Part shown: piece by piece, positions 1-64,000 of the stretch
Layout of the letters: every line of letters begins with the position of its first letter
Numbering within the stretch: position 1 is the first letter of the stretch
Notes under the pieces: generated by a model
The model's database searches: none
What the model was told of the DNA's origin: nothing
The model's input: only the letters and a program-made list of their open reading frames with translations
NCBI GenBank assembly: GCA_017524615.1
Contig: JAFXVJ010000050.1
Location: forward strand, 1 to 64,000
DNA: 64,000 nt
Direction of reading: 5' to 3'
Origin: Clostridia bacterium
GTDB taxonomy: Bacteria > Bacillota > Clostridia > Christensenellales > Aristaeellaceae
Program-made: the position numbers and the translations under genes

Positions 1-214
1 CAACGGCTACCGTCCCCAGTTCTTCTTCCGCACCACGGACGTGACCGGTTCCATCAAGCTGCCCGAGGGCGTTGAGATGGTCATGCCCGGCGACAACGTG
101 GAAATGGAAGTGGAACTGATCACCCCCATCGCCATCGAAGCCGGTCTGCGCTTCGCCATCCGCGAAGGCGGCCACACCGTGGGCGCCGGCGCCGTGGTTT
201 GCATGGTGGAATAA
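1..214 (+). CDS. tuf: Elongation factor Tu, C-terminal end (partial)
   Basis: The reading frame enters at base 2 and gives the last 70 residues of EF-Tu, from Asn-Gly-Tyr-Arg-Pro-Gln-Phe to Cys-Met-Val-Glu. This is domain 3, the beta-barrel that contacts tRNA and EF-Ts. The segments [17 protein letters not shown] and [10 protein letters not shown] are hallmark EF-Tu sequence. The 5' part lies outside the window. EF-Tu delivers aminoacyl-tRNA to the ribosome. Its place just before rpmG-secE-nusG is the usual bacterial order. A strong stem-loop without a T-run follows, so read-through into rpmG is likely. Confidence 0.95.
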
Positions 215-249
215 TTCAGCATCCATTCGCATTCAATCATTGATGCCGC

Positions 250-287
250 GGCCGGGGGAGAGAAAGGCTTTTCTCCCCGCCCGGCCC
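250..287 (+). other. GC-rich stem-loop between tuf and rpmG
   Basis: GGCCGGGGGAGA pairs with TCTCCCCGCCCGGCC around an A/T-rich loop. No U-tract follows, so it reads better as an attenuating or mRNA-stabilising hairpin than as an intrinsic terminator. It may set the high tuf level relative to the genes behind it (inference). Confidence 0.45.
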
Positions 288-326
288 CCATCGTGAAGCA
301 AAACCCCAAGAAAGAGGTGTTTCCAC

Positions 327-491
327 ATGGCAGCCAAGGAAGCGCGGCAAAACATTGTGCTGGCCTGCACCGAATGCAAACAGCGCAACTACAACAAGAA
401 AAAGAACAAGAAAAACACCCCCGACCGCATCGAACTGATGAAATACTGCCGTTTCTGCAAGAAGCACACCGCTCATCGCGAAACCCGATAA
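327..491 (+). CDS. rpmG: 50S ribosomal protein L33
   Basis: This 54-residue basic protein starts [17 protein letters not shown] and ends HRETR. It carries the four-cysteine zinc-ribbon pattern of C+ type L33: Cys-Thr-Glu-Cys near residues 15-18 and Cys-Arg-Phe-Cys near residues 44-47. The length matches the family (49-56 residues). The ATG at 327 has a good ribosome-binding site (AGAGGTG, 7-8 bases upstream). L33 sits near the ribosomal E site. rpmG-secE-nusG is a widely conserved order, which supports the call of this short gene. Confidence 0.95.
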
Positions 492-510
492 ACGCAAGGA
501 TGTGACAATC

Positions 511-777
511 ATGGCAGACGAAAAGACCGTCGTGAAGGGCAAGGAAGAGAATAAGGAATCGTTCGTGACGAAGTGCGTGAACTTCTTCAGGAATCTTCCG
601 AAAAAGATTGCCCGCCCCTTCAAGAACATGTGGCACGAACTGCGCAAGGTGACGTGGCCCACCCGCCAGGATTTGATCAACTATTCGCTCATCGTGCTCG
701 CCTTCTTGGTGTTCATGGGCATTGTGATCGGCCTGTTGGATCTGGGCTCCACTGCTCTGGTCCATCTCTTTGTGTAA
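511..777 (+). CDS. secE: Preprotein translocase subunit SecE
   Basis: An 88-residue protein with a charged N-terminal cytosolic segment. It has the conserved amphipathic segment FKNMWHELRKVTWPTRQD (the Lys-Val-x-Trp-Pro-Thr signature of SecE), then one membrane helix around residues 60-82 (SLIVLAFLVFMGIVIGLL). SecE clamps SecY in the SecYEG export channel. I chose the ATG at 511, which has AAGGA ten bases upstream. An in-frame GTG at 502 touches that ribosome-binding site and is unlikely. The gene lies 19 bases after rpmG and 35 bases before nusG, in one operon. Confidence 0.95.
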   Translation: MADEKTVVKGKEENKESFVTKCVNFFRNLPKKIARPFKNMWHELRKVTWPTRQDLINYSLIVLAFLVFMGIVIGLLDLGSTALVHLFV

Positions 778-812
778 TTCGTCCATCTGACAGAAGATAG
801 GAGAATGCCGAC

Positions 813-1352
813 ATGTCCGAAGACAGACCGGGCACGCTGGAATGGTATGTGGTGCATACCTATTCCGGTTATGAAAACAAGGTCAAGGACAACCTGGAAA
901 AAGCGGTGGAAAACAACGGCATGCAGAACCTGATTCAGGAAGTGGTCGTTCCCACCGAAGAGGTTGTGGAGATCCGGAACGGCAAGCGGGTCACCTCCCA
1001 GCACAAAACCTTTCCCGGCTATGTGCTGGTGCGCATGATCATTACCAACGAAAGCTGGTATGTGGTGCGCAACACCCGCGGCGTGACGGGCTTCGTGGGC
1101 CCCGAAAGCAAGCCTATCCCCCTGACCGCAGAGGAACTGGATCGGATGCTGAACTCCTCTCCCAACAAGATGGAATTCCGCATCAATGTTGGCGAAGAAG
1201 TGCGCATTCTGTCCGGGCCGCTGGAGAACTTCACCGGCACTGTGGAAGAAATTGACGCCATGCGCCAGAAAATGCGCGTGAAGGTCAAAATGTTCCTGGG
1301 CCGTGAAATGCAGATCGAGGTAGATCTCGATCAGGTCGAGAAAATCGACTGA
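813..1352 (+). CDS. nusG: Transcription termination/antitermination factor NusG
   Basis: A 179-residue protein with the NusG N-terminal domain ([15 protein letters not shown], then FPGYVLVRM and [12 protein letters not shown]). The C-terminal KOW domain includes [22 protein letters not shown]. NusG binds the RNA polymerase clamp, modulates pausing and links transcription to translation. Start ATG at 813 follows AGGAG at 801-805. The length equals typical NusG. It sits between secE and the L11-L1 genes as in most bacteria. Confidence 0.97.
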
Positions 1353-1471
1353 CAGGGGAGGGCCGTGCGCCGGAGTGGCGTCGTCGCCCTTTCCCGCCCC
1401 CGTTTCCCGTGGGAGGCAGCCTGAAAAAAGCTGCCGCCATTACCACAAGCTTTAAGGAGGTGCCATCCAAC

Positions 1472-1900
1472 ATGGCAAAGAAAATTACCGCGTTCATCAA
1501 GCTGCAGGTTCCCGCTGCCAAGGCGACGCCCGCGCCGCCGATCGGTCCCGCTCTGGGCCAGCATGGCGTGAACATTCCCGGCTTCTGCAAGGAATTCAAC
1601 GCCCGCACCGCCAAGCAGGAAGGCCTGATCATCCCCGTGGTCATCACGGTGTATTCCGACCGTTCCTTCACCTTCATCACCAAGACGCCTCCGGCCCCCG
1701 TGCTGATCAAGAAGGCCCTGGGCATCGACACCGCCTCCGGCCGGCCCAACCGCGATAAGGTGGGTCAGCTGACGCAGGCTCAGGTGCGCGAGATTGCCAC
1801 CACCAAAATGCCCGACCTGAATGCCGCTTCCATCGAAGCCGCCATGAGCATGGTCAAGGGCACCGCCCGCAGCATGGGCGTCACCGTCGCGGACGAATAA
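1472..1900 (+). CDS. rplK: 50S ribosomal protein L11
   Basis: A 142-residue protein beginning [23 protein letters not shown], with the family signature [20 protein letters not shown] and the C-terminal rRNA-binding domain ([26 protein letters not shown]). L11 forms the GTPase-associated centre stalk base with 23S rRNA. An unusually perfect Shine-Dalgarno (AAGGAGGTG at 1454-1462) decides the ATG at 1472. The 119-base gap after nusG holds a small hairpin (GGCAGC/GCTGCC, 1414-1434). That is a possible place for L1 autoregulation, but I did not identify an L1 site. Confidence 0.97.
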
Positions 1901-1974
1901 TGAAGCAAAGGAACCCCTCAGGGAATAATGTGGGAGGACATAGCGCCGCTAACACCACAGGGAGGTAATGAAAG

Positions 1975-2664
1975 ATGAAACACGGCAAGAAATATACCGA
2001 CAGCAAAAAGCTGATCGACACCACCAAGCTCTATGATCCCGCTGAGGCCATCGAGCTGGTGAAGCAGACCGCCAAGGCCAAGTTTGATGAGACCATTGAG
2101 CTGTCCATCCGCCTGGGCGTTGACCCCCGTCACGCGGATCAGCAGGTTCGCGGCACGGTGGTGCTGCCCCATGGCACCGGCAAGAAGGTCAAGGTGCTGG
2201 TGTTCGCCAAGGGCGATAAGGCCAAGGAAGCGGAAGCCGCCGGCGCCGACATCGTGGGCGACGCCGATCTGGTGGCCAAGATCCAGAGTGAAAACTGGTT
2301 CGACTTCGACGTGTGCGTTGCGACCCCCGATATGATGGGCACCATCGGCCGCATCGCCCGTTTGCTGGGCCCCAAGGGCTTGATGCCTAACCCCAAGTCC
2401 GGCACCGTGACCATGGATGTGACCAAGGCCATCCAGGAAATCAAAGCTGGTAAAGTGGAGTATCGTATTGATAAGACCGCTATCGCGCATTGCCCCATCG
2501 GCAAGATCTCCTTTGACAACGATAAGCTGGTCGAGAATATGACCACCCTGATGGAAGCGGTGATTAAGGCGAAGCCCGCCACCGCCAAGGGCACCTACAT
2601 CAAGTCGCTGTACATGAGCAGCACCATGGGCCCCTCCATCAAGATCAACAGCCTGAAGTTCTGA
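1975..2664 (+). CDS. rplA: 50S ribosomal protein L1
   Basis: A 229-residue protein with the L1 pattern: N-terminal [14 protein letters not shown], central [11 protein letters not shown], the signature [22 protein letters not shown], and C-terminal [13 protein letters not shown]1 forms the mobile L1 stalk that helps release E-site tRNA and in many bacteria represses its own operon. The start follows GGAGG at 1961-1965. A terminator follows directly. The rplJ-rplL pair that commonly comes next in bacteria is not here. Confidence 0.97.
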
Positions 2665-2679
2665 TTTTTGCGTTGGTGT

Positions 2680-2712
2680 ATACCCCGCCGGGAGACTGGC
2701 GGGGTATTTGAT
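2680..2712 (+). terminator. Terminator after rplA
   Basis: ATACCCCGCC (2680-2689) pairs perfectly with GGCGGGGTAT (2698-2707), followed by a short T-rich stretch. It closes the ribosomal protein operon. Confidence 0.7.
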
Positions 2713-2838
2713 TCCGGAGGAAAAATCCGGCGGCGCGCCGCATGGAAGATGGATACGTGTGCATGCGCCAGGAGAATGACGGCTGTATACGAAGAAGCGT
2801 CTGCCGGGAAAAGCAGCCGCAGAGGGGGAGAAAAGGGA

Positions 2839-3003
2839 ATGAACGCTGGATCGTTGTTGCTGTATCTGCTGCTGCCGGTCCTGTTGATCGTGGGCATATA
2901 CCGGCTGCTGGCGCACATCACCGGCAAACGGGCCACCCGTCACGGCATCCAGCCGCCAGGCGAGGAGGAACGCAGGACGGCCCGGGTGTTTCATGATGAT
3001 TGA
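2839..3003 (+). CDS. Small single-pass membrane protein, unknown function
   Basis: I read a 54-residue protein: Met-Asn-Ala-Gly-Ser, then one hydrophobic helix (SLLLYLLLPVLLIVGIYRLLA, split here only by description), then a basic and acidic tail (ITGKRATRHG...EEERRTARVFHDD). The ATG at 2839 is preceded by GGGGGAG and AAAAGGG, a credible ribosome-binding site. A longer in-frame reading upstream is Arg-rich and unlikely to be coding. A terminator hairpin lies 70 bases downstream. I do not recognise the family. It could be a membrane-anchored accessory peptide. The existence of the gene is probable, not certain. Confidence 0.5.
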   Translation: MNAGSLLLYLLLPVLLIVGIYRLLAHITGKRATRHGIQPPGEEERRTARVFHDD

Positions 3004-3074
3004 TGCGGATGCTGTTTTCAAGCTGAAAAGAGATTCACACCCTTTATAAAGCCCTGAAAAAGTGTTTCCGCTGC

Positions 3075-3105
3075 ACCGCGTGCAATACCCACGCGGTGCT
3101 TTTGT
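3075..3105 (+). terminator. Terminator after the small membrane protein
   Basis: ACCGCGTG pairs with CACGCGGT around a nine-base loop, then CTTTTG. Confidence 0.65.
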
Positions 3106-3108
3106 TGA

Positions 3109-3306
3109 TTCTTCACGGAAAGCCAGAGAGAAAGAAAAGACTTCTCCTGTCATCTTGAGCGAAGTGGAGCGAAAAGCGGAACGGCGTTGAAAGATCTGTT
3201 TGCCGGATTCCCGCATGGATCCCTCGACTGCGCTTTGCCTCCCGGCTTCGCTTCGCTCGGGATGACTCCGAGGGGAGTTTGTTTCCCTGACAATCCGTGA
3301 AGAACC
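3109..3306. repeat. MITE-like repeat, type 1, copy A
   Basis: The element is bounded by the inverted ends TTCTTCACGGA (3109) and TCCGTGAAGAA (3294). Its core is a long imperfect palindrome: the left arm reads GTCATCTTGAGCGAAGTGGAGCG and the right arm CTTCGCTCGGGATGAC. A second copy is at 7302-7474 and a half copy near 34497-34595. It carries no gene of its own. With its flanks it fills most of the 434-base gap between 3004 and the flavoprotein gene. Confidence 0.6.
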
Positions 3307-3363
3307 CTTTTATTTCGTGGGGAGGACCGACAGGATTCGACCGATGGTTGTATGGAATTTGTA

Positions 3364-3392
3364 TTTACAATTTGTTCACATTATGCTATAAT
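3364..3392 (+). promoter_or_regulatory. Sigma-A promoter of the secreted flavoprotein gene
   Basis: -35 TTTACA (3364-3369), a 17-base spacer and -10 TATAAT (3387-3392), with an extended -10 TG at 3384-3385. The ATG lies 46 bases downstream of the -10. Confidence 0.8.
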
Positions 3393-3437
3393 CTGAAAGG
3401 GTGAATGGATCAATTACATATTTGAAGGAGGAGCAAT

Positions 3438-5942
3438 ATGAAGAAGCTGATGTCTTTGATTCTGGCTTTGTGCCTGGCATTGACCTGCGCGTCCTTCGCT
3501 TTTGCGGACGAAGATGTGCGCACGGCCTCTGCGCAGGGCTTTGCCAGCCAGGTGAACGTGGAAGTGACCGTGGAGGACGGCAAGGTGACCGCCCTGACGG
3601 TGGACGATTCCAATGAAACATACTTCAATCCCCCGCTGAATCTGAAGCGGGAAGACACCGTGGACAAGGTGATCGAAGCGATCGTGGCCGCGGGCGGCAC
3701 CGACGGCGTGGACGTGAAAACGGGCGCGACCTATACCGGTCAGGCGGTTGTGGACGCTGTGAACAAGGCGCTGTCTGACGAGCCCGCCAACGACGCGGCA
3801 ATCGCTTTCACCGCCGGCGAATACACCGCCACTGCGGACGGCTATAACGGCCCCACCACCGTGAAGGTGACCTTCTCCGACAGCCGGATCGAAAAGATCG
3901 AAATCGTGTCCACGGCCGAAACCGGACATGTGGGCGACGTGGCCTTTGATGTCATGATCCCCGACATGCTGGAAGCCAACGGCACCGGCGTGGACGGCGT
4001 TTCCGGCGCCACCTTCTCCACCCGTGCCCTGCGCAATGCCGTGAACGATGCGGCGGAGCAGGCCCAGTGCACCAACCTGGACGCCTTCCAGGCGGCCAAG
4101 GTGGAGCATCCCGCCCAGGACCCCATCGACGTGACCTTTGACGTGGTCATCGTGGGCGCCGGCGGCGCCGGCATTTCCGCGGCGGCCCAGGCCGCCCAGA
4201 ACGGCAACACCGTGCTGGTGATTGAAAAGAACGCCGAGGTCGGCGGCAACACCCTGGTGTCCGGCGGCCAGTATCAGAGCGTGATGCCCTACCTGGTATG
4301 GGATCCCGCTGATCCCGACGCCACCACCGGTGTGTATGCCTTCGATGGCCAGACCTACGACAAGGTCATGTCCGTCAACGGCTGCATCAAGGAGCTCAAT
4401 ACCATCCTGAATTGGAGCGAAGAGCCCTTTGACGAGGACTACTACAAGGATCACGAATTTGTGGCGGGCGACGCCGAAGAACTGAGCAAGCATGGCGTGC
4501 ACGCCGAGTATCTGCCCACCCTGCAGGCGCTGAAGGCCGAGATCCGCGAATACTTCGTGTGGGCTGCGCCTAAGCTGGCGGCCGGTGTGGACGAAAGCAA
4601 GCTGACCCTGTTCTCCACCATCAACCTGCACATCTTCCAGACCTACTACGGCGGCCTGCGTCCCAGCGCTGACGGCAGCGAATGGATGTACGGCAATGTG
4701 GATCTGGTGAAGCAGTTCATCGAAGGCGGCCAGGGCCTGAAGGAGTGGCTGGAAGCCCAGGGCTCCACCTTCATCGAGAATACGCAGCCCACCCTGATCG
4801 GCGCGCTGTGGTATCGTGAAAACGAGTTCGTCGGCTCCACCATCGACCTGGATGGCGACGGCAACAACGAAATGGGCCGCTGGGGCGCCTACTTTGCCGC
4901 TCCGATCAACACCGTCATGACCGCCAACGCCGAGAACAAAATCATGACCCGCACGACTGCCGATTCCCTGATCGTGGAAGACGGCCGTGTGGTGGGCGTG
5001 AAGGCCACCCGCTTTGACGGCACCGAAGTGACCGCGCACGCCACCAAGGGCGTCATCCTGGCCACCGGTGGCTATGCTGCCAACATCAACATGGTGCTGG
5101 ATGGCAACGTATACTGGTCCACCGAATACCTCTCCACCGCCACCAAGACCACCAACCGCTCCTCCCTGCAGGGCGACGGTATCCGGATGGCTCAGGAAGT
5201 GGGCGCCGCCACCACTGGCATGGGCTTTACTCAGCTGATGCCTATCTCCTGGGTGGATAACGGCAACCTGGCCTTCGGCGGCGGCAACTACGCCTGCTGG
5301 ATCAATCCCACCACCGGCCATCGGTTCGTGGATGAGGGCAGCGAGCGCGACGTGCTGTCCCTGGCCGAATTCCGCAACGGCATGGAAGTGAACGGCACCA
5401 AGGGCGTGTTCCTGGAATTCTACAACAAGGAACAGATGATGCCCGCCCCCATGCAGCTGGCTGAGGGCGACTACGAAGGCCGCTACTATCGCCGCACCAT
5501 CGCCGAACTGCCCGAACTGTTCGCCGAACTGGGCGTCACCGCCGATCCGGAAGTGGTCATTCAGACCATCCGGGATTACGACGCCGCTGTCATGGGCCTG
5601 GGCGAGTATCCCGATGTGGGCAAGGGCATTGCCTCCCGCACCGTGGGCAACGTGCAGAAGGATGATAACGGCAAGTATCTGCCTGACACCTATGATCTGG
5701 ATAACGCGCTGCTGACCATCCGTCTGATGGCCCCCTCCACCCATCACACCATGGGCGGCCTGAAGGTGGATGCCGATCGGCATGTGCTGAACGCTGACGG
5801 TCAGATCATCCCCGGCCTGTACGCGGCGGGCGAGGTGACCGGCGGCATCCATGGCGGCAACCGTCTGGGCGGCAACGCCATCGTGGAAATCTTCGTGTCC
5901 GGCCGGACTGCGGCCCAGGCCGTGCAGGCGGACAACCAATAA
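3438..5942 (+). CDS. Secreted flavinylated FMN/FAD-dependent reductase (fumarate/urocanate reductase-like)
   Basis: An 834-residue secreted protein. Residues 1-23 are a signal peptide (MKKLMSLILALCLALTCASF, cleavage near Ala-Asp). Two FMN-binding domains follow; their candidate flavinylation motifs are TGAT (residues 95-98) and VDGVSGATFST (SGAT at 189-192). In this family ApbE attaches FMN covalently to the last Thr. From about residue 233 there is an FAD_binding_2 domain with Gly-x-Gly-x-x-Gly (240-245) and the C-terminal family signature (HHTMGGLKVD, GLYAAGEVTGG, GNRLGGNA). Known relatives reduce fumarate, urocanate or other enoates outside the membrane with electrons from membrane carriers. 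The substrate cannot be read from sequence. The ribosome-binding site is GAAGGAGGAG. It is monocistronic between its own promoter and a terminator. Confidence 0.88.
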   Translation: MKKLMSLILALCLALTCASFAFADEDVRTASAQGFASQVNVEVTVEDGKVTALTVDDSNETYFNPPLNLKREDTVDKVIEAIVAAGGTDGVDVKTGATYTGQAVVDAVNKALSDEPANDAAIAFTAGEYTATADGYNGPTTVKVTFSDSRIEKIEIVSTAETGHVGDVAFDVMIPDMLEANGTGVDGVSGATFSTRALRNAVNDAAEQAQCTNLDAFQAAKVEHPAQDPIDVTFDVVIVGAGGAGISAAAQAAQNGNTVLVIEKNAEVGGNTLVSGGQYQSVMPYLVWDPADPDATTGVYAFDGQTYDKVMSVNGCIKELNTILNWSEEPFDEDYYKDHEFVAGDAEELSKHGVHAEYLPTLQALKAEIREYFVWAAPKLAAGVDESKLTLFSTINLHIFQTYYGGLRPSADGSEWMYGNVDLVKQFIEGGQGLKEWLEAQGSTFIENTQPTLIGALWYRENEFVGSTIDLDGDGNNEMGRWGAYFAAPINTVMTANAENKIMTRTTADSLIVEDGRVVGVKATRFDGTEVTAHATKGVILATGGYAANINMVLDGNVYWSTEYLSTATKTTNRSSLQGDGIRMAQEVGAATTGMGFTQLMPISWVDNGNLAFGGGNYACWINPTTGHRFVDEGSERDVLSLAEFRNGMEVNGTKGVFLEFYNKEQMMPAPMQLAEGDYEGRYYRRTIAELPELFAELGVTADPEVVIQTIRDYDAAVMGLGEYPDVGKGIASRTVGNVQKDDNGKYLPDTYDLDNALLTIRLMAPSTHHTMGGLKVDADRHVLNADGQIIPGLYAAGEVTGGIHGGNRLGGNAIVEIFVSGRTAAQAVQADNQ

Positions 5943-5960
5943 TCTGTTTTGATACCCTGT

Positions 5961-5994
5961 GCCGGGGCGGGAGCGAATCCTGCCCCGGCTTTTA
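5961..5994 (+). terminator. Terminator after the flavoprotein gene
   Basis: GCCGGGGCGGGA pairs with TCCTGCCCCGGC, then TTTT. It sits between two secreted-protein genes and may be leaky. Confidence 0.75.
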
Positions 5995-6009
5995 CAAAGG
6001 AGTAAAAAC

Positions 6010-7287
6010 ATGAAAAAACTGTTTTGCTGGGCCGCGCTTGCCGTGCTGCTGACGCTGGCCGCGAGCGGTCCGGTGCCGTCCGTGTCAGCAGAGAAAGCGG
6101 CGACATTCGCTGACGGGCCATATGATTATTCCCTGCGGCAGGACGGCACAGCCGAAATCATCAATTATCGCGGGAGCGAGGAAGAGCTGGCCATCCCGTC
6201 CGCGCTGAACGGGCATGCCGTGACGGCGATTGGAGCGGAAGCTTTTTCCTATTGCGTCGGCCTGACGGACGTGACGATCCCGGACGGCGTGACGGCGATC
6301 GGGGAGGCTGCGTTTTCCGGCTGCAAAAGTCTGACGGGCCTGACGATTCCGGGCAGCGTGACGGCGATCGGGGATTATGCGTTTTCCTATTGCACCGGCC
6401 TGACGGGCGTGACGATCCCGGACGGCGTGACGGCGATCGGCGACCAGGCGTTTTCCGGATGCAGCAGCCTGACGATCGTAACGATCCCGGACAGCGTGAC
6501 GGAAATGGGCGCGAATCCGTTTGAAGAATGCAAAAAGCTGATGGATATCGTCGTTTCTCCCGATCATTCGTATCTGGCTGTGATCGACGGGGTGCTGTTC
6601 AGCAAGCCGGACAAACGGCTGATCAGTTATCCCCGTGCGTTGAACGGGGAAGTCTATGCAATTCCTGAGGGAACCCTTACAATCGGGGATTGCGCGTTTT
6701 TTTGGTGCGACAGCCTGACGGGCGTAACGATCCCGGACAGCGTGACGGCGATTGGGAACGGCGCGTTTCAATGGTGCCGCGGCTTAAAGAATATCGCAAT
6801 CCCGGACGGCGTGACGGAGATCGGGGATTATGCGTTTTCACGCTGTGAAAGCCTGACGGACGTGACGATCCCGAACGGCGTGACGGCGATCGGGATTTCT
6901 GTGTTTGAAAGCTGCCGCAGCCTGACGGATGTGACGATCCCGGACAGCGTGACATCCCTTGGAGAGGGCGCGTTTTCGTACTGCTACTTCCTGACAAACG
7001 TGACGATCCCGGGCAGCGTGACGGCGATCGGGGAGCAAGCGTTTTTCAATTGCGAAAGGCTGACGGACATGACGATCCCGGACGGCGTGACGGCGATCGG
7101 CGACAAGGCATTTTGTGCATGCTACAGCCTGACGAACGTGACGATCCCGGACAGCGTGACGGCGATCGGTGCACATGCGTTTTCCGATTGCGATGATTTG
7201 ACGCTGACAGTCGCCCGCGGGAGCTATGCGGAGCAATACTGCAAGAAAAACAAATTGAAATTTCGGTATGCCGGCGCGTTGAACTGA
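6010..7287 (+). CDS. Secreted BspA-like leucine-rich repeat protein
   Basis: A 425-residue protein with a signal peptide (MKKLFCWAALAVLLTLAASG, cleavage after Val-Ser-Ala). It then carries about thirteen LRR_5 (BspA/TpLRR) repeats of 23 residues with the pattern LTxVTIPDGVTAIGxxAFxxC. The array is broken once, near residues 180-222, by a linker (PDHSYLAVIDGVLFSKPDKRL). The C-terminal cap is SYAEQYCKKNKLKFRYAG, which is common in this family. There is no LPXTG or obvious anchor, so it is either released or retained non-covalently. Family members act in surface adhesion or carbohydrate contact. The start ATG at 6010 follows AAAGGAG. At DNA level it is a 69-bp near-tandem array, prone to recombination. 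Confidence 0.88.
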   Translation: MKKLFCWAALAVLLTLAASGPVPSVSAEKAATFADGPYDYSLRQDGTAEIINYRGSEEELAIPSALNGHAVTAIGAEAFSYCVGLTDVTIPDGVTAIGEAAFSGCKSLTGLTIPGSVTAIGDYAFSYCTGLTGVTIPDGVTAIGDQAFSGCSSLTIVTIPDSVTEMGANPFEECKKLMDIVVSPDHSYLAVIDGVLFSKPDKRLISYPRALNGEVYAIPEGTLTIGDCAFFWCDSLTGVTIPDSVTAIGNGAFQWCRGLKNIAIPDGVTEIGDYAFSRCESLTDVTIPNGVTAIGISVFESCRSLTDVTIPDSVTSLGEGAFSYCYFLTNVTIPGSVTAIGEQAFFNCERLTDMTIPDGVTAIGDKAFCACYSLTNVTIPDSVTAIGAHAFSDCDDLTLTVARGSYAEQYCKKNKLKFRYAGALN

Positions 7288-7301
7288 TACGCAAAAAGAG
7301 A

Positions 7302-7474
7302 TTCTTCCCGGAAAGAAGGGAGAAAGAAACGGCCGTTCATGTTATCTTGAACGGAGGGGAGCCGAAAGATCTGTTTGCCGGCACAGATCCATCGACTGCG
7401 CTTCGCTTCCTGGCTTCGCTTCACGCGGGATGACACCGAAGGGCGTTTGTTTCCCTCACAATCCGTGAAGAACC
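7302..7474. repeat. MITE-like repeat, type 1, copy B
   Basis: The ends TTCTTCCCGGA (7302) and TCCGTGAAGAA (7462) and the subterminal TTTGTTTCCCT match copy A at 3109-3306. The palindromic core is shorter and more degenerate. It fills most of the gap 7288-7611; the rest of that gap is the terminator below. Confidence 0.55.
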
Positions 7475-7504
7475 ACAAAAAAGAACAGAATCATCAATGA
7501 AATA

Positions 7505-7548
7505 AAAGAAACTGTTGGCCGTCCTCTCGGGGGCCAACAGTTTCTTTT
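7505..7548. terminator. Bidirectional terminator
   Basis: AAAGAAACTGTTGGCC (7505-7520) pairs with GGCCAACAGTTTCTTTT (7532-7548). Either strand gives a hairpin followed by a T-rich run, which suits the convergent genes on each side. Confidence 0.8.
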
Positions 7549-7611
7549 GCATACGCTGTGCGCTGGATCAAAAACCATTCAGATCGCGGCTGCACATCCA
7601 AGCGGCGGAGA

Positions 7612-9447
7612 TCAATAGCCGCCGTTATTGGGATTGCTGTTGGGATTCTGGCTGCCGTTGTAGCCGCTGTTATCGTATCCGCTGCCGGGGTATCCGCCGG
7701 GATAACCGTTGCCGTAGCCATTCGGGTAATTATTCTGGTAGCTGTTCTGGTAATTGACCGGATAGCTGTTCGGGGCGCTGAAGGGACGGTAGAAGAGCAC
7801 AGCCAGGAACAGGGAAACGGTAGAGAACAGGATGAAGATATTCAGGATCAGCGCGATGGCGTCCAGGCTCATGCGCAGAGCGCTGGTATCCACGAACTGC
7901 ATGATGAGATGGAACACGCACGCCGCCGCGCCGATGCCCAGGGCAATGAAGGTAAGCAGCGTCTTGCGCTTTTCATCGATCACCTGGCCCTTGAGCAGGT
8001 AATGGAAGCCCAGGCCCAGCACGCACAGCAGCTGCACAAACAGCACCAGCGCTACATACCAGCTGTCAGCCAGCACGAAGGTGAGCACGCCCGCAGCGGC
8101 CAGGAACACGCCGATGGCATACATCAATTCGCACTTCCGGGGCAGGAACACGCCCAGCACCATCATGACGCCGGCGGCCAGCCACAGCAGCAGGGCGAAG
8201 AAGGTGGCGAACTTAAAGGCAATGATGCTGAAAATGAAGCCTACGAAAGCGCAGCCGGCAAACACGCACGCCATGATCTGGGCGATGGTGGTGGCACGCC
8301 ACAGCTGCACGGGCGCCTTTTCCTCCTTGACCTTCTTTTCCCGGAACACGGACATGTCCGGATGATACAGGAACAGCGCGCAGGCCAGCGCTGCCGCGCC
8401 CAGGATGCTGAACACGGCCCACAGCACCGTGCCGGTGGACTTGATCATGCCCAGCTCTCTGCTCGCCACTCTCATCATGGAGGAGGCATCCTTGCTGATG
8501 TTGCTGTACAGCACAGAATAAGCGCCGGAGTTCATGCCCATGCTCCGGTTGATTTCACCGAAATACCTGAACGTGGGGATCAGGCACAGCAAAGTGCCCA
8601 CGATGCCGCAGCCCAGGCCCGCATAGCAGGCGATGCGCTTGATGACCTCGTTGATCCCCCGGCCGTGGAGTAGATAATTCAGCCCCACCAGCACCAGCGC
8701 CGCGGCGGCGAACACCAGCAGCACGGCGCCGATGATGTTCATCCAGCCCAGGCCGTAGGTTTTCACAAAGAAATGACCGATGGCCGCAAGCAGCACGCCG
8801 CCGCCGGCCACCAGGGTGCCGATGGCCGATATCAGCGATTTCTTCAGCATCAGCCCCAGCACCAGGCATACCGCGCCGCCCAGCACCAGCACATCCGCGA
8901 TGATGGCCATGGCCTTAAAGGAGGAGGGACCGTAATACATATCGATTTTGGCCCAGGCCGCGTTAAAGTGCGCGATATGATTGATCAGCACCAGCAGAGA
9001 CAGGCCGGCGAAAGCGTACAGGAGCAGCTGCACGATGGTGGGCAGCTGTTCCTTCTTCACGAACTTGGGCAGCTTCACCACGTTGTTGGCCGGATTGGGG
9101 GTGCGGGGCGCCCGGGGCTGCCGCGGAGGCTTGGCCTGCTGATAGCCGCCCTGATAGGGGGTCTGCTGCTGGGGATAGCCCTGGTTCCATTGCTGCTGAG
9201 GCTGCTGGGGATAGCCCTGATTCCACTGCTGCTGGGGCTGCTGGGAATAGCCCGGGTTCATCTGCTGCTGCTCCTGCTGCGGCGGATACCCTTGAGGCGT
9301 TTCTGGCTGCTGGGGCACATAGCCTTGATTCCATTGCTGCTGAGGCTGCTGCGGCGCATAACCGCCGTTCCATTCCGGGGCCGCGCCGGCATCGGACTGG
9401 GGCTGTTGGGCGTTGGCCGCGCCGTCCGTGTAAGGATCGTTGCTCAT
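7612..9447 (-). CDS. Large Q/P-rich multi-membrane protein with a duplicated membrane module
   Basis: I read 611 residues starting MSNDPYTDGAANAQQ. The first ~115 residues are low-complexity Gln/Pro/Tyr/Gly repeats (QQPQQQWNQGYPQQ units). Then come roughly a dozen hydrophobic helices in two blocks (about residues 130-290 and 375-545), and an Asn/Tyr/Gly/Pro-rich tail (NYQNSYQNNYPNGYGNGYPG). Each block ends in a matching motif, GLNYLLHGRGI and GFHYLLKGQVI, so the membrane part looks duplicated. The smaller neighbour (9585-10454) has one copy, GLHYLLNGRVI. I chose the second of two adjacent ATGs because the neighbour also starts MSN and the spacing to GGGAG is better. No function is recognised. 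Confidence 0.75.
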   Translation of the reverse strand: MSNDPYTDGAANAQQPQSDAGAAPEWNGGYAPQQPQQQWNQGYVPQQPETPQGYPPQQEQQQMNPGYSQQPQQQWNQGYPQQPQQQWNQGYPQQQTPYQGGYQQAKPPRQPRAPRTPNPANNVVKLPKFVKKEQLPTIVQLLLYAFAGLSLLVLINHIAHFNAAWAKIDMYYGPSSFKAMAIIADVLVLGGAVCLVLGLMLKKSLISAIGTLVAGGGVLLAAIGHFFVKTYGLGWMNIIGAVLLVFAAAALVLVGLNYLLHGRGINEVIKRIACYAGLGCGIVGTLLCLIPTFRYFGEINRSMGMNSGAYSVLYSNISKDASSMMRVASRELGMIKSTGTVLWAVFSILGAAALACALFLYHPDMSVFREKKVKEEKAPVQLWRATTIAQIMACVFAGCAFVGFIFSIIAFKFATFFALLLWLAAGVMMVLGVFLPRKCELMYAIGVFLAAAGVLTFVLADSWYVALVLFVQLLCVLGLGFHYLLKGQVIDEKRKTLLTFIALGIGAAACVFHLIMQFVDTSALRMSLDAIALILNIFILFSTVSLFLAVLFYRPFSAPNSYPVNYQNSYQNNYPNGYGNGYPGGYPGSGYDNSGYNGSQNPNSNPNNGGY

Positions 9448-9584
9448 CATGGATGCTCCCTTCAAAAATCTATTTCACTTCAACACCGCTTGCGGTGCAA
9501 AGGGCAAATTGCACAGGAGCGGCTCGTCCCTGCCGGTTACCGGGCGTGCGGCCGCTCCAATGCCGTCCGGCATTTCTTATGTGG

Positions 9585-10454
9585 TCAGTTGGGATTGTAT
9601 GTCATCACCGCCAGATGCTGGCATGCCCGCACACAGACTGTGGAAATCAGGAACCACATCACGATGACGCTCGTCTGCATATAGCGGCCGCCGCCGTTGG
9701 CCAATGTATTCAGGATAAAGAACAGGATTTCGCCCAGGCTGAACACCATGGTGATGATGACCAGCGCCGTTTTCGTGCTGCTGCTGATGACGCGGCCATT
9801 GAGCAGGTAATGCAGCCCGATCAGCAGCCAGCAAATCAGCTGCACCAGATTCGCCAGCATGAACAGCGCGTAATAGATCTGTCCTTCCGTTCCTGCGTAG
9901 CGAAAGCCGTCAAAGATGCCGCCGGCAATGACGCTGATCAGGTTCAAAAGCCCCATCAGCGCCATCAGGAAGGAGCCGACCGCCGCTGACCAGGAAAGGC
10001 GGGAGCTGATGGACGCCAATACGAGGAACACGGATGCGATGAGGGCGAAAATCACATCGAGCCACAGGAACGTTTCGCCCGAGGCCGCGCTGAGCAAAGG
10101 CGTGTTGCCAACCAGGGACCAGCCCTTGGAGGCGTTGTAAATCATTTCGAAGAGCGAACCGAAGAGAAACAGCGCGGCAAAAATCAGCGCCATCAGGAAG
10201 GGCCCGCTCCTGGCGGCTTTCTGATAGCCGTAGTTCTGCTGGTAACCGTAATTCTGCTGGTACCCGCCCTGATAATTGTTCTGATAGTTATTCTGGTAGT
10301 TTTGCTGATAACCGTAGTTCTGTTGATAGCCTTGTTGCTGTTGCTGCTGCTGCGGCTGGCTGTATCCGCCGCCCCAGTTTTCACCGCCCTGCCACTGCTG
10401 GGATTGTTGAGACTGCTGGGAACCCTGGTTTTGCCAGTAATTCGGATTGCTCAT
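9585..10454 (-). CDS. Q/N/Y-rich multi-membrane protein, paralogue of the downstream gene
   Basis: A 289-residue protein starting MSNPNYWQNQGSQQSQQ. About 80 residues of Gln/Asn/Tyr/Gly repeats (QQNYGYQQNYQNNYQ) precede six or so hydrophobic helices. The motif IGLHYLLNGRVISSSTK lies between the later helices and matches both blocks of the 7612-9447 protein. The N-terminal composition resembles phase-separating or prion-like segments. In bacteria such tails also occur on DUF4064- or TM2-like membrane proteins. The two genes share the minus strand, 137 bases apart, probably as one unit. Function unknown. Confidence 0.75.
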   Translation of the reverse strand: MSNPNYWQNQGSQQSQQSQQWQGGENWGGGYSQPQQQQQQQGYQQNYGYQQNYQNNYQNNYQGGYQQNYGYQQNYGYQKAARSGPFLMALIFAALFLFGSLFEMIYNASKGWSLVGNTPLLSAASGETFLWLDVIFALIASVFLVLASISSRLSWSAAVGSFLMALMGLLNLISVIAGGIFDGFRYAGTEGQIYYALFMLANLVQLICWLLIGLHYLLNGRVISSSTKTALVIITMVFSLGEILFFILNTLANGGGRYMQTSVIVMWFLISTVCVRACQHLAVMTYNPN

Positions 10455-10592
10455 GCCTTTATCAACTCCCTATGTATGATTCACCTGCATTCTATTACAA
10501 TCGGTTAAAAATGTCAATCATTTGGCAGTATTCAAATCGTTTTCTTGCAGTTTTTCCGCTGTCATTCCCCTGCCAAGGCAGAAAATTGCACC

Positions 10593-10829
10593 TAATACTA
10601 TTCTCAAATAAAATCGGCAAGGAAGATAGACGAAGTTACAATGTCATCCCGACCGAAGCGGAGCGAGAGCGAAGCGGAGCGGAGGGATCTGGAAACTGGG
10701 TAATATGCTGCTGGAAGTAATCTGTTTCTCAAAGATCCCTCGACTTCGTTCCGCTCTCGCTCCACTCCGCTCGGGATGACAGGAGCGTTTTACTTTTTTT
10801 CTTGCTATTTTATTTTGAGTATAGTATAA
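10593..10829. repeat. MITE-like repeat, type 2, copy C
   Basis: A 237-bp non-coding element almost identical to 34686-34914. The ends are inverted (left TACTATTCTCAAAT, right ATTTTGAGTATAGTA). Inside, a ~48-bp arm (GTCATCCCGACCGAAGCGG...) pairs with CCGCTCGGGATGAC near the other end. It occupies half of the gap 10455-10919; the remainder holds nothing I recognise apart from the terminator at 10863. Confidence 0.75.
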
Positions 10830-10862
10830 CCGAGAGAATGCGTCGGCCCGGTGCAAACAAAT

Positions 10863-10887
10863 GGGGAATCCGCGCCGCGGATTCCCC
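10863..10887 (-). terminator. Terminator of the split-barrel protein gene
   Basis: GGGGAATCCGC and GCGGATTCCCC form an 11-bp perfect stem with a three-base loop. On the minus strand it is followed by ATTTGTTTG. Confidence 0.75.
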
Positions 10888-10919
10888 GTTGATATGGGAT
10901 GATCTGATATCATTCGCCG

Positions 10920-11414
10920 TCAGCCCAGGGGCCGTACCAGCACGATTTCGTAGAACAGCTCCGTGCCCTGAGGAGCGATTTCCTTCAGCGCGGCGATGGT
11001 GTCGGCATCGGTGACCTTTTCCAGGTTCATGCGGGCGCCGGCGGTGGCGTAGGGCGTTTCACCGGTGGGGGCGGAGGCATACATGGCCACCAGCGCGCTG
11101 CCGTTGTCAATGTTGACGGTCGTCTGGTTGGGGCTCAGGCCCAATTGGAGATAATAGGTGTCGTTCAGTTTGACGCAGCTGTAGATGTAGAAGCCGATAT
11201 TGGGCGTGCCGTCGGGATTGACGGAAGCGATGACGAAGAAGCCGTTGTAGGCGTTAATGGCGTTCATCAGGTCGTCGCCGGTGAGGGCTGCGCTGCCATA
11301 GTAGTTATTGACCGACGCGCTGGTAAAGGCATCCGCCGGGGCTTCGGCGGTCTCCGCCAGTACGGGCAGCGACAGCAGGCACAGCACCAGAGTCAGCATC
11401 AGAAGTTTTTTCAT
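10920..11414 (-). CDS. Secreted pyridoxamine-5'-phosphate-oxidase-like split-barrel protein
   Basis: A 164-residue protein. Residues 1-20 form a signal peptide (MKKLLMLTLVLCLLSLPVLA). The rest fits the FMN-binding split-barrel (PNPOx-like) family: GFFVIASVNPDGTPNIGFY, then YLQLGLSPNQTTVNIDNGSALVAMY and a C-terminal strand FYEIVLVRP. Family members bind flavin or heme and are usually cytosolic, so the signal peptide is notable. It may work with the secreted flavoprotein upstream (speculation). The start at 11414 has GGAAGG nine bases upstream. It is separated from alaS by a terminator. Confidence 0.75.
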   Translation of the reverse strand: MKKLLMLTLVLCLLSLPVLAETAEAPADAFTSASVNNYYGSAALTGDDLMNAINAYNGFFVIASVNPDGTPNIGFYIYSCVKLNDTYYLQLGLSPNQTTVNIDNGSALVAMYASAPTGETPYATAGARMNLEKVTDADTIAALKEIAPQGTELFYEIVLVRPLG

Positions 11415-11586
11415 GACAGAATCCTTCCTTTCCTGTTTTTTGTATGGCAAAAGGTTTGCGCGCGATGTTTTATGCATCCCTTTTCCTTAAAAAAATTGTA
11501 CCGCGCGCGTCCGAAAAAGTCAAGACGGAAAAATACGAAGCGGCGGGGCCGCGGCGCTGCGCCGGAAAGAAATGAAAGACATGAAA

Positions 11587-11623
11587 GACGCGCGGGCGGG
11601 GATGGCATCCCCCGCCCACGCGT
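11587..11623 (-). terminator. Terminator of alaS
   Basis: GCGGGCGGGG pairs with CCCCCGCCCACGC around ATGGCAT. On the minus strand GTCTTTCATGTCTTTC follows. Confidence 0.6.
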
Positions 11624-11674
11624 TTCGCTCTGCTTTTCTATTCCGCGACAGAACCGTTCCATCTGCCGCGCGTA

Positions 11675-13645
11675 TTATGCCTGACGGCCGATCGTGGCCT
11701 TGATACGGCGCACGCCGGCGGAGGAGGATTCTTCCTTCTGGATCTTGAAGGACACTAGATCACCGGTATTGGAGGCGTGGGGACCGCCGCAGATTTCCTT
11801 GGAGAACTGGCCCATGGTGTACACCTTCACCCGCTCGCCGTACTTGCTTTCGAACAGGCCCATGGCGCCCTGCACCTTGGCCTCGGCCACGGTCATTTCC
11901 TCCATGGTCACGGGCACCTTGGCGTCGATGGCCACGTTCACCAGGCGTTCCACCTCGGTCAGTTCCTCGGGGGTCATCTTGCGGCCGAAGGTGAAGTCGA
12001 AGCGCAGACGCTCGGCGGTGATGTTGCTGCCCTTCTGGTGCACTTCGTCGCCCAGCACCTTCCGCAGGGCGGCCTGCAGCAGGTGGGTGGCGGTGTGCAG
12101 GCAGGCGGTTTGCTCGCTGGCGTCGGCCAGGCCGCCCTTGAAGCGCTGCTCCGCGCCGGCATGGCTGGTTTCCTGATGCTGCCTGAAACGCTGGGCAAAA
12201 TCGTCTTCATCCACGCACAGCCCCTTTTCCGCGGCCAATTCCTTGGTCATTTCGATGGGGAAGCCGTAGGTGTCATAGAGCTTGAAGGCGCTGCGGCCGT
12301 CCAGGGTGTTCAGCGTGGCCAGGCGGGCCTCGATGGCCGCCTTCAGCACGTCCGGATCGCCCTTCTGCGCCGCCTCGATGATGGGCAGCATGTCGGGGGA
12401 GGGACGCAGCTTCTTGGTCTGGGCATGGTTTTGGGCGCAGGCCACGGGATCGGCGTCGGCCAGGATGGATTCCAGCAGCGCCCGCGTGTTCAGCACATTG
12501 TTATAGACCTTTTCAAATTCCTTTTCGCCCTGCCTGAGGGTGCGGGCGAAGCGGTCTTCTTCCAGCTTCAGCTGCTCCAGCACGAAAGCGGCGTTGTCCC
12601 TGAGCTCGGGATAGACTTCGCTGTACTGGTCGATGATGACCTGGGCGATTTCGCAGGTGAAGCCCGCTTCCATGCCCAGCTGCATGGCGTAGCGCACGGC
12701 GCGGCGGATCAGGCGGCGCAGGATGTAGCCCTGGTCCACGTTGGAGGGGGAGACGCCGCGGGGATCGCCCAGGATGAAGGTGGCGGTGCGCATATGGTCG
12801 GCGATGATGCGGAAGGCCCGGGTGGTGGTTTCGTCGGCGTCATACTTCTTGCCGGACAGCTCGGCGATCTTTTGCAGGATGCGCTCGAAAATGTCCGTTT
12901 CGTACACGCTCTTTTTGCCCGTCAGCACGCACACCGTGCGCTCCAGGCCCATGCCGGTGTCCACGTTCTTCTGCTCCAGGGGGATAAAGCTGCCGTCCGC
13001 CTGCTTATTGTACTGCATGAACACGTCGTTCCAGATTTCCAGATACGCGCCGCACTTGCAGGCCGGGGAGCAATCGGGGCCGCAGGGCTCCTTGACGATC
13101 ATGAACATTTCGGTGTCGGGACCGCAGGGGCCGGTTATGCCGGCGGGGCCCCACCAGTTGTGCTCCTTGGGCAGGTAGAACAGATGATCGTCCTTAACGC
13201 CGCAGCTGCGCCACAGGTTGGCCGCTTCCTCGTCCCGGGGGCAGTCCCTGTCCCCTTCAAAGACGGTGAAGGCCAGCTTATCCTTGTCGATGCCCAGCCA
13301 TTTTTCGCCGGTCAGGAATTCCCAGCTCCAGGGGATCATTTCCTTCTTGAAATAGTCGCCCAGGCTCCAGTTGCCCAGCATTTCAAAGAAGGTCAGGTGG
13401 CTCATGTCGCCCACGTCGTCGATGTCGCCGGTGCGGATGCACTTCTGCACGTCGGTGAGCCGGTTGCCGGCGGGGTGCTTCTGACCCAGCAGATAGGGCA
13501 CCAGGGGATGCATGCCCGCGGTGGTGAAGAGCACGGTGGGATCGTTTTCGGGGATCACGGAGGCGGAAGGAATGACGGCGTGGCCCTTTTCCTCAAAGAA
13601 TTGCAGCCACAGGGAGCGCAGGTCGTTGGCATTCAAGCGTCGCAT
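11675..13645 (-). CDS. alaS: Alanine--tRNA ligase, short form lacking the C-terminal domain
   Basis: A 656-residue AlaRS. The class II catalytic core is intact (FFEEKGHAVIPSAS, LFTTAGMHPLVPYLLG, KCIRTGDIDDVG, HLTFFEMLGNWS, VDTGMGLERT). The tRNA-recognition helices and the editing domain are present, with its metal motif His-Thr-Ala-Thr-His and Cys-Gly-Gly-Pro-His. The protein ends at ARG-rich VRRIKATIGRQA, just after the editing domain. The DHHA1/C-Ala part of about 200 residues found in most bacterial AlaRS is absent, and no frameshift is visible. ATG 13645 follows AAGGAG. A T-box leader (13655-13925) controls it. Whether another full-length alaS exists elsewhere cannot be seen here. Confidence 0.92.
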   Translation of the reverse strand: MRRLNANDLRSLWLQFFEEKGHAVIPSASVIPENDPTVLFTTAGMHPLVPYLLGQKHPAGNRLTDVQKCIRTGDIDDVGDMSHLTFFEMLGNWSLGDYFKKEMIPWSWEFLTGEKWLGIDKDKLAFTVFEGDRDCPRDEEAANLWRSCGVKDDHLFYLPKEHNWWGPAGITGPCGPDTEMFMIVKEPCGPDCSPACKCGAYLEIWNDVFMQYNKQADGSFIPLEQKNVDTGMGLERTVCVLTGKKSVYETDIFERILQKIAELSGKKYDADETTTRAFRIIADHMRTATFILGDPRGVSPSNVDQGYILRRLIRRAVRYAMQLGMEAGFTCEIAQVIIDQYSEVYPELRDNAAFVLEQLKLEEDRFARTLRQGEKEFEKVYNNVLNTRALLESILADADPVACAQNHAQTKKLRPSPDMLPIIEAAQKGDPDVLKAAIEARLATLNTLDGRSAFKLYDTYGFPIEMTKELAAEKGLCVDEDDFAQRFRQHQETSHAGAEQRFKGGLADASEQTACLHTATHLLQAALRKVLGDEVHQKGSNITAERLRFDFTFGRKMTPEELTEVERLVNVAIDAKVPVTMEEMTVAEAKVQGAMGLFESKYGERVKVYTMGQFSKEICGGPHASNTGDLVSFKIQKEESSSAGVRRIKATIGRQA

Positions 13646-13654
13646 GGGTATCTC

Positions 13655-13925
13655 TCTCCTTAACAAAAAAATATGTGCGTCTGCCTTCCTTTTGAAGACG
13701 AACAGACACACTGAATCCGCGGTACCACTTCATTTGGCGCTTTCGCGCCCACCTCTTGCCTGGTAACGGGAGGCCCCGATCCGCCTTGGGGAACGGCCTT
13801 TGGGACGGATGGCTCCGCAGTGGCCCATCTCTTCTTGCCGCGCCGGGCTTTCACCTTCCCCGGCTCGCTTATCCGGCAATCGCGCAGAGATATCTTCTGC
13901 TTCACAGCCTTATGCAATTGCGGAT
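13655..13925 (-). promoter_or_regulatory. T-box riboswitch (tRNA-Ala) upstream of alaS
   Basis: The T-box core AAGTGGTACCGCGG lies at 13730-13717 on the minus strand. UGGU pairs with the ACCA end of tRNA-Ala (discriminator A). A specifier GCC (Ala) at 13824-13822 is followed by ACTGCGGAG, the same layout as the Trp leader in this window. The terminator is a stem of GTGTGTCTG...CTTC with GGAAGGCAGACGCAC, then ATATTTTTTT (13711-13664). Uncharged tRNA-Ala would favour antitermination and raise alaS. Confidence 0.88.
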
Positions 13926-13954
13926 AGTATAGCGCGAAAACACTTTTCTGTCAA
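13926..13954 (-). promoter_or_regulatory. Promoter of the alaS T-box transcript
   Basis: On the minus strand: TTGACA (13954-13949), 17 bases, TATACT (13931-13926). Confidence 0.8.
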
Positions 13955-14122
13955 GGGAGCGGAAAAGCGAAATTGAGGCGCTGCGACGAGCGGCACGGGA
14001 ACCGATTTTCTCTTTTCAAGCGCGGCTTTTCCTGATATAATGGGATCGTGATCTTCGCGGATTTTTTCCATTGCGGGATGAGAATGCGTTTTTGCATCGT
14101 TCATTGGATCGGAGGGAATGCT

Positions 14123-14467
14123 ATGCAGGCCATGGAAGCGGCCAAAGCCCTGGCGGAGGCCATTCAGGAAAGCCCGGAATACCGGGAATACGCCCGCTGG
14201 AAGGCGGAAATCGACGCCGACGCGGGCATCAGGACGCTGGTGAATGAATACAAGAAGCTGCAGACGGCCATGCAGATGCGTTTGCTGGCGGGCCAAAGCA
14301 TGGATGGGGAAGACGCCCAGCGCTTCCAGTCCCTGAATGTGCTTTTGTTCGCCGATCAGCGCACCTCCGGATATCTGATGGCGGAAATGCGCCTGCAGCG
14401 CATGATGGGCGAAATTTTTGAAACGCTGACCCGGGCGGCGGGAATGGAAATTCCCCTGCCGGTGTAA
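14123..14467 (+). CDS. YlbF/YmcA-family regulator
   Basis: A 114-residue all-helical protein (MQAMEAAKALAEAIQESPEYREY...). It shows the Com_YlbF layout: ALAEAIQESPEYREYARWKAEIDAD, then VNEYKKLQTAMQ and a C-terminal helix MMGEIFETLTRAAGMEI. YlbF and YmcA with YaaT form a complex that affects RNase Y and mRNA processing in Bacillus. Small homologues are widespread in Clostridia. The ATG at 14123 has GGAGGG six bases upstream. An earlier in-frame start lacks a ribosome-binding site. The gene lies 15 bases before mltG, so the two are probably co-transcribed. Confidence 0.78.
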   Translation: MQAMEAAKALAEAIQESPEYREYARWKAEIDADAGIRTLVNEYKKLQTAMQMRLLAGQSMDGEDAQRFQSLNVLLFADQRTSGYLMAEMRLQRMMGEIFETLTRAAGMEIPLPV

Positions 14468-14482
14468 GCATGGGAGGGTCCC

Positions 14483-15673
14483 TTGAAAAAAGACAGGAAG
14501 CAGCGGGATTATACCCCGGAAACCCTGCGGGAAGAGCGGGAATACGGCATGTTCTGGTACAGCTGGCTGTGGACGGCGCTGCGGCCGCTGGGCATTGCGC
14601 TGTGCATTTTTCTGGTGGTGGCCGGGGTGGTGATGGCGGTGTGGAACAAGGTGGACCGCAGCTTTTTCGCGCCCATGGACGCAAACGACGGCACGCCCTA
14701 CGCCTTCACCGTGGAATCGGGCAGCAGCCTGACCCGGGTGGCCAATAACCTGGAGGCCGCCGGACTGATTCACAACCGCACGGTGTTCAAATACTACGCC
14801 GATTTCCTGGGCTACGGCCAGAAAATCCAGGCGGGGGAATATACCGTGCAGCGCAGCATGCGCATGCAGGAAATCATGGAATTGCTCACCACAGGCGACG
14901 GCAACCCCATCACCCGGAACATCACCATCATCCCGGGCTGGACCGTGACGGATATCGCTTCTTACCTGAAGGAGCAGGGCGTGATCCAGGATGAACAGGC
15001 GTTTCTGGCCCTGTGCCGCTCCGGCCGGGATTTTTCCGCGTATTATTACATCGCCGATGTGCTGGCGTCGGCCAATGTATCCAGCCGGCTGTATGCGCTG
15101 GAGGGATACCTGGCGCCGGATACCTATGAAATCTACACCAACGCTTCCATGGAGGACATCATCCGCAAGCTGCTGAGCCAGACGGAGGCTGTGTTCAAAG
15201 CGCAGTATCATGACCGGGCGGAGCAATTGGGCATGACCATGGATCAGGTGATCACCATGGCCTCCATGATCGAAAAAGAGGCCAAAACGGCGGACTTCGC
15301 CCGGGTATCCGCCGTGTTTCATAACCGGCTGCAGCGGAACATGGCCCTGGGCAGCGATGTGACGGTGAAATACGCCACCGGCATCCGCCGCATGGCCCTG
15401 ACCAACGCGGATTTGCAGGCGAACTCCCCATACAACACCTATGTCTACCGCGGCCTGCCCCTGGGGCCCATTTGCTCCCCTTCCGCGGCGGCCATTCATG
15501 CGGCCCTGTATCCCGATGAGCAGTTCATGGCCGACGGCTACCTTTACTTCTGCTCCAAGGATCCCAACACGGGGGAACTGTATTTCAGCCGCACCCTGGA
15601 GGAGCATAATCAGGCCGTCAGCATTTACGCGCCCCTGTGGCAGGCATACGATCAGCAGCAAGGCTTGCAGTAA
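14483..15673 (+). CDS. mltG: Endolytic murein transglycosylase MltG
   Basis: A 396-residue membrane-anchored protein. It has a cytosolic N-terminus, one membrane helix at about residues 37-58 (GIALCIFLVVAGVVMAVW), then an extracytosolic LysM-like segment (YAFTVESGSSLTRVANNLEAAGLI) and the YceG catalytic domain. Landmarks are LEGYLAPDTYEI, the ASMIEKEAK motif with the catalytic Glu, VFHNRLQ, SPYNTYVYRGLPLGPI and the end LYFSRTLEEHNQAV. MltG cleaves nascent glycan strands and sets their length. Translation starts with TTG at 14483 behind GGGAGGG. Length and domain order are normal. Confidence 0.93.
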   Translation: MKKDRKQRDYTPETLREEREYGMFWYSWLWTALRPLGIALCIFLVVAGVVMAVWNKVDRSFFAPMDANDGTPYAFTVESGSSLTRVANNLEAAGLIHNRTVFKYYADFLGYGQKIQAGEYTVQRSMRMQEIMELLTTGDGNPITRNITIIPGWTVTDIASYLKEQGVIQDEQAFLALCRSGRDFSAYYYIADVLASANVSSRLYALEGYLAPDTYEIYTNASMEDIIRKLLSQTEAVFKAQYHDRAEQLGMTMDQVITMASMIEKEAKTADFARVSAVFHNRLQRNMALGSDVTVKYATGIRRMALTNADLQANSPYNTYVYRGLPLGPICSPSAAAIHAALYPDEQFMADGYLYFCSKDPNTGELYFSRTLEEHNQAVSIYAPLWQAYDQQQGLQ

Positions 15674-15705
15674 GGCTGTTCTCAAATCAGCTAAAAATAT
15701 TTGGT

Positions 15706-15962
15706 AACTGTTCAGTCGCATAAAGTCAATCGCTTACGAAGCAGGGGCCTCCGATCCCACTTGGCGAAAAAAGTGCCGTTGGGAATACCGGCAGCCTCCG
15801 CTTTCAGCGGCCGGACCAGAAACCATATGCCGTCAAGTTTTTTCCGGGGTGGAGTCCAGGGGCCGAAGGCCCTTGGTTCAGGGGTTAGGGGGCTGAAGAA
15901 GCCCCCTGTCTCATCCTCGTAAGTGACTTAAAGTGTTTTAAAACTGTCTTGACTGAACAGTT
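15706..15962. repeat. MITE-like element with 12-bp perfect inverted ends
   Basis: AACTGTTCAGTC (15706-15717) and GACTGAACAGTT (15951-15962) bound 257 bp without a gene. The interior has a G/C-rich set of short hairpins (CCAGGGGCCGAAGGCCC, GGGGGCTGAAGAAGCCCCC). Similar hairpin-rich sequence occurs at 27730-27830. It fills the gap between mltG and the convergent histidine kinase gene. No clear target-site duplication. Confidence 0.5.
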
Positions 15963-15981
15963 GCAGTTTTTGAAAAATCAA

Positions 15982-17253
15982 TTACAAATGGATCATGACC
16001 CGCGCTGTAAACTCGCCTTCACGGGAGCAGTCAAAGGATGTCATGCCCTGATGGCGGTCGGCGATCTCCCTGACGACCCGCAGGCCGATCCCGTGCAGCT
16101 CCGGCTCCGCTTTGGTGGTGCTCAGGGTGGGATTGCCGCGCAGGCGGGCGGTATCCGCGCTGTTGACGACCTCCACGCACAGGTAATCCCGGGCCGGATA
16201 CATCCGCATGCGCACGAAGGGATGCTCCCGGCTGGCGGCGGCCTCCACGGCGTTGTTCAGCAGGTTGCCCAGCAGGGAGGATACTTCCGCGTCGGTGAGG
16301 GGCAGCTTTTCCTTAAGCACCAGGTCCGCGCTGAAGGAAATGCCCATGTCCTGACACTGGGCTTTTTTCTGGCTGATCACGGCGTCCACCAGGGGGTTGC
16401 CGCTGGTTATGCCAGCCTGGCTGGCGGGCGTGACGACGATTTCGCTGATCAGCTGCCGCGCCTGTTCGGTGTCGCCGTTGGACAGGAGGGAGGAAATGGT
16501 CAGCAGATGATTGGCCGTTTCATGGCGATAACGGCGCAGTTCCTCCTCGGCGCGGCTGGCCTGACGCGCCATCAGCGCTTCGCTTTCACTGTTTTGCTCC
16601 AGGGACAGGCGCACCAGGTTCCTTTCATGGCTCCAGATCACCTGCGCGCAAAGGTTCTGCACCAGCAGGACGATCACAACCATCCCCATGGAATAGAGCG
16701 CCGAGGTGAGCAGCGTTTCTTTCCCTCCGACAATGGCCATCTGATAGTAGGCGAAGCCCACCCCGATCAGCGAAACGAGCATCAGCGAACTCCAGCAGAT
16801 GGCGGGCACCTTGCGTTCGGTGGTCACGGCGCGATACGCCAGAAAAACGGCCGAGAGCAAAGCGAACACCTGAAAGAAGATAAAGCCGGTGGAGCGCTGG
16901 GCGGCGATGGAGGCGGGCAAGAAAGAATTGACCAGCGCCGCCGCCTTGCCCAGATGAAAGGTGATGCAGCCGTATACGGCGGACATGGCCATTTTCCACA
17001 GGAAGGAGCCTTTCAGGGCGGCCGCGCCATAGACGCAGCCCCACACGATGAACAGCAGCATATAGACGCCGAAATTCGGATACACCGCTTCCTGAAGCAG
17101 AATCGAGCCCAATCCGCCGGCCAGGCAGGCCGCGAAAAGCAGCGCGCAGACCCAGGGCCGCACACGGTTCCTGTACGCCAGCGTCAGCGCCGCGAACAGC
17201 CAGGCCATCGTAAGCAGATCGTTGATGTGGGTAAGGGAAAACACATTAGTCAC
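15982..17253 (-). CDS. AgrC-like sensor histidine kinase (GHKL)
   Basis: A 423-residue protein. About seven hydrophobic helices fill residues 1-205. A dimerisation and phospho-acceptor helix follows (RYRHETANHLLTISSLL, His at ~244). Then a GHKL ATPase domain has an N box (LLGNLLNNAVEAAAS) and a G-box-like segment (ELHGIGLRVVREIADRHQG). This is the HPK10 / SPOR_SENS layout used for peptide sensing in AgrC, ComD and related proteins. The partner LytTR regulator gene lies upstream on the same strand with an 8-base overlap. No agrB or agrD gene is near, so the ligand is unknown. Confidence 0.87.
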   Translation of the reverse strand: MTNVFSLTHINDLLTMAWLFAALTLAYRNRVRPWVCALLFAACLAGGLGSILLQEAVYPNFGVYMLLFIVWGCVYGAAALKGSFLWKMAMSAVYGCITFHLGKAAALVNSFLPASIAAQRSTGFIFFQVFALLSAVFLAYRAVTTERKVPAICWSSLMLVSLIGVGFAYYQMAIVGGKETLLTSALYSMGMVVIVLLVQNLCAQVIWSHERNLVRLSLEQNSESEALMARQASRAEEELRRYRHETANHLLTISSLLSNGDTEQARQLISEIVVTPASQAGITSGNPLVDAVISQKKAQCQDMGISFSADLVLKEKLPLTDAEVSSLLGNLLNNAVEAAASREHPFVRMRMYPARDYLCVEVVNSADTARLRGNPTLSTTKAEPELHGIGLRVVREIADRHQGMTSFDCSREGEFTARVMIHL

Positions 17254-17947
17254 GAAACATCATCCTTTTGAATTCTTCCTTCGTCTGCGCCAGCTTAAAG
17301 CGGCTGATGGGCAGCTTTTCACCGCTGGCCAGCACCACGTCGGATCCGGTGACGCTGTAGACCGCCTGCATGTTGACCAGGTAACACCGGTGAATGCGGA
17401 AAAAGCCCTGAGGCAGCAGCTGCTCCTCAAAAAAGGCCATGGTGGTGCGCGCCTCGTAGGTGCGGTCGGCCATCACCACCCGCTGTACCTTGTCGCTGCT
17501 TTCCACATAGAGGATGCGCGAGATGGGCAGACGCAGCAGCATACCTTCCGATTGAAAGGACAGCGCGGTCTTTTCCTCCTGACGCAGCTGATCGCAAAGG
17601 GCGTGGATCGCCTCCGGCAATTCTTCCTTGAGGTGGTTTTTGCGCACGAAGCGCAGCGGCTGCACGCGGAATGCCTCATACACCCGGTTTTCGATGCTGG
17701 TGATAAATATGATGGGAGCGGCGCTGCCTGTGCCGCGGATCTGGGAGGCGAACACCATGCCGTCCACGCCCGGCATGGAGATATCCAGCAGATAGGCGTC
17801 AAATGCCAGGGCAGGCACGTTGAACACCCCCTGAAAGGGCACGACGGCCGCGTCCAGACCTTCCTGGGCCAGCAGCTGACGGGTCAGCGCGGCGGTCGCT
17901 TCCAGCTGATGCGCTTCGTCGTCCAGCAGCGCGATCTTGTAGCTCAT
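17246..17947 (-). CDS. LytTR-family response regulator (AgrA-like)
   Basis: A 233-residue protein. The N-terminal receiver domain has the acidic pair Asp-Asp (9-10), phospho-acceptor Asp55 in AYLLDISMPGVDG, and Lys/Thr positions in FITSIENRVYEAF. The C-terminal LytTR DNA-binding domain has ILYVESSDKVQRVVM, FFRIHRCYLVNM and ISRFKLAQTKEEF. ATG 17947 follows a G-rich ribosome-binding site. The kinase gene begins inside its last codons, so translation is coupled. The divergent neighbour is a secreted GH3 gene 268 bases away and is a candidate target (inference from position only). Confidence 0.88.
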   Translation of the reverse strand: MSYKIALLDDEAHQLEATAALTRQLLAQEGLDAAVVPFQGVFNVPALAFDAYLLDISMPGVDGMVFASQIRGTGSAAPIIFITSIENRVYEAFRVQPLRFVRKNHLKEELPEAIHALCDQLRQEEKTALSFQSEGMLLRLPISRILYVESSDKVQRVVMADRTYEARTTMAFFEEQLLPQGFFRIHRCYLVNMQAVYSVTGSDVVLASGEKLPISRFKLAQTKEEFKRMMFRD

Positions 17948-18102
17948 CCCGCTTCCCCCCTTTCTCCGCGCGTCACGGCGTAAACTCGCCTGATTTGCTA
18001 TCATCGTACCACAATTTGGTGCCCGCGTACAGGTTTTTTCCGCCGGAACAGGAAAATCTTGCACTCTTATAGGAAAAAAACACTTCACGTCACCTTTTTG
18101 GC

Positions 18103-18146
18103 ATTTGGCGACTTTTAAGCCAAATCTTTTTTTTTGCATATATAAT
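18103..18146 (+). promoter_or_regulatory. Putative promoter and operator upstream of the first GH3 gene
   Basis: A -10 TATAAT (18141-18146) has no good -35. Instead the inverted repeat ATTTGGC-N9-GCCAAAT (18103-18125) sits where an activator would bind. The poor -35 suggests positive control, perhaps by the divergent LytTR regulator, though the repeat is not a textbook LytTR box. Confidence 0.45.
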
Positions 18147-18215
18147 TTAATCAAACAGGGTGCATGGCGCATGCCGCGCCCTTCCCATCAAACAACGAAG
18201 AAAGGTGGAACCATC

Positions 18216-20708
18216 ATGAAAAAACTGTCTCTGATGCTGGCGCTGGTCATGCTGCTGACCTGCACGGGCCTCTCCGCGGCCTTCGCCGAAGAAGCCGACG
18301 GCACCCGGCTCACCAGCTACGACCAGGTCAACTCCCTCATCCGGATCATCCCCGCCGAGGGCGATCAGGCCGAACTGGGCTACCTGGAAGGCATCACCCC
18401 CATCCTGGAAGTGGATGGCCTGAAATTCAAGGATATGAACGGCAACGGCGAACTGGATGTGTACGAAGACTGGCGGCAGGACGTGGACGCCCGCGTCAAC
18501 GACCTGTATGCCCAGCTGGACATCGAGGAAAAATCCGGCCTGTTCTATCATATCAACACCTGCAACAATCCCCAGGGCGTGGACTTTGCCGATGAAAAGC
18601 TGATGTTCGGCACGGACAAAGAGCTGGGCCTGGAAGAAGAAGAGGAAGCCGCTCCCTCCGAGGGCGAATCCCAGGGCGGCCCGGGCCGCAGCTTCTCCAG
18701 CAGCTCCATGTGGTTCTGCATCGACGTGCTCAAGGTGACCAGCCAGCTGGACAACACCAACGGCACGCCCGACCAGCAGATCGTGTATCACAACGCCATG
18801 CAGGCCCTGGCCGAAAATACCCGCCTGGGCATTCCGGTGGTCATCTCCAACGACCGTGAATACAACGCCTGGGGCGGCATGATCGATACCGCGCACGACG
18901 CGTTCGGCGCTGCTGCCGATCTGGAGCTGTCCGAAAAGCTGTGGACCATTTATTCTCTGGAAAGCCGCGCCACCGGCATCCATGTGGTGCTGCATCCCTA
19001 CAGCCAGGAGCTGGGCAGCTGGAACGGTGAAGATCCGGTTTACGCCGGCACCATGACCCGCGCCGAAGTCAACGCCCTTCAGGTGGAAGGCGGCGTGGAA
19101 GCCTGCATGAAGCACTTCATCGCCCGCGGCGGCGACTCCTCCTTCCAGAACGCCCGCAGCGACGGCCAGACCGTGGACAACTGGATGACCGCCTGGAAGA
19201 TCGCGCTGGAAGCCAATCCCAAGTGGGTCATGACCAACGGCTACGGCACGGGCCTGAGCAACACCGTGCACGTGGACTATGACAAGGAAACCATGGATTA
19301 CCTGCGCAATACGCTGGGCTTCCAGGGCATCATCGTGTCCGACTGGGGCGACCAGGGCGACAGCAACTCCGGCGGCACCACCGTGGACGGCGTGACCATC
19401 CTGGACCTGAGCATGGCCGAACGCTACGCCTTCACCATCAACCTGGGCCTGGACCAGATCGGCTCTTTCGCCACCGGCTATGACAAGCCCGGCACGGGCG
19501 GCGAATCCAACCGCCAGGCGGTCATCGACGCCCTGGAGCAGGGCTTGATCAGCGAAGAACGCGCTTATGAAACCTGCTTCCGCGTGTTGAAGGACAAGTT
19601 TGAACTGGGTCTGTTTGAGAATCCCTATTCCGACGTGGATAAGGCGCTGGCCCTGATCGCTTCCGCCGAATACATCGCCGAACGTTTCGCCGTGGTGGAT
19701 AACGACACCCTGACCGCCGCCCGGCAGCCCGAAGTGGTGGCCCTGGAGCGTGAACTGGAAGCCAAGTCCGCCATCCTCTTTAAGAACGACGATAACCTAC
19801 TGCCTCTCTCCAAGGGCATCAAGGTGTACATCGGCTCCACCGCCTCCGCCATCACGCTGGCCGGCTACAAGGCCGTGCTGCCCGAATTTGCCGAAGTGGT
19901 GGAGAGCATTGAAGAGGCCGACGTGGTCATCGCTGACTGCACCCAGAACAACGACGCGGCCGAGCTGATCATCGAAGACACCAAGGATGCCGGCAAGAAG
20001 CTGGTCATCGTGGCCAACTGCATCGATCCCGACGTCTATCTGCTCACCATGGGCGACGCCGTGCTGGGCCTCACCTTCTCCCGTCCCGCTGACCATGGCA
20101 CCGGCGCCGGCGGCTTCATCACCACCACCGAGCCCATCGTGTTCGCCCAGCTGCTCTTTGGCGACGTAGAACCCGAAGGCATGGTCGTAAAGGAACTGGC
20201 CCGCAGCGAAGCGCTGGACGACGCCCAGTGGAAAGACCTGGCCGGCGACCAGGGCGCCGATATGTGGGTGCGCCTGATGCTGCTGGGCACTATGAAGGCT
20301 GCCGATGATCACACTGTGCCCAACAACTGGGGCGATCCGCTGGTCCAGTACAAGTACAGCCCCCGCTACGGCGCTGAACCCGACTTCGCTTACGAAGCGC
20401 TGGTACTGCCCCGCGTGACCAAGGAAGTCGTCACCGAATCCAACGGCTCCACCATGACCAACTTTGAATCCGTGATCGAAACCAAGGCCGGCGTTCCCTT
20501 CGAGGTGTATTGCCTGATGTGGAACAACGGCGCCGACGGCATGACCACCGTGCAGGCGCTGGTGGACGGCGAAGTGAGCGCGGAAAAGATCATGGCCATC
20601 AACAGCGGCGACTGGCGCGTGCTGAAGATGGAGATCACCATCGATCAGCCCGGTGAACACACCATCACCGTGGGCGACCTCACCAAGACCATCAACATCG
20701 CGGAATGA
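18216..20708 (+). CDS. Secreted glycoside hydrolase family 3-like protein 1
   Basis: An 830-residue protein with a signal peptide (MKKLSLMLALVMLLTCTGLS, cleavage near AFA-EE). Residues 73-84 (DMNGNGELDVYE) form a perfect 12-residue EF-hand-type calcium loop just before the GH3 N-terminal barrel. The barrel shows ARLGIPVV-like NTRLGIPVVISNDRE, ACMKHFIARGGDSS and the nucleophile motif GIIVSDWGDQG (Asp376). A second alpha/beta domain follows (about 540-690) and a C-terminal beta domain near 750-830. GH3 enzymes remove terminal sugars from beta-glycosides; the substrate is not predictable. There is no anchor motif. A terminator follows, then a paralogue. Confidence 0.82.
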   Translation: MKKLSLMLALVMLLTCTGLSAAFAEEADGTRLTSYDQVNSLIRIIPAEGDQAELGYLEGITPILEVDGLKFKDMNGNGELDVYEDWRQDVDARVNDLYAQLDIEEKSGLFYHINTCNNPQGVDFADEKLMFGTDKELGLEEEEEAAPSEGESQGGPGRSFSSSSMWFCIDVLKVTSQLDNTNGTPDQQIVYHNAMQALAENTRLGIPVVISNDREYNAWGGMIDTAHDAFGAAADLELSEKLWTIYSLESRATGIHVVLHPYSQELGSWNGEDPVYAGTMTRAEVNALQVEGGVEACMKHFIARGGDSSFQNARSDGQTVDNWMTAWKIALEANPKWVMTNGYGTGLSNTVHVDYDKETMDYLRNTLGFQGIIVSDWGDQGDSNSGGTTVDGVTILDLSMAERYAFTINLGLDQIGSFATGYDKPGTGGESNRQAVIDALEQGLISEERAYETCFRVLKDKFELGLFENPYSDVDKALALIASAEYIAERFAVVDNDTLTAARQPEVVALERELEAKSAILFKNDDNLLPLSKGIKVYIGSTASAITLAGYKAVLPEFAEVVESIEEADVVIADCTQNNDAAELIIEDTKDAGKKLVIVANCIDPDVYLLTMGDAVLGLTFSRPADHGTGAGGFITTTEPIVFAQLLFGDVEPEGMVVKELARSEALDDAQWKDLAGDQGADMWVRLMLLGTMKAADDHTVPNNWGDPLVQYKYSPRYGAEPDFAYEALVLPRVTKEVVTESNGSTMTNFESVIETKAGVPFEVYCLMWNNGADGMTTVQALVDGEVSAEKIMAINSGDWRVLKMEITIDQPGEHTITVGDLTKTINIAE

Positions 20709-20721
20709 TCTGAACTCCGCA

Positions 20722-20762
20722 CCGGTCGGAAGGGCGGCAGCGCCCTCCCGGCCGGCGTTTTT
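20722..20762 (+). terminator. Terminator between the GH3 paralogues
   Basis: CCGGTCGGAAGGGCG pairs with CGCCCTCCCGGCCGG, followed by CGTTTTT. Confidence 0.75.
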
Positions 20763-20837
20763 CCCATTCAGAACCGCATCTGTTCGGCCGGTGGCTGAAC
20801 AGCCGCGCTAAATCAAAGAAAGGAATGAAAAGCAAGT

Positions 20838-23180
20838 ATGAAACGTATTTTCTCTTGTCTGATCGTGCTCTGCATGCTGCTGAGCTGCATCCCAGCGCTT
20901 TCCGAGGACGCGCAGCAGCCCGAAATCAAGGCAACCGTTAAGAACGTTATCACTGTGGACGGCCTCCAGTTCAAGGACCTGAACGACAACGGCGAATTGG
21001 ATGTGTATGAAGACTGGCGCGCGGACATCGAGGACCGCATCACCGACCTGCTGTCTCAGATGACCCTGAAGGAAAAATCCATGCTGCTGTATCACATCTG
21101 CACCTGCAGTGATAACACCGGCGTGGATTTCACCAACCCGGATACCCTGTATAAGCAGGATGGCCCTTATGACGAACGCCATTATTCCATGTGGTACCAT
21201 ATCAATGTCTTCGGCATTACCGATTACCTGGACAACTCCAACGGCACGCCGGACGAGCAGGTGTTCGCCCACAATGAGATCCAGTCCATGGCCGAAGGCA
21301 CCCGCCTGGGTGTGCCGGTCACCTTCTCCTCCGACCGTGAATTCAACGCTTGGGGCGGCTACATTGATACGCCTCACAGCGCGTTTGGCACGGCGGGCGA
21401 CGTTGAACTGTCCAAGAAGCTGTGGGAAAGCTATTCGGCCCAGACCCGCGCGGTGGGCTATCATGTGATCTTCCAGCCCTATGGCGTGGAGCTCAGCTCC
21501 TTCAACGGCGAAGACCCGGCCTATATTGCTGATATGACCACCGCCGAGGTGACCGCCCTGAATGCCGGCGGCGCCATGGCCTGCGTGAAGCACTTCATCT
21601 CCCGCACCGGTTTCGGCAGCGACCACAGCGAAGCCTGGAACGTGGATAACTACATGGTGGGCTGGAAGGCCGCCATCGAAGCGGGTGCCCAGTGGATCAT
21701 GACCAACAGCTACGGCAAGGGCCTGGAAGGCAACCTGACCGTGGACTACGACTATCAAACCCTGCCTTACCTGCGCAATGAGCTGGGCTATGAAGGCGTG
21801 ATCCTGACCGACTGGGGCTCCCTGGGCAACGATTACGGCACCCAGACGGAAGAAATCGCTGCGCTCTCTATCCCCGGCCGCTATGCCTGGGTCATCAATA
21901 GCGAAGTGGACCAGATGGGCGCCCCCGGCGCCGGCGCCACGATCGAAGAAACCCTGGCCGCCACCGGCCCCGGCATCCTGTATGTGGATGGCATCAAGGA
22001 AGCCGTGGAACAGGGCCTGATCACCGAGGAGCGCCTGGAAGAATCCGCCCGCCGCATCCTGCGAACGAAGTTCGCCTTGGGCCTGTTCGAGAATCCCTAT
22101 TCTGACGGCGACGCCGCCCTGGCCCTGTCCGCCAGCGACGCTTTCATCGCCGAAAAGTGGCCCATTACCGATAACGAATCGCTGGCCGCTGCCCGCAAGC
22201 CTGAAGAAGTGGAACTGGAGCGGCAGCTGATGACCAAGAGCGCCGTGCTGGTGAAGAACGACGGTGACCTGCTGCCCCTCCAGGAAGGCATCAGCGTGTA
22301 TGTCGATTCCACCCTGGGCGCCTCCGCGCTGGAAGGCTATAAGAAGTACATCGCCAACTATGCCACCGTGGTGGAATCCATGGAGGAGGCCGACGTGGTG
22401 GTGGCGGACTGCTCCCAGTTCAACGACTCGGCCGAAATGATCGTCGAGGATGCGCAGGATGCGGGGAAGAAGCTGGTGCTGATTGCCAACTGCGTATCGC
22501 CCGACGCCTGGGCCATCGAAAACGGCGATGCTGTTCTGGCCTTGAATTTCTCCCGTACCGCCGACCACGGCACCGGCGTGCAGGGCATTAACACCCGTAC
22601 CGAGCCCGATGTGCTTGCTGATATGCTTTTCGGCGTCCGTCAGCCTGAAGGCTCCATCGCCCAGGAAATCGCCCGCGACAGCGCGATGAGCGATGCGCAG
22701 TGGAAGGACCTGGCCGGCGATATGGGCCTGGATCCCTACACCCGCCTGATCCTGGAAGCCATCATGCTCACCGCTGAAAACAATGTGACCCCCAACAACT
22801 GGGGCGATCCGCTGCTGCAATACAAGTACGGCATGCGCTATGGCCAGCATCCCGAATTCGCGTACTCCGCGCTGGTCCTGCCCAAGGTGCAGAAAGAAGT
22901 GACCACCGAAGGATCCAGCGGCCCCAGCACCAGCGTGCAGACCGTGGTGGAAACCAAGGCGGGCGTTCCCTTCGAGGTGTATTGCCTGATGTGGAACAAC
23001 GGCGATGACGGCATCACCACCGTGCAGGCGCTGGTGGACGGCGAAGTGAACGCGGAAAAGATCATGGCCATCAACGGCGGCGACTGGCGCGTGCTGAAGA
23101 TGGAAATCACCATCGACCAGCCCGGTGAACACACCGTCACCGTGGGCGACATCACCAAGACCATCAACATCGCGGAATGA
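20838..23180 (+). CDS. Secreted glycoside hydrolase family 3-like protein 2
   Basis: A 780-residue paralogue of the preceding gene with the same order. It has a signal peptide (MKRIFSCLIVLCMLLSCIPA), an EF-hand-type loop at residues 47-58 (DLNDNGELDVYE), a GH3 barrel with RITDLLSQMTLKEK, GTRLGVPVTFSSDRE, ACVKHFISRTGFGSDHS and GVILTDWGS (candidate nucleophile Asp325), then the alpha/beta and C-terminal beta domains. The last ~77 codons are almost identical in DNA to the end of gene 1, while the rest has diverged. This suggests gene conversion. The acid/base residue is uncertain. A signal-peptide cysteine is not in a clear lipobox. Confidence 0.82.
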   Translation: MKRIFSCLIVLCMLLSCIPALSEDAQQPEIKATVKNVITVDGLQFKDLNDNGELDVYEDWRADIEDRITDLLSQMTLKEKSMLLYHICTCSDNTGVDFTNPDTLYKQDGPYDERHYSMWYHINVFGITDYLDNSNGTPDEQVFAHNEIQSMAEGTRLGVPVTFSSDREFNAWGGYIDTPHSAFGTAGDVELSKKLWESYSAQTRAVGYHVIFQPYGVELSSFNGEDPAYIADMTTAEVTALNAGGAMACVKHFISRTGFGSDHSEAWNVDNYMVGWKAAIEAGAQWIMTNSYGKGLEGNLTVDYDYQTLPYLRNELGYEGVILTDWGSLGNDYGTQTEEIAALSIPGRYAWVINSEVDQMGAPGAGATIEETLAATGPGILYVDGIKEAVEQGLITEERLEESARRILRTKFALGLFENPYSDGDAALALSASDAFIAEKWPITDNESLAAARKPEEVELERQLMTKSAVLVKNDGDLLPLQEGISVYVDSTLGASALEGYKKYIANYATVVESMEEADVVVADCSQFNDSAEMIVEDAQDAGKKLVLIANCVSPDAWAIENGDAVLALNFSRTADHGTGVQGINTRTEPDVLADMLFGVRQPEGSIAQEIARDSAMSDAQWKDLAGDMGLDPYTRLILEAIMLTAENNVTPNNWGDPLLQYKYGMRYGQHPEFAYSALVLPKVQKEVTTEGSSGPSTSVQTVVETKAGVPFEVYCLMWNNGDDGITTVQALVDGEVNAEKIMAINGGDWRVLKMEITIDQPGEHTVTVGDITKTINIAE

Positions 23181-23350
23181 TCCATGACCCTTCCGGGGTG
23201 ATCCTGCGGCGAGCGGCTGCGCCCATCAGTTTGCGACGTATTTTGTGCATTTCGCGTCATATCCCGCACATTGTCCGCTCGCCGTAGTATAGTATCCTTG
23301 TTGAAAGCAAACAGTTTGACAGTTTCTGATCGCTTTCAACTCCTTTCTTG

Positions 23351-23378
23351 AACGGCGGCACATACCGCCGTTCCTTTT
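23351..23378 (+). terminator. Terminator after GH3 protein 2
   Basis: AACGGCGG (23351-23358) pairs with CCGCCGTT (23365-23372), then CCTTTT. The rest of the gap 23181-23670 has no gene I can support. It holds the AT-rich upstream region of the next operon, with a possible -10 TAGAAT at 23574. Confidence 0.7.
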
Positions 23379-23670
23379 ATAAGGACAGAACGTCATCCTT
23401 TGCATGATGATTGACGGGCGCCTTTTCCGCGCCGGTGCTGCTTCCCCGGTCCGCGCAGCGCCGGTGCGCTTCCCTTCGCCCGGCTTTGTCAGAAAAAAAC
23501 CGAACCCGGCAATAAAAAGCAAAAATGTACGAATTGTTCATAGTTTTTCCAAACTTTCTCTGTTTTTTCCTGATAGAATGAAACATGGAAAGCGCCTGAA
23601 GGCCGTTTCCCGTCTTGCCGGGACAAAAGCAAGCGGGATAAGCGTTCAGGCGGAAGGGAGGAGACACGGA

Positions 23671-24342
23671 TTGGATTACCGGCACGAGATCAAGCACATC
23701 ATATCGCCCGGCGACGCGGCGGCGATCCGCAATAACCTGAGCGCTGTGGCAAAGATTGATCCGCATGCGGCGGAGAAGGGCTACTACCGCATCCGCAGCC
23801 TGTACTTTGACGATCCGGCGGATACCGCATTGCACGAAAAGCTGGACGGCGTCAACGAACGGCGCAAATTCCGCATCCGGTATTATAACGACGATCTGAG
23901 CTACATCATGCTGGAATGCAAGATGAAGCGGGACGGCGTGGGCTGCAAGCCGCAGGAAAGGCTGATGCTGGATGAAGTGAAGAAAATCATGGCGGGGGAC
24001 ATCGGATGGATGATCACCGGAAAAAAGCCCCTGCTGACAGCGCTGTATGTGGATATGAAGACGCGCCGCCTGGCCCCGAAAACGGTGGTGGAATACAAGC
24101 GCGTGCCCTTCATTTACGGCCCCGGCAACGTGCGCGTCACCATCGACTGGGCCATCCGCACCGGCCCGCCCCGGGAATTCCTGAATCCGGACGGCCTGAC
24201 CCTGCCCATCGAGGACGACGTGACGCTGCTGGAGGTCAAGTGGGACGAATACCTCCCCGGCGTGATCCGCAGGGCTGCGGCCCTCAGGAGCCGCACGCCC
24301 ACGGCCTTCTCCAAGTACGCGGCGTGCAGGGTATACGGGTAA
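23671..24342 (+). CDS. VTC-domain (polyphosphate polymerase-like) protein
   Basis: I read 223 residues from a TTG at 23671 (Leu-Asp-Tyr-Arg-His-Glu-Ile-Lys), placed by the ribosome-binding site GGGAGGAG. The sequence has the VTC tunnel-fold pattern: RHEIKH at the start, YRIRSLYFDD, RRKFRIRYYN, MLECKMKR, VVEYKRVPFIY, VRVTIDWAIRTG and LLEVKWDEYLP, with alternating basic and acidic residues lining the tunnel. In yeast the VTC domain makes polyphosphate from ATP. Bacterial homologues are usually found beside DUF4956 and CotH-kinase genes, as here. The product and acceptor are unknown. An in-frame extension upstream is non-coding in character. Confidence 0.82.
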   Translation: MDYRHEIKHIISPGDAAAIRNNLSAVAKIDPHAAEKGYYRIRSLYFDDPADTALHEKLDGVNERRKFRIRYYNDDLSYIMLECKMKRDGVGCKPQERLMLDEVKKIMAGDIGWMITGKKPLLTALYVDMKTRRLAPKTVVEYKRVPFIYGPGNVRVTIDWAIRTGPPREFLNPDGLTLPIEDDVTLLEVKWDEYLPGVIRRAAALRSRTPTAFSKYAACRVYG

Positions 24343-24440
24343 AGGATTCCACCCCCTCCGAGCAAACCGTACCGGGGGAATTGTCATTAACTGAGTGATT
24401 CGGCAGATAAACAATTTGATTTTGATAGGAGTGGATCGCT

Positions 24441-25112
24441 ATGACCTTCAACGACATCTTCAAATCCTCGTTCCTGGAAAACGTCACCGCCGTCTCCCTG
24501 ACCGATATGGCCATCTCCCTGGCGCTCAGCTTCTGCCTGGGGCTGTTCATCTTCTTCGTGTACAAAAAGACCTACGCCGGCGTCATGTTTTCCCAGGCCT
24601 TCGGCGGCGCGCTGATCGCCATGACCATGATCACCACCATGGTGATTCTGGCCGTCACCTCCAACGTGGTCCTGTCCCTGGGCATGGTGGGCGCGCTGAG
24701 CATCGTGCGTTTCCGCACGGCCATCAAGGAGCCCATGGATATCGCGTTCCTGTTCTGGGCCATCGCTGGCGGCATTGTGCTGGCGGCGGGGATGATCCCG
24801 CTGGCCATCGTGGGCAGCGTCATCATCGGCCTCATCATGATCGTGTTCTGCAACCGCAAATCCACCCAGAAGCCCTTTATCGCCGTCATTGCCTGCGACA
24901 GCGGCGAAACAGAGGAGAAGGTGGGAAAATACCTGAAGGAAAACACCGAAAAAACCTCGATCAAGAGCAAGAGCGCCCAGAAGGGCATCATCGAGCTGAC
25001 CTACGAAGTGACCCTCAAAAACGACGACACCGATTTCATTACCAAGCTGTCCGCGATGGACGGCGTCAGCAGCGCGGTGCTGGTGAGCTACAACGGCGAT
25101 TATATGGGGTGA
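24441..25112 (+). CDS. DUF4956 membrane protein
   Basis: A 223-residue protein with four hydrophobic helices in residues 15-130 (SLALSFCLGLFIFFVY; FGGALIAMTMITTMVILAV; MGVGALSIVRFRTAIKEP-like MVGALSIVRFRTAIKEP; IVGSVIIGLIMIVF). A cytosolic alpha/beta C-terminal domain follows (KGIIELTYEVTLKNDDTDFITKL). GALSIVRFRTAIKEPMDIAFLFWAI is the family hallmark. The gene is the middle one of a VTC / DUF4956 / CotH trio, 98 bases after the VTC gene and 4 bases before cotH. A role as a membrane partner for the VTC and CotH enzymes is inference. Confidence 0.85.
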   Translation: MTFNDIFKSSFLENVTAVSLTDMAISLALSFCLGLFIFFVYKKTYAGVMFSQAFGGALIAMTMITTMVILAVTSNVVLSLGMVGALSIVRFRTAIKEPMDIAFLFWAIAGGIVLAAGMIPLAIVGSVIIGLIMIVFCNRKSTQKPFIAVIACDSGETEEKVGKYLKENTEKTSIKSKSAQKGIIELTYEVTLKNDDTDFITKLSAMDGVSSAVLVSYNGDYMG

Positions 25113-25116
25113 TCCC

Positions 25117-27408
25117 ATGCTGAGAACAAAGAAAGCGGACCGCATCGTGGGCATTGCCACGGTGGTGATGCTGCTGGCGGCGGTTTGTCTGTGGGGGATC
25201 GTGGAGCCCGTCCGGGGGGACGGCAGCCATGCTGTCGGGTATGAAGGGCTGCTGTTCGACCAGAGCCGGGTCCACACCATCGACATTGCCATGGAAAACT
25301 GGGATGATTTCATCCAAAACGCCACGGCGGAGGAATACACGGAGTGCAGCATCACCGTGGACGGCGAAAAGTTCAACAACGTCGCCATCCGCGGCAAGGG
25401 CAACACCTCCCTGTCCTCGGTAGCCTCCATGAATTCCACCCGCTATTCCTTTAAGGTGGAGTTCGACCACTTCGTCAAGGGCATGACCTACCACGGTCTG
25501 GATAAGCTGAGCCTGAATAATCTGATCCAGGACGCCACCATGATGAAGGATTATCTGGCCTACACCCTGATGGGCCGGATGGACGTGCCCGCGCCTCTGT
25601 GCAGCTACGTGCAGATCAACGTGAACGGAGAGCCCTGGGGGCTGTACCTGGCGGTGGAAGGCGTGGAAGACGGCTTCATGGACCGCAACGGCATGACCAA
25701 AGGCGAACTCTACAAACCCGACAGCCTCGGTTTCGGCGGCGGACGCGGCAACGGCCGGGATTTCGATATGGAGAAATTCCGGGAAAAGGACGAATCAACG
25801 GAAGGCACGGAAACGCCCGAAGCGGGCGCAACGTCTGCTCCCGATGATAACAGCGCTTCCTTCGGCGGTTCTTCCGGCGCGCCTGCGGGCGGCAATGCGA
25901 CCCAGGGGGGAGGCAACCCGTCCGACGGCGTCACAGCCCAGCAGGGCCAGGCGCCGCAGGGGCAGATGCCCACCGGCGATTTCAGTCCGTCTGACGGCGG
26001 CACGGCCCAGCAGGGCCAGGCGCCGCAGGGGCAGATGCCCACCGGCGATTTCAGTCCGTCTGACGGCGGCACGGCCCAGCAGGGCCAGGCGCTGCAGGGG
26101 CAGATGCCCGCCGGTGATTTCAGTCCGTCCGACGGCGGCAGCGCGCAGACTGCGCCTGACGCTTCGGCACAGCCGGCAGAGGGCGGACAGCAGCCCGGCT
26201 TCGGCGACGCCCCTCAGGGCGGTCCCGGCGGCGGCTTCGGCGGATTCAATTTCGGCATGGGCAACGATGATGTGAAGTTGATTTACTCCGATGATGACCC
26301 GGAAAGCTACAGCAATATTTTCAATAACGCCAAGACCAAAATCAACAAGAAAGACGAAGCCCGCCTGATCGAATCCCTGCGAAAGCTGAACGCAAAAGAG
26401 GATTTGGACGCGGTCGTGAATAAGGATGAAGTGATCCGCTATCTGGCGGTGCACGATTTCCTGCGCAACGACGACAGCTACACCGGCATGATGGTGCACA
26501 ACTATTACCTGTACGAAGAAAAGGGCAAGCTGTCCATCATTCCCTGGGACTACAACCTGGGGTTCGGCGGCTTCTCCGCCGGATCGGACGCCACTTCCAC
26601 CGTCAACAGCCCCATCGATTCGCCTGTCAGCGGCGGCACCGTGGAAAGCCGTCCCCTGATAGCCTGGATCTTCAGCGACGAAAGCGCCCTGGAAGCCTAT
26701 CACGAAGCCTATGACCGTTTCATTGCTGAAAACATTGAAAGCGGCTGGCTGGCGGAGGAAATCACCCGTGTGCAGGAAATGATCACGCCGTATCTGGAAA
26801 AGGACGCCTCCGCTTTCTTCGATATGGAAGCCTTCGAAAAGGCCGTTTCCACCCTGCAAACCTTCTGTAAGAAGCGCGGCGAAAGCGTCCGCGGCCAGCT
26901 GGACGGCTCGATCCCTTCCACCAGCCAGGAACAGCGCAGCAGGAGCGCGCTGATCGATGCCAGCGATATTTCCACCGCCGATATGGGCAGCATGAACAGC
27001 GGTGCAGGCGGCGGCCAAGGGCCCGGCGGGATGCCGGATTTCTCCAATCAGCAGGGAGGCTTTTCGCCGCCTGACGGATTCCCGCAAACGCCTGACCAGG
27101 GAGATAACGGTTCTTTCGGCGGCAGTGCGGGCAGCAGCGGGGAAAGCGCACAGCCGACAGGCACGCCAGCGCCCCAGGAAACGCAGCCCGCAGATTCGTC
27201 TGACCGTGCAACTGCCGCACCCGCGGATGCGCAAGGCGCAGAGGAAGCCGGAGGAAGAACCAACCGTCCCGGCGGTTTCCCGGGCGGTGGTTTCCCTGGC
27301 CCGCAGCAGACAGATCAGTCCGGGCAATGGATCAGGCTGGCCGTGTGCGCCGTTCTTCTGCTCGGCGCTATATGGCTCGTCCGTCGCGTAGCCGGGCATA
27401 ACAGCTGA
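25117..27408 (+). CDS. CotH-like protein kinase, membrane-anchored, with low-complexity inserts
   Basis: A 763-residue protein. An N-terminal signal or anchor helix lies at residues 9-30 (IVGIATVVMLLAAVCLWGIV). The CotH kinase core is split in two. The first half has IRGKGNTSLSS, YSFKVEFDHF and LNNLIQDATMMKDYLAY; the second has FNNAKTKINKKDEARL, AVHDFLRNDDSYTG, NYYLYEEKGKLSIIPWDYNLGFGG (Asp of Pro-Trp-Asp is the likely metal ligand). Between them is a Gly/Gln/Pro/Ser-rich insert (about 225-385) with three exact-length 23-residue repeats. A second low-complexity region precedes a C-terminal helix (LAVCAVLLLGAIWLV). CotH phosphorylates spore-coat proteins in Bacillus; here the target is unknown. 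Confidence 0.85.
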   Translation: MLRTKKADRIVGIATVVMLLAAVCLWGIVEPVRGDGSHAVGYEGLLFDQSRVHTIDIAMENWDDFIQNATAEEYTECSITVDGEKFNNVAIRGKGNTSLSSVASMNSTRYSFKVEFDHFVKGMTYHGLDKLSLNNLIQDATMMKDYLAYTLMGRMDVPAPLCSYVQINVNGEPWGLYLAVEGVEDGFMDRNGMTKGELYKPDSLGFGGGRGNGRDFDMEKFREKDESTEGTETPEAGATSAPDDNSASFGGSSGAPAGGNATQGGGNPSDGVTAQQGQAPQGQMPTGDFSPSDGGTAQQGQAPQGQMPTGDFSPSDGGTAQQGQALQGQMPAGDFSPSDGGSAQTAPDASAQPAEGGQQPGFGDAPQGGPGGGFGGFNFGMGNDDVKLIYSDDDPESYSNIFNNAKTKINKKDEARLIESLRKLNAKEDLDAVVNKDEVIRYLAVHDFLRNDDSYTGMMVHNYYLYEEKGKLSIIPWDYNLGFGGFSAGSDATSTVNSPIDSPVSGGTVESRPLIAWIFSDESALEAYHEAYDRFIAENIESGWLAEEITRVQEMITPYLEKDASAFFDMEAFEKAVSTLQTFCKKRGESVRGQLDGSIPSTSQEQRSRSALIDASDISTADMGSMNSGAGGGQGPGGMPDFSNQQGGFSPPDGFPQTPDQGDNGSFGGSAGSSGESAQPTGTPAPQETQPADSSDRATAAPADAQGAEEAGGRTNRPGGFPGGGFPGPQQTDQSGQWIRLAVCAVLLLGAIWLVRRVAGHNS
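25921..26127 (+). repeat. Three 69-bp tandem repeats inside the CotH gene
   Basis: Units at 25921-25989, 25990-26058 and 26059-26127 differ by only a few bases and encode Ser-Asp-Gly-Gly-Thr-Ala-Gln-Gln-Gly-Gln-Ala-Pro... (23 residues). The frame is kept, so copy number may vary without disrupting the protein. Confidence 0.9.
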
Positions 27409-27451
27409 TCCGCACGCTATCTTTGTATAATAACAAAGGGACGACGGGAGT

Positions 27452-27643
27452 GTTCTCTTTCGGAGCCCGAAAGAGAACCAGAAAGGGCGCCATAACGGCT
27501 GCGTTGACCTACAGCTTCTGGCCCGGCCGCTGAAAGCGGCCAACCCGGATGCATTGCATCCGGGGAAAGCCGGGGAACCATCCCCAGGGAAAAGCTCGTT
27601 TTTCTCTGAGGATGATCCCCCGGCTTTCATTGGGCCAGAAGCT
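27452..27643. other. Foldback region with nested perfect stems
   Basis: A hairpin GTTCTCTTTCGG/CCGAAAGAGAAC (27452-27478) is followed by an outer stem AGCTTCTGGCCC (27513-27524) with GGGCCAGAAGCT (27632-27643). Inside the outer stem are GCCGCTGAAAGCGGC, CCGGATGCATTGCATCCGG, and GAAAGCCGGGG with CCCCCGGCTTTC. It could be a dispersed non-autonomous element or a structured RNA. The rest of the 27409-28191 gap holds G/C-rich hairpins near 27730-27780, the terminator at 27858 and an AT-rich stretch; I see no gene. Confidence 0.5.
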
Positions 27644-27857
27644 CTCAAGCTTTCTGTAATTCCAGCGTAACACGCGACGATTCCTTGGGTCTATCGATCA
27701 AGCGGCTTCGCGAGGAGTGGGTCCAGGGGATCATCCCCTGGCGCGGGGTTCAGGGGCCGCGTAGGCCCGTGCCTCGTCCTCCTGTTCTTATGTCACTCTT
27801 TGCGAATTGTGTTTTAGAACGCGAATAGTATAAGATCACATTTAATCTCTGCGTCAA

Positions 27858-27890
27858 TGATACAGGGGCCGCGCAGGCCCCTGTTCTGTT
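27858..27890 (+). terminator. Terminator-like hairpin upstream of htpG
   Basis: CAGGGGCC pairs with GGCCCCTG around GCGCA, then TTCTGTTTTTT. It may insulate htpG from the CotH operon. Confidence 0.6.
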
Positions 27891-28191
27891 TTTTCGCTTT
27901 GTTTTTTTCTGCGCCGGCAAAAAAAGACACGCCGCGAGGGGTGCGGCGCGCTTCCAAGGATAAAATAAAAAACCAACAGGACGCAAATGGGCCGAGGGGG
28001 CAGCCGCATTTACGGCGCTGCTGGACCTTGGACACATAGAAAGAAACAAAAATATAATAGCGAAGAATTATGTCAAAATTGTGTCGTGTTTCGGGCAAAA
28101 TGTATAAATTGCTGGAAAACATGCAAATAATGCGAGAAAATGCTAAGTAATTATGCATTGAAATGAATGGTAAAAACTGGCGCAAGAATTA

Positions 28192-28218
28192 TTAGCACTC
28201 TCACGCAATGAGTGCTAA
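28192..28218 (+). promoter_or_regulatory. CIRCE operator (HrcA binding site)
   Basis: TTAGCACTC (28192-28200), nine bases, GAGTGCTAA (28210-28218): a perfect match to the CIRCE consensus. It lies just upstream of the htpG -35. Confidence 0.96.
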
Positions 28219-28225
28219 TTTCCTG

Positions 28226-28254
28226 TTGCATTTTAACAGAGAATGTGGTATAAT
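28226..28254 (+). promoter_or_regulatory. htpG promoter
   Basis: TTGCAT (28226-28231), 17 bases, TATAAT (28249-28254) with extended TGG before the -10. The CIRCE is 7 bases upstream, so HrcA would block polymerase. Confidence 0.85.
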
Positions 28255-28323
28255 GGCAAAGGTTCCGAAGAACCGTATTTTCCGCGGGCGCTGCCCGCGC
28301 GATTCCGACAGGAGGCAATCACC

Positions 28324-30180
28324 ATGGAAACCAAGGGCAATATTTCCATTCACGCGCAAAATATCATGCCGGTCATCAAGCGCTGGCTGTATTCCGATAA
28401 GGACATTTTCATCCGCGAAATGGTCAGCAACGGCTGTGATGCCATCACCAAGTATAAGATGCTCAAGGGCGACACGGACGAGGATCTGCGGGTCACCGTC
28501 ACCGTGGACAAGGACGCCGGCGAACTGCGCTTCACCGACAACGGCATCGGCATGACGGGCGAAGAGGTGGAAAAGTACATCAATCAGGTGGCTTTTTCCA
28601 GCGCCGAGGAATTCCTGAAGAACTACACGGGGGACGATAAGGGCGGCATCATCGGCCACTTCGGCCTGGGCTTTTATTCCGCCTTCATGGCCGCGGACAA
28701 GGTGACCATCGACACCCTGTCCTATCAGGACGGCGCGGCTCCCGTGCTGTGGGAGAGCGAGGACGGCATGTCCTTCTCCATGCGGGACGGCGGACGGAAA
28801 GACCGGGGCACCACGGTCATCCTGCACATCATGGAGGATGAAAAGGAATTCCTGGACGGCTACCGGGTGAGAGAGGTGCTGGAGCGGTACTGCGGCTATA
28901 TGAGCGTGCCCATTTACCTGGAAGACCTGCACCGCGACGAGGAGCCCAAGAACCCCGACGAGCCCACCGGCACGGCGGAAGAGGAAAAGGCCAAGGAAGA
29001 AAAACCCATCAACGATCCCCATCCCCTGTGGCTGAAAAGCCCCAAGGACTGCACGGATGAGGAATACAAGGAGGCCTATCACAAGCTGTTCCACACCTTC
29101 GAGGATCCGCTGTTCTGGGTGCACCTGAACGTTGATTATCCCTTCAACCTGAAGGGCATCCTGTACTTCCCCCGGATCAAAAGGGACTTCGGCGGCCAGG
29201 AGGGCGAAATCAAGCTGTTCAACAGGCAGGTATTTGTGGCGGACAACATCAAGGAGGTTATTCCCGAATTCCTGATGCTTTTGAAGGGCGTGATCGACTG
29301 CCCCGATCTGCCGCTGAACGTATCCCGTTCCTTCCTGCAGAACGACGGCTACGTGAAAAAGCTGTCCGCCCATATCACCAAGAAGGTGGCGGACAAGCTC
29401 AACGGCCTGTTCAACACCGAGCGCAAGCAGTATGAAACCTACTGGGACGACATTCATCCCTTTGTGAAATACGGCTGCGTGCGGGACGCCAAGTTCTACG
29501 ACATGGTGAAGGGCAGCCTGCTGCTCAAAACCACCGCCGGGGAATACCTGACCCTGGACGAATACAAGGCCCGCAACGAGGGCAAGGCGGAAAAGAAAAT
29601 CTACTACACCACCGAACAGAACCGCCAGGCCGCGGCGGTGGCCCTGTACACCGACAAGGGTATCGACGTGGCGGTGATGGACACCCTGATCGACATGAAT
29701 TTCATGAGTTTCATGGAATTCGGCGGCGGAAACGAGGGATTGCAGTTCGTGCGGGTGGACGCGGACGTATCCGGCCTGACCGAGGAGAGCGACGAAGGCA
29801 AGGACATCGACCAGGCGGCCATGGAAAAGCTGTTCCGGGACGCCCTGGGGGATCAGGAGCTCACCGTGAAGCTGGAAGCCCTGTCCGATCATACCCTGCC
29901 CGTCATGCTCACCGAAGAAGAACAGGTGCGCCGCTACAAGGAGATGAGCGCCCTGTACGGCCAGGATTTCGGCTTCCCCACCAAGTATACCCTGGTGCTC
30001 AACCGTCTGTGCCCCACCGTCCGGGCCCTGGCCGGCATGGAGGAGGGCGACACCGCCGCCCTGCTGTGCAGGCAGCTGTTCGATCTGGCGCGCCTGTCCA
30101 GCCGTCCGCTGGAGGCGGAGGATCTGAAGGCCTTCATCGCCCGGAGCAATGAATTGGTGGCGAAGCTGGCTGAAAAATAA
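28324..30180 (+). CDS. htpG: Hsp90-family chaperone HtpG
   Basis: A 618-residue Hsp90. The GHKL ATPase domain has FIREMVSNGCDAITK (the usual ELISNASDA is altered to EMVSNGCDA), FTDNGIGMTGEEV, SSAEEFLKNY and GHFGLGFYSAFM. The middle domain has DYPFNLKGILYFP and the LPLNVSRSFLQND segment with the conserved Arg that contacts ATP. The C-terminal dimerisation part follows. A charged linker (EEEKAKEEKPINDPHPLW) joins the first two domains. ATG 28324 follows AGGAGG. Control by CIRCE suggests heat induction through HrcA loss. pth and mfd follow on the same strand. Confidence 0.95.
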   Translation: METKGNISIHAQNIMPVIKRWLYSDKDIFIREMVSNGCDAITKYKMLKGDTDEDLRVTVTVDKDAGELRFTDNGIGMTGEEVEKYINQVAFSSAEEFLKNYTGDDKGGIIGHFGLGFYSAFMAADKVTIDTLSYQDGAAPVLWESEDGMSFSMRDGGRKDRGTTVILHIMEDEKEFLDGYRVREVLERYCGYMSVPIYLEDLHRDEEPKNPDEPTGTAEEEKAKEEKPINDPHPLWLKSPKDCTDEEYKEAYHKLFHTFEDPLFWVHLNVDYPFNLKGILYFPRIKRDFGGQEGEIKLFNRQVFVADNIKEVIPEFLMLLKGVIDCPDLPLNVSRSFLQNDGYVKKLSAHITKKVADKLNGLFNTERKQYETYWDDIHPFVKYGCVRDAKFYDMVKGSLLLKTTAGEYLTLDEYKARNEGKAEKKIYYTTEQNRQAAAVALYTDKGIDVAVMDTLIDMNFMSFMEFGGGNEGLQFVRVDADVSGLTEESDEGKDIDQAAMEKLFRDALGDQELTVKLEALSDHTLPVMLTEEEQVRRYKEMSALYGQDFGFPTKYTLVLNRLCPTVRALAGMEEGDTAALLCRQLFDLARLSSRPLEAEDLKAFIARSNELVAKLAEK

Positions 30181-30242
30181 TCATTCCATCCCGGGCGGGG
30201 GTTATGCGCTCCCGCCCGCTTCCTTCCGGGGAAAGGAGCCGT

Positions 30243-30818
30243 ATGAAAGCGATCGTAGGGCTGGGCAATCCGGGCGAAAAATATGAGCACAGCCGGCACA
30301 ACGCGGGCTTTGATGTGATCAGCATCATCGCCGCGAAACTGAACACGCCTATCAAAAAGCTGAAATTCCAGGCCACCATCGGGGAAACCTTCCTGAATGG
30401 GGAAAAGCTGGTGCTTGTGAAGCCCCAGACCTTCATGAACCTGAGCGGCCTGGCGGTATCGGACGCGCTTGCCTTCTATAAGATGGATCCCCGGGATATG
30501 CTGCTGCTGGTGGACGATATCGACCTGCCCTTCGGCCAGGTGCGCATCCGGCCCAAGGGCGGCGCGGGCACCCACAACGGCCTGCGCAGCATCGTGGAAT
30601 GCACCGGCAGCGAGGATTTCCCCCGCATCCGGCTGGGCATGGGCAATCCACCCAAGGAATGGAACCTGGCCGATTGGGTGCTGGGCAAATTCCAGACGGA
30701 GGAAGAAAGAAAAACCATGTTTGACGCGTATATGCTGGCCGCGGACGCGGCGCTGTGCTGGGCGGAGCACGGGATCGACCAGGCGATGAACCGCTACAAC
30801 AAACGCCATGCTGAATAA
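30243..30818 (+). CDS. pth: Peptidyl-tRNA hydrolase
   Basis: A 191-residue protein with the Pth pattern: [21 protein letters not shown] (catalytic His in SRHNAG), [40 protein letters not shown] and [11 protein letters not shown]. It releases tRNA from peptidyl-tRNA that drops off the ribosome. ATG 30243 follows AAAGGAG. The last 11 bases overlap the start of mfd, so the two are translationally coupled. pth-mfd is a very common pair in Bacillota. Confidence 0.96.
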
Positions 30819-33800
30819 CGTATTGGATTTTTTGCATGCCTCCCCTGTCTTTCGGGAGGCTTTTGGCGCGCCCGGATCGGGCGTAACGGCGCTGTATGAG
30901 ATGGCGGAGGGGCAGCGCCCTTTTTTTGCTGCCCTGCTGGCGCGGGAAACGGGCCGGCCCATCCTGTATATCGCGCCGTCCGACGCCGCGGCCATGCGGG
31001 CCGCGGATGACTGCGCCGCCTGGCTCCGGGGCGGAGCGGCGGTGCTGCCTCCGCCGGATACCCATTTTACCCGGGGCACCGCCAGCCGGGAAAGCGCGTT
31101 TCAGCGCCTGTCCGTGCTGCAAAAGGCCCGGCAGGGGAAGATCCGGGTGCTGTGCGCCGGGGCGGACGCCCTTTTGACGCGCATGCTGCCGCCGGAGGAA
31201 TACCAGAAATGCGCCGTGGATCTGCGCCCCGGGGATCACATGGAGCCCGCCGATCTGATCGCCCGTCTGGTGAGCATGGGCTACGAACGGGTGGACATGG
31301 TGGAGGGCAAGGGCCAGTGCGCCCTGCGGGGCGCCATCGTGGACGCTTTTTCTCCGGCGGAGGCGGGGGCCACGCGCATCGAATTCTGGGATGACGAGGT
31401 GGATTCCATCCGCGCCTTCGATCCCATCAGTCAGCGCAGCCTGGAGAAAATGGAGCGGGCGTCTTTCTATCCCGCCGTTGAATGGCTGATGCCGGCGGAC
31501 TGCGCCGCTCTCATGCGGAAGATGATCCGCGAGCAGATCAACCGCAGCCCATCCGGCGTGCTGGCCGCCGATCTGCCGCCGCTGCCGGAGGATGAGGAAA
31601 CGGAGCAACCCGCGGAAGAAAAGGGCAAAAGGGGAAAAGCCGCCGAAAAGAAGCGGCCGGAGGAGCCGGCGGCCTTTCCCGACGTCGGGCCTGCCCTGCG
31701 GGTGTATGATACCGGCGTGGCAAGGCTCTATCGGGACGCCGATCAATTGGAGGCGGGGCTGCAGCCGCCCACCCTGGCCCTGTGGGCCGGGGCGCTGGAG
31801 CGGCCCTGTGCCTGGCTGTGGGAATACCTGAACGACCCCATTTTGGTGATCGAAGAGCCGGACAGAGTGAAAAGCCGGTGCGAGGACCGGGCAGCCGGGT
31901 TTGCGGAGGATTTCAAGCTTTCGCTGGAGCGGCAGGAAGCGGTGCCGGAGCAGGGCAGCCTGCTGCGCTCCTGGCAGGAGGCGGCTCAAGCTATGCAAGG
32001 CCGCCCGATGTACCTTTTGCAGGATCTGCTGCGGGGGATGGGGGAGATAAAGCCCACGGCCGTTCATCGGTTCGCCGGGGTCAACGCCCCCAAATACGTG
32101 TCCCGGTTCAAGGACCTGGCCGCCGACCTGGCCGCCTGGAAAAAGGAAGGATACCTGACGCTGCTGATGGCGGGGGGCGACGCCCGCGCCAGAAGGCTGC
32201 AGACGGCCCTGAATGAAATGGATACGCCTGTTCCCACGTGGGAGGAATACCCGTCCCCGGGGGCGGGAGACGCGGTGATTTGGTCTCAAACGCTGTCCCA
32301 CGGGTTTGTCCTGCCAGAGTGCCGCCTGGCCGTGATCGCCGACAGCGACCTGTTCGGCGCGGGCTACCGCAAAACCCGCCGCCGGCAGACCAGCGGCGAA
32401 AAAATCGAGGCCTTCACGGATCTGAAGGAAGGGGATTACGTCGTCCACGAGGCCCACGGCATCGGTATTTTCCGGGGCACCGTGCGATTGCAGAGCGAGG
32501 GCACCTACCGGGATTACCTGCTGATCCAGTATCAGGGCAGCGATAAACTGTACGTGCCCACCGATCAGTTCGACCGGGTGCAGAAATTCATCGGCGGCCA
32601 GGATAATCCGCCTCCCCTGAATTCCCTGAACGGCAGCGATTGGGAAAAAAAGAAAAACAAGGTGAAGGCCGGACTCAAAAAGCTGGCCTTTGACCTGGTG
32701 AAGCTGTACGCCGACCGCCAGTCCACCCCCGGGCACGCTTTCGCGCCGGATACGCCCTGGCAACGGGAATTTGAGGATGCCTTTCCCTACGAACTGACCC
32801 CCGATCAGGAGAAAGCGGTGGAGGAGATCCGCCAGGACATGGAATCCCCCGCCAACATGGATCGCCTGGTATGCGGCGATGTGGGCTACGGAAAAACCGA
32901 GGTGGCCCTGCGCGCCGCCATGAAGGCCGTCATGGGGGGCAAGCAGGTGGCCATCCTGGCGCCTACCACCATCCTGGCCCAGCAGCATTACTATACCATG
33001 CTCAGGCGCTTTGCCGATTTCCCGGTGCATCTGGATGTCCTGTCCCGGTTCCGCAGCCCCAAGCAGCAGAAGGAGACCCTGCAGCGCCTGGCTGAAGGCA
33101 AGGTGGACATTTTGGCGGGCACCCACCGGCTGCTTTCCAAAGACGTGCATTTCAAGGATCTGGGGCTGCTGATCGTGGATGAGGAGCAGCGCTTCGGCGT
33201 GGCGCACAAGGAGACCATCAAAAACCTGAAAAAGACGGTGGATGTGCTCACGCTGTCCGCCACGCCCATTCCCCGCACCCTGCATATGTCCATGGTGGGA
33301 GTGCGGGATATGAGCCTTTTGCAGACCCCGCCGGAGGAGCGTTATCCCGTGCAGACCTATGTGCTGGATTACAACGACGCCGTCATCCGGGATGCCATCC
33401 TGCGGGAAATCGGCCGGGGCGGACAGGTGTATTTCCTGTACAATCAGGTGCGGAATATCGACGCCTTTGCCACCCGGCTGCGGGCGCTGGTGCCGGAGGC
33501 CCGCATCGCCGTGGCTCACGGGCAGATGAAGGAAAGCCTGCTGGAGGACGTGATGCTGGACTTCTACGAGGGCAGGTTTGACGTGCTGCTCTGCTCCACC
33601 ATCATCGAAAACGGGCTGGACGTCCCCACGGCCAACACCATCATCATTTTTGACGCCGACCGCTTCGGCCTGAGCCAGCTGTATCAGCTCAGGGGCCGCG
33701 TGGGCCGCTCCAGCCGGGTGGCCTACGCCTATTTCACCGTGCGGCCCGATAAAATGCTTTCTAAACGGCCCAGCAGCGTCTCAGCGCCATCCGGGAGTTC

Positions 33801-34439
33801 ACCGCGTTCGGCTCCGGCTTCCGCATCGCCATGCGGGATCTGGAGATCCGGGGCGCGGGCAATATTTTCGGGCCGGAGCAGTCCGGCCAGGTGGCGGCGG
33901 TAGGCTACGATATGTACTGCCGCCTGATCGAGGAAGCCGTGCGGGAGGCCCGGGGCGCTCAGGGCGAAGGAGTTCCCACCCAGGTGGAGACCCGCGTGGA
34001 GCTGAAGGTGAATGCCTATCTGCCCGCCGAATACGTCCGGGGCGAAGCCCAGCGCATGGAGGTGTACAAGCGCATCTCCCTCATCAAGGAGCAGGAAAGC
34101 CGCCAGGACGTGATCGAGGAACTGATCGATCGCTTTGGGGATATTCCCGATCCCGTGATGCACCTGATTGATATTGCCCATCTCAGGGGCGTATGCGGCA
34201 GAATGGGCATCAGCCGGGTGAATTATCAGAGCAACGCCCTCATTTTCCGTCTGCTGCCCGGCGCGTCTCCCGACCCGGAAAAACTGTACGCTGCCCTGGC
34301 CCAGACGGACAAGCGCCTGCTTTTGGCTGCTTCCCGAGAGCCCGCCATTTTGCTGCGGGATCAAAAGCTGCCCCTGGAAGAGCTGCTTCGTGCCGCCGTG
34401 CCCGTCATGGAACGGCTGGAAGCGGAATTCAACGGCTGA
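30808..34439 (+). pseudogene. mfd: Transcription-repair coupling factor Mfd, interrupted by a one-base frameshift
   Basis: Two frames together give a full Mfd of about 1,210 residues. Frame one (30808 to ~33763) has the UvrB-like N-terminal module, the polymerase-interacting domain ([17 protein letters not shown]), Walker A ([15 protein letters not shown]), [24 protein letters not shown] and the motif [14 protein letters not shown]. At KMLS it runs into KRPSSVS and stops at 33903. A missing base between TTTCT and AAACGG (33762/33763) restores [21 protein letters not shown], which continues in the other frame to 34439 with [14 protein letters not shown] and the C-terminal TRCF domain. No slippery heptamer is present. 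It is either a real mutation or a sequencing/assembly error; the lack of other damage favours error or a very recent event. Confidence 0.9.
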
Positions 34440-34496
34440 TGGCCGGAGTTTATTCCTGCCAGGGAACATGGGGCTGTCTCAAATTTTGAATCGTTG

Positions 34497-34595
34497 AACC
34501 GGCAAACAGATCCTTCGTCTCCGTTCCGCTTTTCGCTCCGCGCCGCTCAAGAGGACAGGAAAGGTCGTATCCTTCTCCCTGCCTTTCCGTGAAGA
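34497..34595. repeat. Half copy of MITE-like repeat type 1
   Basis: CCGGCAAACAGATC and CCGTTCCGCTTTTCGCTCC are the reverse complement of the left arm of copy A (3109-3306). TCCGTGAAGAACC at the end matches its terminus. The other half is missing. Confidence 0.5.
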
Positions 34596-34609
34596 ACCAA
34601 TAAAACGGC

Positions 34610-34646
34610 ACGGGATTCCGCCCGGATTGGCAGAATCCCGGGCCAT
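34610..34646 (+). terminator. Terminator after mfd
   Basis: CGGGATTCCGCC pairs with GGCAGAATCCCG, then GGCCATTTTC. Confidence 0.6.
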
Positions 34647-34685
34647 TTTCATTCGGGAAAATGAATGTTCATACGAATTCTCATC

Positions 34686-34914
34686 TAATACTATACTCAA
34701 ATAAAATCGGCAAGGAAGATAGACGAAGTTACAATGTCATCCCGACCGAAGCGGAGCGAGAGCGAAGCAGAGCGGAGGGATCTGGAAACTGGGCAATATG
34801 CTGCTGGAAGTAATCTGTTTCTCAAAGATCCCTCGACTTCGTTCCGCTCTCGCTCCACTCCGCTCGGGATGACAGGAGCGTTTTACTTGCTATTTTTAAT
34901 TTGAGTATACTATA
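34686..34914. repeat. MITE-like repeat, type 2, copy D
   Basis: Nearly identical over 229 bp to 10593-10829. The ends are TACTATACTCAAAT and ATTTGAGTATACTA. This copy has cleaner terminal symmetry and lacks an ~8-base insertion near the right end of copy C. Together with the half copy and terminator it accounts for most of the gap 34440-35032. Confidence 0.78.
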
Positions 34915-35032
34915 AAGCATTGAATCATCGGGCGTCTTTTCCGCGCTGGCGCTGCTTCAAACGCCCCCGCCCAGCGCGTGCGCCTGGACGCGGGTTTCGG
35001 GCGGCAATCCAAGGATGGAGCCAGCCCCTTTT

Positions 35033-35408
35033 TTATGATTCCTCCGTTTCCGGCTGCTCCATGCCCGCCCGCAGCATCTCAATGGCGCGTTTTTCCATGC
35101 GGGAAACGTAACTGCGGCTGATCCCAAGCACCTCCGCCACCTCATGCTGGGCGTGAACGGCGCCGTCCAGCAGGCCGTAGCGCATTTCGATCACCAGCCG
35201 CTCCTTCTTGGGCAGGCCTTTCACCAGCTTTCGCACCCGCCCCAGGGTCACACGCCGCACGGCCTCATCCTCTACGTGACCCGGTTCCGTGCCCAGGATA
35301 TCCAGGAAACTCAGCTCGTTGCCTTCCCCATCCGTGCCGATGGGATCCGACAGGCTCACGTCCCCCTTCCGCTTCCGGGATGCCCGCAGCAGCATCAGGA
35401 TTTCATTT
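35033..35408 (-). CDS. sigK: SigK sporulation sigma factor, C-terminal half (gene split by an intervening element)
   Basis: Read from the junction: Asn-Glu-Ile-Leu-Met-Leu-Leu-Arg, then KRKGDVSLSDPIGTDGEGNELSFLDILG (end of region 2 and region 3), LPKKERLVIEMRYGL and the region 4 helix-turn-helix (HEVAEVLGISRSYVSRMEKRAIEML). This matches the C-terminal half of Bacillus SigK and related mother-cell sigma factors; region 2 and the true start are missing. The N-terminal half is on the same strand 12.4 kb away (47776-48106). Joining at the shared AAATG gives a 233-residue SigK. Without excision this half has no proper start and is not expected to act. Confidence 0.95.
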
Positions 35409-37211
35409 GCTATCCTCGCCCCAAGGCGCCGCAGGGGTTGTCAGGGCGTCTGACCCCTCGTTTTCGCCGTAAACCACGTCCAGATAGGGCTCCAAATCGC
35501 CGTTTTCGTCCTCTTCCGCGGGGTTTTCCATCCACTTACGCAACCCTTCGGGATATTGGATTTCATCATCTCCCGCCCCGAAGAGGATCACATGGGCGTT
35601 TTCCCCATCCCAGATCACCCGGCGGATCACTGTTTTGAGGGCGGCCCGCTGCTGCTCAATGGACATATCCGCAAGCCCGTCCTTGAACGCCGCCAGCATG
35701 TCCCGCAGCAGATCGAATTCGCTGTCCGTCAATTCCTGCCGGTTCAGCAGGCTCGCCAGTTCCTGGATTCGTTGATCCAGGGCTTTGCTTTCCCGGTTCA
35801 GTTCGTCCAGACGCTTTGCCACCAGTTCTTTGGTGTCTCCGGCCGCCATCCCCGCCAGCGCGTCCACCAGGCCGCTGATTTTTTTGTCGGTTTCGGCCTT
35901 TTCCTGCTGCAAGGCGGCTTTCTGCTTTTCATATTCGACCCTGTCGCCGGTGAAAAAGCCCCGGCTGCGGGACAGCTGGGCCATGAATTCCCCCGCGTTC
36001 TCGTCGATGTGCCGGATGCGGTCCACGATCATGGCGTCCAGGATGTTGCCGTTCACGTTTTTGTTGTTGCACAGCGCCTTCTGGCTGCGCTCCTTGAGCT
36101 TGCAGACGTAGGTATAGACGGGCTTGCCCTCCGGAGTCAGGCGCTTGGTGAGTTTGGGGTACATCCGGTTGCCGCACTTGCAGAACAGGAAACCGGTCAA
36201 AAGCGCCTCGTTGCTCCGGGGGCGGCGGTAAGCCTTGGATTTGTTCTGCTCCAGCGCCTCCTGCGCCCGCACCCACGTTTTTCCCGGGATCAGCCCGGGA
36301 TGCTGCCCCACCGCCACGATCCAATCGCTCACCGGCAGGAACACCGTGGCCCGGCCCTTTTCCTGGTCGGTGCGGTTGTAGGCCATCACGCCCCGCGCCC
36401 CGTCAAAATCCGCTTCCTCCGCGAACACGTCTGCGCCGTGGGCGGTGAAATACCGGTACATGTCCCCGTCTGCAATGGCGTAAACGGGATTGAGTAAGAT
36501 TCCCTTGATGGAAAAGCGGGTGTGGTACTTGCCGTTCTTGCTGACGATGCGCCGCTGCATCAGTTCCGCTTCCGTTTTCGTCAGGGAGTTGGTTTCGCCG
36601 AACAGCTGATAGATCAGCTTCACCGTCTCCGCCTCCTCCGGGATCGGCTTCAGCCGGCAGGCCTTTTTCTTTTTCCCGTCCACGGTGACGGTCTGCACGC
36701 TTTCGGAAGCGTAGCCCGTGGGCGTGACGCCCCCCAGCCACCGGCCCGTCTTCGCCAGTTCCCGCATGTTGTCCCGGATGCGCTCGGCGATGGTTTCCCG
36801 CTCCAACTGGGAAAACACCGATGCAATATACATCATGGCCCGGCCCATGGGCTGGCTGGTGTCGAACCGCTCCCGGATGGAAACGAAATCCACCTTCAGC
36901 CGCCCCAGCTCCTCGATCAGCCCCGCAAAATCGCTGATGTTGCGGCTGATCCGGTCCAGCCGGTACACGATCACCGCGCTGTGCTTCTTATTCTTCACCG
37001 CCTTCATCATTTCCTTGAAGGCCGGCCGGTTCAGGTTGCCGCCGGAAAACCCCTCGTCCTCATACACCACGGCTTTTTCCGCCGCGTCCTCCCCATCGTT
37101 CATCCGAATGTACGCCCGGCACAGCTCGATCTGGTTCCCGATGCTCTCTCCTTTGCCGGTGAATCTGGATTTCCGGGAATATATGGCGACGGTCTGCTCG
37201 TTTCCTTTCAC
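35403..37211 (-). CDS. Large serine recombinase of the sigK element (SpoIVCA-like)
   Basis: About 602 residues. The N-terminal resolvase domain has the catalytic serine in IYSRKSRFTGKGESIGNQIE and conserved arginines in VIYRLDRISRN and SQLERETIAERIRDNM. A Recombinase domain follows (GGVTPTGYAS...), then a zinc ribbon (LFCKCGNRMYP...YVCKLKERSQKALC), a long coiled coil and a C-terminal tail. I place the start at GTG 37211, nine bases after GGGGAA; an in-frame ATG at 37274 has no ribosome-binding site. The stop codon overlaps the att core, so excision would remove it. Position and family point to the enzyme that excises the element; it probably needs mother-cell expression. Confidence 0.93.
   Translation of the reverse strand: MKGNEQTVAIYSRKSRFTGKGESIGNQIELCRAYIRMNDGEDAAEKAVVYEDEGFSGGNLNRPAFKEMMKAVKNKKHSAVIVYRLDRISRNISDFAGLIEELGRLKVDFVSIRERFDTSQPMGRAMMYIASVFSQLERETIAERIRDNMRELAKTGRWLGGVTPTGYASESVQTVTVDGKKKKACRLKPIPEEAETVKLIYQLFGETNSLTKTEAELMQRRIVSKNGKYHTRFSIKGILLNPVYAIADGDMYRYFTAHGADVFAEEADFDGARGVMAYNRTDQEKGRATVFLPVSDWIVAVGQHPGLIPGKTWVRAQEALEQNKSKAYRRPRSNEALLTGFLFCKCGNRMYPKLTKRLTPEGKPVYTYVCKLKERSQKALCNNKNVNGNILDAMIVDRIRHIDENAGEFMAQLSRSRGFFTGDRVEYEKQKAALQQEKAETDKKISGLVDALAGMAAGDTKELVAKRLDELNRESKALDQRIQELASLLNRQELTDSEFDLLRDMLAAFKDGLADMSIEQQRAALKTVIRRVIWDGENAHVILFGAGDDEIQYPEGLRKWMENPAEEDENGDLEPYLDVVYGENEGSDALTTPAAPWGEDSK
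35404..35408. other. Left attachment site of the sigK intervening element
   Basis: The plus-strand core CATTT (35404-35408) is flanked by sigK sequence on the left (CATCAGGATTT) and by element sequence on the right (GCTATCCTCGCC). The same core in the same orientation is at 47776-47780. The recombinase stop codon TGA lies within this core. Confidence 0.85.
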
Positions 37212-37290
37212 TTTTCTCACTTCCCCGATTGATGCCGTGCGATATACTTTCGACTTTATATTATCGAAGAGCATTTCATTTGATAACTTA

Positions 37291-37333
37291 AAAACCCGCT
37301 TTCATTACTGAAATCTCAGCATTTGAAAGCGGG
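37291..37333 (-). terminator. Terminator between the phosphoesterase remnant and the recombinase
   Basis: CCCGCTTTCA (37295-37304) pairs with TGAAAGCGGG (37324-37333). On the minus strand TTTTTAAG follows. It separates recombinase expression from upstream transcription. Confidence 0.75.
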
Positions 37334-37407
37334 ATATTGATCAAGGCTTTGCGATTTATTTCACTTGGCTGGTATTGAATGTCCGTAGAACGATGATCAT
37401 CGGCTTC

Positions 37408-37662
37408 TCACAGGCCCATCTTGGCCATGATCCCGTCCGCGGTAACGCCGGGATGGGTCACGTACAGCCGGGCGATCTGTTCCGCCCATTCCTTATCGTT
37501 GTTTCCCCGCACCGCCTGGACCGGCGCAATCTCCTCCAGCCGGTCCAGGATCTTCCGGCTGCTCACGTCCCCGCCGTGGAGAATGAAATCGCAGCCCGAA
37601 AGCCGGTTCAGCACTTCCGGGCGCAGCAGATCGTGGGTGTCGGATAAAACTGCGATTTTCAT
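37408..37662 (-). pseudogene. Truncated YfcE-type metallophosphoesterase
   Basis: An 84-residue reading with the first half of a calcineurin-like phosphoesterase: MKIAVLSDTHDLL (Asp-x-His), ILHGGDVSS (Gly-Gly-Asp) and VRGNND (Gly-Asn-Asn/His-Asp). The C-terminal half, with the remaining metal ligands (usually a Thr-His-Gly-His motif), is gone and replaced by an unrelated tail (THPGVTADGIMAKMGL). Full homologues have about 150-180 residues. It is therefore unlikely to be active. A ribosome-binding site (AGGGAAACG) remains. It lies in the sigK element next to the recombinase. Confidence 0.75.
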
Positions 37663-37709
37663 TGCTTCGTTTCCCTGCTCTTTTTCTTGGTTATTCTATG
37701 CGCGCCTGC

Positions 37710-38909
37710 TCATATCCGATATGCTGTCTGCCCGCAATGATTCAGCTTCGCCAGCCGCCCCACCGCACCATCCAGCGCGTGGGCCAGCTTCTTCGTCTGC
37801 CGCACGCCGCTTTCATACCACACGTTCCTGACCATGAGCGCGCCCGCTTTCCGATCTGCGGCGGCTTCGATCCTGCCAACAAATTGATCGCCATAAAGCA
37901 TGGGCAGCACATAGTATCCATACTTCCGCTTTTCCGCGGGGGTATAGATTTCCCAGGAATACTGATAACCCCAAACGGCCTCGATCAGCTTCCGATCCCA
38001 CAGCATGGGATCCAGCGGGGCCAAAAACTCGAGCCGCGGTTTCCTGTCGATATCGTCGGCGAGAACGGCCTCCATCAGCGGCTGATCCTCGCTCAGCAAA
38101 TACAAAGGAGATCGAATGCCCTCCGCCAGCACGGGCAGGATTTCTCCCGCGTGCAGCAGCGTGTCAAACGCCTGCTCGCGCTCATCGGTATTCATATCAA
38201 TGCCCAGCCAGGCGTCGGAGCGCCGATCCCACAAGAGCCCCACGGCGCCGATGCGCCGCTTCACGCGCCACTGCCGGAAGGAGGCCGCATCCGGGCAGGG
38301 ATTTGGCGCATTCAGAAGCGCCGGGCTGAAATACCGGTCCGCCAGATCGTAAAATTTCCGGGACCCGCTTTTGTGATGGATCAGCAGCACGCCGTCCGTA
38401 TACAACTGCTCCAGCACCGAACGGGCCGCCGGGGACTGGCCGTGCCAGTTGCCGCTCCAGTGCATGGAGGAATGCCAGAAAACCTTTCCTTCGATGGGCA
38501 AAGAATCGCTGCTGACAGGGCCGTTTTCCCGGATGTAAGCGATGGCCTGCTCTTCCAATTCCGGGATGTCCGGAAAGGACGCGCCGTGGGCTTTGCTCCT
38601 TTCCCGATAGCCGGCAAAGTACGGCCAATCCTCCCGGGGCCAGATGGACAATTCCTTGTCGCTGTAATCCACCAGCAGGCGATCCTGGTACAGAAGATCG
38701 GCCAGCATCTGCTTGGAAAAGCCCTTCACCCGGGACTGCAAGGTCAATTCCGCGTTTTTGCCGCATACGTCCACGGGATCATACTGAATGCAGCCCGCCT
38801 GACGGACATACCGGTACGCGCCGTCTTTTCCGGCAAAGCGATGCTTCCCCAGCAAACCCTGCTTGCTGAGCATGAACCGCCTGGCCTGTTCCTTCGTGAT
38901 CGTCATCAT
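37710..38909 (-). CDS. YcaQ/AlkX-like winged-helix DNA glycosylase family protein
   Basis: A 399-residue HTH_42 protein. It shows the family course: ARRFMLSKQGLLG, the catalytic Gln-x-Asp motif in GCIQYDPVDVCGKN, LWDRRSDAWLG, LEFLAPLDPMLWDRKLIEAVWGYQYSWEIYTPAEKRKYGYYVLPMLYGDQFVGRIE, a very conserved C-terminal block. YcaQ-type enzymes remove bulky alkyl or crosslinked bases; AlkZ relatives protect producers of DNA-damaging antibiotics. ATG 38909 (or the next ATG) lies behind AAGGG. The gene is inside the sigK element as intact cargo on the minus strand. Whether it protects the element or the host is unknown. Confidence 0.85.
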   Translation of the reverse strand: MMTITKEQARRFMLSKQGLLGKHRFAGKDGAYRYVRQAGCIQYDPVDVCGKNAELTLQSRVKGFSKQMLADLLYQDRLLVDYSDKELSIWPREDWPYFAGYRERSKAHGASFPDIPELEEQAIAYIRENGPVSSDSLPIEGKVFWHSSMHWSGNWHGQSPAARSVLEQLYTDGVLLIHHKSGSRKFYDLADRYFSPALLNAPNPCPDAASFRQWRVKRRIGAVGLLWDRRSDAWLGIDMNTDEREQAFDTLLHAGEILPVLAEGIRSPLYLLSEDQPLMEAVLADDIDRKPRLEFLAPLDPMLWDRKLIEAVWGYQYSWEIYTPAEKRKYGYYVLPMLYGDQFVGRIEAAADRKAGALMVRNVWYESGVRQTKKLAHALDGAVGRLAKLNHCGQTAYRI

Positions 38910-39136
38910 ATTTCCGTGCCCTTCGTTCCTTTCGCAGCTTTGCCCCGGATCAAGTATATCATATGAAAACCGAAATGAACAGAAGCTTGATCATTGATTA
39001 TTTATACCAATTATTTCATGATGGATGAAACGAAAAGCCAACGTCCATCCCCGAAGAATCAAAGGAAAGGAGAAATACGGTAAGGTGCCTTACAAACGCC
39101 AGGCAGCAGCCGTCAGCCGAATCGGCAGGCATATCT

Positions 39137-39391
39137 TTGCTGGCCGGCCACATACATTTCCGTAGGAAGGAGGCGCTGCCTATCCCCAAACCGAACCCCG
39201 TCAACATCATCGTTCACTATCCGAAAACCGCGGAAGGCCGGCGCATCCTGACCCGGCGCATGGCCGGCGTACATGCCGACTGGGTCTGCGATAAGCTGAA
39301 AAAAATGAACTGCCCCGCGGATCAGAAAGTGCAATTATTGAACGCCGTGGTGGATACGGCCAAAAGAAAAACGCGGGATCAGGCCCGGTAA
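39137..39391 (+). CDS. Small conserved element-type protein, unknown function
   Basis: Up to 84 residues. The plausible protein core is PVNIIVHYPKTAEGRR...RMAGVHADWVCDKLKKMNCPADQKVQLLNAVVDTAKRK. The helical pattern Ala-x-Val-His-Ala...Leu-x-x-Met-Asn-Cys-Pro...Gln-Lys-Val-x-Leu-Leu resembles short proteins I recall near recombinases in clostridial mobile elements, but I cannot name a family. The start is uncertain. A strong AGGAAGGAGG (39164-39173) sits before a possible ATC at 39183, while the only common start upstream is a TTG at 39137. The flanking 38910-39136 has nothing I can support. Confidence 0.5.
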   Translation: MLAGHIHFRRKEALPIPKPNPVNIIVHYPKTAEGRRILTRRMAGVHADWVCDKLKKMNCPADQKVQLLNAVVDTAKRKTRDQAR

Positions 39392-39728
39392 CGCCTGATC
39401 CCCGCCCGGCGGGCGTCGATGGACGATTGCAGGTTTTTTCGTATGTTGCTGGTGCTGATAAGCCTATTTGAACAGGCATATTCCGGTCCTCCTTTGTCCG
39501 GAATGCGATTGGATGCAGCGCGCTTCATCTGCGTGCTTTATACCAAAAGAGAGCATAAGGGACAATCTGTATTATTATTATAATTTATGCAAGTATATAT
39601 AAAGCAATTTTTCATATAAGTACTTTTCTATGAAATGCTGGCTCCGCCTGCCTTTCAGTCGCAATTCAGCGTGAGCAGAATTACGAGCAAAAGACCAGGA
39701 AAAAAACAATCCCCTTCGCGTTCCAATA

Positions 39729-39779
39729 TTGACAGGACCGGCGGGCGTAATATAATAAAGATGTTCGGACAACCCGAAC
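39729..39779 (+). promoter_or_regulatory. Strong promoter of the peptide-uptake operon, with an operator-like palindrome
   Basis: TTGACA (39729-39734), 16 bases, TATAAT (39751-39756). The palindrome GTTCGG-ACAAC-CCGAAC (39763-39779) overlaps the predicted start of transcription and could be an operator or the first stem of the leader. The stretch 39392-39728 upstream has a very AT-rich part near 39565-39640 and no gene I recognise. Confidence 0.85.
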
Positions 39780-39949
39780 GGAATAGAGGCGCGGCATGCA
39801 TCAGTACCGCAGGCTGTTCTGCCGGAGTGTAAGCCCAGGCGAAAGGGCTTGCCGCCGAAACGCGGCCCCCGTGGCGGGAGGGCGCGTTGGGACGACGGAA
39901 AAAGATCCCGCGTACTGTCATGCCCGGCCATGAAGCGCTATTCCCGGTT
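39777..39949 (+). ncRNA. Lysine-riboswitch-like aptamer
   Basis: The sequence follows the L-box layout. P1 is AACGGAATAG (39777-39786) with CTATTCCCGGTT (39938-39949). Just inside P1 is AGAGGCGCGGC, then ATCAGTACCGC, GGCGAAAGGG and TTGCCGCCGAA, the conserved core blocks of lysine riboswitches (compare AGAGGUGCG, UCAAGAGUA, GAAAGGGG, GUCGCCGAA in Bacillus lysC). A final hairpin TCATGCCCGGCCATGA precedes the P1 3' strand. A terminator follows at 39980. Lysine binding would be expected to shut off the operon. The identity was judged by eye, not by covariance search. Confidence 0.8.
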
Positions 39950-39979
39950 GTTTCTGCAGATTCAAGCGGAGAATGACGT

Positions 39980-40006
39980 AAAGCGATTCTTCGCTTTTCT
40001 TTTTTC
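39980..40006 (+). terminator. Riboswitch expression-platform terminator
   Basis: AAAGCGA (39980-39986) pairs with TCGCTTT (39991-39997), then TCTTTTTTC. It lies 30 bases after the aptamer and 28 before the GTG start. Confidence 0.8.
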
Positions 40007-40033
40007 TTCCGCATTTCTTCCAGGAGCGCGCAA

Positions 40034-40711
40034 GTGAGTGTAAAGATTGCCATTCCGATCCCGCCCCAGGACCGGTATCCCAACTATTTTTCGGCGCTGA
40101 GTGCCTTGGGGGCGGAAGGGATCAAGGCCTCGGCGGAGGCTGATCCTTCCGACTTCGACGGCCTGCTGCTCCCCGGCGGGGGCGATATATGCCCGGCCTA
40201 TTACCGCCAGGAAACGGCCGGGGCCGCGGACATGGATCCGGCCCTGGACGCGCTGCAGTTTGCGGTGGTCGACCGGTTTTTCAAGGCGGGGAAAATGATC
40301 TTCGGCATCTGCCGGGGGCATCAATTGCTGAACGTGTACTTTGGGGGCACCCTGATCCAGGATCTGCAAAACGGGAAAATGCACGACTGGGAGCAGGGCT
40401 TCTCCATGGACAAGGTCCACATGACGGAGGCCCTGCCCGGCTCCTGGATAGCGGGCATTTACGGCCTTCGCTTCCCCACCAACAGCGCCCATCACCAGGC
40501 CGTGGACCAGCTGGGCAAGGGCCTGACCGCGGACATGTATGCCCCAGACGGGATCATCGAGGCGGCGCATCATGAGAGCGGCCGGGTTTTCAGCGTGCAG
40601 TGGCACCCGGAAAGGATGTGCTTTGACCACCGGCGGGAGGACACCGTGGACGGAAGCAAAGTGATCCGTTGGTTTCTGGACAGGTGCCTGAGCGCAAAAT
40701 GCCCCGGATGA
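40034..40711 (+). CDS. Class I glutamine amidotransferase-like peptidase (gamma-glutamyl hydrolase, PuuD family)
   Basis: A 225-residue protein of the peptidase C26 / PuuD type. LLLPGGGDICPAYY forms the oxyanion region. The nucleophile elbow is FGICRGHQLLNVYFGGTLIQDL (Cys). The His/Glu pair lies in VFSVQWHPERM. NSAHHQAV is the family's substrate-side segment. Relatives cleave gamma-glutamyl amide or isopeptide bonds, for example gamma-glutamyl-GABA. Translation begins at GTG 40034 behind AGGAG. It is the first gene behind the lysine riboswitch and is followed by a peptide ABC transporter. Cleavage of imported gamma-glutamyl peptides, perhaps gamma-glutamyl-lysine, is a hypothesis from this context. 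Confidence 0.87.
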   Translation: MSVKIAIPIPPQDRYPNYFSALSALGAEGIKASAEADPSDFDGLLLPGGGDICPAYYRQETAGAADMDPALDALQFAVVDRFFKAGKMIFGICRGHQLLNVYFGGTLIQDLQNGKMHDWEQGFSMDKVHMTEALPGSWIAGIYGLRFPTNSAHHQAVDQLGKGLTADMYAPDGIIEAAHHESGRVFSVQWHPERMCFDHRREDTVDGSKVIRWFLDRCLSAKCPG

Positions 40712-40754
40712 AGCAGCGGGAGGGGCAGGCTCCCTTTCTTTCTCTTTGAATCCA

Positions 40755-40774
40755 CCATGGCGGGGCCGCCATGG
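40755..40774 (+). other. Perfect stem-loop in the operon leader of the binding protein
   Basis: CCATGGCGG (40755-40763) pairs with CCGCCATGG (40766-40774). No T-run follows. It is probably a processing or stability element that sets binding-protein mRNA apart from the peptidase mRNA. Confidence 0.5.
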
Positions 40775-40796
40775 AAAAATAGAAGGAGTGAAACGA

Positions 40797-42740
40797 ATGA
40801 AAAGGTTGATCCGCATGATGTCTCTGGCGCTGGCGCTGTGCCTGGCCCTGACTGGCGCGGCCGTGCCCGCTTTCGCTGAGGACGCTTCCGCGAAGGCCCA
40901 GGCGATCCTGGACGGCAAGGAATACGCCACCGTCTATAAGAGCTATTTCTCCACCTCCTATCCCTCCCTCAATTACTTCTGCACCTCCTATGCCACGGTG
41001 CGCGAGTTCGCCACCAACTGCGTGGACAGCCTGGTGGAGCCGGACATTTACGGCAATTACACCGGCGCCCTGGCGGAGAGCTGGGATGTGAACGACGATT
41101 ACACCGTGTGGACCTTCCATATCCGCAAGGGTCAGAAGTGGATCGACCATACCGGCGCCCAGACGGAATACGACCTGACCGCCCAGGACTTCGTGGACGG
41201 CATCCGCTACATCGGCGACCCCCAGAACGATGCCTATTCCCTGCGCGTGATCCGCAACCTGATCACCGGCCTGTATGATTACTACTGGGGCCTGGATGAC
41301 ATTGACTGCGGCGATGACACGGAAACCAACAGGGACGACCTGGTGGCCCGGTTCGATGAGATCGTGGGCGTGAAGGCCCTGGACGAATACACCGTCCAGT
41401 ATACCCTGGACAATAGCGCGCCCTATTTCCTCTCCCTGGTGGAAAGCAGCATGCTGCTCCTGCCCGTGGAATACGATTACGTGGTCGCCCAGGGCGATGA
41501 CTTCGCCGTGGACAACACCCACATGCTCTACTGCGGCCCCTATTACGTGTCCGCCTTCGAGCGCGACAAGAAGATCGTGCTCACCAAGAACCCCTATTAC
41601 TGGGATCTGGACAAAATCACTGTGGACACCATCGAATATCAGATGATCCCGGACGGCACCACTTCCCTTGAAATGTTCATCCGGGGCGAACTGGATTACA
41701 CCTCCGTGGAATCCGAAGCCTTCATGTCCCTCCAGGGGAGCGAATGGGAAAAGTACCTGATCCCCAACGAGTTCTCCTTCAGCACCAACTATCTGTGGCT
41801 GGACTTCCAGGGCGCGAATCCCGAGTTCAACACTTTCATCCAGAACGTGAACTTCCGCCGGGCCCTGCGCGCCGCTGTGGACCGGGAATCCCTGGCCTCC
41901 CTGCGGGAGCCCATGCAGCCCTCCCGCCTGGTGCGCAATACCGTGAACGCCGAGGGCGCGATCTTCAATTCCCAGGGCGTTGATTACACCCAGATCCCCC
42001 CGCTGGATGAAATCGCCAACGCGGATTACAGCGCCGATGAAAACGCCGCCCGGGCCTATATGGAGGCCGCTGTGGCAGAACTGTGCGATCCGGACGGCAC
42101 CATCAAGGGCGTGGAAGCGGGCACGGTGGATTATCTGCCCGTGATCAAGACCGATGTGGACGGCAAGCTGCCCGTCACCCTGATTTACGTGGGCACCAAC
42201 GATGAGAGCGAAATCATCCTGGCCCAGCTGTTTGAGGCCATGGTGGAGGAAGCCATCGGCACGGATTATATCGACGTGGTGCTGGCCTTTGACACCAGCG
42301 ACGATTTCTATGGCACCGTGGGCGGCAGCGTGAAGGGCCCGTTCAACTACGATATCTATTGGGATTCCCTGTCCACCGGCTACGCCGATCCCTCCGGCAT
42401 TCTGACCCGCATCACCTCCGACGGGGTAGAGAACGTGGGCTGCTACAGCGTGCCCGAATTTGACGCGCTGATCGAAAAGGCACTCAACGCCCCCACCTTC
42501 GACGAGCGGCTGCAATTCTTCGCCCAGGCGGAAGCGTACCTGCTGGACAACGCTTTCATGATCCCGGTGATTTCTTCCCTCCGCGGCTATCATATGACCT
42601 ATGACGTGCCCCATACCGCCCCCAGGGCGCTCTACGGCAGCGACCGCTACAAGGGCTTGAAGGTGGCCACGACGCCCATCACCCTGGAAGAATACCAGAT
42701 CCTGGACGCGGCCTGGGAAAGCCAGAGAAACGCGAAATAA
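40797..42740 (+). CDS. Oligopeptide ABC transporter substrate-binding protein (family 5)
   Basis: A 647-residue secreted SBP_bac_5 protein. The signal peptide is MKRLIRMMSLALALCLALTG, with cleavage after AFA. There is no lipobox cysteine, which is unusual for a binding protein in a single-membrane organism. Hallmarks are ALAESWDVNDDYTVWTFHIRKGQKW, TAQDFVDGIRY, PYFLSLVE, NPYYWD and, later, NVNFRRALRAAVDRESL. Family 5 proteins bind peptides or nickel; here peptides are likely. ATG 40797 follows AAGGAG. A hairpin downstream probably reduces read-through into the permease genes, giving excess binding protein. Confidence 0.9.
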   Translation: MKRLIRMMSLALALCLALTGAAVPAFAEDASAKAQAILDGKEYATVYKSYFSTSYPSLNYFCTSYATVREFATNCVDSLVEPDIYGNYTGALAESWDVNDDYTVWTFHIRKGQKWIDHTGAQTEYDLTAQDFVDGIRYIGDPQNDAYSLRVIRNLITGLYDYYWGLDDIDCGDDTETNRDDLVARFDEIVGVKALDEYTVQYTLDNSAPYFLSLVESSMLLLPVEYDYVVAQGDDFAVDNTHMLYCGPYYVSAFERDKKIVLTKNPYYWDLDKITVDTIEYQMIPDGTTSLEMFIRGELDYTSVESEAFMSLQGSEWEKYLIPNEFSFSTNYLWLDFQGANPEFNTFIQNVNFRRALRAAVDRESLASLREPMQPSRLVRNTVNAEGAIFNSQGVDYTQIPPLDEIANADYSADENAARAYMEAAVAELCDPDGTIKGVEAGTVDYLPVIKTDVDGKLPVTLIYVGTNDESEIILAQLFEAMVEEAIGTDYIDVVLAFDTSDDFYGTVGGSVKGPFNYDIYWDSLSTGYADPSGILTRITSDGVENVGCYSVPEFDALIEKALNAPTFDERLQFFAQAEAYLLDNAFMIPVISSLRGYHMTYDVPHTAPRALYGSDRYKGLKVATTPITLEEYQILDAAWESQRNAK

Positions 42741-42751
42741 CCAAACGGCGC

Positions 42752-42784
42752 AGGCTCCGGCTGTTTCAGCGGCCGGAGCCTTTC
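42752..42784 (+). terminator. Partial terminator between binding protein and permeases
   Basis: AGGCTCCGGC pairs with GCCGGAGCCT around TGTTTCAGCG, then TTCTCTTCT. The permease genes have no promoter of their own that I can see, so the hairpin is probably leaky. Confidence 0.65.
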
Positions 42785-42838
42785 TCTTCTGTTTGCCCGG
42801 GATAAGCGCCAATGGCGGAAAGGGGCCTGGCAAGGAAC

Positions 42839-43777
42839 ATGGCAAAGTATATTCTGCGGCGCCTGCTGCGCTCCGCGGTCACGCTGATCATCGTGTTCAC
42901 GGCGGTGTTCATGCTGCTTCGGTTTATGCCGCTCAACGGTTATTTCCCCCAGGAAATGATCAAGGAAACGGACGAGGCCACGCGGATGGCGTACCTGAGG
43001 AATTTAGGGCTGCTGGACCATCCATTCGTGCAGCTGTGGCGGTTCGTGCGAAGCCTTTTGCACGGGGATCTGGGGCGCAGCATCACGGTATATCCCAAGG
43101 TGCCCATCAGCACCCTGATGGCGGAAAAAATCCCCACCACCGCGTTCCTGGGGTTCTTCAGCATGCTGCTTGGCATCGTGGCGGGCCTTTCCATGGGCAT
43201 GATGATGGTGCGGCGGAAAAACAAGCTGGGAGACAGCCTGGGCAACGGGTATATCCTGCTGGTCCGGGCGGTGCCCAGCCTGATTTATCTGTTTTTCCTC
43301 CAGATCTGGGTGTCCCGCTGGCTGAATCTGCCCCTGGTTTACGACAAGGACATTCCCAAATCCTGGATCCTGCCCATCGTCTGCCTGTCCCTGTCCAGCG
43401 TGGCCTGGTACGCCTTGTGGATACGCCGGTTCATGGTGGACGAGGAAAACCAGGATTACGTGAAGTTCGCCTTCGTCAAGGGCCTGTCCCGGAAGGCCGT
43501 GCTGCGAAAGCATATTTTCCGCAACGCCGTGATCCCCATCACGGCTTACCTGCCCGCCGACCTGCTCAACATCGTGGCGGGCTCCCTGATCATTGAAACG
43601 CTCTACGCCATTCCCGGCACCGGCGGCCTGCTCACCACCGCCATTAAACGGCAGGACAACAACCTGGTGCAGGTGCTGGTGCTCATGTACGCCGCGTTGT
43701 CCATCCTGGGGGTGTTCCTGGGGGATCTGCTGCTGGCGTTCGTGGACCCGCGGATCAAGCTGACGGAGGAAAAATGA
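42839..43777 (+). CDS. Oligopeptide ABC transporter permease (OppB-like)
   Basis: A 312-residue protein with six membrane helices and the DppB/OppB pattern: MAKYILRRLLRSAVTLIIVF at the N-terminus, DLGRSITVYPKVPI, then the coupling EAA-like loop DYVKFAFVKGLSRKAVLRKHIFRNA and IIETLYAIPGTGGLL. I prefer the ATG at 42839 (MAKYILRR is the usual start); an in-frame ATG at 42812 lacks a ribosome-binding site. The stop overlaps the oppC-like start (ATGATG), showing coupling. It is the first of two permeases of the transporter in the sigK element. Confidence 0.9.
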   Translation: MAKYILRRLLRSAVTLIIVFTAVFMLLRFMPLNGYFPQEMIKETDEATRMAYLRNLGLLDHPFVQLWRFVRSLLHGDLGRSITVYPKVPISTLMAEKIPTTAFLGFFSMLLGIVAGLSMGMMMVRRKNKLGDSLGNGYILLVRAVPSLIYLFFLQIWVSRWLNLPLVYDKDIPKSWILPIVCLSLSSVAWYALWIRRFMVDEENQDYVKFAFVKGLSRKAVLRKHIFRNAVIPITAYLPADLLNIVAGSLIIETLYAIPGTGGLLTTAIKRQDNNLVQVLVLMYAALSILGVFLGDLLLAFVDPRIKLTEEK

Positions 43778-44721
43778 TGCAGAGCACCATTAAAACCATT
43801 GCCCGGGCCCACGACCCGGCCCTGTTTACCCGGGCGGATTTCGACCAGGCGGAAAGCGAAAGGATCGGCGTGTCCAATTATTCCTACTGGCGCTCCACCC
43901 TGCGTACCTTTTTCCGCTCCAAGCTGGTGATCCTGCTGGTGGCGCTGATGGCGGCCATCCTGCTCATGAGCTTTCTGTATCCCATGATTTCCAGGATCGA
44001 CCCCACCAAGGTGTCCACCAGGTCCCGCAACTGGAACCTGCGCCCCTCCTGGGAGCATCCCTTCGGCACGGATACCCTGGGCAGGGACATTTTCGCCCGG
44101 GCCTGGTACGGCTGCCGCAATTCCTTCCTGCTGGCCTTCTGCATCGCCCTGTCGGACGTGGGCATCGGCATGATCGCCGGCGCCGTGTGGGGCTATAACC
44201 GGAAGCTGGACCCCTTCATGATCGAATTGTACAACATCATGACCAACATCCCCTCCACCGTTTATCTGGTGCTGCTTGCCTATATCATGAACACCAGCTA
44301 CCTGACCCTGTTCATTTCCATGGCTTCCCGCGGCTGGATCGTGGAGGCGCGGTTTTTCCGCAACCGCATCCTGTCCATCCGGGACGCGGAATACAACATC
44401 GCTTCCCGGTGCCTGGGCACGCCCATGCTCCGCATCGCCACCAGGAACATCATTCCCCAGATCATCAGCCTGATCATCATGGAAGCGGCCCTGTGCATCC
44501 CCTATTCCATCGGCTCCGAGGTATTCCTGGGATTCGTGGGGGTGGGCATGCCCGTGGACGCCATTACCCTGGGCAATATGGTCAACCAGGGCCGGGCGTC
44601 CTTTACCCTGCATCCCTATCAGATGCTGCTGCCCACGGCGGTGCTGTGCCTGATCACCGTGGCCTTTTACATCATCGGCAACCGCTTCGCCGACGCGTCC
44701 GACCCCAGGAATCATCTGTAA
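43774..44721 (+). CDS. Oligopeptide ABC transporter permease (OppC-like)
   Basis: A 315-residue protein. The N-terminal OppC tail (SYWRSTLRTFFRSKLVILLVALMAAILLMSF, split here into words: helix 1) is followed by the OppC signature WEHPFGTDTLGRDIFARAWYG and the coupling loop AEYNIASRCLGTPMLRIATRNIIPQI. The C-terminal part includes EVFLGFVGVGMPVDAITLGNMVNQG. It pairs with the OppB-like subunit to form the channel. It overlaps the oppB-like gene by 4 bases and lies 15 bases before the ATPase gene. Confidence 0.9.
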   Translation: MMQSTIKTIARAHDPALFTRADFDQAESERIGVSNYSYWRSTLRTFFRSKLVILLVALMAAILLMSFLYPMISRIDPTKVSTRSRNWNLRPSWEHPFGTDTLGRDIFARAWYGCRNSFLLAFCIALSDVGIGMIAGAVWGYNRKLDPFMIELYNIMTNIPSTVYLVLLAYIMNTSYLTLFISMASRGWIVEARFFRNRILSIRDAEYNIASRCLGTPMLRIATRNIIPQIISLIIMEAALCIPYSIGSEVFLGFVGVGMPVDAITLGNMVNQGRASFTLHPYQMLLPTAVLCLITVAFYIIGNRFADASDPRNHL

Positions 44722-44736
44722 ACGGAGGATGGAAGA

Positions 44737-46731
44737 ATGAACGAGCATAAAGGCCCTCTGCTTCTGTCCGCCAAGGACGTGGTGATCAAATTCAACCTCC
44801 GGGGCCAGGAGCTGACCGCCATCCGCGGGGCGTCCCTGGACGTGTACCAGGGGGAAACCGTGGCCATCGTGGGAGAATCCGGGTCCGGGAAATCCGTGTT
44901 CACCAAGTCCTTCATCGGCATGCTGGACCAGAACGGCCGGGTGGAGAGCGGCTCCCTGCTTTTCCACGGGGAGGACATGACGAAATACAGCGCCGAGGCT
45001 CAATGGCTGAAGGTGCGGGGCAAAAAAATCGCCATGGTGTTTCAGGACCCCATGACCAGCCTGAACCCGGTGCGGGTGATCGGTGAGCAGATCGCCGAGG
45101 TGATCATGTGGCATTTCCATAAATCCCATGACGAGGCGAAAAAAGAAACCGTGGAGCTGCTGCGAAAGGTGGGCATCGAGGACCCGGAGCAGCGCTACCG
45201 CCAGTATCCGGGAGAGTTTTCCGGCGGCATGCGGCAGCGGGCGGTCATCGCCTGCGCCATCGCCTGCCGGCCGGAGATCCTGATCTGCGACGAGCCCACC
45301 ACCGCCCTGGACGTGACCGTGCAGGCCCAGGTGCTGAATCTGATCAAGGATCTCCAGCGGGAAATGAAAATGAGCGTGGTCTTTATCACCCACGATCTGG
45401 GCGTGGTGGCCAACGTGGCGGACTGGGTGGCGGTGATGTACGCGGGGAAGATCATCGAGTATGGGGAAGCGGGGGAGATTTTTCACCAGCCGGAGCACCC
45501 CTATACCAAAGCCCTCCTTCGCTCCCTGCCCCAATTGGGGGTGAAGGGCCACGACCTGTACGCCATTCAGGGCACCCCGCCCAGCCTGTTCAAGGAAATC
45601 CGGGGCGACGCCTTCGCCCCCCGGAACATGGACGCCATGAAAATCGATTTTGAGGAGGAGCCCCCGGCCTTTTCCGTGTCTCCCACCCATTGGGCGAAAA
45701 CCTGGCTGCTGGCCCCGGAGGCGGAAGCGTACCGGCAGGATCTTGCCCGCCGGGACGCGGAAGCGTCCTCCGCCCAGACCCCCTCCGCGCCTTTTGATTA
45801 CGGGAAGGCGGAGCCCCTTCTGTCTGTGAAGAACCTTTCCGTGCATTTTAAGCTGGGCTCTTCCCGGGTCAAGGCGGTGGACGGCGTTTCTTTCGATATT
45901 TATAAAGGGGAGACCCTGTCCCTGGTGGGGGAATCCGGCTCCGGAAAAACCACCATCGGCAGGGCCGTGATGAGCATTTACAGCGGCAATGTGGAGGGCG
46001 GCATCTATTTCAAGGGCCGGAAGATCAATCAGAAGCTGAGCAAAAAAGACCGGGGAAAGCTGCGCATGGAAATGCAGATGATCTTCCAGGACCCCATGGC
46101 CTCCCTCAACGACCGGGCCAAGGTGGATTACATCATTTCCGAGGGCCTGTACAATTTCCATTTGTTTGAGAACGAAGGGGACCGCCTGGCCAAGGTGGAA
46201 AAAATGCTCCGGGAAGTGGGGCTGACCAGCGATTTCATGACCCGCTTCCCCCATGAGTTTTCCGGCGGGCAGCGGCAGCGCATCGGCATCGCCCGCAGCC
46301 TGATCATGAATCCCGATTTCGTGGTGGCGGACGAGCCGATCTCCGCCCTGGATGTATCCATCCGCGCCCAGGTGATCAATCTGCTCAACCGGCTCAAGCA
46401 GGAAAGGGGCCTCACCTATCTGTTCATCGCCCACGATCTGTCCGCCGTCCGCTTTATTTCGGACCGGATCGCCGTCATTTACCGGGGGCGGCTGGTGGAA
46501 TTGGCGGCCTGCGAGGAGCTGTTTTCCCGGCCCCTTCATCCCTATACCAAGGCCCTCCTTTCCGCCGCGCCCTATCCGGACCCCGACGTGGAAAAAAACA
46601 AGGTGATCCATATCTACCGTCCCGAAGCCGGGGATGCGGCTACCGCCCGGGAATGGATCGAAGCCTTTCCCTTTCATTTCGTGCTGGCCACCCGGGAAGA
46701 AGCGGAGGAGTACCGGCGTGAAAACAACTGA
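44737..46731 (+). CDS. Fused oligopeptide ABC transporter ATPase (OppD-OppF)
   Basis: A 664-residue protein with two ABC domains in one chain. Domain 1 (about 8-330) has Walker A GESGSGKSVFTKS, signature FSGGMRQRAV and Walker B LICDEPTTALD. Domain 2 (about 355-655) has GESGSGKTTIGRA, FSGGQRQRIGIARS and VVADEPISALD. Each is followed by the OppD/F C-terminal extension (HPYTKALL occurs twice). In most systems OppD and OppF are separate genes; fusions are known but less common. The start follows GGAGG at 44724-44728. It energises the permeases above. Confidence 0.92.
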   Translation: MNEHKGPLLLSAKDVVIKFNLRGQELTAIRGASLDVYQGETVAIVGESGSGKSVFTKSFIGMLDQNGRVESGSLLFHGEDMTKYSAEAQWLKVRGKKIAMVFQDPMTSLNPVRVIGEQIAEVIMWHFHKSHDEAKKETVELLRKVGIEDPEQRYRQYPGEFSGGMRQRAVIACAIACRPEILICDEPTTALDVTVQAQVLNLIKDLQREMKMSVVFITHDLGVVANVADWVAVMYAGKIIEYGEAGEIFHQPEHPYTKALLRSLPQLGVKGHDLYAIQGTPPSLFKEIRGDAFAPRNMDAMKIDFEEEPPAFSVSPTHWAKTWLLAPEAEAYRQDLARRDAEASSAQTPSAPFDYGKAEPLLSVKNLSVHFKLGSSRVKAVDGVSFDIYKGETLSLVGESGSGKTTIGRAVMSIYSGNVEGGIYFKGRKINQKLSKKDRGKLRMEMQMIFQDPMASLNDRAKVDYIISEGLYNFHLFENEGDRLAKVEKMLREVGLTSDFMTRFPHEFSGGQRQRIGIARSLIMNPDFVVADEPISALDVSIRAQVINLLNRLKQERGLTYLFIAHDLSAVRFISDRIAVIYRGRLVELAACEELFSRPLHPYTKALLSAAPYPDPDVEKNKVIHIYRPEAGDAATAREWIEAFPFHFVLATREEAEEYRRENN

Positions 46732-47155
46732 TCTGTGGAAAAACAAAAAATGGCGGCTGCTGATTTTTCACCGGGCCATGGTGCTTTTTTCCCTGGCCCT
46801 GGTTTTCAGCGCTCTGGCCGCGGGGCTGTATCAAAGCCGGGTGTATTTCTCCTTCGGCGCCTGCGCCGCCGGGGCGCTGCTTTGGGCCAAGGCCTGGCTG
46901 GATTTTTGCCGCTGGCGGGACGGAAAGCCCCTGGAACGGACCCGGGAAAAAACGCCCTATATGCTCCGGGCGCGGAAGAAGAAAACCGTTCATAAGCCGG
47001 CGTTTCTCATGAACGCCTCGGATTTTGATGACGACCTGACCCCCTGGACCGCCCTGGGCGAGGAAACGCTCCCCCGGCGCGCCCAGGAGCTTTCCTCCGT
47101 CCTCGCCTGCGTCTTTGCCGGGGCGGCGGCCTTGCTTGCGTCCCTGATTCCGTGA
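46718..47155 (+). CDS. Two-helix membrane protein at the end of the peptide operon
   Basis: A 145-residue protein starting with GTG 46718, seven bases after GGAGGAG and overlapping the end of the ATPase gene. Helix 1 is AMVLFSLALVFSALAAGLYQS; helix 2 is FGACAAGALLWAKAWLDF. A basic loop (RTREKTPYMLRARKKKTVHK) and an acidic segment follow, and a third helix ends the protein (VLACVFAGAAALLASLIP). I do not recognise the family. Tight coupling to the ATPase suggests a role in or with the transporter. Confidence 0.7.
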   Translation: MKTTDLWKNKKWRLLIFHRAMVLFSLALVFSALAAGLYQSRVYFSFGACAAGALLWAKAWLDFCRWRDGKPLERTREKTPYMLRARKKKTVHKPAFLMNASDFDDDLTPWTALGEETLPRRAQELSSVLACVFAGAAALLASLIP

Positions 47156-47189
47156 TTCTTTGCGCACAAAGATATAAAAGCCTTCCACA

Positions 47190-47690
47190 TCTGAACAGCT
47201 TTTCCATATAGCCCTGCTTCATCGTCACAGTTCTTGCCACTTCGATCGAATCATCCCGAACGCGGCAAAAATCCTTGTAAGCTTTGAAATTGATAGAATA
47301 ATACCCCGTAAACAGGCCGCGTTGATACAGCAGAATCCCGGAAAGCGGGAACTCTTTTTTTTTTCGGGGATGGCATCGGCAAATTCATTTACGATCATAA
47401 CTGCCGGAGGCTTCCCATACGCCGTCCCATACGGCGTTCATGTCCCGCAGCGTTTCGGGCGCATAACGAATCTTATAGGTCATTTTCTTTCATTCTTCTT
47501 CTTTTTCCTCCATGGCATATACTATGGATGCATCCTTCATGCAACGGTTTTCCGACAAATTCATCGAAAGTTTTAGGGGCTTATTCCAAGCCCTTCCATC
47601 GTTTATCTTCGCAGCGGTCACCCGGAAGGAGAGGATAGAAAGGGGCTTAAGCCTCACGCAAGTTCCCTCTGAGCGGCACATGATATACAT
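47190..47690 (-). pseudogene. Remnant of a ParE/RelE-type toxin with its antitoxin
   Basis: On the minus strand MTYKIRYAPETLRDMNAVWD starts at 47483 and stops at 47385. The same protein continues in another frame: FADAIPEKKKEFPLSGI, LFTGYYSINFKAYKDFCRVRDD and ARTVTMKQGYMEKLF, the usual ParE ending. A 12-base T-run (47354 region) sits near the shift. Upstream, a short reading ending NLSENRCMKDASIVYAMEEKEEE stops just before the toxin ATG and may be the antitoxin end. Both look decayed. They lie between the peptide operon and the right att site; the remaining bases of 47156-47775 hold nothing else I can support. Confidence 0.6.
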
Positions 47691-47775
47691 TTTGTCGGAA
47701 TACCGGGCGCAAACGTGCCAGATATTGGAAGAAAAGCGGCTTTGATCCGCGTATGACGCGCCGGCGATGGGATAG

Positions 47776-47780
47776 CATTT
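47776..47780. other. Right attachment site of the sigK intervening element
   Basis: The plus-strand core CATTT has element sequence on the left (CGATGGGATAG) and sigK sequence on the right (TCAATGCACCGGG). GGATAG here and CTATCC inside the left site form the two arms of the attP palindrome. Confidence 0.85.
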
Positions 47781-48106
47781 TCAATGCACCGGGCGGCATA
47801 GGAGGAAAGCTGCGTGCCGCTGTCCGGCTTGAAGGTGTTCACGGCCTTCACCAGCCCCAGGGATCCTACCGATACCAAATCGTCGGCTGTAAAGCCGGGC
47901 ACCGTGTATTTCCTCGCGATATGGGACACCAGGCGCAGGTTGTGCTCGATCAGTTTTCGCCGGGCGCTGTCGTCGCCGGCCTGCATGGCGGCGATGGTTT
48001 TTTGTTCCTCCTCCCGGGTGAGCGGACGGGGAAATGAACCGCGGCCCGACAGCAGCCCGAAGAAAAACAGTGCGTCCTTGAAAAGCCAATACAAAAACGA
48101 CAGCAT
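47776..48106 (-). CDS. sigK: SigK sporulation sigma factor, N-terminal half (gene split by an intervening element)
   Basis: Residues 1-110 of SigK. A hydrophobic leader (MLSFLYWLFKDALFFFGLLS) precedes SFPRPLTREEEQ, IEHNLRLVSHIARKYT (region 2.1), DDLVSVGSLGLVKAVNTF (region 2.2) and LSSYAARCIEN (region 2.4). It then breaks at the att core and reads into element DNA (AIPSPARHT). The leader resembles the pro-sequence of Bacillus pro-SigK, which SpoIVFB removes; C. difficile SigK lacks it. ATG 48106 follows GGAGGTGATTTCAG. The C-terminal half is at 35033-35408. Confidence 0.95.
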
Positions 48107-48125
48107 CTGAAATCACCTCCGGGCC

Positions 48126-48140
48126 TATTCTATGCGCGCC
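48126..48140 (-). promoter_or_regulatory. Possible sporulation-type -10 upstream of sigK
   Basis: Minus-strand CATAGAAT (48134-48127) is one base from the sigma-E -10 consensus CATACAAT, 20 bases before the start codon. No convincing -35 is seen. The same 15-mer GGCGCGCATAGAATA lies 31 bases upstream of the phosphoesterase remnant (37707-37693). Confidence 0.3.
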
Positions 48141-48198
48141 GGCGGGCGTTCCTGTCAGCCTTCAAAACCGCGTCCGGGGAGCAGTTTCCATTTTTTTG

Positions 48199-48245
48199 TT
48201 GACAGATCCCGCCGATGGCGCTATTATATTCCATAAGTAGAATAT
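48199..48245 (+). promoter_or_regulatory. Promoter and operator of the padR operon
   Basis: TTGACA (48199-48204), 17 bases, TATTAT (48222-48227). The palindrome ATATTC-N8-GAATAT (48226-48245) overlaps the -10 and start site, as expected for PadR autorepression. Confidence 0.78.
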
Positions 48246-48264
48246 GAGAGGAGGGGAGAGGCAG

Positions 48265-48855
48265 ATGCTGAAGCACGGCATCCTGGGCCTGATCGGGAAC
48301 GGGGACAAGACCGGCTACGAGATCATGACCGTGTTCCGGGACTCGCTGAATCACTTCTGGACGGCCCAGACCAGCCAGATTTACCGGGAACTGCAGATCA
48401 TGGAGCAGACCGGATGGGTCAGCCAGACGCACGTCGCGCAAACGGGCAAGCCGGATAAAAACGTGTTTTCCATCACGCCCGCGGGGCGCGAAGAGCTGCT
48501 GCGGTGGCTCCGGGACAGCCATTTGCCTGCCGGTGTCAAAAATCCGTTTTTAATGAAGGTTTTTTTCATGGGCGAATTGCCCGTGGAGGAAAGCATTGCA
48601 TTTTTTCAGGCGTTCCGGGACGCCTCCGTTTTCCCCGATGACGGAAAACGGGTGTCCGCCGCGGCGGATCTGTACCGGCAGACGGTGGATCATCCGGAAA
48701 AAGCGGTCTACTGGAAGCTGACCATTGAATTTGGCCGGATGTATGAAAAAATGCAGCGGGCATGGTGCGAATACTGCATTCAGGAATTGGAAGAGATGCG
48801 GCGCAGGAAGAGCGGCACAGAGGAGGGGATAAAACATGAAAGTGATTTTGCATGA
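48265..48855 (+). CDS. PadR-family transcriptional regulator
   Basis: A 196-residue protein. The winged helix has MLKHGILGLIGNGDKTGYEIM, FWTAQTSQIYRELQIMEQTGWV (recognition helix) and FSITPAGREELLRWL. A C-terminal helical dimerisation domain follows (VYWKLTIEFGRMYEKMQRAWCEYCIQELEEM). ATG 48265 has GAGGAGGGG upstream; an in-frame ATG at 48244 overlaps the operator and is less likely. The gene overlaps the next one by 20 bases. PadR proteins often sense small phenolics or drugs; a flavodoxin-like redox operon behind it fits a stress response. Confidence 0.9.
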   Translation: MLKHGILGLIGNGDKTGYEIMTVFRDSLNHFWTAQTSQIYRELQIMEQTGWVSQTHVAQTGKPDKNVFSITPAGREELLRWLRDSHLPAGVKNPFLMKVFFMGELPVEESIAFFQAFRDASVFPDDGKRVSAAADLYRQTVDHPEKAVYWKLTIEFGRMYEKMQRAWCEYCIQELEEMRRRKSGTEEGIKHESDFA

Positions 48856-49324
48856 TCTGGACAGCGGGTATGACGGGCTGATCGCGTCCCGGTGCGACCG
48901 TGTGATCGCCGCGGACGGGAAATACGCGCCCTGTCAGGGCTGCTTCGGCTGCTGGACCAAGCATCCGGCGGAATGCTTTATGAAGGACGCGCTGCGGCAG
49001 GTCTGCCGCGTCATCGGGCAGGCGGACGAACTGGTGATCGTGACGAAGAATCTGTACGGCGGGTACAGCGCGGCCGTCAAAAACGTGCTGGATCGCTCCA
49101 TTGGAACGTCCACCCCGTTCAGCACCTACCGCGGGAAACAAATGCACCATACCCTGCGCTACGGCAAGCACGGCTTGTGGAAGGTGATCGTTTACGGTGA
49201 AATCACCGACACGGAAAAAGAAGCCTTCCGCTATCTGGCGGAACGCAACGCCATCAACGACGGGTTTGAAAAATCCCAGGTGCTTTTCATCGGGGATGCT
49301 TCGGAATTGGAGGGATTGCTGTGA
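48836..49324 (+). CDS. NADPH-dependent FMN reductase/flavodoxin-like protein
   Basis: A 162-residue flavodoxin-fold protein. CQGCFGCWTKHPAEC near residues 32-46 is the cysteine-containing loop common in this subgroup. ADELVIVTKNLYGGYSAAVKNVLDRS is the conserved FMN-binding and dimer segment (usual form SP-x-Y-x-x-x-x-x-x-x-K-x-x-x-D-R). The N-terminus is degenerate: the phosphate loop (usually G-S-P-R) is replaced by HDLDSGYDG, so FMN binding is uncertain. ATG 48836 follows AGGAGGGG. It is the middle gene of a three-gene PadR operon. Confidence 0.75.
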   Translation: MKVILHDLDSGYDGLIASRCDRVIAADGKYAPCQGCFGCWTKHPAECFMKDALRQVCRVIGQADELVIVTKNLYGGYSAAVKNVLDRSIGTSTPFSTYRGKQMHHTLRYGKHGLWKVIVYGEITDTEKEAFRYLAERNAINDGFEKSQVLFIGDASELEGLL

Positions 49325-50067
49325 AAACGGTATTCATCAACTGCAGCCCGAAAAAGCGGTTCTGCGCCTCCGCGTATTTCCTTTTCCTGCAGCGGCTGTT
49401 CGTGGGCGGGGAAAAGGTGACGGAAAAGCTGCGCACGCCGGCGGATAATGACCGCATCCTGGGGAAGCTTCAGGGCGCGAACGCCGTGGTGTTCGGCCTG
49501 CCGCTGTATGTGGACGGCATCCCCTCCCACGTGCTCCGCTTCATGGAGCGGATGGAGACGTACTGCAAAGAAAACGGCCTGCGCATGAGTGTCTACGTCA
49601 TTGCCAACAACGGCTTTATCGAGGGAAAACAAAACGAGCCGCTGATGCGGACTTTTGAGAATTTCTGCGCGCGTTCCGGGCTTTCCTGGGGCGGCGGGGT
49701 CGGGATCGGCGGCGGCGTGATGCTGAATGTGACGCGGGTCCTGTTCGTGGTGCAGGTCGGCTTGCTGCTGCTGAACACCGCGCTCAGCGCCGTCCATACG
49801 GGCAATTTCTTTCCCGTGGACGCATGGATCAGCTTTGGAAAAAGCACGGCGATTCTGCTGTACTTCAATCTGGGCGTGCTGTTTTATCTCATCCGCATGG
49901 GCCGCTTCATCCGGAAGGGAACGCCCTGCGGCAAGAAATACACCCGCATCCTGATTCCCTCTTTCATTTTTATCCTCTTCGCGGATATCTTTTTTATCGT
50001 GCTTTCCGTGTTTGAAGGCGGCATTTTCCGGGGATGGCTGGCGAAAAAGAAGGTCGAAGAAAGATAA
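49321..50067 (+). CDS. Flavodoxin-like domain fused to membrane helices
   Basis: A 248-residue protein. Residues 1-130 form a flavodoxin-like fold with the start FINCSPKKRFCASAYF and the segment ANAVVFGLPLYVDGIPSHVLRFMERME. Residues 135-240 hold three or four hydrophobic helices (LFVVQVGLLLLNTALSAVH; STAILLYFNLGVLFYLI; ILIPSFIFILFADIFFIVLSV). It starts with GTG 49321, whose bases overlap the stop of the preceding gene. Both flavodoxin-like proteins could act as a pair at the membrane. No exact family name is given. Confidence 0.7.
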   Translation: MKTVFINCSPKKRFCASAYFLFLQRLFVGGEKVTEKLRTPADNDRILGKLQGANAVVFGLPLYVDGIPSHVLRFMERMETYCKENGLRMSVYVIANNGFIEGKQNEPLMRTFENFCARSGLSWGGGVGIGGGVMLNVTRVLFVVQVGLLLLNTALSAVHTGNFFPVDAWISFGKSTAILLYFNLGVLFYLIRMGRFIRKGTPCGKKYTRILIPSFIFILFADIFFIVLSVFEGGIFRGWLAKKKVEER

Positions 50068-50174
50068 CGAAGGGATCGCGCGATGCCTGGGATCGGGTTT
50101 CCGGCGCGGAACGAAAGGATGGTTTCATTGCATCGACGCATCCATGCGCCGGAAAAGCGTCTTTGATCCCCTGC

Positions 50175-50205
50175 GCCCGCCAGGCTGTCTGGCGGGCAGC
50201 TGACT
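50175..50205 (+). terminator. Terminator of the padR operon
   Basis: GCCCGCCAG (50175-50183) pairs with CTGGCGGGC (50189-50197), then AGCTGACTTTTT. Confidence 0.75.
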
Positions 50206-50318
50206 TTTTGGGCCCCGCGCCATTTCTTTTTGCATGACCGGAAAGCTCTGCCTTGAAAGGCCGAGCAGTTTGCGATACAATAGAAGCATACCAAGCGATC
50301 ATTTTCGGAGGACAGATT

Positions 50319-53300
50319 ATGCAGTGGACGGCGGGACAGAAGGCGGCCATCGACGCGCGAAACGACAGCGTGCTGGTCAGCGCGGCGGCGGGATCCGGAA
50401 AAACAGCGGTGCTGGTCGAGCGGGTGATGTCGCTGCTTCGGGAGGGCGGCCAGATCGACCGGATGCTGATCGTCACCTTCACCCGCGCGGCGGCGGGCGA
50501 AATGCGGGAGCGCATCGGCCGGCGGCTGGAGGAGGAAGGGGCGGAAAGCGCCCATCTGCGCCGCCAGGCCCTGCGGCTGAACCGGGCGGCCATCTGCACG
50601 CTGCATGTGTTTTGCGCCCGGGTGCTCCGGGACCACTTTCAGGCGGCGGGGGTGGACCCCATGGCCCGCATCGCCGATGAACAGCGGCTCTCCTCCCTGC
50701 GGCAGCGGGCGCTGGACGAGGTGATGGAGGCCATGTACGCCGATCCTGACCCGGACGAGCAGGCCCTGATGCTGCAATTGGAGGATGGGCAGATCACGGC
50801 GCTGGTCGGGCAGCTGTATGATTTTTTGATGGCCCAGGCCGATCCCTGGGAGTGGGCGGAACGCATGTGCCGGGAGGAAAGGGCCGGGCTGTCGGCCTGG
50901 ATGCCCAGCCTGGAGGCGCTGTGCCGGGAACAACTGCTGGGCGCTCAGGAGCTACTGCCTGAAATGGCGGCCATTCTGCATCGGAGCGACGGGCCGGACC
51001 GCTATATCCCGGCCTTTGACGCGGACAGCGCCATGATGGCCCAATTGCTGGCCGAGGCGGAGGCTGGCACCCTGACGGGCGGAAAAACCGCCTTCGCCCG
51101 CCTGAGCACAAAAAAGCCCTCCCCCCAGGAAAACCCGGAGGCGGCGGAGCAATACAAGCTGCTCAGGGAGGAATGGAAGGAACGGGTCAAGGCGGCCCGG
51201 GCCATGCTGCCGGAGGACATGGAGCGGGCCGGGGCGGACATCCTGCACACCCTGCCGGCCCTGCGGGCGCTGTGCGGGCTGGCTAAAAAACTGGACGAAA
51301 GGTATTTTGCCCTCAAACAGGCGCGGAACGACCTGGATTACAGCGACCTGGAGCATCTGACGCTGAAGGCCTTGAAGGATCCCGGGGTGCGCAGGGCGGT
51401 GGCGGAGCGGTTTGACGCGCTGTTCATTGATGAATACCAGGATGTGTCCGACATTCAGGAGGCCATTTTGCGCGCCCTGCACGAAGACGCCGGAAACACC
51501 CTGTTTATGGTGGGGGATGTGAAGCAGAGCATTTACCGGTTCCGCCTGGCCGATCCCACCCTGTTTCTGCAGAAATACCGGGATTATTCCACCGCGGCGG
51601 ATGCCCGGGAACGGAAAATCCTGCTGCAGCAGAATTTTCGCTCCGATGAAAATGTGCTGCTGGCGGTAAACCAGGTCTTCCGCCATGCCATGCGGGAAAA
51701 GGAAACGGAAATCGAATACAACGAGGCCGCCATGCTGCGCCCCGGCGGCGGCCAACCCCTGGGCGCGCCGGTGGAGATCCATTTGATCCGCGGCCCGGAG
51801 GAAGAAGGGGAGGAAGGCTCCGGGGAGCTGAGGCAGGGCTATCGCTGCGAGGCGGCCTTCGTGGCCAAACGGATCAAGGAATTGATGCGCCTGGCCACCG
51901 TGCGGGAGGGCGGCGCCGAACGCCCCATGCGCTACCGGGATATCGCCCTGCTGCTGCGCAACGTGTCGGGACGGGCGCCCTTCATCGCGCGCACCTTGCA
52001 GGCCGAGGGCATTCCGGTGTACAGCGATGCCGACGCTCAGTTTTTCGATCTGCCGGAGGTGGCGGATCTGATGAACCTGCTGCGGGTGATCGACAATCCC
52101 TTCCAGGATATCCCGCTTCTGTCCGCGCTGCGCTGCCCGTGCTTTGGGTTCACGGAGGAGGAATTGGCGCGGATCCGCCTGGTGGATCGGGCGCCCGGCA
52201 TGCCCTTCCACGCGGCGTTCCTCGCCGTGATGGAAAAGGATGGCCCCCTGGCCCGGAAGGCGAAAGCCACCTGGGATCAGCTGGCGGAGTGGCGGTTTCT
52301 GTCCCTGAATCTGCCGGTGGATCAATTGGTGTGGCAGGTGCTGGAGGAAAGTGGGCTGTATATGCGGGCCGGAGCCATGGAGGACGGCGAACTGCGTCAG
52401 GCGAACCTGCGCCTGCTGGCCGAGCGCGCCCAGGGCGACAGCGCCCGGGAGGGGCTGAATGCCTTCCTGCGGGAAACGGGACGGCTGCGAGCCTCCGACG
52501 ACGGCAAGGCCGCGAAAACCTTGGGAGAAAATGAGGATGTGGTGCGCATCCTGACGCTGCATAAATCCAAAGGGCTGGAGTTTCCGGTGGTGTTCCTGCT
52601 GGAGGGCGCCCGGAATTTCCGCCTGGGCGGGGAAGGGCTGCTGCGGCTGCACAGCCGGTATGGTATGGCCCTGCAGTTTATCGACGGGGAACAGCGCGTG
52701 ACCCGGGACACCTGCGCCTTACGGGCCCTGGACGGCATCGGCGTGCGGGAAGGAAGGGCGGAGGAAGCGCGGCTGCTGTACGTGGGCATGACCAGAGCCA
52801 GGGAACGGCTGATCCTGGTGGGATCGCCCCGAAAGCTGCAGGACGCGCTGGACAATTGGCGCAGGCCTGCCACGGCCTTTGCCGCCGGCAGCGCCAAATG
52901 CATGCTGGACTGGGTGATGGTCAGCCTGGGCGGCTTCCGGCAGGGGGAAACCATCGCGGAAAACGGCAGTGTGTGGCATATGTGCTTGGAGCAGGCGGAG
53001 GATCTGTCCCTCCAGTCATCCGGGCATACCGTGCAATTGCCGCCCCTGGCCGACACGCCGCCGGACGGCCGGATTGCCGCCCGGCTCAGCCGGGTGCCGC
53101 CGCCCCAGCCGCCGCTGAAGACATCGGTCACCGCCATTGCCAAAAAGCTGCGCACGGACAGCGACGATTGGGAATCCCCGGCGGACAAGCGCCGCCTGCC
53201 GGAGGAGGCGGCCGTGCCCGCCTTCCTGCAGGAGGAACACATCACCGCCGCCCAGCGCGGCACCGTCACCCATCGGGTGCTGGGGCTGATGGATTACGCC

Positions 53301-53765
53301 TTGGTGCGGCAGGGGAAAATCGCCGCGGCGCTGGACATCCTGGAACAGCGCGGGCTGCTGACGGAGACGGAGCGCCTGTCCGTCCGCGTGGACTGGCTGA
53401 AGCGTTTCTTTGCCTCCCCTGTGGGCCGGCGCGCCCTGGCGGCGGATCAGGTGCACAGGGAATGGGCGTTTAACATGAAATGCCGGGGCCAGGGACTCGT
53501 GCAGGGCGTGATCGACCTGTGTTTCGTGGAAAACGGGCAATGGGTGCTGGTGGATTATAAAACCGACCGGGCCGACGGGGAGGAACTGCTGCGCCGCTAT
53601 GCCCTGCAGCTGCAGTGGTACAGCCGGGCCCTGGAAAGCATCACGGGCCGGCTCGTCGCCGAAACGCTGGTTTTTGGCCTGCGTTCCGGCCAGGCCTATG
53701 CTGTGCCCATGGGCGGCAGCGCGGAGGACGCGGCTGCCCGGGCGGAATCGCCGGACGGCCCGTGA
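50319..53765 (+). CDS. addA: ATP-dependent helicase/nuclease AddA
   Basis: A 1,148-residue protein. The UvrD/PcrA-type helicase has Walker A (SAAAGSGKTAVLVERV), RFDALFIDEYQDVSDIQ, GDVKQSIYRFRLADP, LTLHKSKGLEFPVVFL and LYVGMTRARERLIL. The C-terminal RecB-like nuclease has WVLVDYKTDRADG (Asp-Tyr-Lys) and LQLQWYSRALE. AddAB processes double-strand breaks for recombination. ATG 50319 follows CGGAGG. AddB, usually the gene directly upstream, is not in this window; the upstream genes are the PadR operon. Confidence 0.94.
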   Translation: MQWTAGQKAAIDARNDSVLVSAAAGSGKTAVLVERVMSLLREGGQIDRMLIVTFTRAAAGEMRERIGRRLEEEGAESAHLRRQALRLNRAAICTLHVFCARVLRDHFQAAGVDPMARIADEQRLSSLRQRALDEVMEAMYADPDPDEQALMLQLEDGQITALVGQLYDFLMAQADPWEWAERMCREERAGLSAWMPSLEALCREQLLGAQELLPEMAAILHRSDGPDRYIPAFDADSAMMAQLLAEAEAGTLTGGKTAFARLSTKKPSPQENPEAAEQYKLLREEWKERVKAARAMLPEDMERAGADILHTLPALRALCGLAKKLDERYFALKQARNDLDYSDLEHLTLKALKDPGVRRAVAERFDALFIDEYQDVSDIQEAILRALHEDAGNTLFMVGDVKQSIYRFRLADPTLFLQKYRDYSTAADARERKILLQQNFRSDENVLLAVNQVFRHAMREKETEIEYNEAAMLRPGGGQPLGAPVEIHLIRGPEEEGEEGSGELRQGYRCEAAFVAKRIKELMRLATVREGGAERPMRYRDIALLLRNVSGRAPFIARTLQAEGIPVYSDADAQFFDLPEVADLMNLLRVIDNPFQDIPLLSALRCPCFGFTEEELARIRLVDRAPGMPFHAAFLAVMEKDGPLARKAKATWDQLAEWRFLSLNLPVDQLVWQVLEESGLYMRAGAMEDGELRQANLRLLAERAQGDSAREGLNAFLRETGRLRASDDGKAAKTLGENEDVVRILTLHKSKGLEFPVVFLLEGARNFRLGGEGLLRLHSRYGMALQFIDGEQRVTRDTCALRALDGIGVREGRAEEARLLYVGMTRARERLILVGSPRKLQDALDNWRRPATAFAAGSAKCMLDWVMVSLGGFRQGETIAENGSVWHMCLEQAEDLSLQSSGHTVQLPPLADTPPDGRIAARLSRVPPPQPPLKTSVTAIAKKLRTDSDDWESPADKRRLPEEAAVPAFLQEEHITAAQRGTVTHRVLGLMDYALVRQGKIAAALDILEQRGLLTETERLSVRVDWLKRFFASPVGRRALAADQVHREWAFNMKCRGQGLVQGVIDLCFVENGQWVLVDYKTDRADGEELLRRYALQLQWYSRALESITGRLVAETLVFGLRSGQAYAVPMGGSAEDAAARAESPDGP

Positions 53766-53850
53766 CGGGATCGGGCTTGCTGTCCGATGGGCGCTCAAAG
53801 CCTTACGGGAAAAGCGTTTGCAACCTCAAATGCGGGAAGGAGAAATACAG

Positions 53851-54069
53851 ATGGCGTTCTTCAAAAAGCAGGGGCCAGCCCTGCGGTTCGATCCTCAAAC
53901 TCAGGAACCGGCAGTGCGCAAAAGCATTTGCACCGGGGAAATGACCGTGGGCTTTATTGAAAAAAGCACCGGCAGATTTCTCGACCTGATGCGGGTGGAC
54001 CGGGCCGGTCTGGAGGATTTCTGCCGCCGGACCGGGACGGAGCCGGATCAGATCAAAACGATTTACTGA
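53851..54069 (+). CDS. Small conserved protein, unknown function
   Basis: A 72-residue protein: MAFFKKQGPALRFDPQTQEP, then AVRKSICTGEMTVGFIEKST and RFLDLMRVDRAGLEDFCRRTG. ATG 53851 follows AAGGAG. I recall very similar short proteins in clostridial genomes, often mislabelled as aspartate dehydrogenase; the length rules that out. The gene is on the same strand 85 bases after addA. Function unknown. Confidence 0.75.
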   Translation: MAFFKKQGPALRFDPQTQEPAVRKSICTGEMTVGFIEKSTGRFLDLMRVDRAGLEDFCRRTGTEPDQIKTIY

Positions 54070-54211
54070 TGCCGGCATGGCGATACGGCATGCCGTCCGG
54101 GCGTCCGATGCGCGGCCGGGCGGGGTTTCACCGTGCTTCCGGCGGGCGGCAGAGCCATAAAATTCTTTCCAAAAAACTTGGCAAATTGGGCGATTCTTCC
54201 CATCCCGACCC

Positions 54212-54240
54212 TTGCCAACCGCATAAAAATCCTGTATAAT
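54212..54240 (+). promoter_or_regulatory. ppdK promoter
   Basis: TTGCCA (54212-54217), 17 bases, TATAAT (54235-54240). The start codon is about 80 bases downstream. Confidence 0.8.
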
Positions 54241-54321
54241 CAGGTAGGGACGCGAATATGGCCTTTTTGGTCTGTATGCTCCCATAAAATGTATTCCAAT
54301 TCCGAAAGGAGATAGATCCCC

Positions 54322-56964
54322 ATGGGCAAGAAGTACGTATACCTGTTTACCGAAGGGAATGCTACCATGCGCGAACTGCTGGGCGGCAAGGGCGCTAATC
54401 TGGCCGAAATGACCAACATCGGCCTGCCGGTTCCCCAGGGCTTCACCATTTCTACCGAAGCATGCACCCAGTACTATGAGGACGGCCGGAAGATCAACGA
54501 TGAAATCATGGCCGAAATCATGGCCAACGTGGAAAAAATGGAACAGATCAACGGCAAGAAGTTCGGCGATCTGGAAAATCCCCTGCTGGTTTCCGTGCGC
54601 TCCGGCGCCCGCGCGTCCATGCCCGGCATGATGGACACCATCCTGAACCTGGGCCTCAATGACGACGTGGTGGCCGCCATGATCAAGGGCAACCCTGATC
54701 CCAAGTTCGAGCGTTTCGTGTACGACTGCTATCGCCGCTTCATCCAGATGTTCTCCGACGTGGTCATGGAAGTGGGCAAGAAGTACTTTGAGGCCCTGAT
54801 CGACGAAATGAAGGAAAAGAAGGGCGTTACCTTCGACACCGACCTGACCGCCGCCGACCTCAAGGAGCTGGCCGGGCAATTCAAAGCCGAGTATAAAAAG
54901 CAGCTGGGCGAAGAATTCCCCTCCGATCCCAAGGTGCAGCTGTATGAAGCCATCCGCGCCGTATTCCGTTCCTGGGACAACCCCCGGGCCAATGTGTACC
55001 GCATGGATCATGACATCCCCTATTCCTGGGGCACGGCCGTGAACGTGATGCCCATGGTGTTCGGCAACCTGAACGAGAATTCCGGCACCGGCGTGGCCTT
55101 CACCCGCAATCCCGCCACCGGCGAAAAAGTGCTGATGGGCGAATTCCTGACCAACGCCCAGGGCGAAGACGTGGTGGCCGGCGTGCGCACCCCCATGCCC
55201 ATCTCCCAGATGGAAGAAAAATTCCCCGAAGCGTACAAGCAGTTCGTGGAAGTGTGCCGCATCCTGGAAGACCATTACCGCGACATGCAGGATATGGAAT
55301 TCACCGTGGAAAACGGCAAGCTGTATATGCTCCAGTGCCGCAGCGGCAAGCGTACCGCCCAGGCCGCCATCAAGATCGCCTGCGATCTGATCGACGAAAA
55401 GATGATCAGCGAAGAAGAAGCGCTGATGCAGATCGACGCCAAATCCCTGGATATGCTGCTACATCCCACCTTTGATCAGAAGGCCCTGAAGGCCGCTAAG
55501 CCCGTGGGCAAGGGCATCGCCGCTTCCCCCGGCGCCGCCGCCGGCCACATCGTGTTCACCGCCGAAGACGCCGTGGAGCATGGCAAGAAGGGCGAAAAGG
55601 TCGTTCTGGTCCGCCTGGAAACCAGCCCCGAGGATATCGAAGGCATGAAGTTCGCGCAGGGCATCCTCACCGTCCGCGGCGGCCAGACCAGCCACGCGGC
55701 CGTGGTGGCCCGCGGCATGGGCACCTGCTGCGTATCCGGCTGCGGCGACATCAAGATGGACGAAGCCAACAAGTGCTTCACCCTGGCCGGCAAGACCTAT
55801 CGCGAGGGCGACGAAATCTCTCTGGACGGCAGCACCGGCAACATCTACGGCGAACTGATCCCCACCGTGCCCGCCGATCCCAACAGCGGCTACTTCGGCC
55901 GCATCATGGAGCTGGCCGACAAGTACAAGACCATGGGCGTGCGCACCAATGCCGACACCCCCAAGGACGCCCGTCAGGCCGCTTCCTTCGGCGCGCAGGG
56001 CATCGGCTTGTGCCGTACCGAGCATATGTTCTTCGGCCCCGACCGCATTCCCGCTTTCCGCGAAATGATCTGCGCTGAAACCGTGGAAGAGCGCAAGGCC
56101 GCTTTGGACAAGATCGAGCCCATGCAGCAGGCTGACTTCGAAGGCCTGTTCGAGGCGCTGGGCGGATATCCTGTCACCATCCGCTTCCTGGATCCCCCGC
56201 TGCATGAATTCGTGCCCACCGAAGAGGCCGACATCGAAGCCCTCGCCAAGGCGCAGGGCAAGACCGTGGCCTACATCAAGCAGGTCATTTCCGACCTCCA
56301 CGAATTCAACCCCATGATGGGTCACCGCGGCTGCCGCCTGACCGTCACCTATCCCGAAATCGCCGTGATGCAGACCAACGCCATCATCAAGGCCGCGCTG
56401 GCCGTGCAGGGCCGTCATCCCGACTGGAATGTGGTGCCCGAGATCATGATCCCCCTGGTAGGCGAATTGAAGGAATACAAGTTCGTCAAGAGCATCGTGG
56501 TGGAGACTGCGGACAAGCTGATCAAGGATGCCGGCAGCGCCCTCAAGTACGAAGTGGGCACCATGATCGAAATCCCGCGCGCCGCCCTGACCGCGGACGA
56601 AATCGCCAAGGAAGCGGACTTCTTCTGCTTCGGCACCAACGACCTGACCCAGATGACCTTCGGCTTCTCCCGGGACGACGCCGGCAAGTTCCTGCCTGCT
56701 TACTACAGCAGCAAGATCTATGAGAGCGATCCCTTCTCCCGTCTGGACACGGTGGGCGTTGGCAAGCTGATGAAGATGGCCGTCACCATGGGCCACGAAG
56801 CCAACAGCAAGATCCATTGCGGCATCTGCGGCGAGCATGGCGGCGATCCGTCCTCCATCGAATTCTGCAACCAGATTGGCCTGAACTACGTCTCCTGCAG
56901 CCCCTTCCGGGTGCCCATCGCCCGTTTGGCTGCTGCCCAGGCTGCCATTAAGGCCAAGAAGTAA
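54322..56964 (+). CDS. ppdK: Pyruvate, phosphate dikinase
   Basis: An 880-residue PPDK. The N-terminal ATP-grasp domain has LLGGKGANLAEMTNIGLPVPQGFTI and FVSVRSGARASMPGMMDTILNLG-like VSVRSGARASMPGMMDT. The central swivel domain has the phospho-histidine in GGQTSHAAVVARGMG (His458). The C-terminal PEP-binding barrel has GLCRTEHMF, MMGHRGCRL, FFCFGTNDLTQMTFG and Cys836 in HCGICGEHGG. It interconverts ATP, Pi and pyruvate with AMP, PPi and PEP, a key step in anaerobes that use PPi-linked glycolysis. ATG 54322 follows AAAGGAG. Length is normal. Monocistronic. Confidence 0.97.
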   Translation: MGKKYVYLFTEGNATMRELLGGKGANLAEMTNIGLPVPQGFTISTEACTQYYEDGRKINDEIMAEIMANVEKMEQINGKKFGDLENPLLVSVRSGARASMPGMMDTILNLGLNDDVVAAMIKGNPDPKFERFVYDCYRRFIQMFSDVVMEVGKKYFEALIDEMKEKKGVTFDTDLTAADLKELAGQFKAEYKKQLGEEFPSDPKVQLYEAIRAVFRSWDNPRANVYRMDHDIPYSWGTAVNVMPMVFGNLNENSGTGVAFTRNPATGEKVLMGEFLTNAQGEDVVAGVRTPMPISQMEEKFPEAYKQFVEVCRILEDHYRDMQDMEFTVENGKLYMLQCRSGKRTAQAAIKIACDLIDEKMISEEEALMQIDAKSLDMLLHPTFDQKALKAAKPVGKGIAASPGAAAGHIVFTAEDAVEHGKKGEKVVLVRLETSPEDIEGMKFAQGILTVRGGQTSHAAVVARGMGTCCVSGCGDIKMDEANKCFTLAGKTYREGDEISLDGSTGNIYGELIPTVPADPNSGYFGRIMELADKYKTMGVRTNADTPKDARQAASFGAQGIGLCRTEHMFFGPDRIPAFREMICAETVEERKAALDKIEPMQQADFEGLFEALGGYPVTIRFLDPPLHEFVPTEEADIEALAKAQGKTVAYIKQVISDLHEFNPMMGHRGCRLTVTYPEIAVMQTNAIIKAALAVQGRHPDWNVVPEIMIPLVGELKEYKFVKSIVVETADKLIKDAGSALKYEVGTMIEIPRAALTADEIAKEADFFCFGTNDLTQMTFGFSRDDAGKFLPAYYSSKIYESDPFSRLDTVGVGKLMKMAVTMGHEANSKIHCGICGEHGGDPSSIEFCNQIGLNYVSCSPFRVPIARLAAAQAAIKAKK

Positions 56965-56986
56965 TCCGTCTTTGAACAGCAAAATG

Positions 56987-57017
56987 CCCCCGACAGCAAT
57001 GCCGGGGGTTTTCGTTT
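56987..57017 (+). terminator. ppdK terminator
   Basis: CCCCCG (56987-56992) pairs with CGGGGG (57003-57008), then TTTTCGTTTTC. A second G/C-rich hairpin lies at 57060-57084. Confidence 0.75.
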
Positions 57018-57105
57018 TCTTTTTCGTTTCCTTGCGCAGGATGGATCCGCTGCCGCGGGGGCTCAGGGGCCGCGGAGGCCCCTGAAGCGTTTCCGCATGC
57101 TGTCG

Positions 57106-58482
57106 TCAGTCTACCTGGGGCAGACGGGCGCGGTATTGGGCCAGTTCTTCGTCGGTGGGCACGTAATCGTCCATCTTGCCCTCGTGGAATTTCTCATACG
57201 CCACCATGTCGAAATAGCCGGTGCCGGTGAGGCCGAACACGAGGGTCTTTTCCTCGCCGGTCTCCTTGCACTTCATGGCCTCGTCGATGGCGACGCGGAT
57301 GGCGTGGCTGCTTTCGGGCGCGGGCAGGATGCCCTCCACGCGGGCGAACATTTCCGCCGCTTCAAAGACGCGGGTCTGGGGCACGGACACGGCTTCCATC
57401 ATGCCGTCGTCGTAGAGCTGGCTCAGCACCGGGCTCATGCCGTGGTAGCGCAGGCCGCCGGCGTGGTTGGGCGCGGGGATGAAATCGCTGCCCAGGGTGT
57501 ACATCTTCGCCAGGGGGCACACCATGCCGGTGTCGCAGAAATCGTACGCGTAGACGCCGCGGGTCAGGCTGGGGCAGGAAGCGGGCTCGACCGCGATGAT
57601 GCGGTAGTTCTTTTCGCCCCGCAGCTTTTCACCCATGAAGGGGGAAATCAGGCCGCCCAGGTTGCTGCCGCCGCCGGCGCAGCCGATGATGATGTCGGGC
57701 GTCACGCCGTATTTGTCCAGCGCAGCCTTGGTTTCCAGGCCGATCACGCTCTGATGCAGCAGCACCTGATTCAGCACGCTGCCCAGCACGTAGCGGTAAC
57801 CGGGATTGCCCACGGCCACCTCCACGGCCTCGGAAATGGCGCAGCCCAGGGAGCCGGTGGTGCCGGGATGCTCCGCCAGGATTTTGCGGCCCACCTGCGT
57901 GGTTTCAGAGGGGGAGGGGGTGACGGAAGCGCCGTAGGTGCGCATCACTTCACGGCGGAAGGGCTTTTGCTCATAGCTGACCTTTACCATGAACACCTTG
58001 CAGTCCAGCCCGAAATAGGAGCAGGCCATGCTCAGCGCGGTGCCCCACTGGCCGGCGCCGGTTTCCGTGGTGACGCCCTTCAGGCCCTGCTTCTTGGCGT
58101 AATAGGCCTGGGCGATGGCGGAATTGAGCTTGTGGCTGCCGGAGGTGTTGTTGCCCTCAAATTTGTAGTAGATCTTGGCGGGCGTCTGCAGCTTCTCTTC
58201 CAGGCAATAGGCGCGCACCAGTGGAGAGGGACGGTACATTTTGTAGAAATCCTGAATATCCTGGGGGATGGGAATGAAGCGGTTTTCGTTGTCCAGCTCC
58301 TGAGCCACCAATTCCTCGCAGAATACCGCGCCGAGCTCCTGGGCGGTCATGGGCTGATGGGTGCCGGGGTTCAGCAGGGGAGCGGGCTTGTTTTTCATGT
58401 CAGCCCGCACATTGTACCAGGTCGTAGGGATTTCGTTTTCCTCCAGATAGATTTTGTAGGGGATCTTCTTCTCAATGGCCAT
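57106..58482 (-). CDS. trpB: TrpB-like PLP enzyme (tryptophan synthase beta chain, TrpB2 type)
   Basis: A 458-residue protein. YYKFEGNNTSGSHKLNSAIAQAYYAKKQG holds the PLP lysine (Lys118). TETGAGQWGTALSMAC, GCAGGGSNLGGLISPF and HAGGLRYHGMSPVL are hallmarks of the long TrpB2 group, as is the extended N-terminus (IPTTWYNVRADM). TrpB joins indole and serine to tryptophan. TrpB2 enzymes often stand alone and may scavenge indole. ATG 58482 follows AAAGGAG. A T-box leader with a UGG specifier controls it. No trpA is nearby. Confidence 0.92.
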   Translation of the reverse strand: MAIEKKIPYKIYLEENEIPTTWYNVRADMKNKPAPLLNPGTHQPMTAQELGAVFCEELVAQELDNENRFIPIPQDIQDFYKMYRPSPLVRAYCLEEKLQTPAKIYYKFEGNNTSGSHKLNSAIAQAYYAKKQGLKGVTTETGAGQWGTALSMACSYFGLDCKVFMVKVSYEQKPFRREVMRTYGASVTPSPSETTQVGRKILAEHPGTTGSLGCAISEAVEVAVGNPGYRYVLGSVLNQVLLHQSVIGLETKAALDKYGVTPDIIIGCAGGGSNLGGLISPFMGEKLRGEKNYRIIAVEPASCPSLTRGVYAYDFCDTGMVCPLAKMYTLGSDFIPAPNHAGGLRYHGMSPVLSQLYDDGMMEAVSVPQTRVFEAAEMFARVEGILPAPESSHAIRVAIDEAMKCKETGEEKTLVFGLTGTGYFDMVAYEKFHEGKMDDYVPTDEELAQYRARLPQVD

Positions 58483-58508
58483 CGTATTGGCTCCTTTCTT
58501 CGGGACAG

Positions 58509-58790
58509 AAAAAACGATCCTGTCCCAGTGTTTTTTCGCTGGGACAGGATCGTGAAAATCCTGCGGTGCCACCCGGCTTGGCGCTTTCAGCGCCCGCTTT
58601 GCGCATACCTTTTGATATGCAGGCCCTTTTGACGGCAGGCCACCCCGTCTCGCATACTGGGGAATCGCTTCCCGTTCCGCTCGCCCTCAGAAGTCCATTC
58701 GGCGCCGTGCTTTCTGCCGCCATCCCACCGCCGGCGGCTCTCTTGAGAAATACGGTCAGCGCTTACTTACCCTTCCTCAACGGTTTAGCA
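58509..58790 (-). promoter_or_regulatory. T-box riboswitch (tRNA-Trp) upstream of the TrpB2 gene
   Basis: The T-box core GGGTGGCACCGCAG lies at 58574-58561 (minus). UGGC pairs with GCCA, as expected for the G discriminator of bacterial tRNA-Trp. The specifier UGG is at 58697-58695 in GAATGGACTTCTGAGG. The terminator CGATCCTGTCCCAG/CTGGGACAGGATCG (58515-58552) is followed on the minus strand by TTTTTT. Low charged tRNA-Trp would turn the gene on. Confidence 0.93.
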
Positions 58791-58791
58791 T

Positions 58792-58820
58792 ATTCTATCA
58801 TGGGCTTTTCCGGATGTCAA
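58792..58820 (-). promoter_or_regulatory. Promoter of the tryptophan T-box transcript
   Basis: On the minus strand: TTGACA (58820-58815), 17 bases, TAGAAT (58797-58792). Confidence 0.8.
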
Positions 58821-58965
58821 TGGCCATTTGCGCGGAAAAATGTTTTTTCCCTGTATTTGACGAACAGCCGCGGCTGACGACCGAAAGACGGCAAACGGCG
58901 CTGCCCGCAGCAGACCGAGGCGCGCATCGGCCGGTCGGAAAGGCCCTTTCGGATTCCTTTCGCGC

Positions 58966-59973
58966 TTACAGCAGCACGATGCCGTTCTTTTCGCAGATCT
59001 CGCGGGTGGCGGCGTCCCAGTAGGAGGACTGCACCTCGCCGATGTGAGCCTTGCCCAGCAGCAGCATGCACATGCGGCTCTGGCCGATGCCGCCGCCGAT
59101 GGTGTAGGGCAATTCACCCTTGAGCAGCGCCCGGTGGAAGGGAAGCTGCCGGCGTTCCTCCTTCCCGGCCAGCTTCAATTGCCTGTCCAGGGATTCCGGC
59201 GACACGCGGATGCCCATGGAGGAAATTTCAAAAGCGCATCCGAGCAGCTCGTTCCAGAACATGATATCGCCGTTCAGATCCCAATCGTCGTAGTCGGGGG
59301 CGCGGCCGTCGTGGGGCTGGCCGGATCTCAGCTTGCCGCCGATTTGCAGGATGCAGGCGGTTTTGTGCTCCCACAGGAACAGGTTTTCCCGCTCCTTGGG
59401 GGTTTTTCCGGGATACAGATCCTCCAATTCTTGGGTGGTGATGAAGGTAACCTCGCGGCACAGCGCGGTTTTGATTTGGGGGTATTCCCACTTGATCCGA
59501 TCCAGGGTGATGCAGATGGCGGTGACGATGCGCTCCATGGCGTCGCGCAGGGTGGCCATGGTGCGGTCCTCCTCGCGGATCACCTTTTCCCAGTCCCACT
59601 GATCCACATACACGGAATGCAGGTTATCCAGCGCTTCATCCCGGCGGATAGCGTTCATGTCGGTATACAGCCCTTCGCCCACGGGAAAATGATACCGGTG
59701 CAGGGCAAAGCGCTTCCATTTGGCCAGGGAGTGCACCACCTGCGCTTCCTCGCCAGTTTCCAGCATATCGAAAGAGACTGGCCTTTCGACGCCGTTCAGG
59801 TCGTCGTTCAGGCCGGAAGCCCCATCCACAAATAAAGGGGCGGACACGCGCTTGAGGTTCAGCGCGTGGGACAAATTGCTTTGAAAGGTCTTGCGGATCA
59901 GATCAATGGCGGCCTGGGTTTCATACAGGGACAGCGGGGAAACATATCCCGCCGGGACGATCACATGGCTCAT
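58966..59973 (-). CDS. asnA: Aspartate--ammonia ligase (AsnA)
   Basis: A 335-residue class II synthetase-like enzyme. It has VSAPLFVDGASGLNDDLNGVERPV, KWKRFALHRYHFPVGEGLYTDMNAIR, VYVDQWDWEKVI, YPGKTPKERENLFLWEHKTACILQIGG and the end GGGIGQSRMCMLLLGKAHIGEVQSSYW. It makes asparagine from aspartate, ammonia and ATP. The start at 59973 follows AAAGGAGGCG. It lies upstream of the T-box transcript on the same strand but has its own promoter. Length equals E. coli AsnA within a few residues. Confidence 0.96.
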   Translation of the reverse strand: MSHVIVPAGYVSPLSLYETQAAIDLIRKTFQSNLSHALNLKRVSAPLFVDGASGLNDDLNGVERPVSFDMLETGEEAQVVHSLAKWKRFALHRYHFPVGEGLYTDMNAIRRDEALDNLHSVYVDQWDWEKVIREEDRTMATLRDAMERIVTAICITLDRIKWEYPQIKTALCREVTFITTQELEDLYPGKTPKERENLFLWEHKTACILQIGGKLRSGQPHDGRAPDYDDWDLNGDIMFWNELLGCAFEISSMGIRVSPESLDRQLKLAGKEERRQLPFHRALLKGELPYTIGGGIGQSRMCMLLLGKAHIGEVQSSYWDAATREICEKNGIVLL

Positions 59974-59997
59974 AGCGGCGCCTCCTTTATTTCAATA

Positions 59998-60026
59998 AGG
60001 ATAGCAAGGACGGGGGCGTTTGTCAA
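59998..60026 (-). promoter_or_regulatory. asnA promoter
   Basis: On the minus strand: TTGACA (60026-60021), 17 bases, TATCCT (60003-59998). The ribosome-binding site follows within 20 bases, so the leader is very short. Confidence 0.75.
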
Positions 60027-60161
60027 TCCGGGCCCTGTTTTTTTCCTGCGTTTCTCCCGGCCGGCGCCGGATGGCGGGGAGAATCCTCCGCGCGGTCCGG
60101 GTCAGAACGTATTTCTTCTGCATTCTTCCGGCAGATTGCGGAATTTTCCTGCCGTCAAGGC

Positions 60162-60191
60162 TTGCGCCTCCGCGGGGAGGCGTGGTATAAT
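60162..60191 (+). promoter_or_regulatory. mscL promoter with a palindrome in the spacer
   Basis: TTGCGC (60162-60167), 18 bases, TATAAT (60186-60191) with TGG before it. The spacer is almost wholly the palindrome CGCCTCC-GCG-GGGAGGCG, a possible operator. Confidence 0.6.
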
Positions 60192-60232
60192 ACTGTCAGG
60201 TGAAAACCGAAGATAAAGAAAGGGTGACTCAT

Positions 60233-60712
60233 ATGGCTTCCAAGTTTGTCAAGGAATTCAAGGAATTCGCGGTCAAGGGCAACGTAGTCGATATGGCTGT
60301 CGGCGTTATCATCGGCGGCGCGTTCGGCAAGATCGTCACCTCCGTGGTGAATGACCTGTTCATGCCCATCATCAGCCTGATCACCGGCGGCAAGAATGTG
60401 AGCGGCTGGTTCGCCTTGCTGGGGAAGGTGCCCGAGGGAGAGGCTGTGCCCAAGTCCATCGAAGAGGCTGCGGAACGCGGCATCGCCACTTTCAATTACG
60501 GCAATTTCATCCAGACCGTGATCGACTTCATCCTGGTGGCTCTGTGCCTGTTCCTGGTCATTAAGGCCATGAACAAGCTGAAGAAGAAGGAAGAGCCCGC
60601 TCCCGCCAAGGAAGCCCGCAAGTGCCCCTTCTGCTGCACCGAAATCGCCGACGACGCCACCCGCTGCCCCCACTGCACAAGCGAACTGCCCAAGTACGAA
60701 CCGAAAAAGTAA
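60233..60712 (+). CDS. mscL: Large-conductance mechanosensitive channel MscL with a C-terminal zinc ribbon
   Basis: A 159-residue protein. [46 protein letters not shown] is the MscL first helix and pore signature. [30 protein letters not shown] is the second helix. A zinc-ribbon-like tail follows ([23 protein letters not shown]), with two Cys-x-x-Cys pairs. MscL opens under hypo-osmotic shock. The zinc ribbon is seen in some Bacillota MscL proteins and its role is unknown. ATG 60233 follows AAGGGTG. The stop overlaps the next start (TAATG). Confidence 0.94.
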
Positions 60713-61341
60713 TGCGGTACCGTCATTTCTTTTGGGATTTTGACGGAACGCTGTACGACACCTACGGCCGCATCACCCGGGCCACCGTGAACGCGCTTCA
60801 CGCCCTGGGGGCTGCGGCCGATTTTGACGCGGTGTATGCCGCGGCCAAGCGTTCCCTGCATGCCAGCTATCTTGCGTTCGCCGCTCCCCTGGGCATCGCC
60901 CGGGAGGACTTCCTGGCCCAATATCACGCGTTCAGCGGGCAGGAAGGCCCGGAATCCATACGTCCCTATCCCGGCGCCGTGGAGGCGCTGCAAAGGGTCG
61001 CGGAAGGCGGCGGAAGCAATTATCTGTATACCCATCGGGGGGACAGCGCGCTCCAATGGATCCGCTACGATGGGATCGAACGGCTGTTTGCCGACCGGGT
61101 GACCGCCCTGGACGGCTTTCCCAGCAAGCCCGCCCCGGACGCGCTGAATCATCTGATCGGCAAGCATGGCCTGGACCGGGCCGACTGCGTAATGATTGGC
61201 GACCGGGATATCGACCTGGACGCCGGAAAAAACGCCGGCATGGCCTGCGCCTTGTTTGACCCGGATAACTTCTATCCAGATTACGAAGCGGCCTGGCGTT
61301 TCCGGGACATGGAGGAATTGGCGTCTGCGCTGTGCGGATGA
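60712..61341 (+). CDS. HAD-superfamily phosphatase
   Basis: A 209-residue HAD hydrolase with all four motifs: FFWDFDGTLYDTY (nucleophile Asp), LYTHRGDSA (Thr, motif II), SKPAPDALNHL (Lys, motif III) and MIGDRDIDLDAGKNAGM (motif IV). The helical cap falls between motifs I and II, as in phosphoglycolate phosphatase and beta-phosphoglucomutase. The substrate is unknown. The ATG at 60712 shares a base with the mscL stop, so the pair is coupled. A terminator follows. Confidence 0.9.
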   Translation: MRYRHFFWDFDGTLYDTYGRITRATVNALHALGAAADFDAVYAAAKRSLHASYLAFAAPLGIAREDFLAQYHAFSGQEGPESIRPYPGAVEALQRVAEGGGSNYLYTHRGDSALQWIRYDGIERLFADRVTALDGFPSKPAPDALNHLIGKHGLDRADCVMIGDRDIDLDAGKNAGMACALFDPDNFYPDYEAAWRFRDMEELASALCG

Positions 61342-61435
61342 TAAAAATGGGAAAAATGAGGCCGACGCGCTGAGGATCCCCGGAAGGCTCTCATCAAGCC
61401 CGAGGTCATCCCCCTTGCTTGGCCGACAGCCCGTA

Positions 61436-61460
61436 CGCCCGGAATCTCCGGGCGTTTTTT
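61436..61460 (+). terminator. Terminator of the mscL-HAD operon
   Basis: CGCCCGGA (61436-61443) pairs with TCCGGGCG (61447-61454), then TTTTTT. Confidence 0.88.
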
Positions 61461-61509
61461 CATGCCCAGATTATACAAAAAACTTTTTACATTTATTATG
61501 AAGAAACCC

Positions 61510-61538
61510 TTCCAAAATGCCTGCGAATGTGGTATAAT
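61510..61538 (+). promoter_or_regulatory. gyrB promoter
   Basis: TTCCAA (61510-61515), 17 bases, TATAAT (61533-61538) with extended TGG. The same TGGTATAAT occurs before htpG and mscL. Confidence 0.75.
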
Positions 61539-61574
61539 AAATTGATTGCCGATGGGTTGGCGATCTGCGGATAA

Positions 61575-63563
<1,989 letters not shown>

Positions 63564-63798
63564 GGGGCGGAACGAAGCCGGGGGAACAGCTCTTTGACAT
63601 CGCTCCGTACGGCCTGCGACGGCTTCGCCGCTTGCCCGCGCCACTTCTTTCGATCTCTTGCCGCACCTCGCGCCATGCGCCTGAAGTCGAATTGCTGACC
63701 GCGCGGTTTTTCCCCAGACCGCCATCCGGGAGAGGCATACGAGGAAAAAGAGGAAGCCACGTAGACGGAAAAAGCGTTTGAGGACGGCCGCCTCCGCT

Positions 63799-63848
63799 GT
63801 CATCCCGAGCGAAGCGGAGCGAGAGCGGAACGGAGTCGAGGGATCTGG
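63799..63848. repeat. Single arm of the dispersed palindromic repeat
   Basis: GTCATCCCGAGCGAAGCGGAG continuing to GGGATCTGG matches the left arm of the type 2 MITE (10593-10829 and 34686-34914). It lies 32 bases before a GIY-YIG gene. The gap from 63564 to 63798 shows nothing I recognise. Confidence 0.7.
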
Positions 63849-63880
63849 CATGGCATTACAGGCCAGTACGGGTTAAAACA

Positions 63881-64000
63881 ATGCGAAACAATGTTTTCTT
63901 CGTCTACATCATGACCAGCTATAACGGCAACGCCATGTATATTGGCATCACAAACGATTTGGCACGCCGCGTTGCAGAGCATAAAAGCGATGCGAAGGAG
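63881..64000 (+). CDS. GIY-YIG nuclease family protein, N-terminal end (partial)
   Basis: The first 40 residues run off the window: MRNNVFFVYIMTSYNGN, then AMYIGITNDLARRVAEHKSDAK. VYIM corresponds to GIY, MYIGITND to YIG, and ARRVAEH contains the catalytic Arg and His region. This matches the short YhbQ/UPF0213-like group (about 85-100 residues). Such proteins are small putative endonucleases. There is no strong ribosome-binding site. A palindromic repeat arm sits just upstream, which may mean the gene and repeat move or are maintained together. Confidence 0.85.
   Translation, partial: MRNNVFFVYIMTSYNGNAMYIGITNDLARRVAEHKSDAKE

What the first reader, a model, noticed from the sequence alone, without database searches (positions are those of the whole stretch)
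35033..48106. sigK is split by a 12.4-kb skin-like element with predicted precise excision
The sequence shows SigK residues 1-110 at 48106-47776 and the rest at 35408-35033, in one orientation. A 5-bp direct repeat lies at each junction (AAATG on the coding strand) and a large serine recombinase at the inner edge. Joining at the repeat gives CIEN-EILMLLR, as in uninterrupted SigK, and a 233-residue product. Known skin elements work this way in B. subtilis and C. difficile. Finding one here implies that the organism sporulates, or did recently, and commits through DNA rearrangement in the mother cell.
Basis: partly seen in the sequence, partly recalled or inferred. Interest (0 to 1): 0.95.

Follow-up and report, generated by a model that had tools for sequence, protein, structure and literature searches.

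The report
sigK split by excisable mobile element
A gut bacterium's late sporulation switch gene is cut in two by a DNA element that looks removable; relatives of its recombinase sit in the same gene in many gut bacteria, and in some a second, unrelated element cuts the gene again, so two excisions would be needed to make it whole.

Summary
In detail: sigK is split by a 12,372-bp insert with AAATG at both ends, and joining there gives a 233-residue SigK that passes the NCBIfam SigK subfamily cut-off (273 against 252 bits). No other SigK was found in the 82%-complete assembly; 17 of 29 genomes of the genus have an uninterrupted sigK.

Beyond the finding: (1) of the 80 best-ranked relatives of the recombinase, mostly from Clostridia, 71 run directly into the same sigK codons and 6 more have a sigK part nearby. 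(2) A small unannotated protein (window 39182-39391) occurs in all 17 elements seen whole; a sigma-E-type promoter motif lies upstream in 26 of 33 loci (1.4 expected). It is the likely excision factor, switched on in the mother cell. (3) Two relatives carry a relaxase, so the family looks partly mobilizable; the window copy has none. (4) A second, unrelated recombinase splits sigK elsewhere. On one contig (G009) sigK carries both insertions; rejoined it is 219/229 identical to its intact sister.

A skin-type system in a new variant: a site unlike those reported for the B. cereus group, a candidate regulator, and doubly split sigK. Excision itself was not observed.

The parts
47776..48106 (-). 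sigK N half (about residues 1-111, with a pro-sequence-like N terminus), ending at core AAATG 47776-47780
   Evidence: TIGR02846 132 bits, profile 7-115; junction
35033..35408 (-). sigK C half, starting at core AAATG 35404-35408
   Evidence: TIGR02846 134 bits, profile 111-222; junction
35409..47780 (.). sigK-intervening element, 12,372 bp (one core copy included); GC 0.583 against 0.596 in the flanks
   Evidence: uninterrupted sigK in 17 of 29 genus genomes
35403..37274 (-). large serine recombinase LSR1, 623 aa, open frame; last codons and stop lie in the attachment site
   Evidence: Pfam Resolvase, Recombinase and Zn_ribbon_recom; relatives abut the sigK C half in 71 of 80 loci
39182..39391 (+). 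small conserved protein, candidate recombination directionality factor; start codon uncertain (the listed ORF start 39137 lies inside the promoter match)
   Evidence: in all 17 elements seen whole; alignment A3; no match in Pfam, PHROGs or NCBIfam
39131..39158 (+). sigma-E-type promoter motif ATATCTTTGCTGGCCGGCCACATACATT upstream of the small gene
   Evidence: 26 of 33 loci against 1.4 expected; position
47607..47690 (-). 28-residue remnant of an HTH_3 protein that is about 172-177 aa next to attL in G009, G011 and G015
37408..37662 (-). metallophosphatase fragment (84 aa)
37710..38909 (-). AlkZ-like DNA glycosylase, cargo
   Evidence: PF06224 172 bits
40034..40711 (+). peptidase C26 / glutamine amidotransferase-type protein, cargo
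40746..46731 (+). oligopeptide ABC transporter genes (oppA, B, C and a fused D-F ATPase), cargo

Best explanation
This is a skin-type sigK-intervening element, probably a domesticated descendant of a mobile element. The serine recombinase LSR1 integrated it at codons 111/112 of sigK (CIEN|EILM), crossing over at an AA dinucleotide. [quoted passage not shown] the rejoined gene gives pro-sigma-K. The forespore keeps the element, so it is inherited. Shown from sequence: the split, joinable halves, attachment sites, recombinase, small conserved gene, its promoter motif, sporulation genes. Inferred: excision, its timing, the directionality role, mother-cell restriction and the mobile ancestry.
For: Exact cores and in-frame join; joined product passes the NF004471 SigK cut-off. 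The reconstructed circle junction has 8 consecutive complementary pairs around AA in the window, and 12-17 of 20 positions pair in the 14 elements measured, as expected of attP. The element half-site GAGGATAGCA recurs across the family. In L086, inserted the other way round, the dinucleotide is TT, which fits orientation being set by it. Small protein in all 17 elements seen whole; sigma-E-type motif in 26 of 33 upstream regions against 1.4 expected, maximum 4 in 200 shuffles; RGACAR, like a SpoIIID box, in 19 against 4.8. The window kept LSR1 and the small gene while most of the HTH gene is gone and no relaxase is found. Precedent: CD1231 with CD1234 (72 aa, sigma-E and SpoIIID controlled) in C. 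difficile, PMC5025042 (passages); skr (64 aa) in B. subtilis, PMC6957869 (passages).
Against: No reads, PCR or transcripts show excision. The assembly is incomplete, so an intact sigK in the missing part is not excluded. The window lacks the SpoIIID-like box, and 7 of 33 upstream regions lack the sigma-E-type motif. The HTH gene is truncated; if it were needed for excision, the element would be stuck. The window C half has median pN/pS 0.41 to intact relatives against 0.29 among intact pairs, which may hint at relaxation; the test is weak, because a stop-bearing sigK copy in G028 scores 0.24 and 0.33. The small protein matches no named directionality factor and its start codon is unclear. Shuffles do not remove kinship among loci.
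Confidence: 0.83

Rival explanations
1. Degenerate insertion: the element is stuck, sigK is lost, and the lineage no longer completes sporulation.
For: HTH gene truncated, no relaxase found; pN/pS of the window C half slightly raised; excision not observed.
Against: Both halves, LSR1 and the small gene are open, with a sigma-E-type motif in place. Spo0A, SpoIVA, SigE and a SpoIIID-like gene are kept. Exact cores and an attP-like palindrome are preserved.
Confidence: 0.1
2. Plain mobile element whose target happens to be sigK; excision follows transfer or stress, not development, and restoring sigK is incidental.
For: Relaxase in L042 and L039; a 44% LSR1 relative lies in sigK on a contig classed as viral (L182); defence and metabolic cargo.
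Against: Sigma-E-type motif before the small gene in 26 of 33 loci; the same sigK codons are used in genomes of many families.
Confidence: 0.12
3. Assembly or binning artefact joining unrelated pieces.
For: Draft assembly.
Against: Same structure in other assemblies, including records of named Gemmiger, Faecalibacterium and Holdemania strains; same downstream neighbour beside sigK in G017.
Confidence: 0.02

Closest known systems
skinBs of Bacillus subtilis (48 kb, SpoIVCA, Skr)
   Same: sigK split, serine recombinase in the element, short core, developmental excision, small directionality factor (PMC6957869, PMC10745906, passages)
   Different: 48 kb with mostly phage genes there (PMC10745906). 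Here 12.4 kb with no recognised phage structural gene. B. cereus inserts sharing the AATGA core lie at sigK nt 423 (PMC10745906); here the core is at nt 327-331. The B. subtilis position itself was not compared.
skinCd of Clostridioides difficile (CD1231, CD1234)
   Same: Recombinase gene just upstream of the sigK 3' part; small factor under sigma-E, like the motif here (PMC5025042, passages)
   Different: sigma-K there lacks a pro-sequence (PMC5025042); here a pro-like N terminus and an M50 protease candidate are present. Site position and the CD1231 and CD1234 sequences were not compared.
Island IV of B. cereus biovar anthracis in sigK, and gin in gerE
   Same: Non-phage intervening elements; island IV carries restriction-modification genes (PMC10745906, PMC5595907, passages)
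   Different: Island IV lies at nt 195; gin is in another gene and has three serine recombinases.
sigK-integrated phages (C. tetani site A, Alicyclobacillus MMB025, C. perfringens phiS63)
   Same: Insertion in sigK (PMC5553647, PMC13141910, passages). A 44% LSR1 relative on an IMG/VR contig also abuts a SigK N half ending at CIEN, in the opposite orientation (L182)
   Different: Those are phages or prophages. All 820 phage records matching LSR1 are under 60% identity, top-ranked 38.9%.
Integrative and mobilizable elements (IMEs)
   Same: Relaxase plus integrase in L042 and the G009 element
   Different: No relaxase match in the window; the target is a sporulation gene.

Membership tests
skin-type sigK-intervening element | sigK coding sequence split, halves in one orientation, in-frame join | tested here: met
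skin-type sigK-intervening element | site-specific recombinase encoded in the element at its edge | tested here: met
skin-type sigK-intervening element | matching core and attP/attB-type sites | tested here: met
skin-type sigK-intervening element | directionality factor under mother-cell control | tested here: inconclusive
   candidate gene and sigma-E-type motif; function untested
skin-type sigK-intervening element | excision during sporulation restores sigK | not testable with these tools
   needs reads or PCR from sporulating cells
prophage | phage structural or packaging genes in the element | tested here: not met
   named genes are opp, AlkZ-like, peptidase C26, metallophosphatase; of five window proteins scanned against PHROGs only LSR1 and the amidotransferase matched; the opp proteins and small ORFs were not scanned there, and 46634-47155 has no match
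IME (mobilizable element) | relaxase in the element | tested here: not met
   no match in the window to the L042 or L039 relaxase at E 1e-6; met in L042 (PF03389 175 bits) and L039 (95.8% to L042; MobQ 172 against cut-off 200)

The most novel reading that the evidence does not exclude
In several gut Clostridia sigK is cut into three pieces by two unrelated serine-recombinase elements at two fixed sites, so making sigma-K takes two separate mother-cell excisions. The site-1 family is an old, widely spread, sigK-dedicated lineage carrying its own sigma-E-driven directionality factor. Sporulation timing would then be set by a mobile-element lineage that also moves transport, surface and defence genes.
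Probability: 0.57. Interest if true: 0.85.

Novelty: new variant of a known kind. Interest (0 to 1): 0.72.

Why it matters
A 2013 C. difficile paper states that, apart from an asporogenous C. [quoted passage not shown] Here relatives of one recombinase sit at a single sigK site in records titled Lachnospiraceae, Oscillospiraceae, Christensenellaceae, Gemmiger, Faecalibacterium and Holdemania. This offers a testable directionality-factor family, and the doubly split gene tests whether splitting sigK is selected as a timing device or merely tolerated. An interrupted sigK could also mislead gene-based prediction of which gut bacteria sporulate.

Tried and rejected
I first assumed from memory that the site equals the B. 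subtilis skin site, because both contain AATGA. PMC10745906 (passages) places the B. cereus inserts that share that core at nt 423, so I dropped the claim; the B. subtilis position itself was not tested.

pN/pS of split against intact sigK does not discriminate: a stop-bearing copy scores like intact ones.

The HTH protein next to attL was considered as directionality factor and set aside: it is truncated in the window and matched only in part in L056 and L068, while the small protein persists there.

A phage nature was tested: the top-ranked phage record is 38.9% identical and IMG/VR gave five loci, best 44% (that scan needs exact 7-residue patterns, so it is not exhaustive).

Upstream synteny between the window and intact relatives was not found, only the downstream neighbour in G017.

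In one search, L056 was wrongly anchored and G009 element 1 was one base off; one search repeats both correctly (15 and 14 of 20 paired). Ten short N-half loci fetched later (L172-L181, about 1.5 kb beyond the N half) show the small gene in 2 of 10; the rest end too soon to tell.

Literature: seven searches. No title or abstract start in those listings tells of a doubly interrupted sigK or a split sigK in Faecalibacterium; I did not read those papers for it, and most subscription papers are missing from that library.
Full report
Observation. The two sigK pieces are at 48106-47776 and 35408-35033 on the minus strand, with AAATG at 47776-47780 and 35404-35408. Joined, they give 702 bp and 233 aa. 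The halves score 132 and 134 bits to TIGR02846, the joined protein 277.6; it passes NF004471 (273.4 against 252) but not the TIGR02846 cut-off of 298.65, which none of the 29 genomes of the genus reaches. The genome (2.55 Mb, 59 contigs, 82% complete) shows no other SigK. One relative in the family, G136, is identical over 4,644 bp to HAN034, titled Christensenellaceae; I name the lineage no further.

State of sigK in the genus (29 genomes). Uninterrupted in 17. Split at site 1 in G000 (window), G009, G011 and G015. Broken at a second site in G009, G005 and G014; G007 and G012 hold LSR2 with a sigK tail but no other detected SigK part. G018's contig ends exactly at the core and G025's before it. 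No SigK was detected in G008 and G019. G028 has an intact copy plus a second copy with a stop.

Attachment sites. In 75 of 84 loci examined (71 of the 80 genome-contig loci, plus window, L040, L042 and L044; L054 and L097 are the G009 and G015 records again) the recombinase gene runs straight into sigK, typically ...GAGGATAGCA|AA|(T/C)GA. Of the other nine: L086 is inserted the other way round with TT in place of AA; L091, L098 and L101 have the C half about 0.4-4.6 kb downstream; L102 and L120 show only the N half; L096 ends at the core; L116 and L127 show no sigK. These 80 are the best of 413 relatives found, so the tally does not describe the rest. Reconstructed circle junctions are palindromic: 8 consecutive pairs in the window, and 12-17 of 20 positions in the 14 elements measured; 5 of 20 would be chance.

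Candidate directionality factor. In a tblastx comparison the short stretch most often shared, besides the recombinase, was 39167-39370 (the metallophosphatase fragment and the ABC ATPases also matched some loci). It encodes a protein of about 60-80 residues at 39182-39391. It is found in all 17 elements that the loci show from the sigK N half to the recombinase (window, G009, L042, L055, L056, L067, L068, L075, L085, L094, L098, L099, L102, L104, L105, L120, L126), and in L043, where the contig ends inside it. It is in 33 of the 84 recombinase loci overall; the others do not show the attL end. Two small elements of 3.6-3.7 kb (L085, L099) retain it. It has no match in Pfam, PHROGs or NCBIfam. 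Upstream, ATA-N15..17-[CA]A[AT]ANNNT occurs in 26 of 33 loci against 1.4 expected (maximum 4 in 200 dinucleotide shuffles), at similar distances; in the window at 39131-39158, with CATACATT as -10. RGACAR, like a SpoIIID box, occurs in 19 of 33 against 4.8, not in the window. Several of the 33 loci are close relatives, so they are not independent. The sigma-E and SpoIIID consensus forms are recalled. The pattern matches CD1234 of C. difficile, reported as a 72-aa directionality factor under sigma-E and SpoIIID (PMC5025042, passages).

Nature of the element. The G015 and G009 elements encode a relaxase (PF03389 for L042; L039 95.8% identical to it, MobQ 172 bits against a cut-off of 200). With these two as queries, 13 of 84 recombinase loci match at E 1e-6, most at 23-50% and not checked further. 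The G009 element also carries NACHT, DNA methylase, ResIII and AAA/Cap4-like genes. The window element has opp transporter genes, an AlkZ-like protein and a peptidase C26, no relaxase match, and only 28 residues of the attL-side HTH protein. I read it as a domesticated descendant. Phage links: all 820 matching phage records are under 60% identity, top-ranked 38.9%; IMG/VR gave five loci at 44% or less. The best of these, L182, abuts a SigK N half ending at CIEN in the opposite orientation, so a related recombinase serves at least one contig classed as viral.

Second site. LSR2 (534 aa, 21-23% to LSR1) abuts the sigK tail (...SYV|SRMEK). Among 300 genomes of the family it is found in 15; the tail follows in 12 of these 15 loci; G014 has none, and G218 and G225 appear inserted the other way (my reading of the flanking DNA). 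LSR1 relatives at E 1e-100 are found in 12 of 300, both in five: G009, G213, G225, G238, G248. A doubly split sigK is seen on one contig in G009; in L124 (Oscillospiraceae RGIG4660) with middle part, LSR2 and tail on one contig and the N half on another; and in G213 and G248, whose LSR1 stretch is identical and whose LSR2 with tail lies on other contigs. In G225 the LSR1 relative (43%) showed no sigK beside it; G238 was unresolved. In G009 the three pieces lie in one orientation on contig C61 (from 35052, 60963 and 77502), with elements of 25,585 and 16,240 bp. Its sister G024 is uninterrupted and keeps the same order on both sides at 86-95% nucleotide identity, with length differences in the flank; the two aligned sigK segments overlap by exactly the 5-bp core. 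Rejoined, G009 SigK is 219/229 identical to that of G024.

Sporulation background. Spo0A domain in 29 of 29 genus genomes; SpoIVA in 24 (22 over the cut-off); SpoIIID in 27, none over its cut-off and G016 only at 4e-4; all present in G000. G000 SigE passes its cut-off (369 against 339 bits), with a SpoIIGA-like gene upstream at 51 bits, below cut-off. An adjacent M23/M50 pair resembles spoIVFA-spoIVFB (no NCBIfam name). A pro-sequence-like SigK N terminus suggests that excision and proteolysis both act here; inference.

Limits. All evidence is sequence. Excision, directionality and timing are inferred by homology and motif. The pN/pS test has little power. Literature statements rest on passages and listings from an open-access library.

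Noticed in passing
L115, L117, L057, L112, L128, L130, L077 (Faecalibacterium and Gemmiger): Genomes of genera recalled as non-sporulating hold both sigK halves and a full-length match like that of SigE; in five (G300-G304) the halves lie on one contig in one orientation, 15-41 kb apart.
   Followed up: partly
L053:10394-11854: A third large serine recombinase, 31% to LSR2, lies a few kb upstream of sigK in the doubly split genome G009.
   Followed up: no
L182:9971-12057: An IMG/VR contig with a 44% LSR1 relative beside an inverted SigK N half: a possible phage at the same site.
   Followed up: partly
L047:9316-10100 (G028:C10): Second sigK copy with an in-frame TAA beside an intact copy on another contig of the same genome.
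   Followed up: no
L116: LSR1 relative with the conserved GAGGATAGCAAA end but no sigK: a possible secondary target.
   Followed up: no
L145, L146: LSR2 elements apparently inserted in the opposite orientation, with AC in place of GT at the crossover; orientation may depend on that dinucleotide, as with AA/TT at site 1.
   Followed up: partly
window 37408-37662: The metallophosphatase fragment inside the element resembles (58-62%) a stretch in the sigK upstream flank of G009 and G024.
   Followed up: no
L081, L083, L154, L155: 4.7 kb identical between two species representatives (G213, G248) and SIG355: recent transfer or shared binning.
   Followed up: no
L051:11600-18527: The site-2 element of G005 carries Fic, ParB and glycosyl hydrolase family 92 genes.
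   Followed up: no
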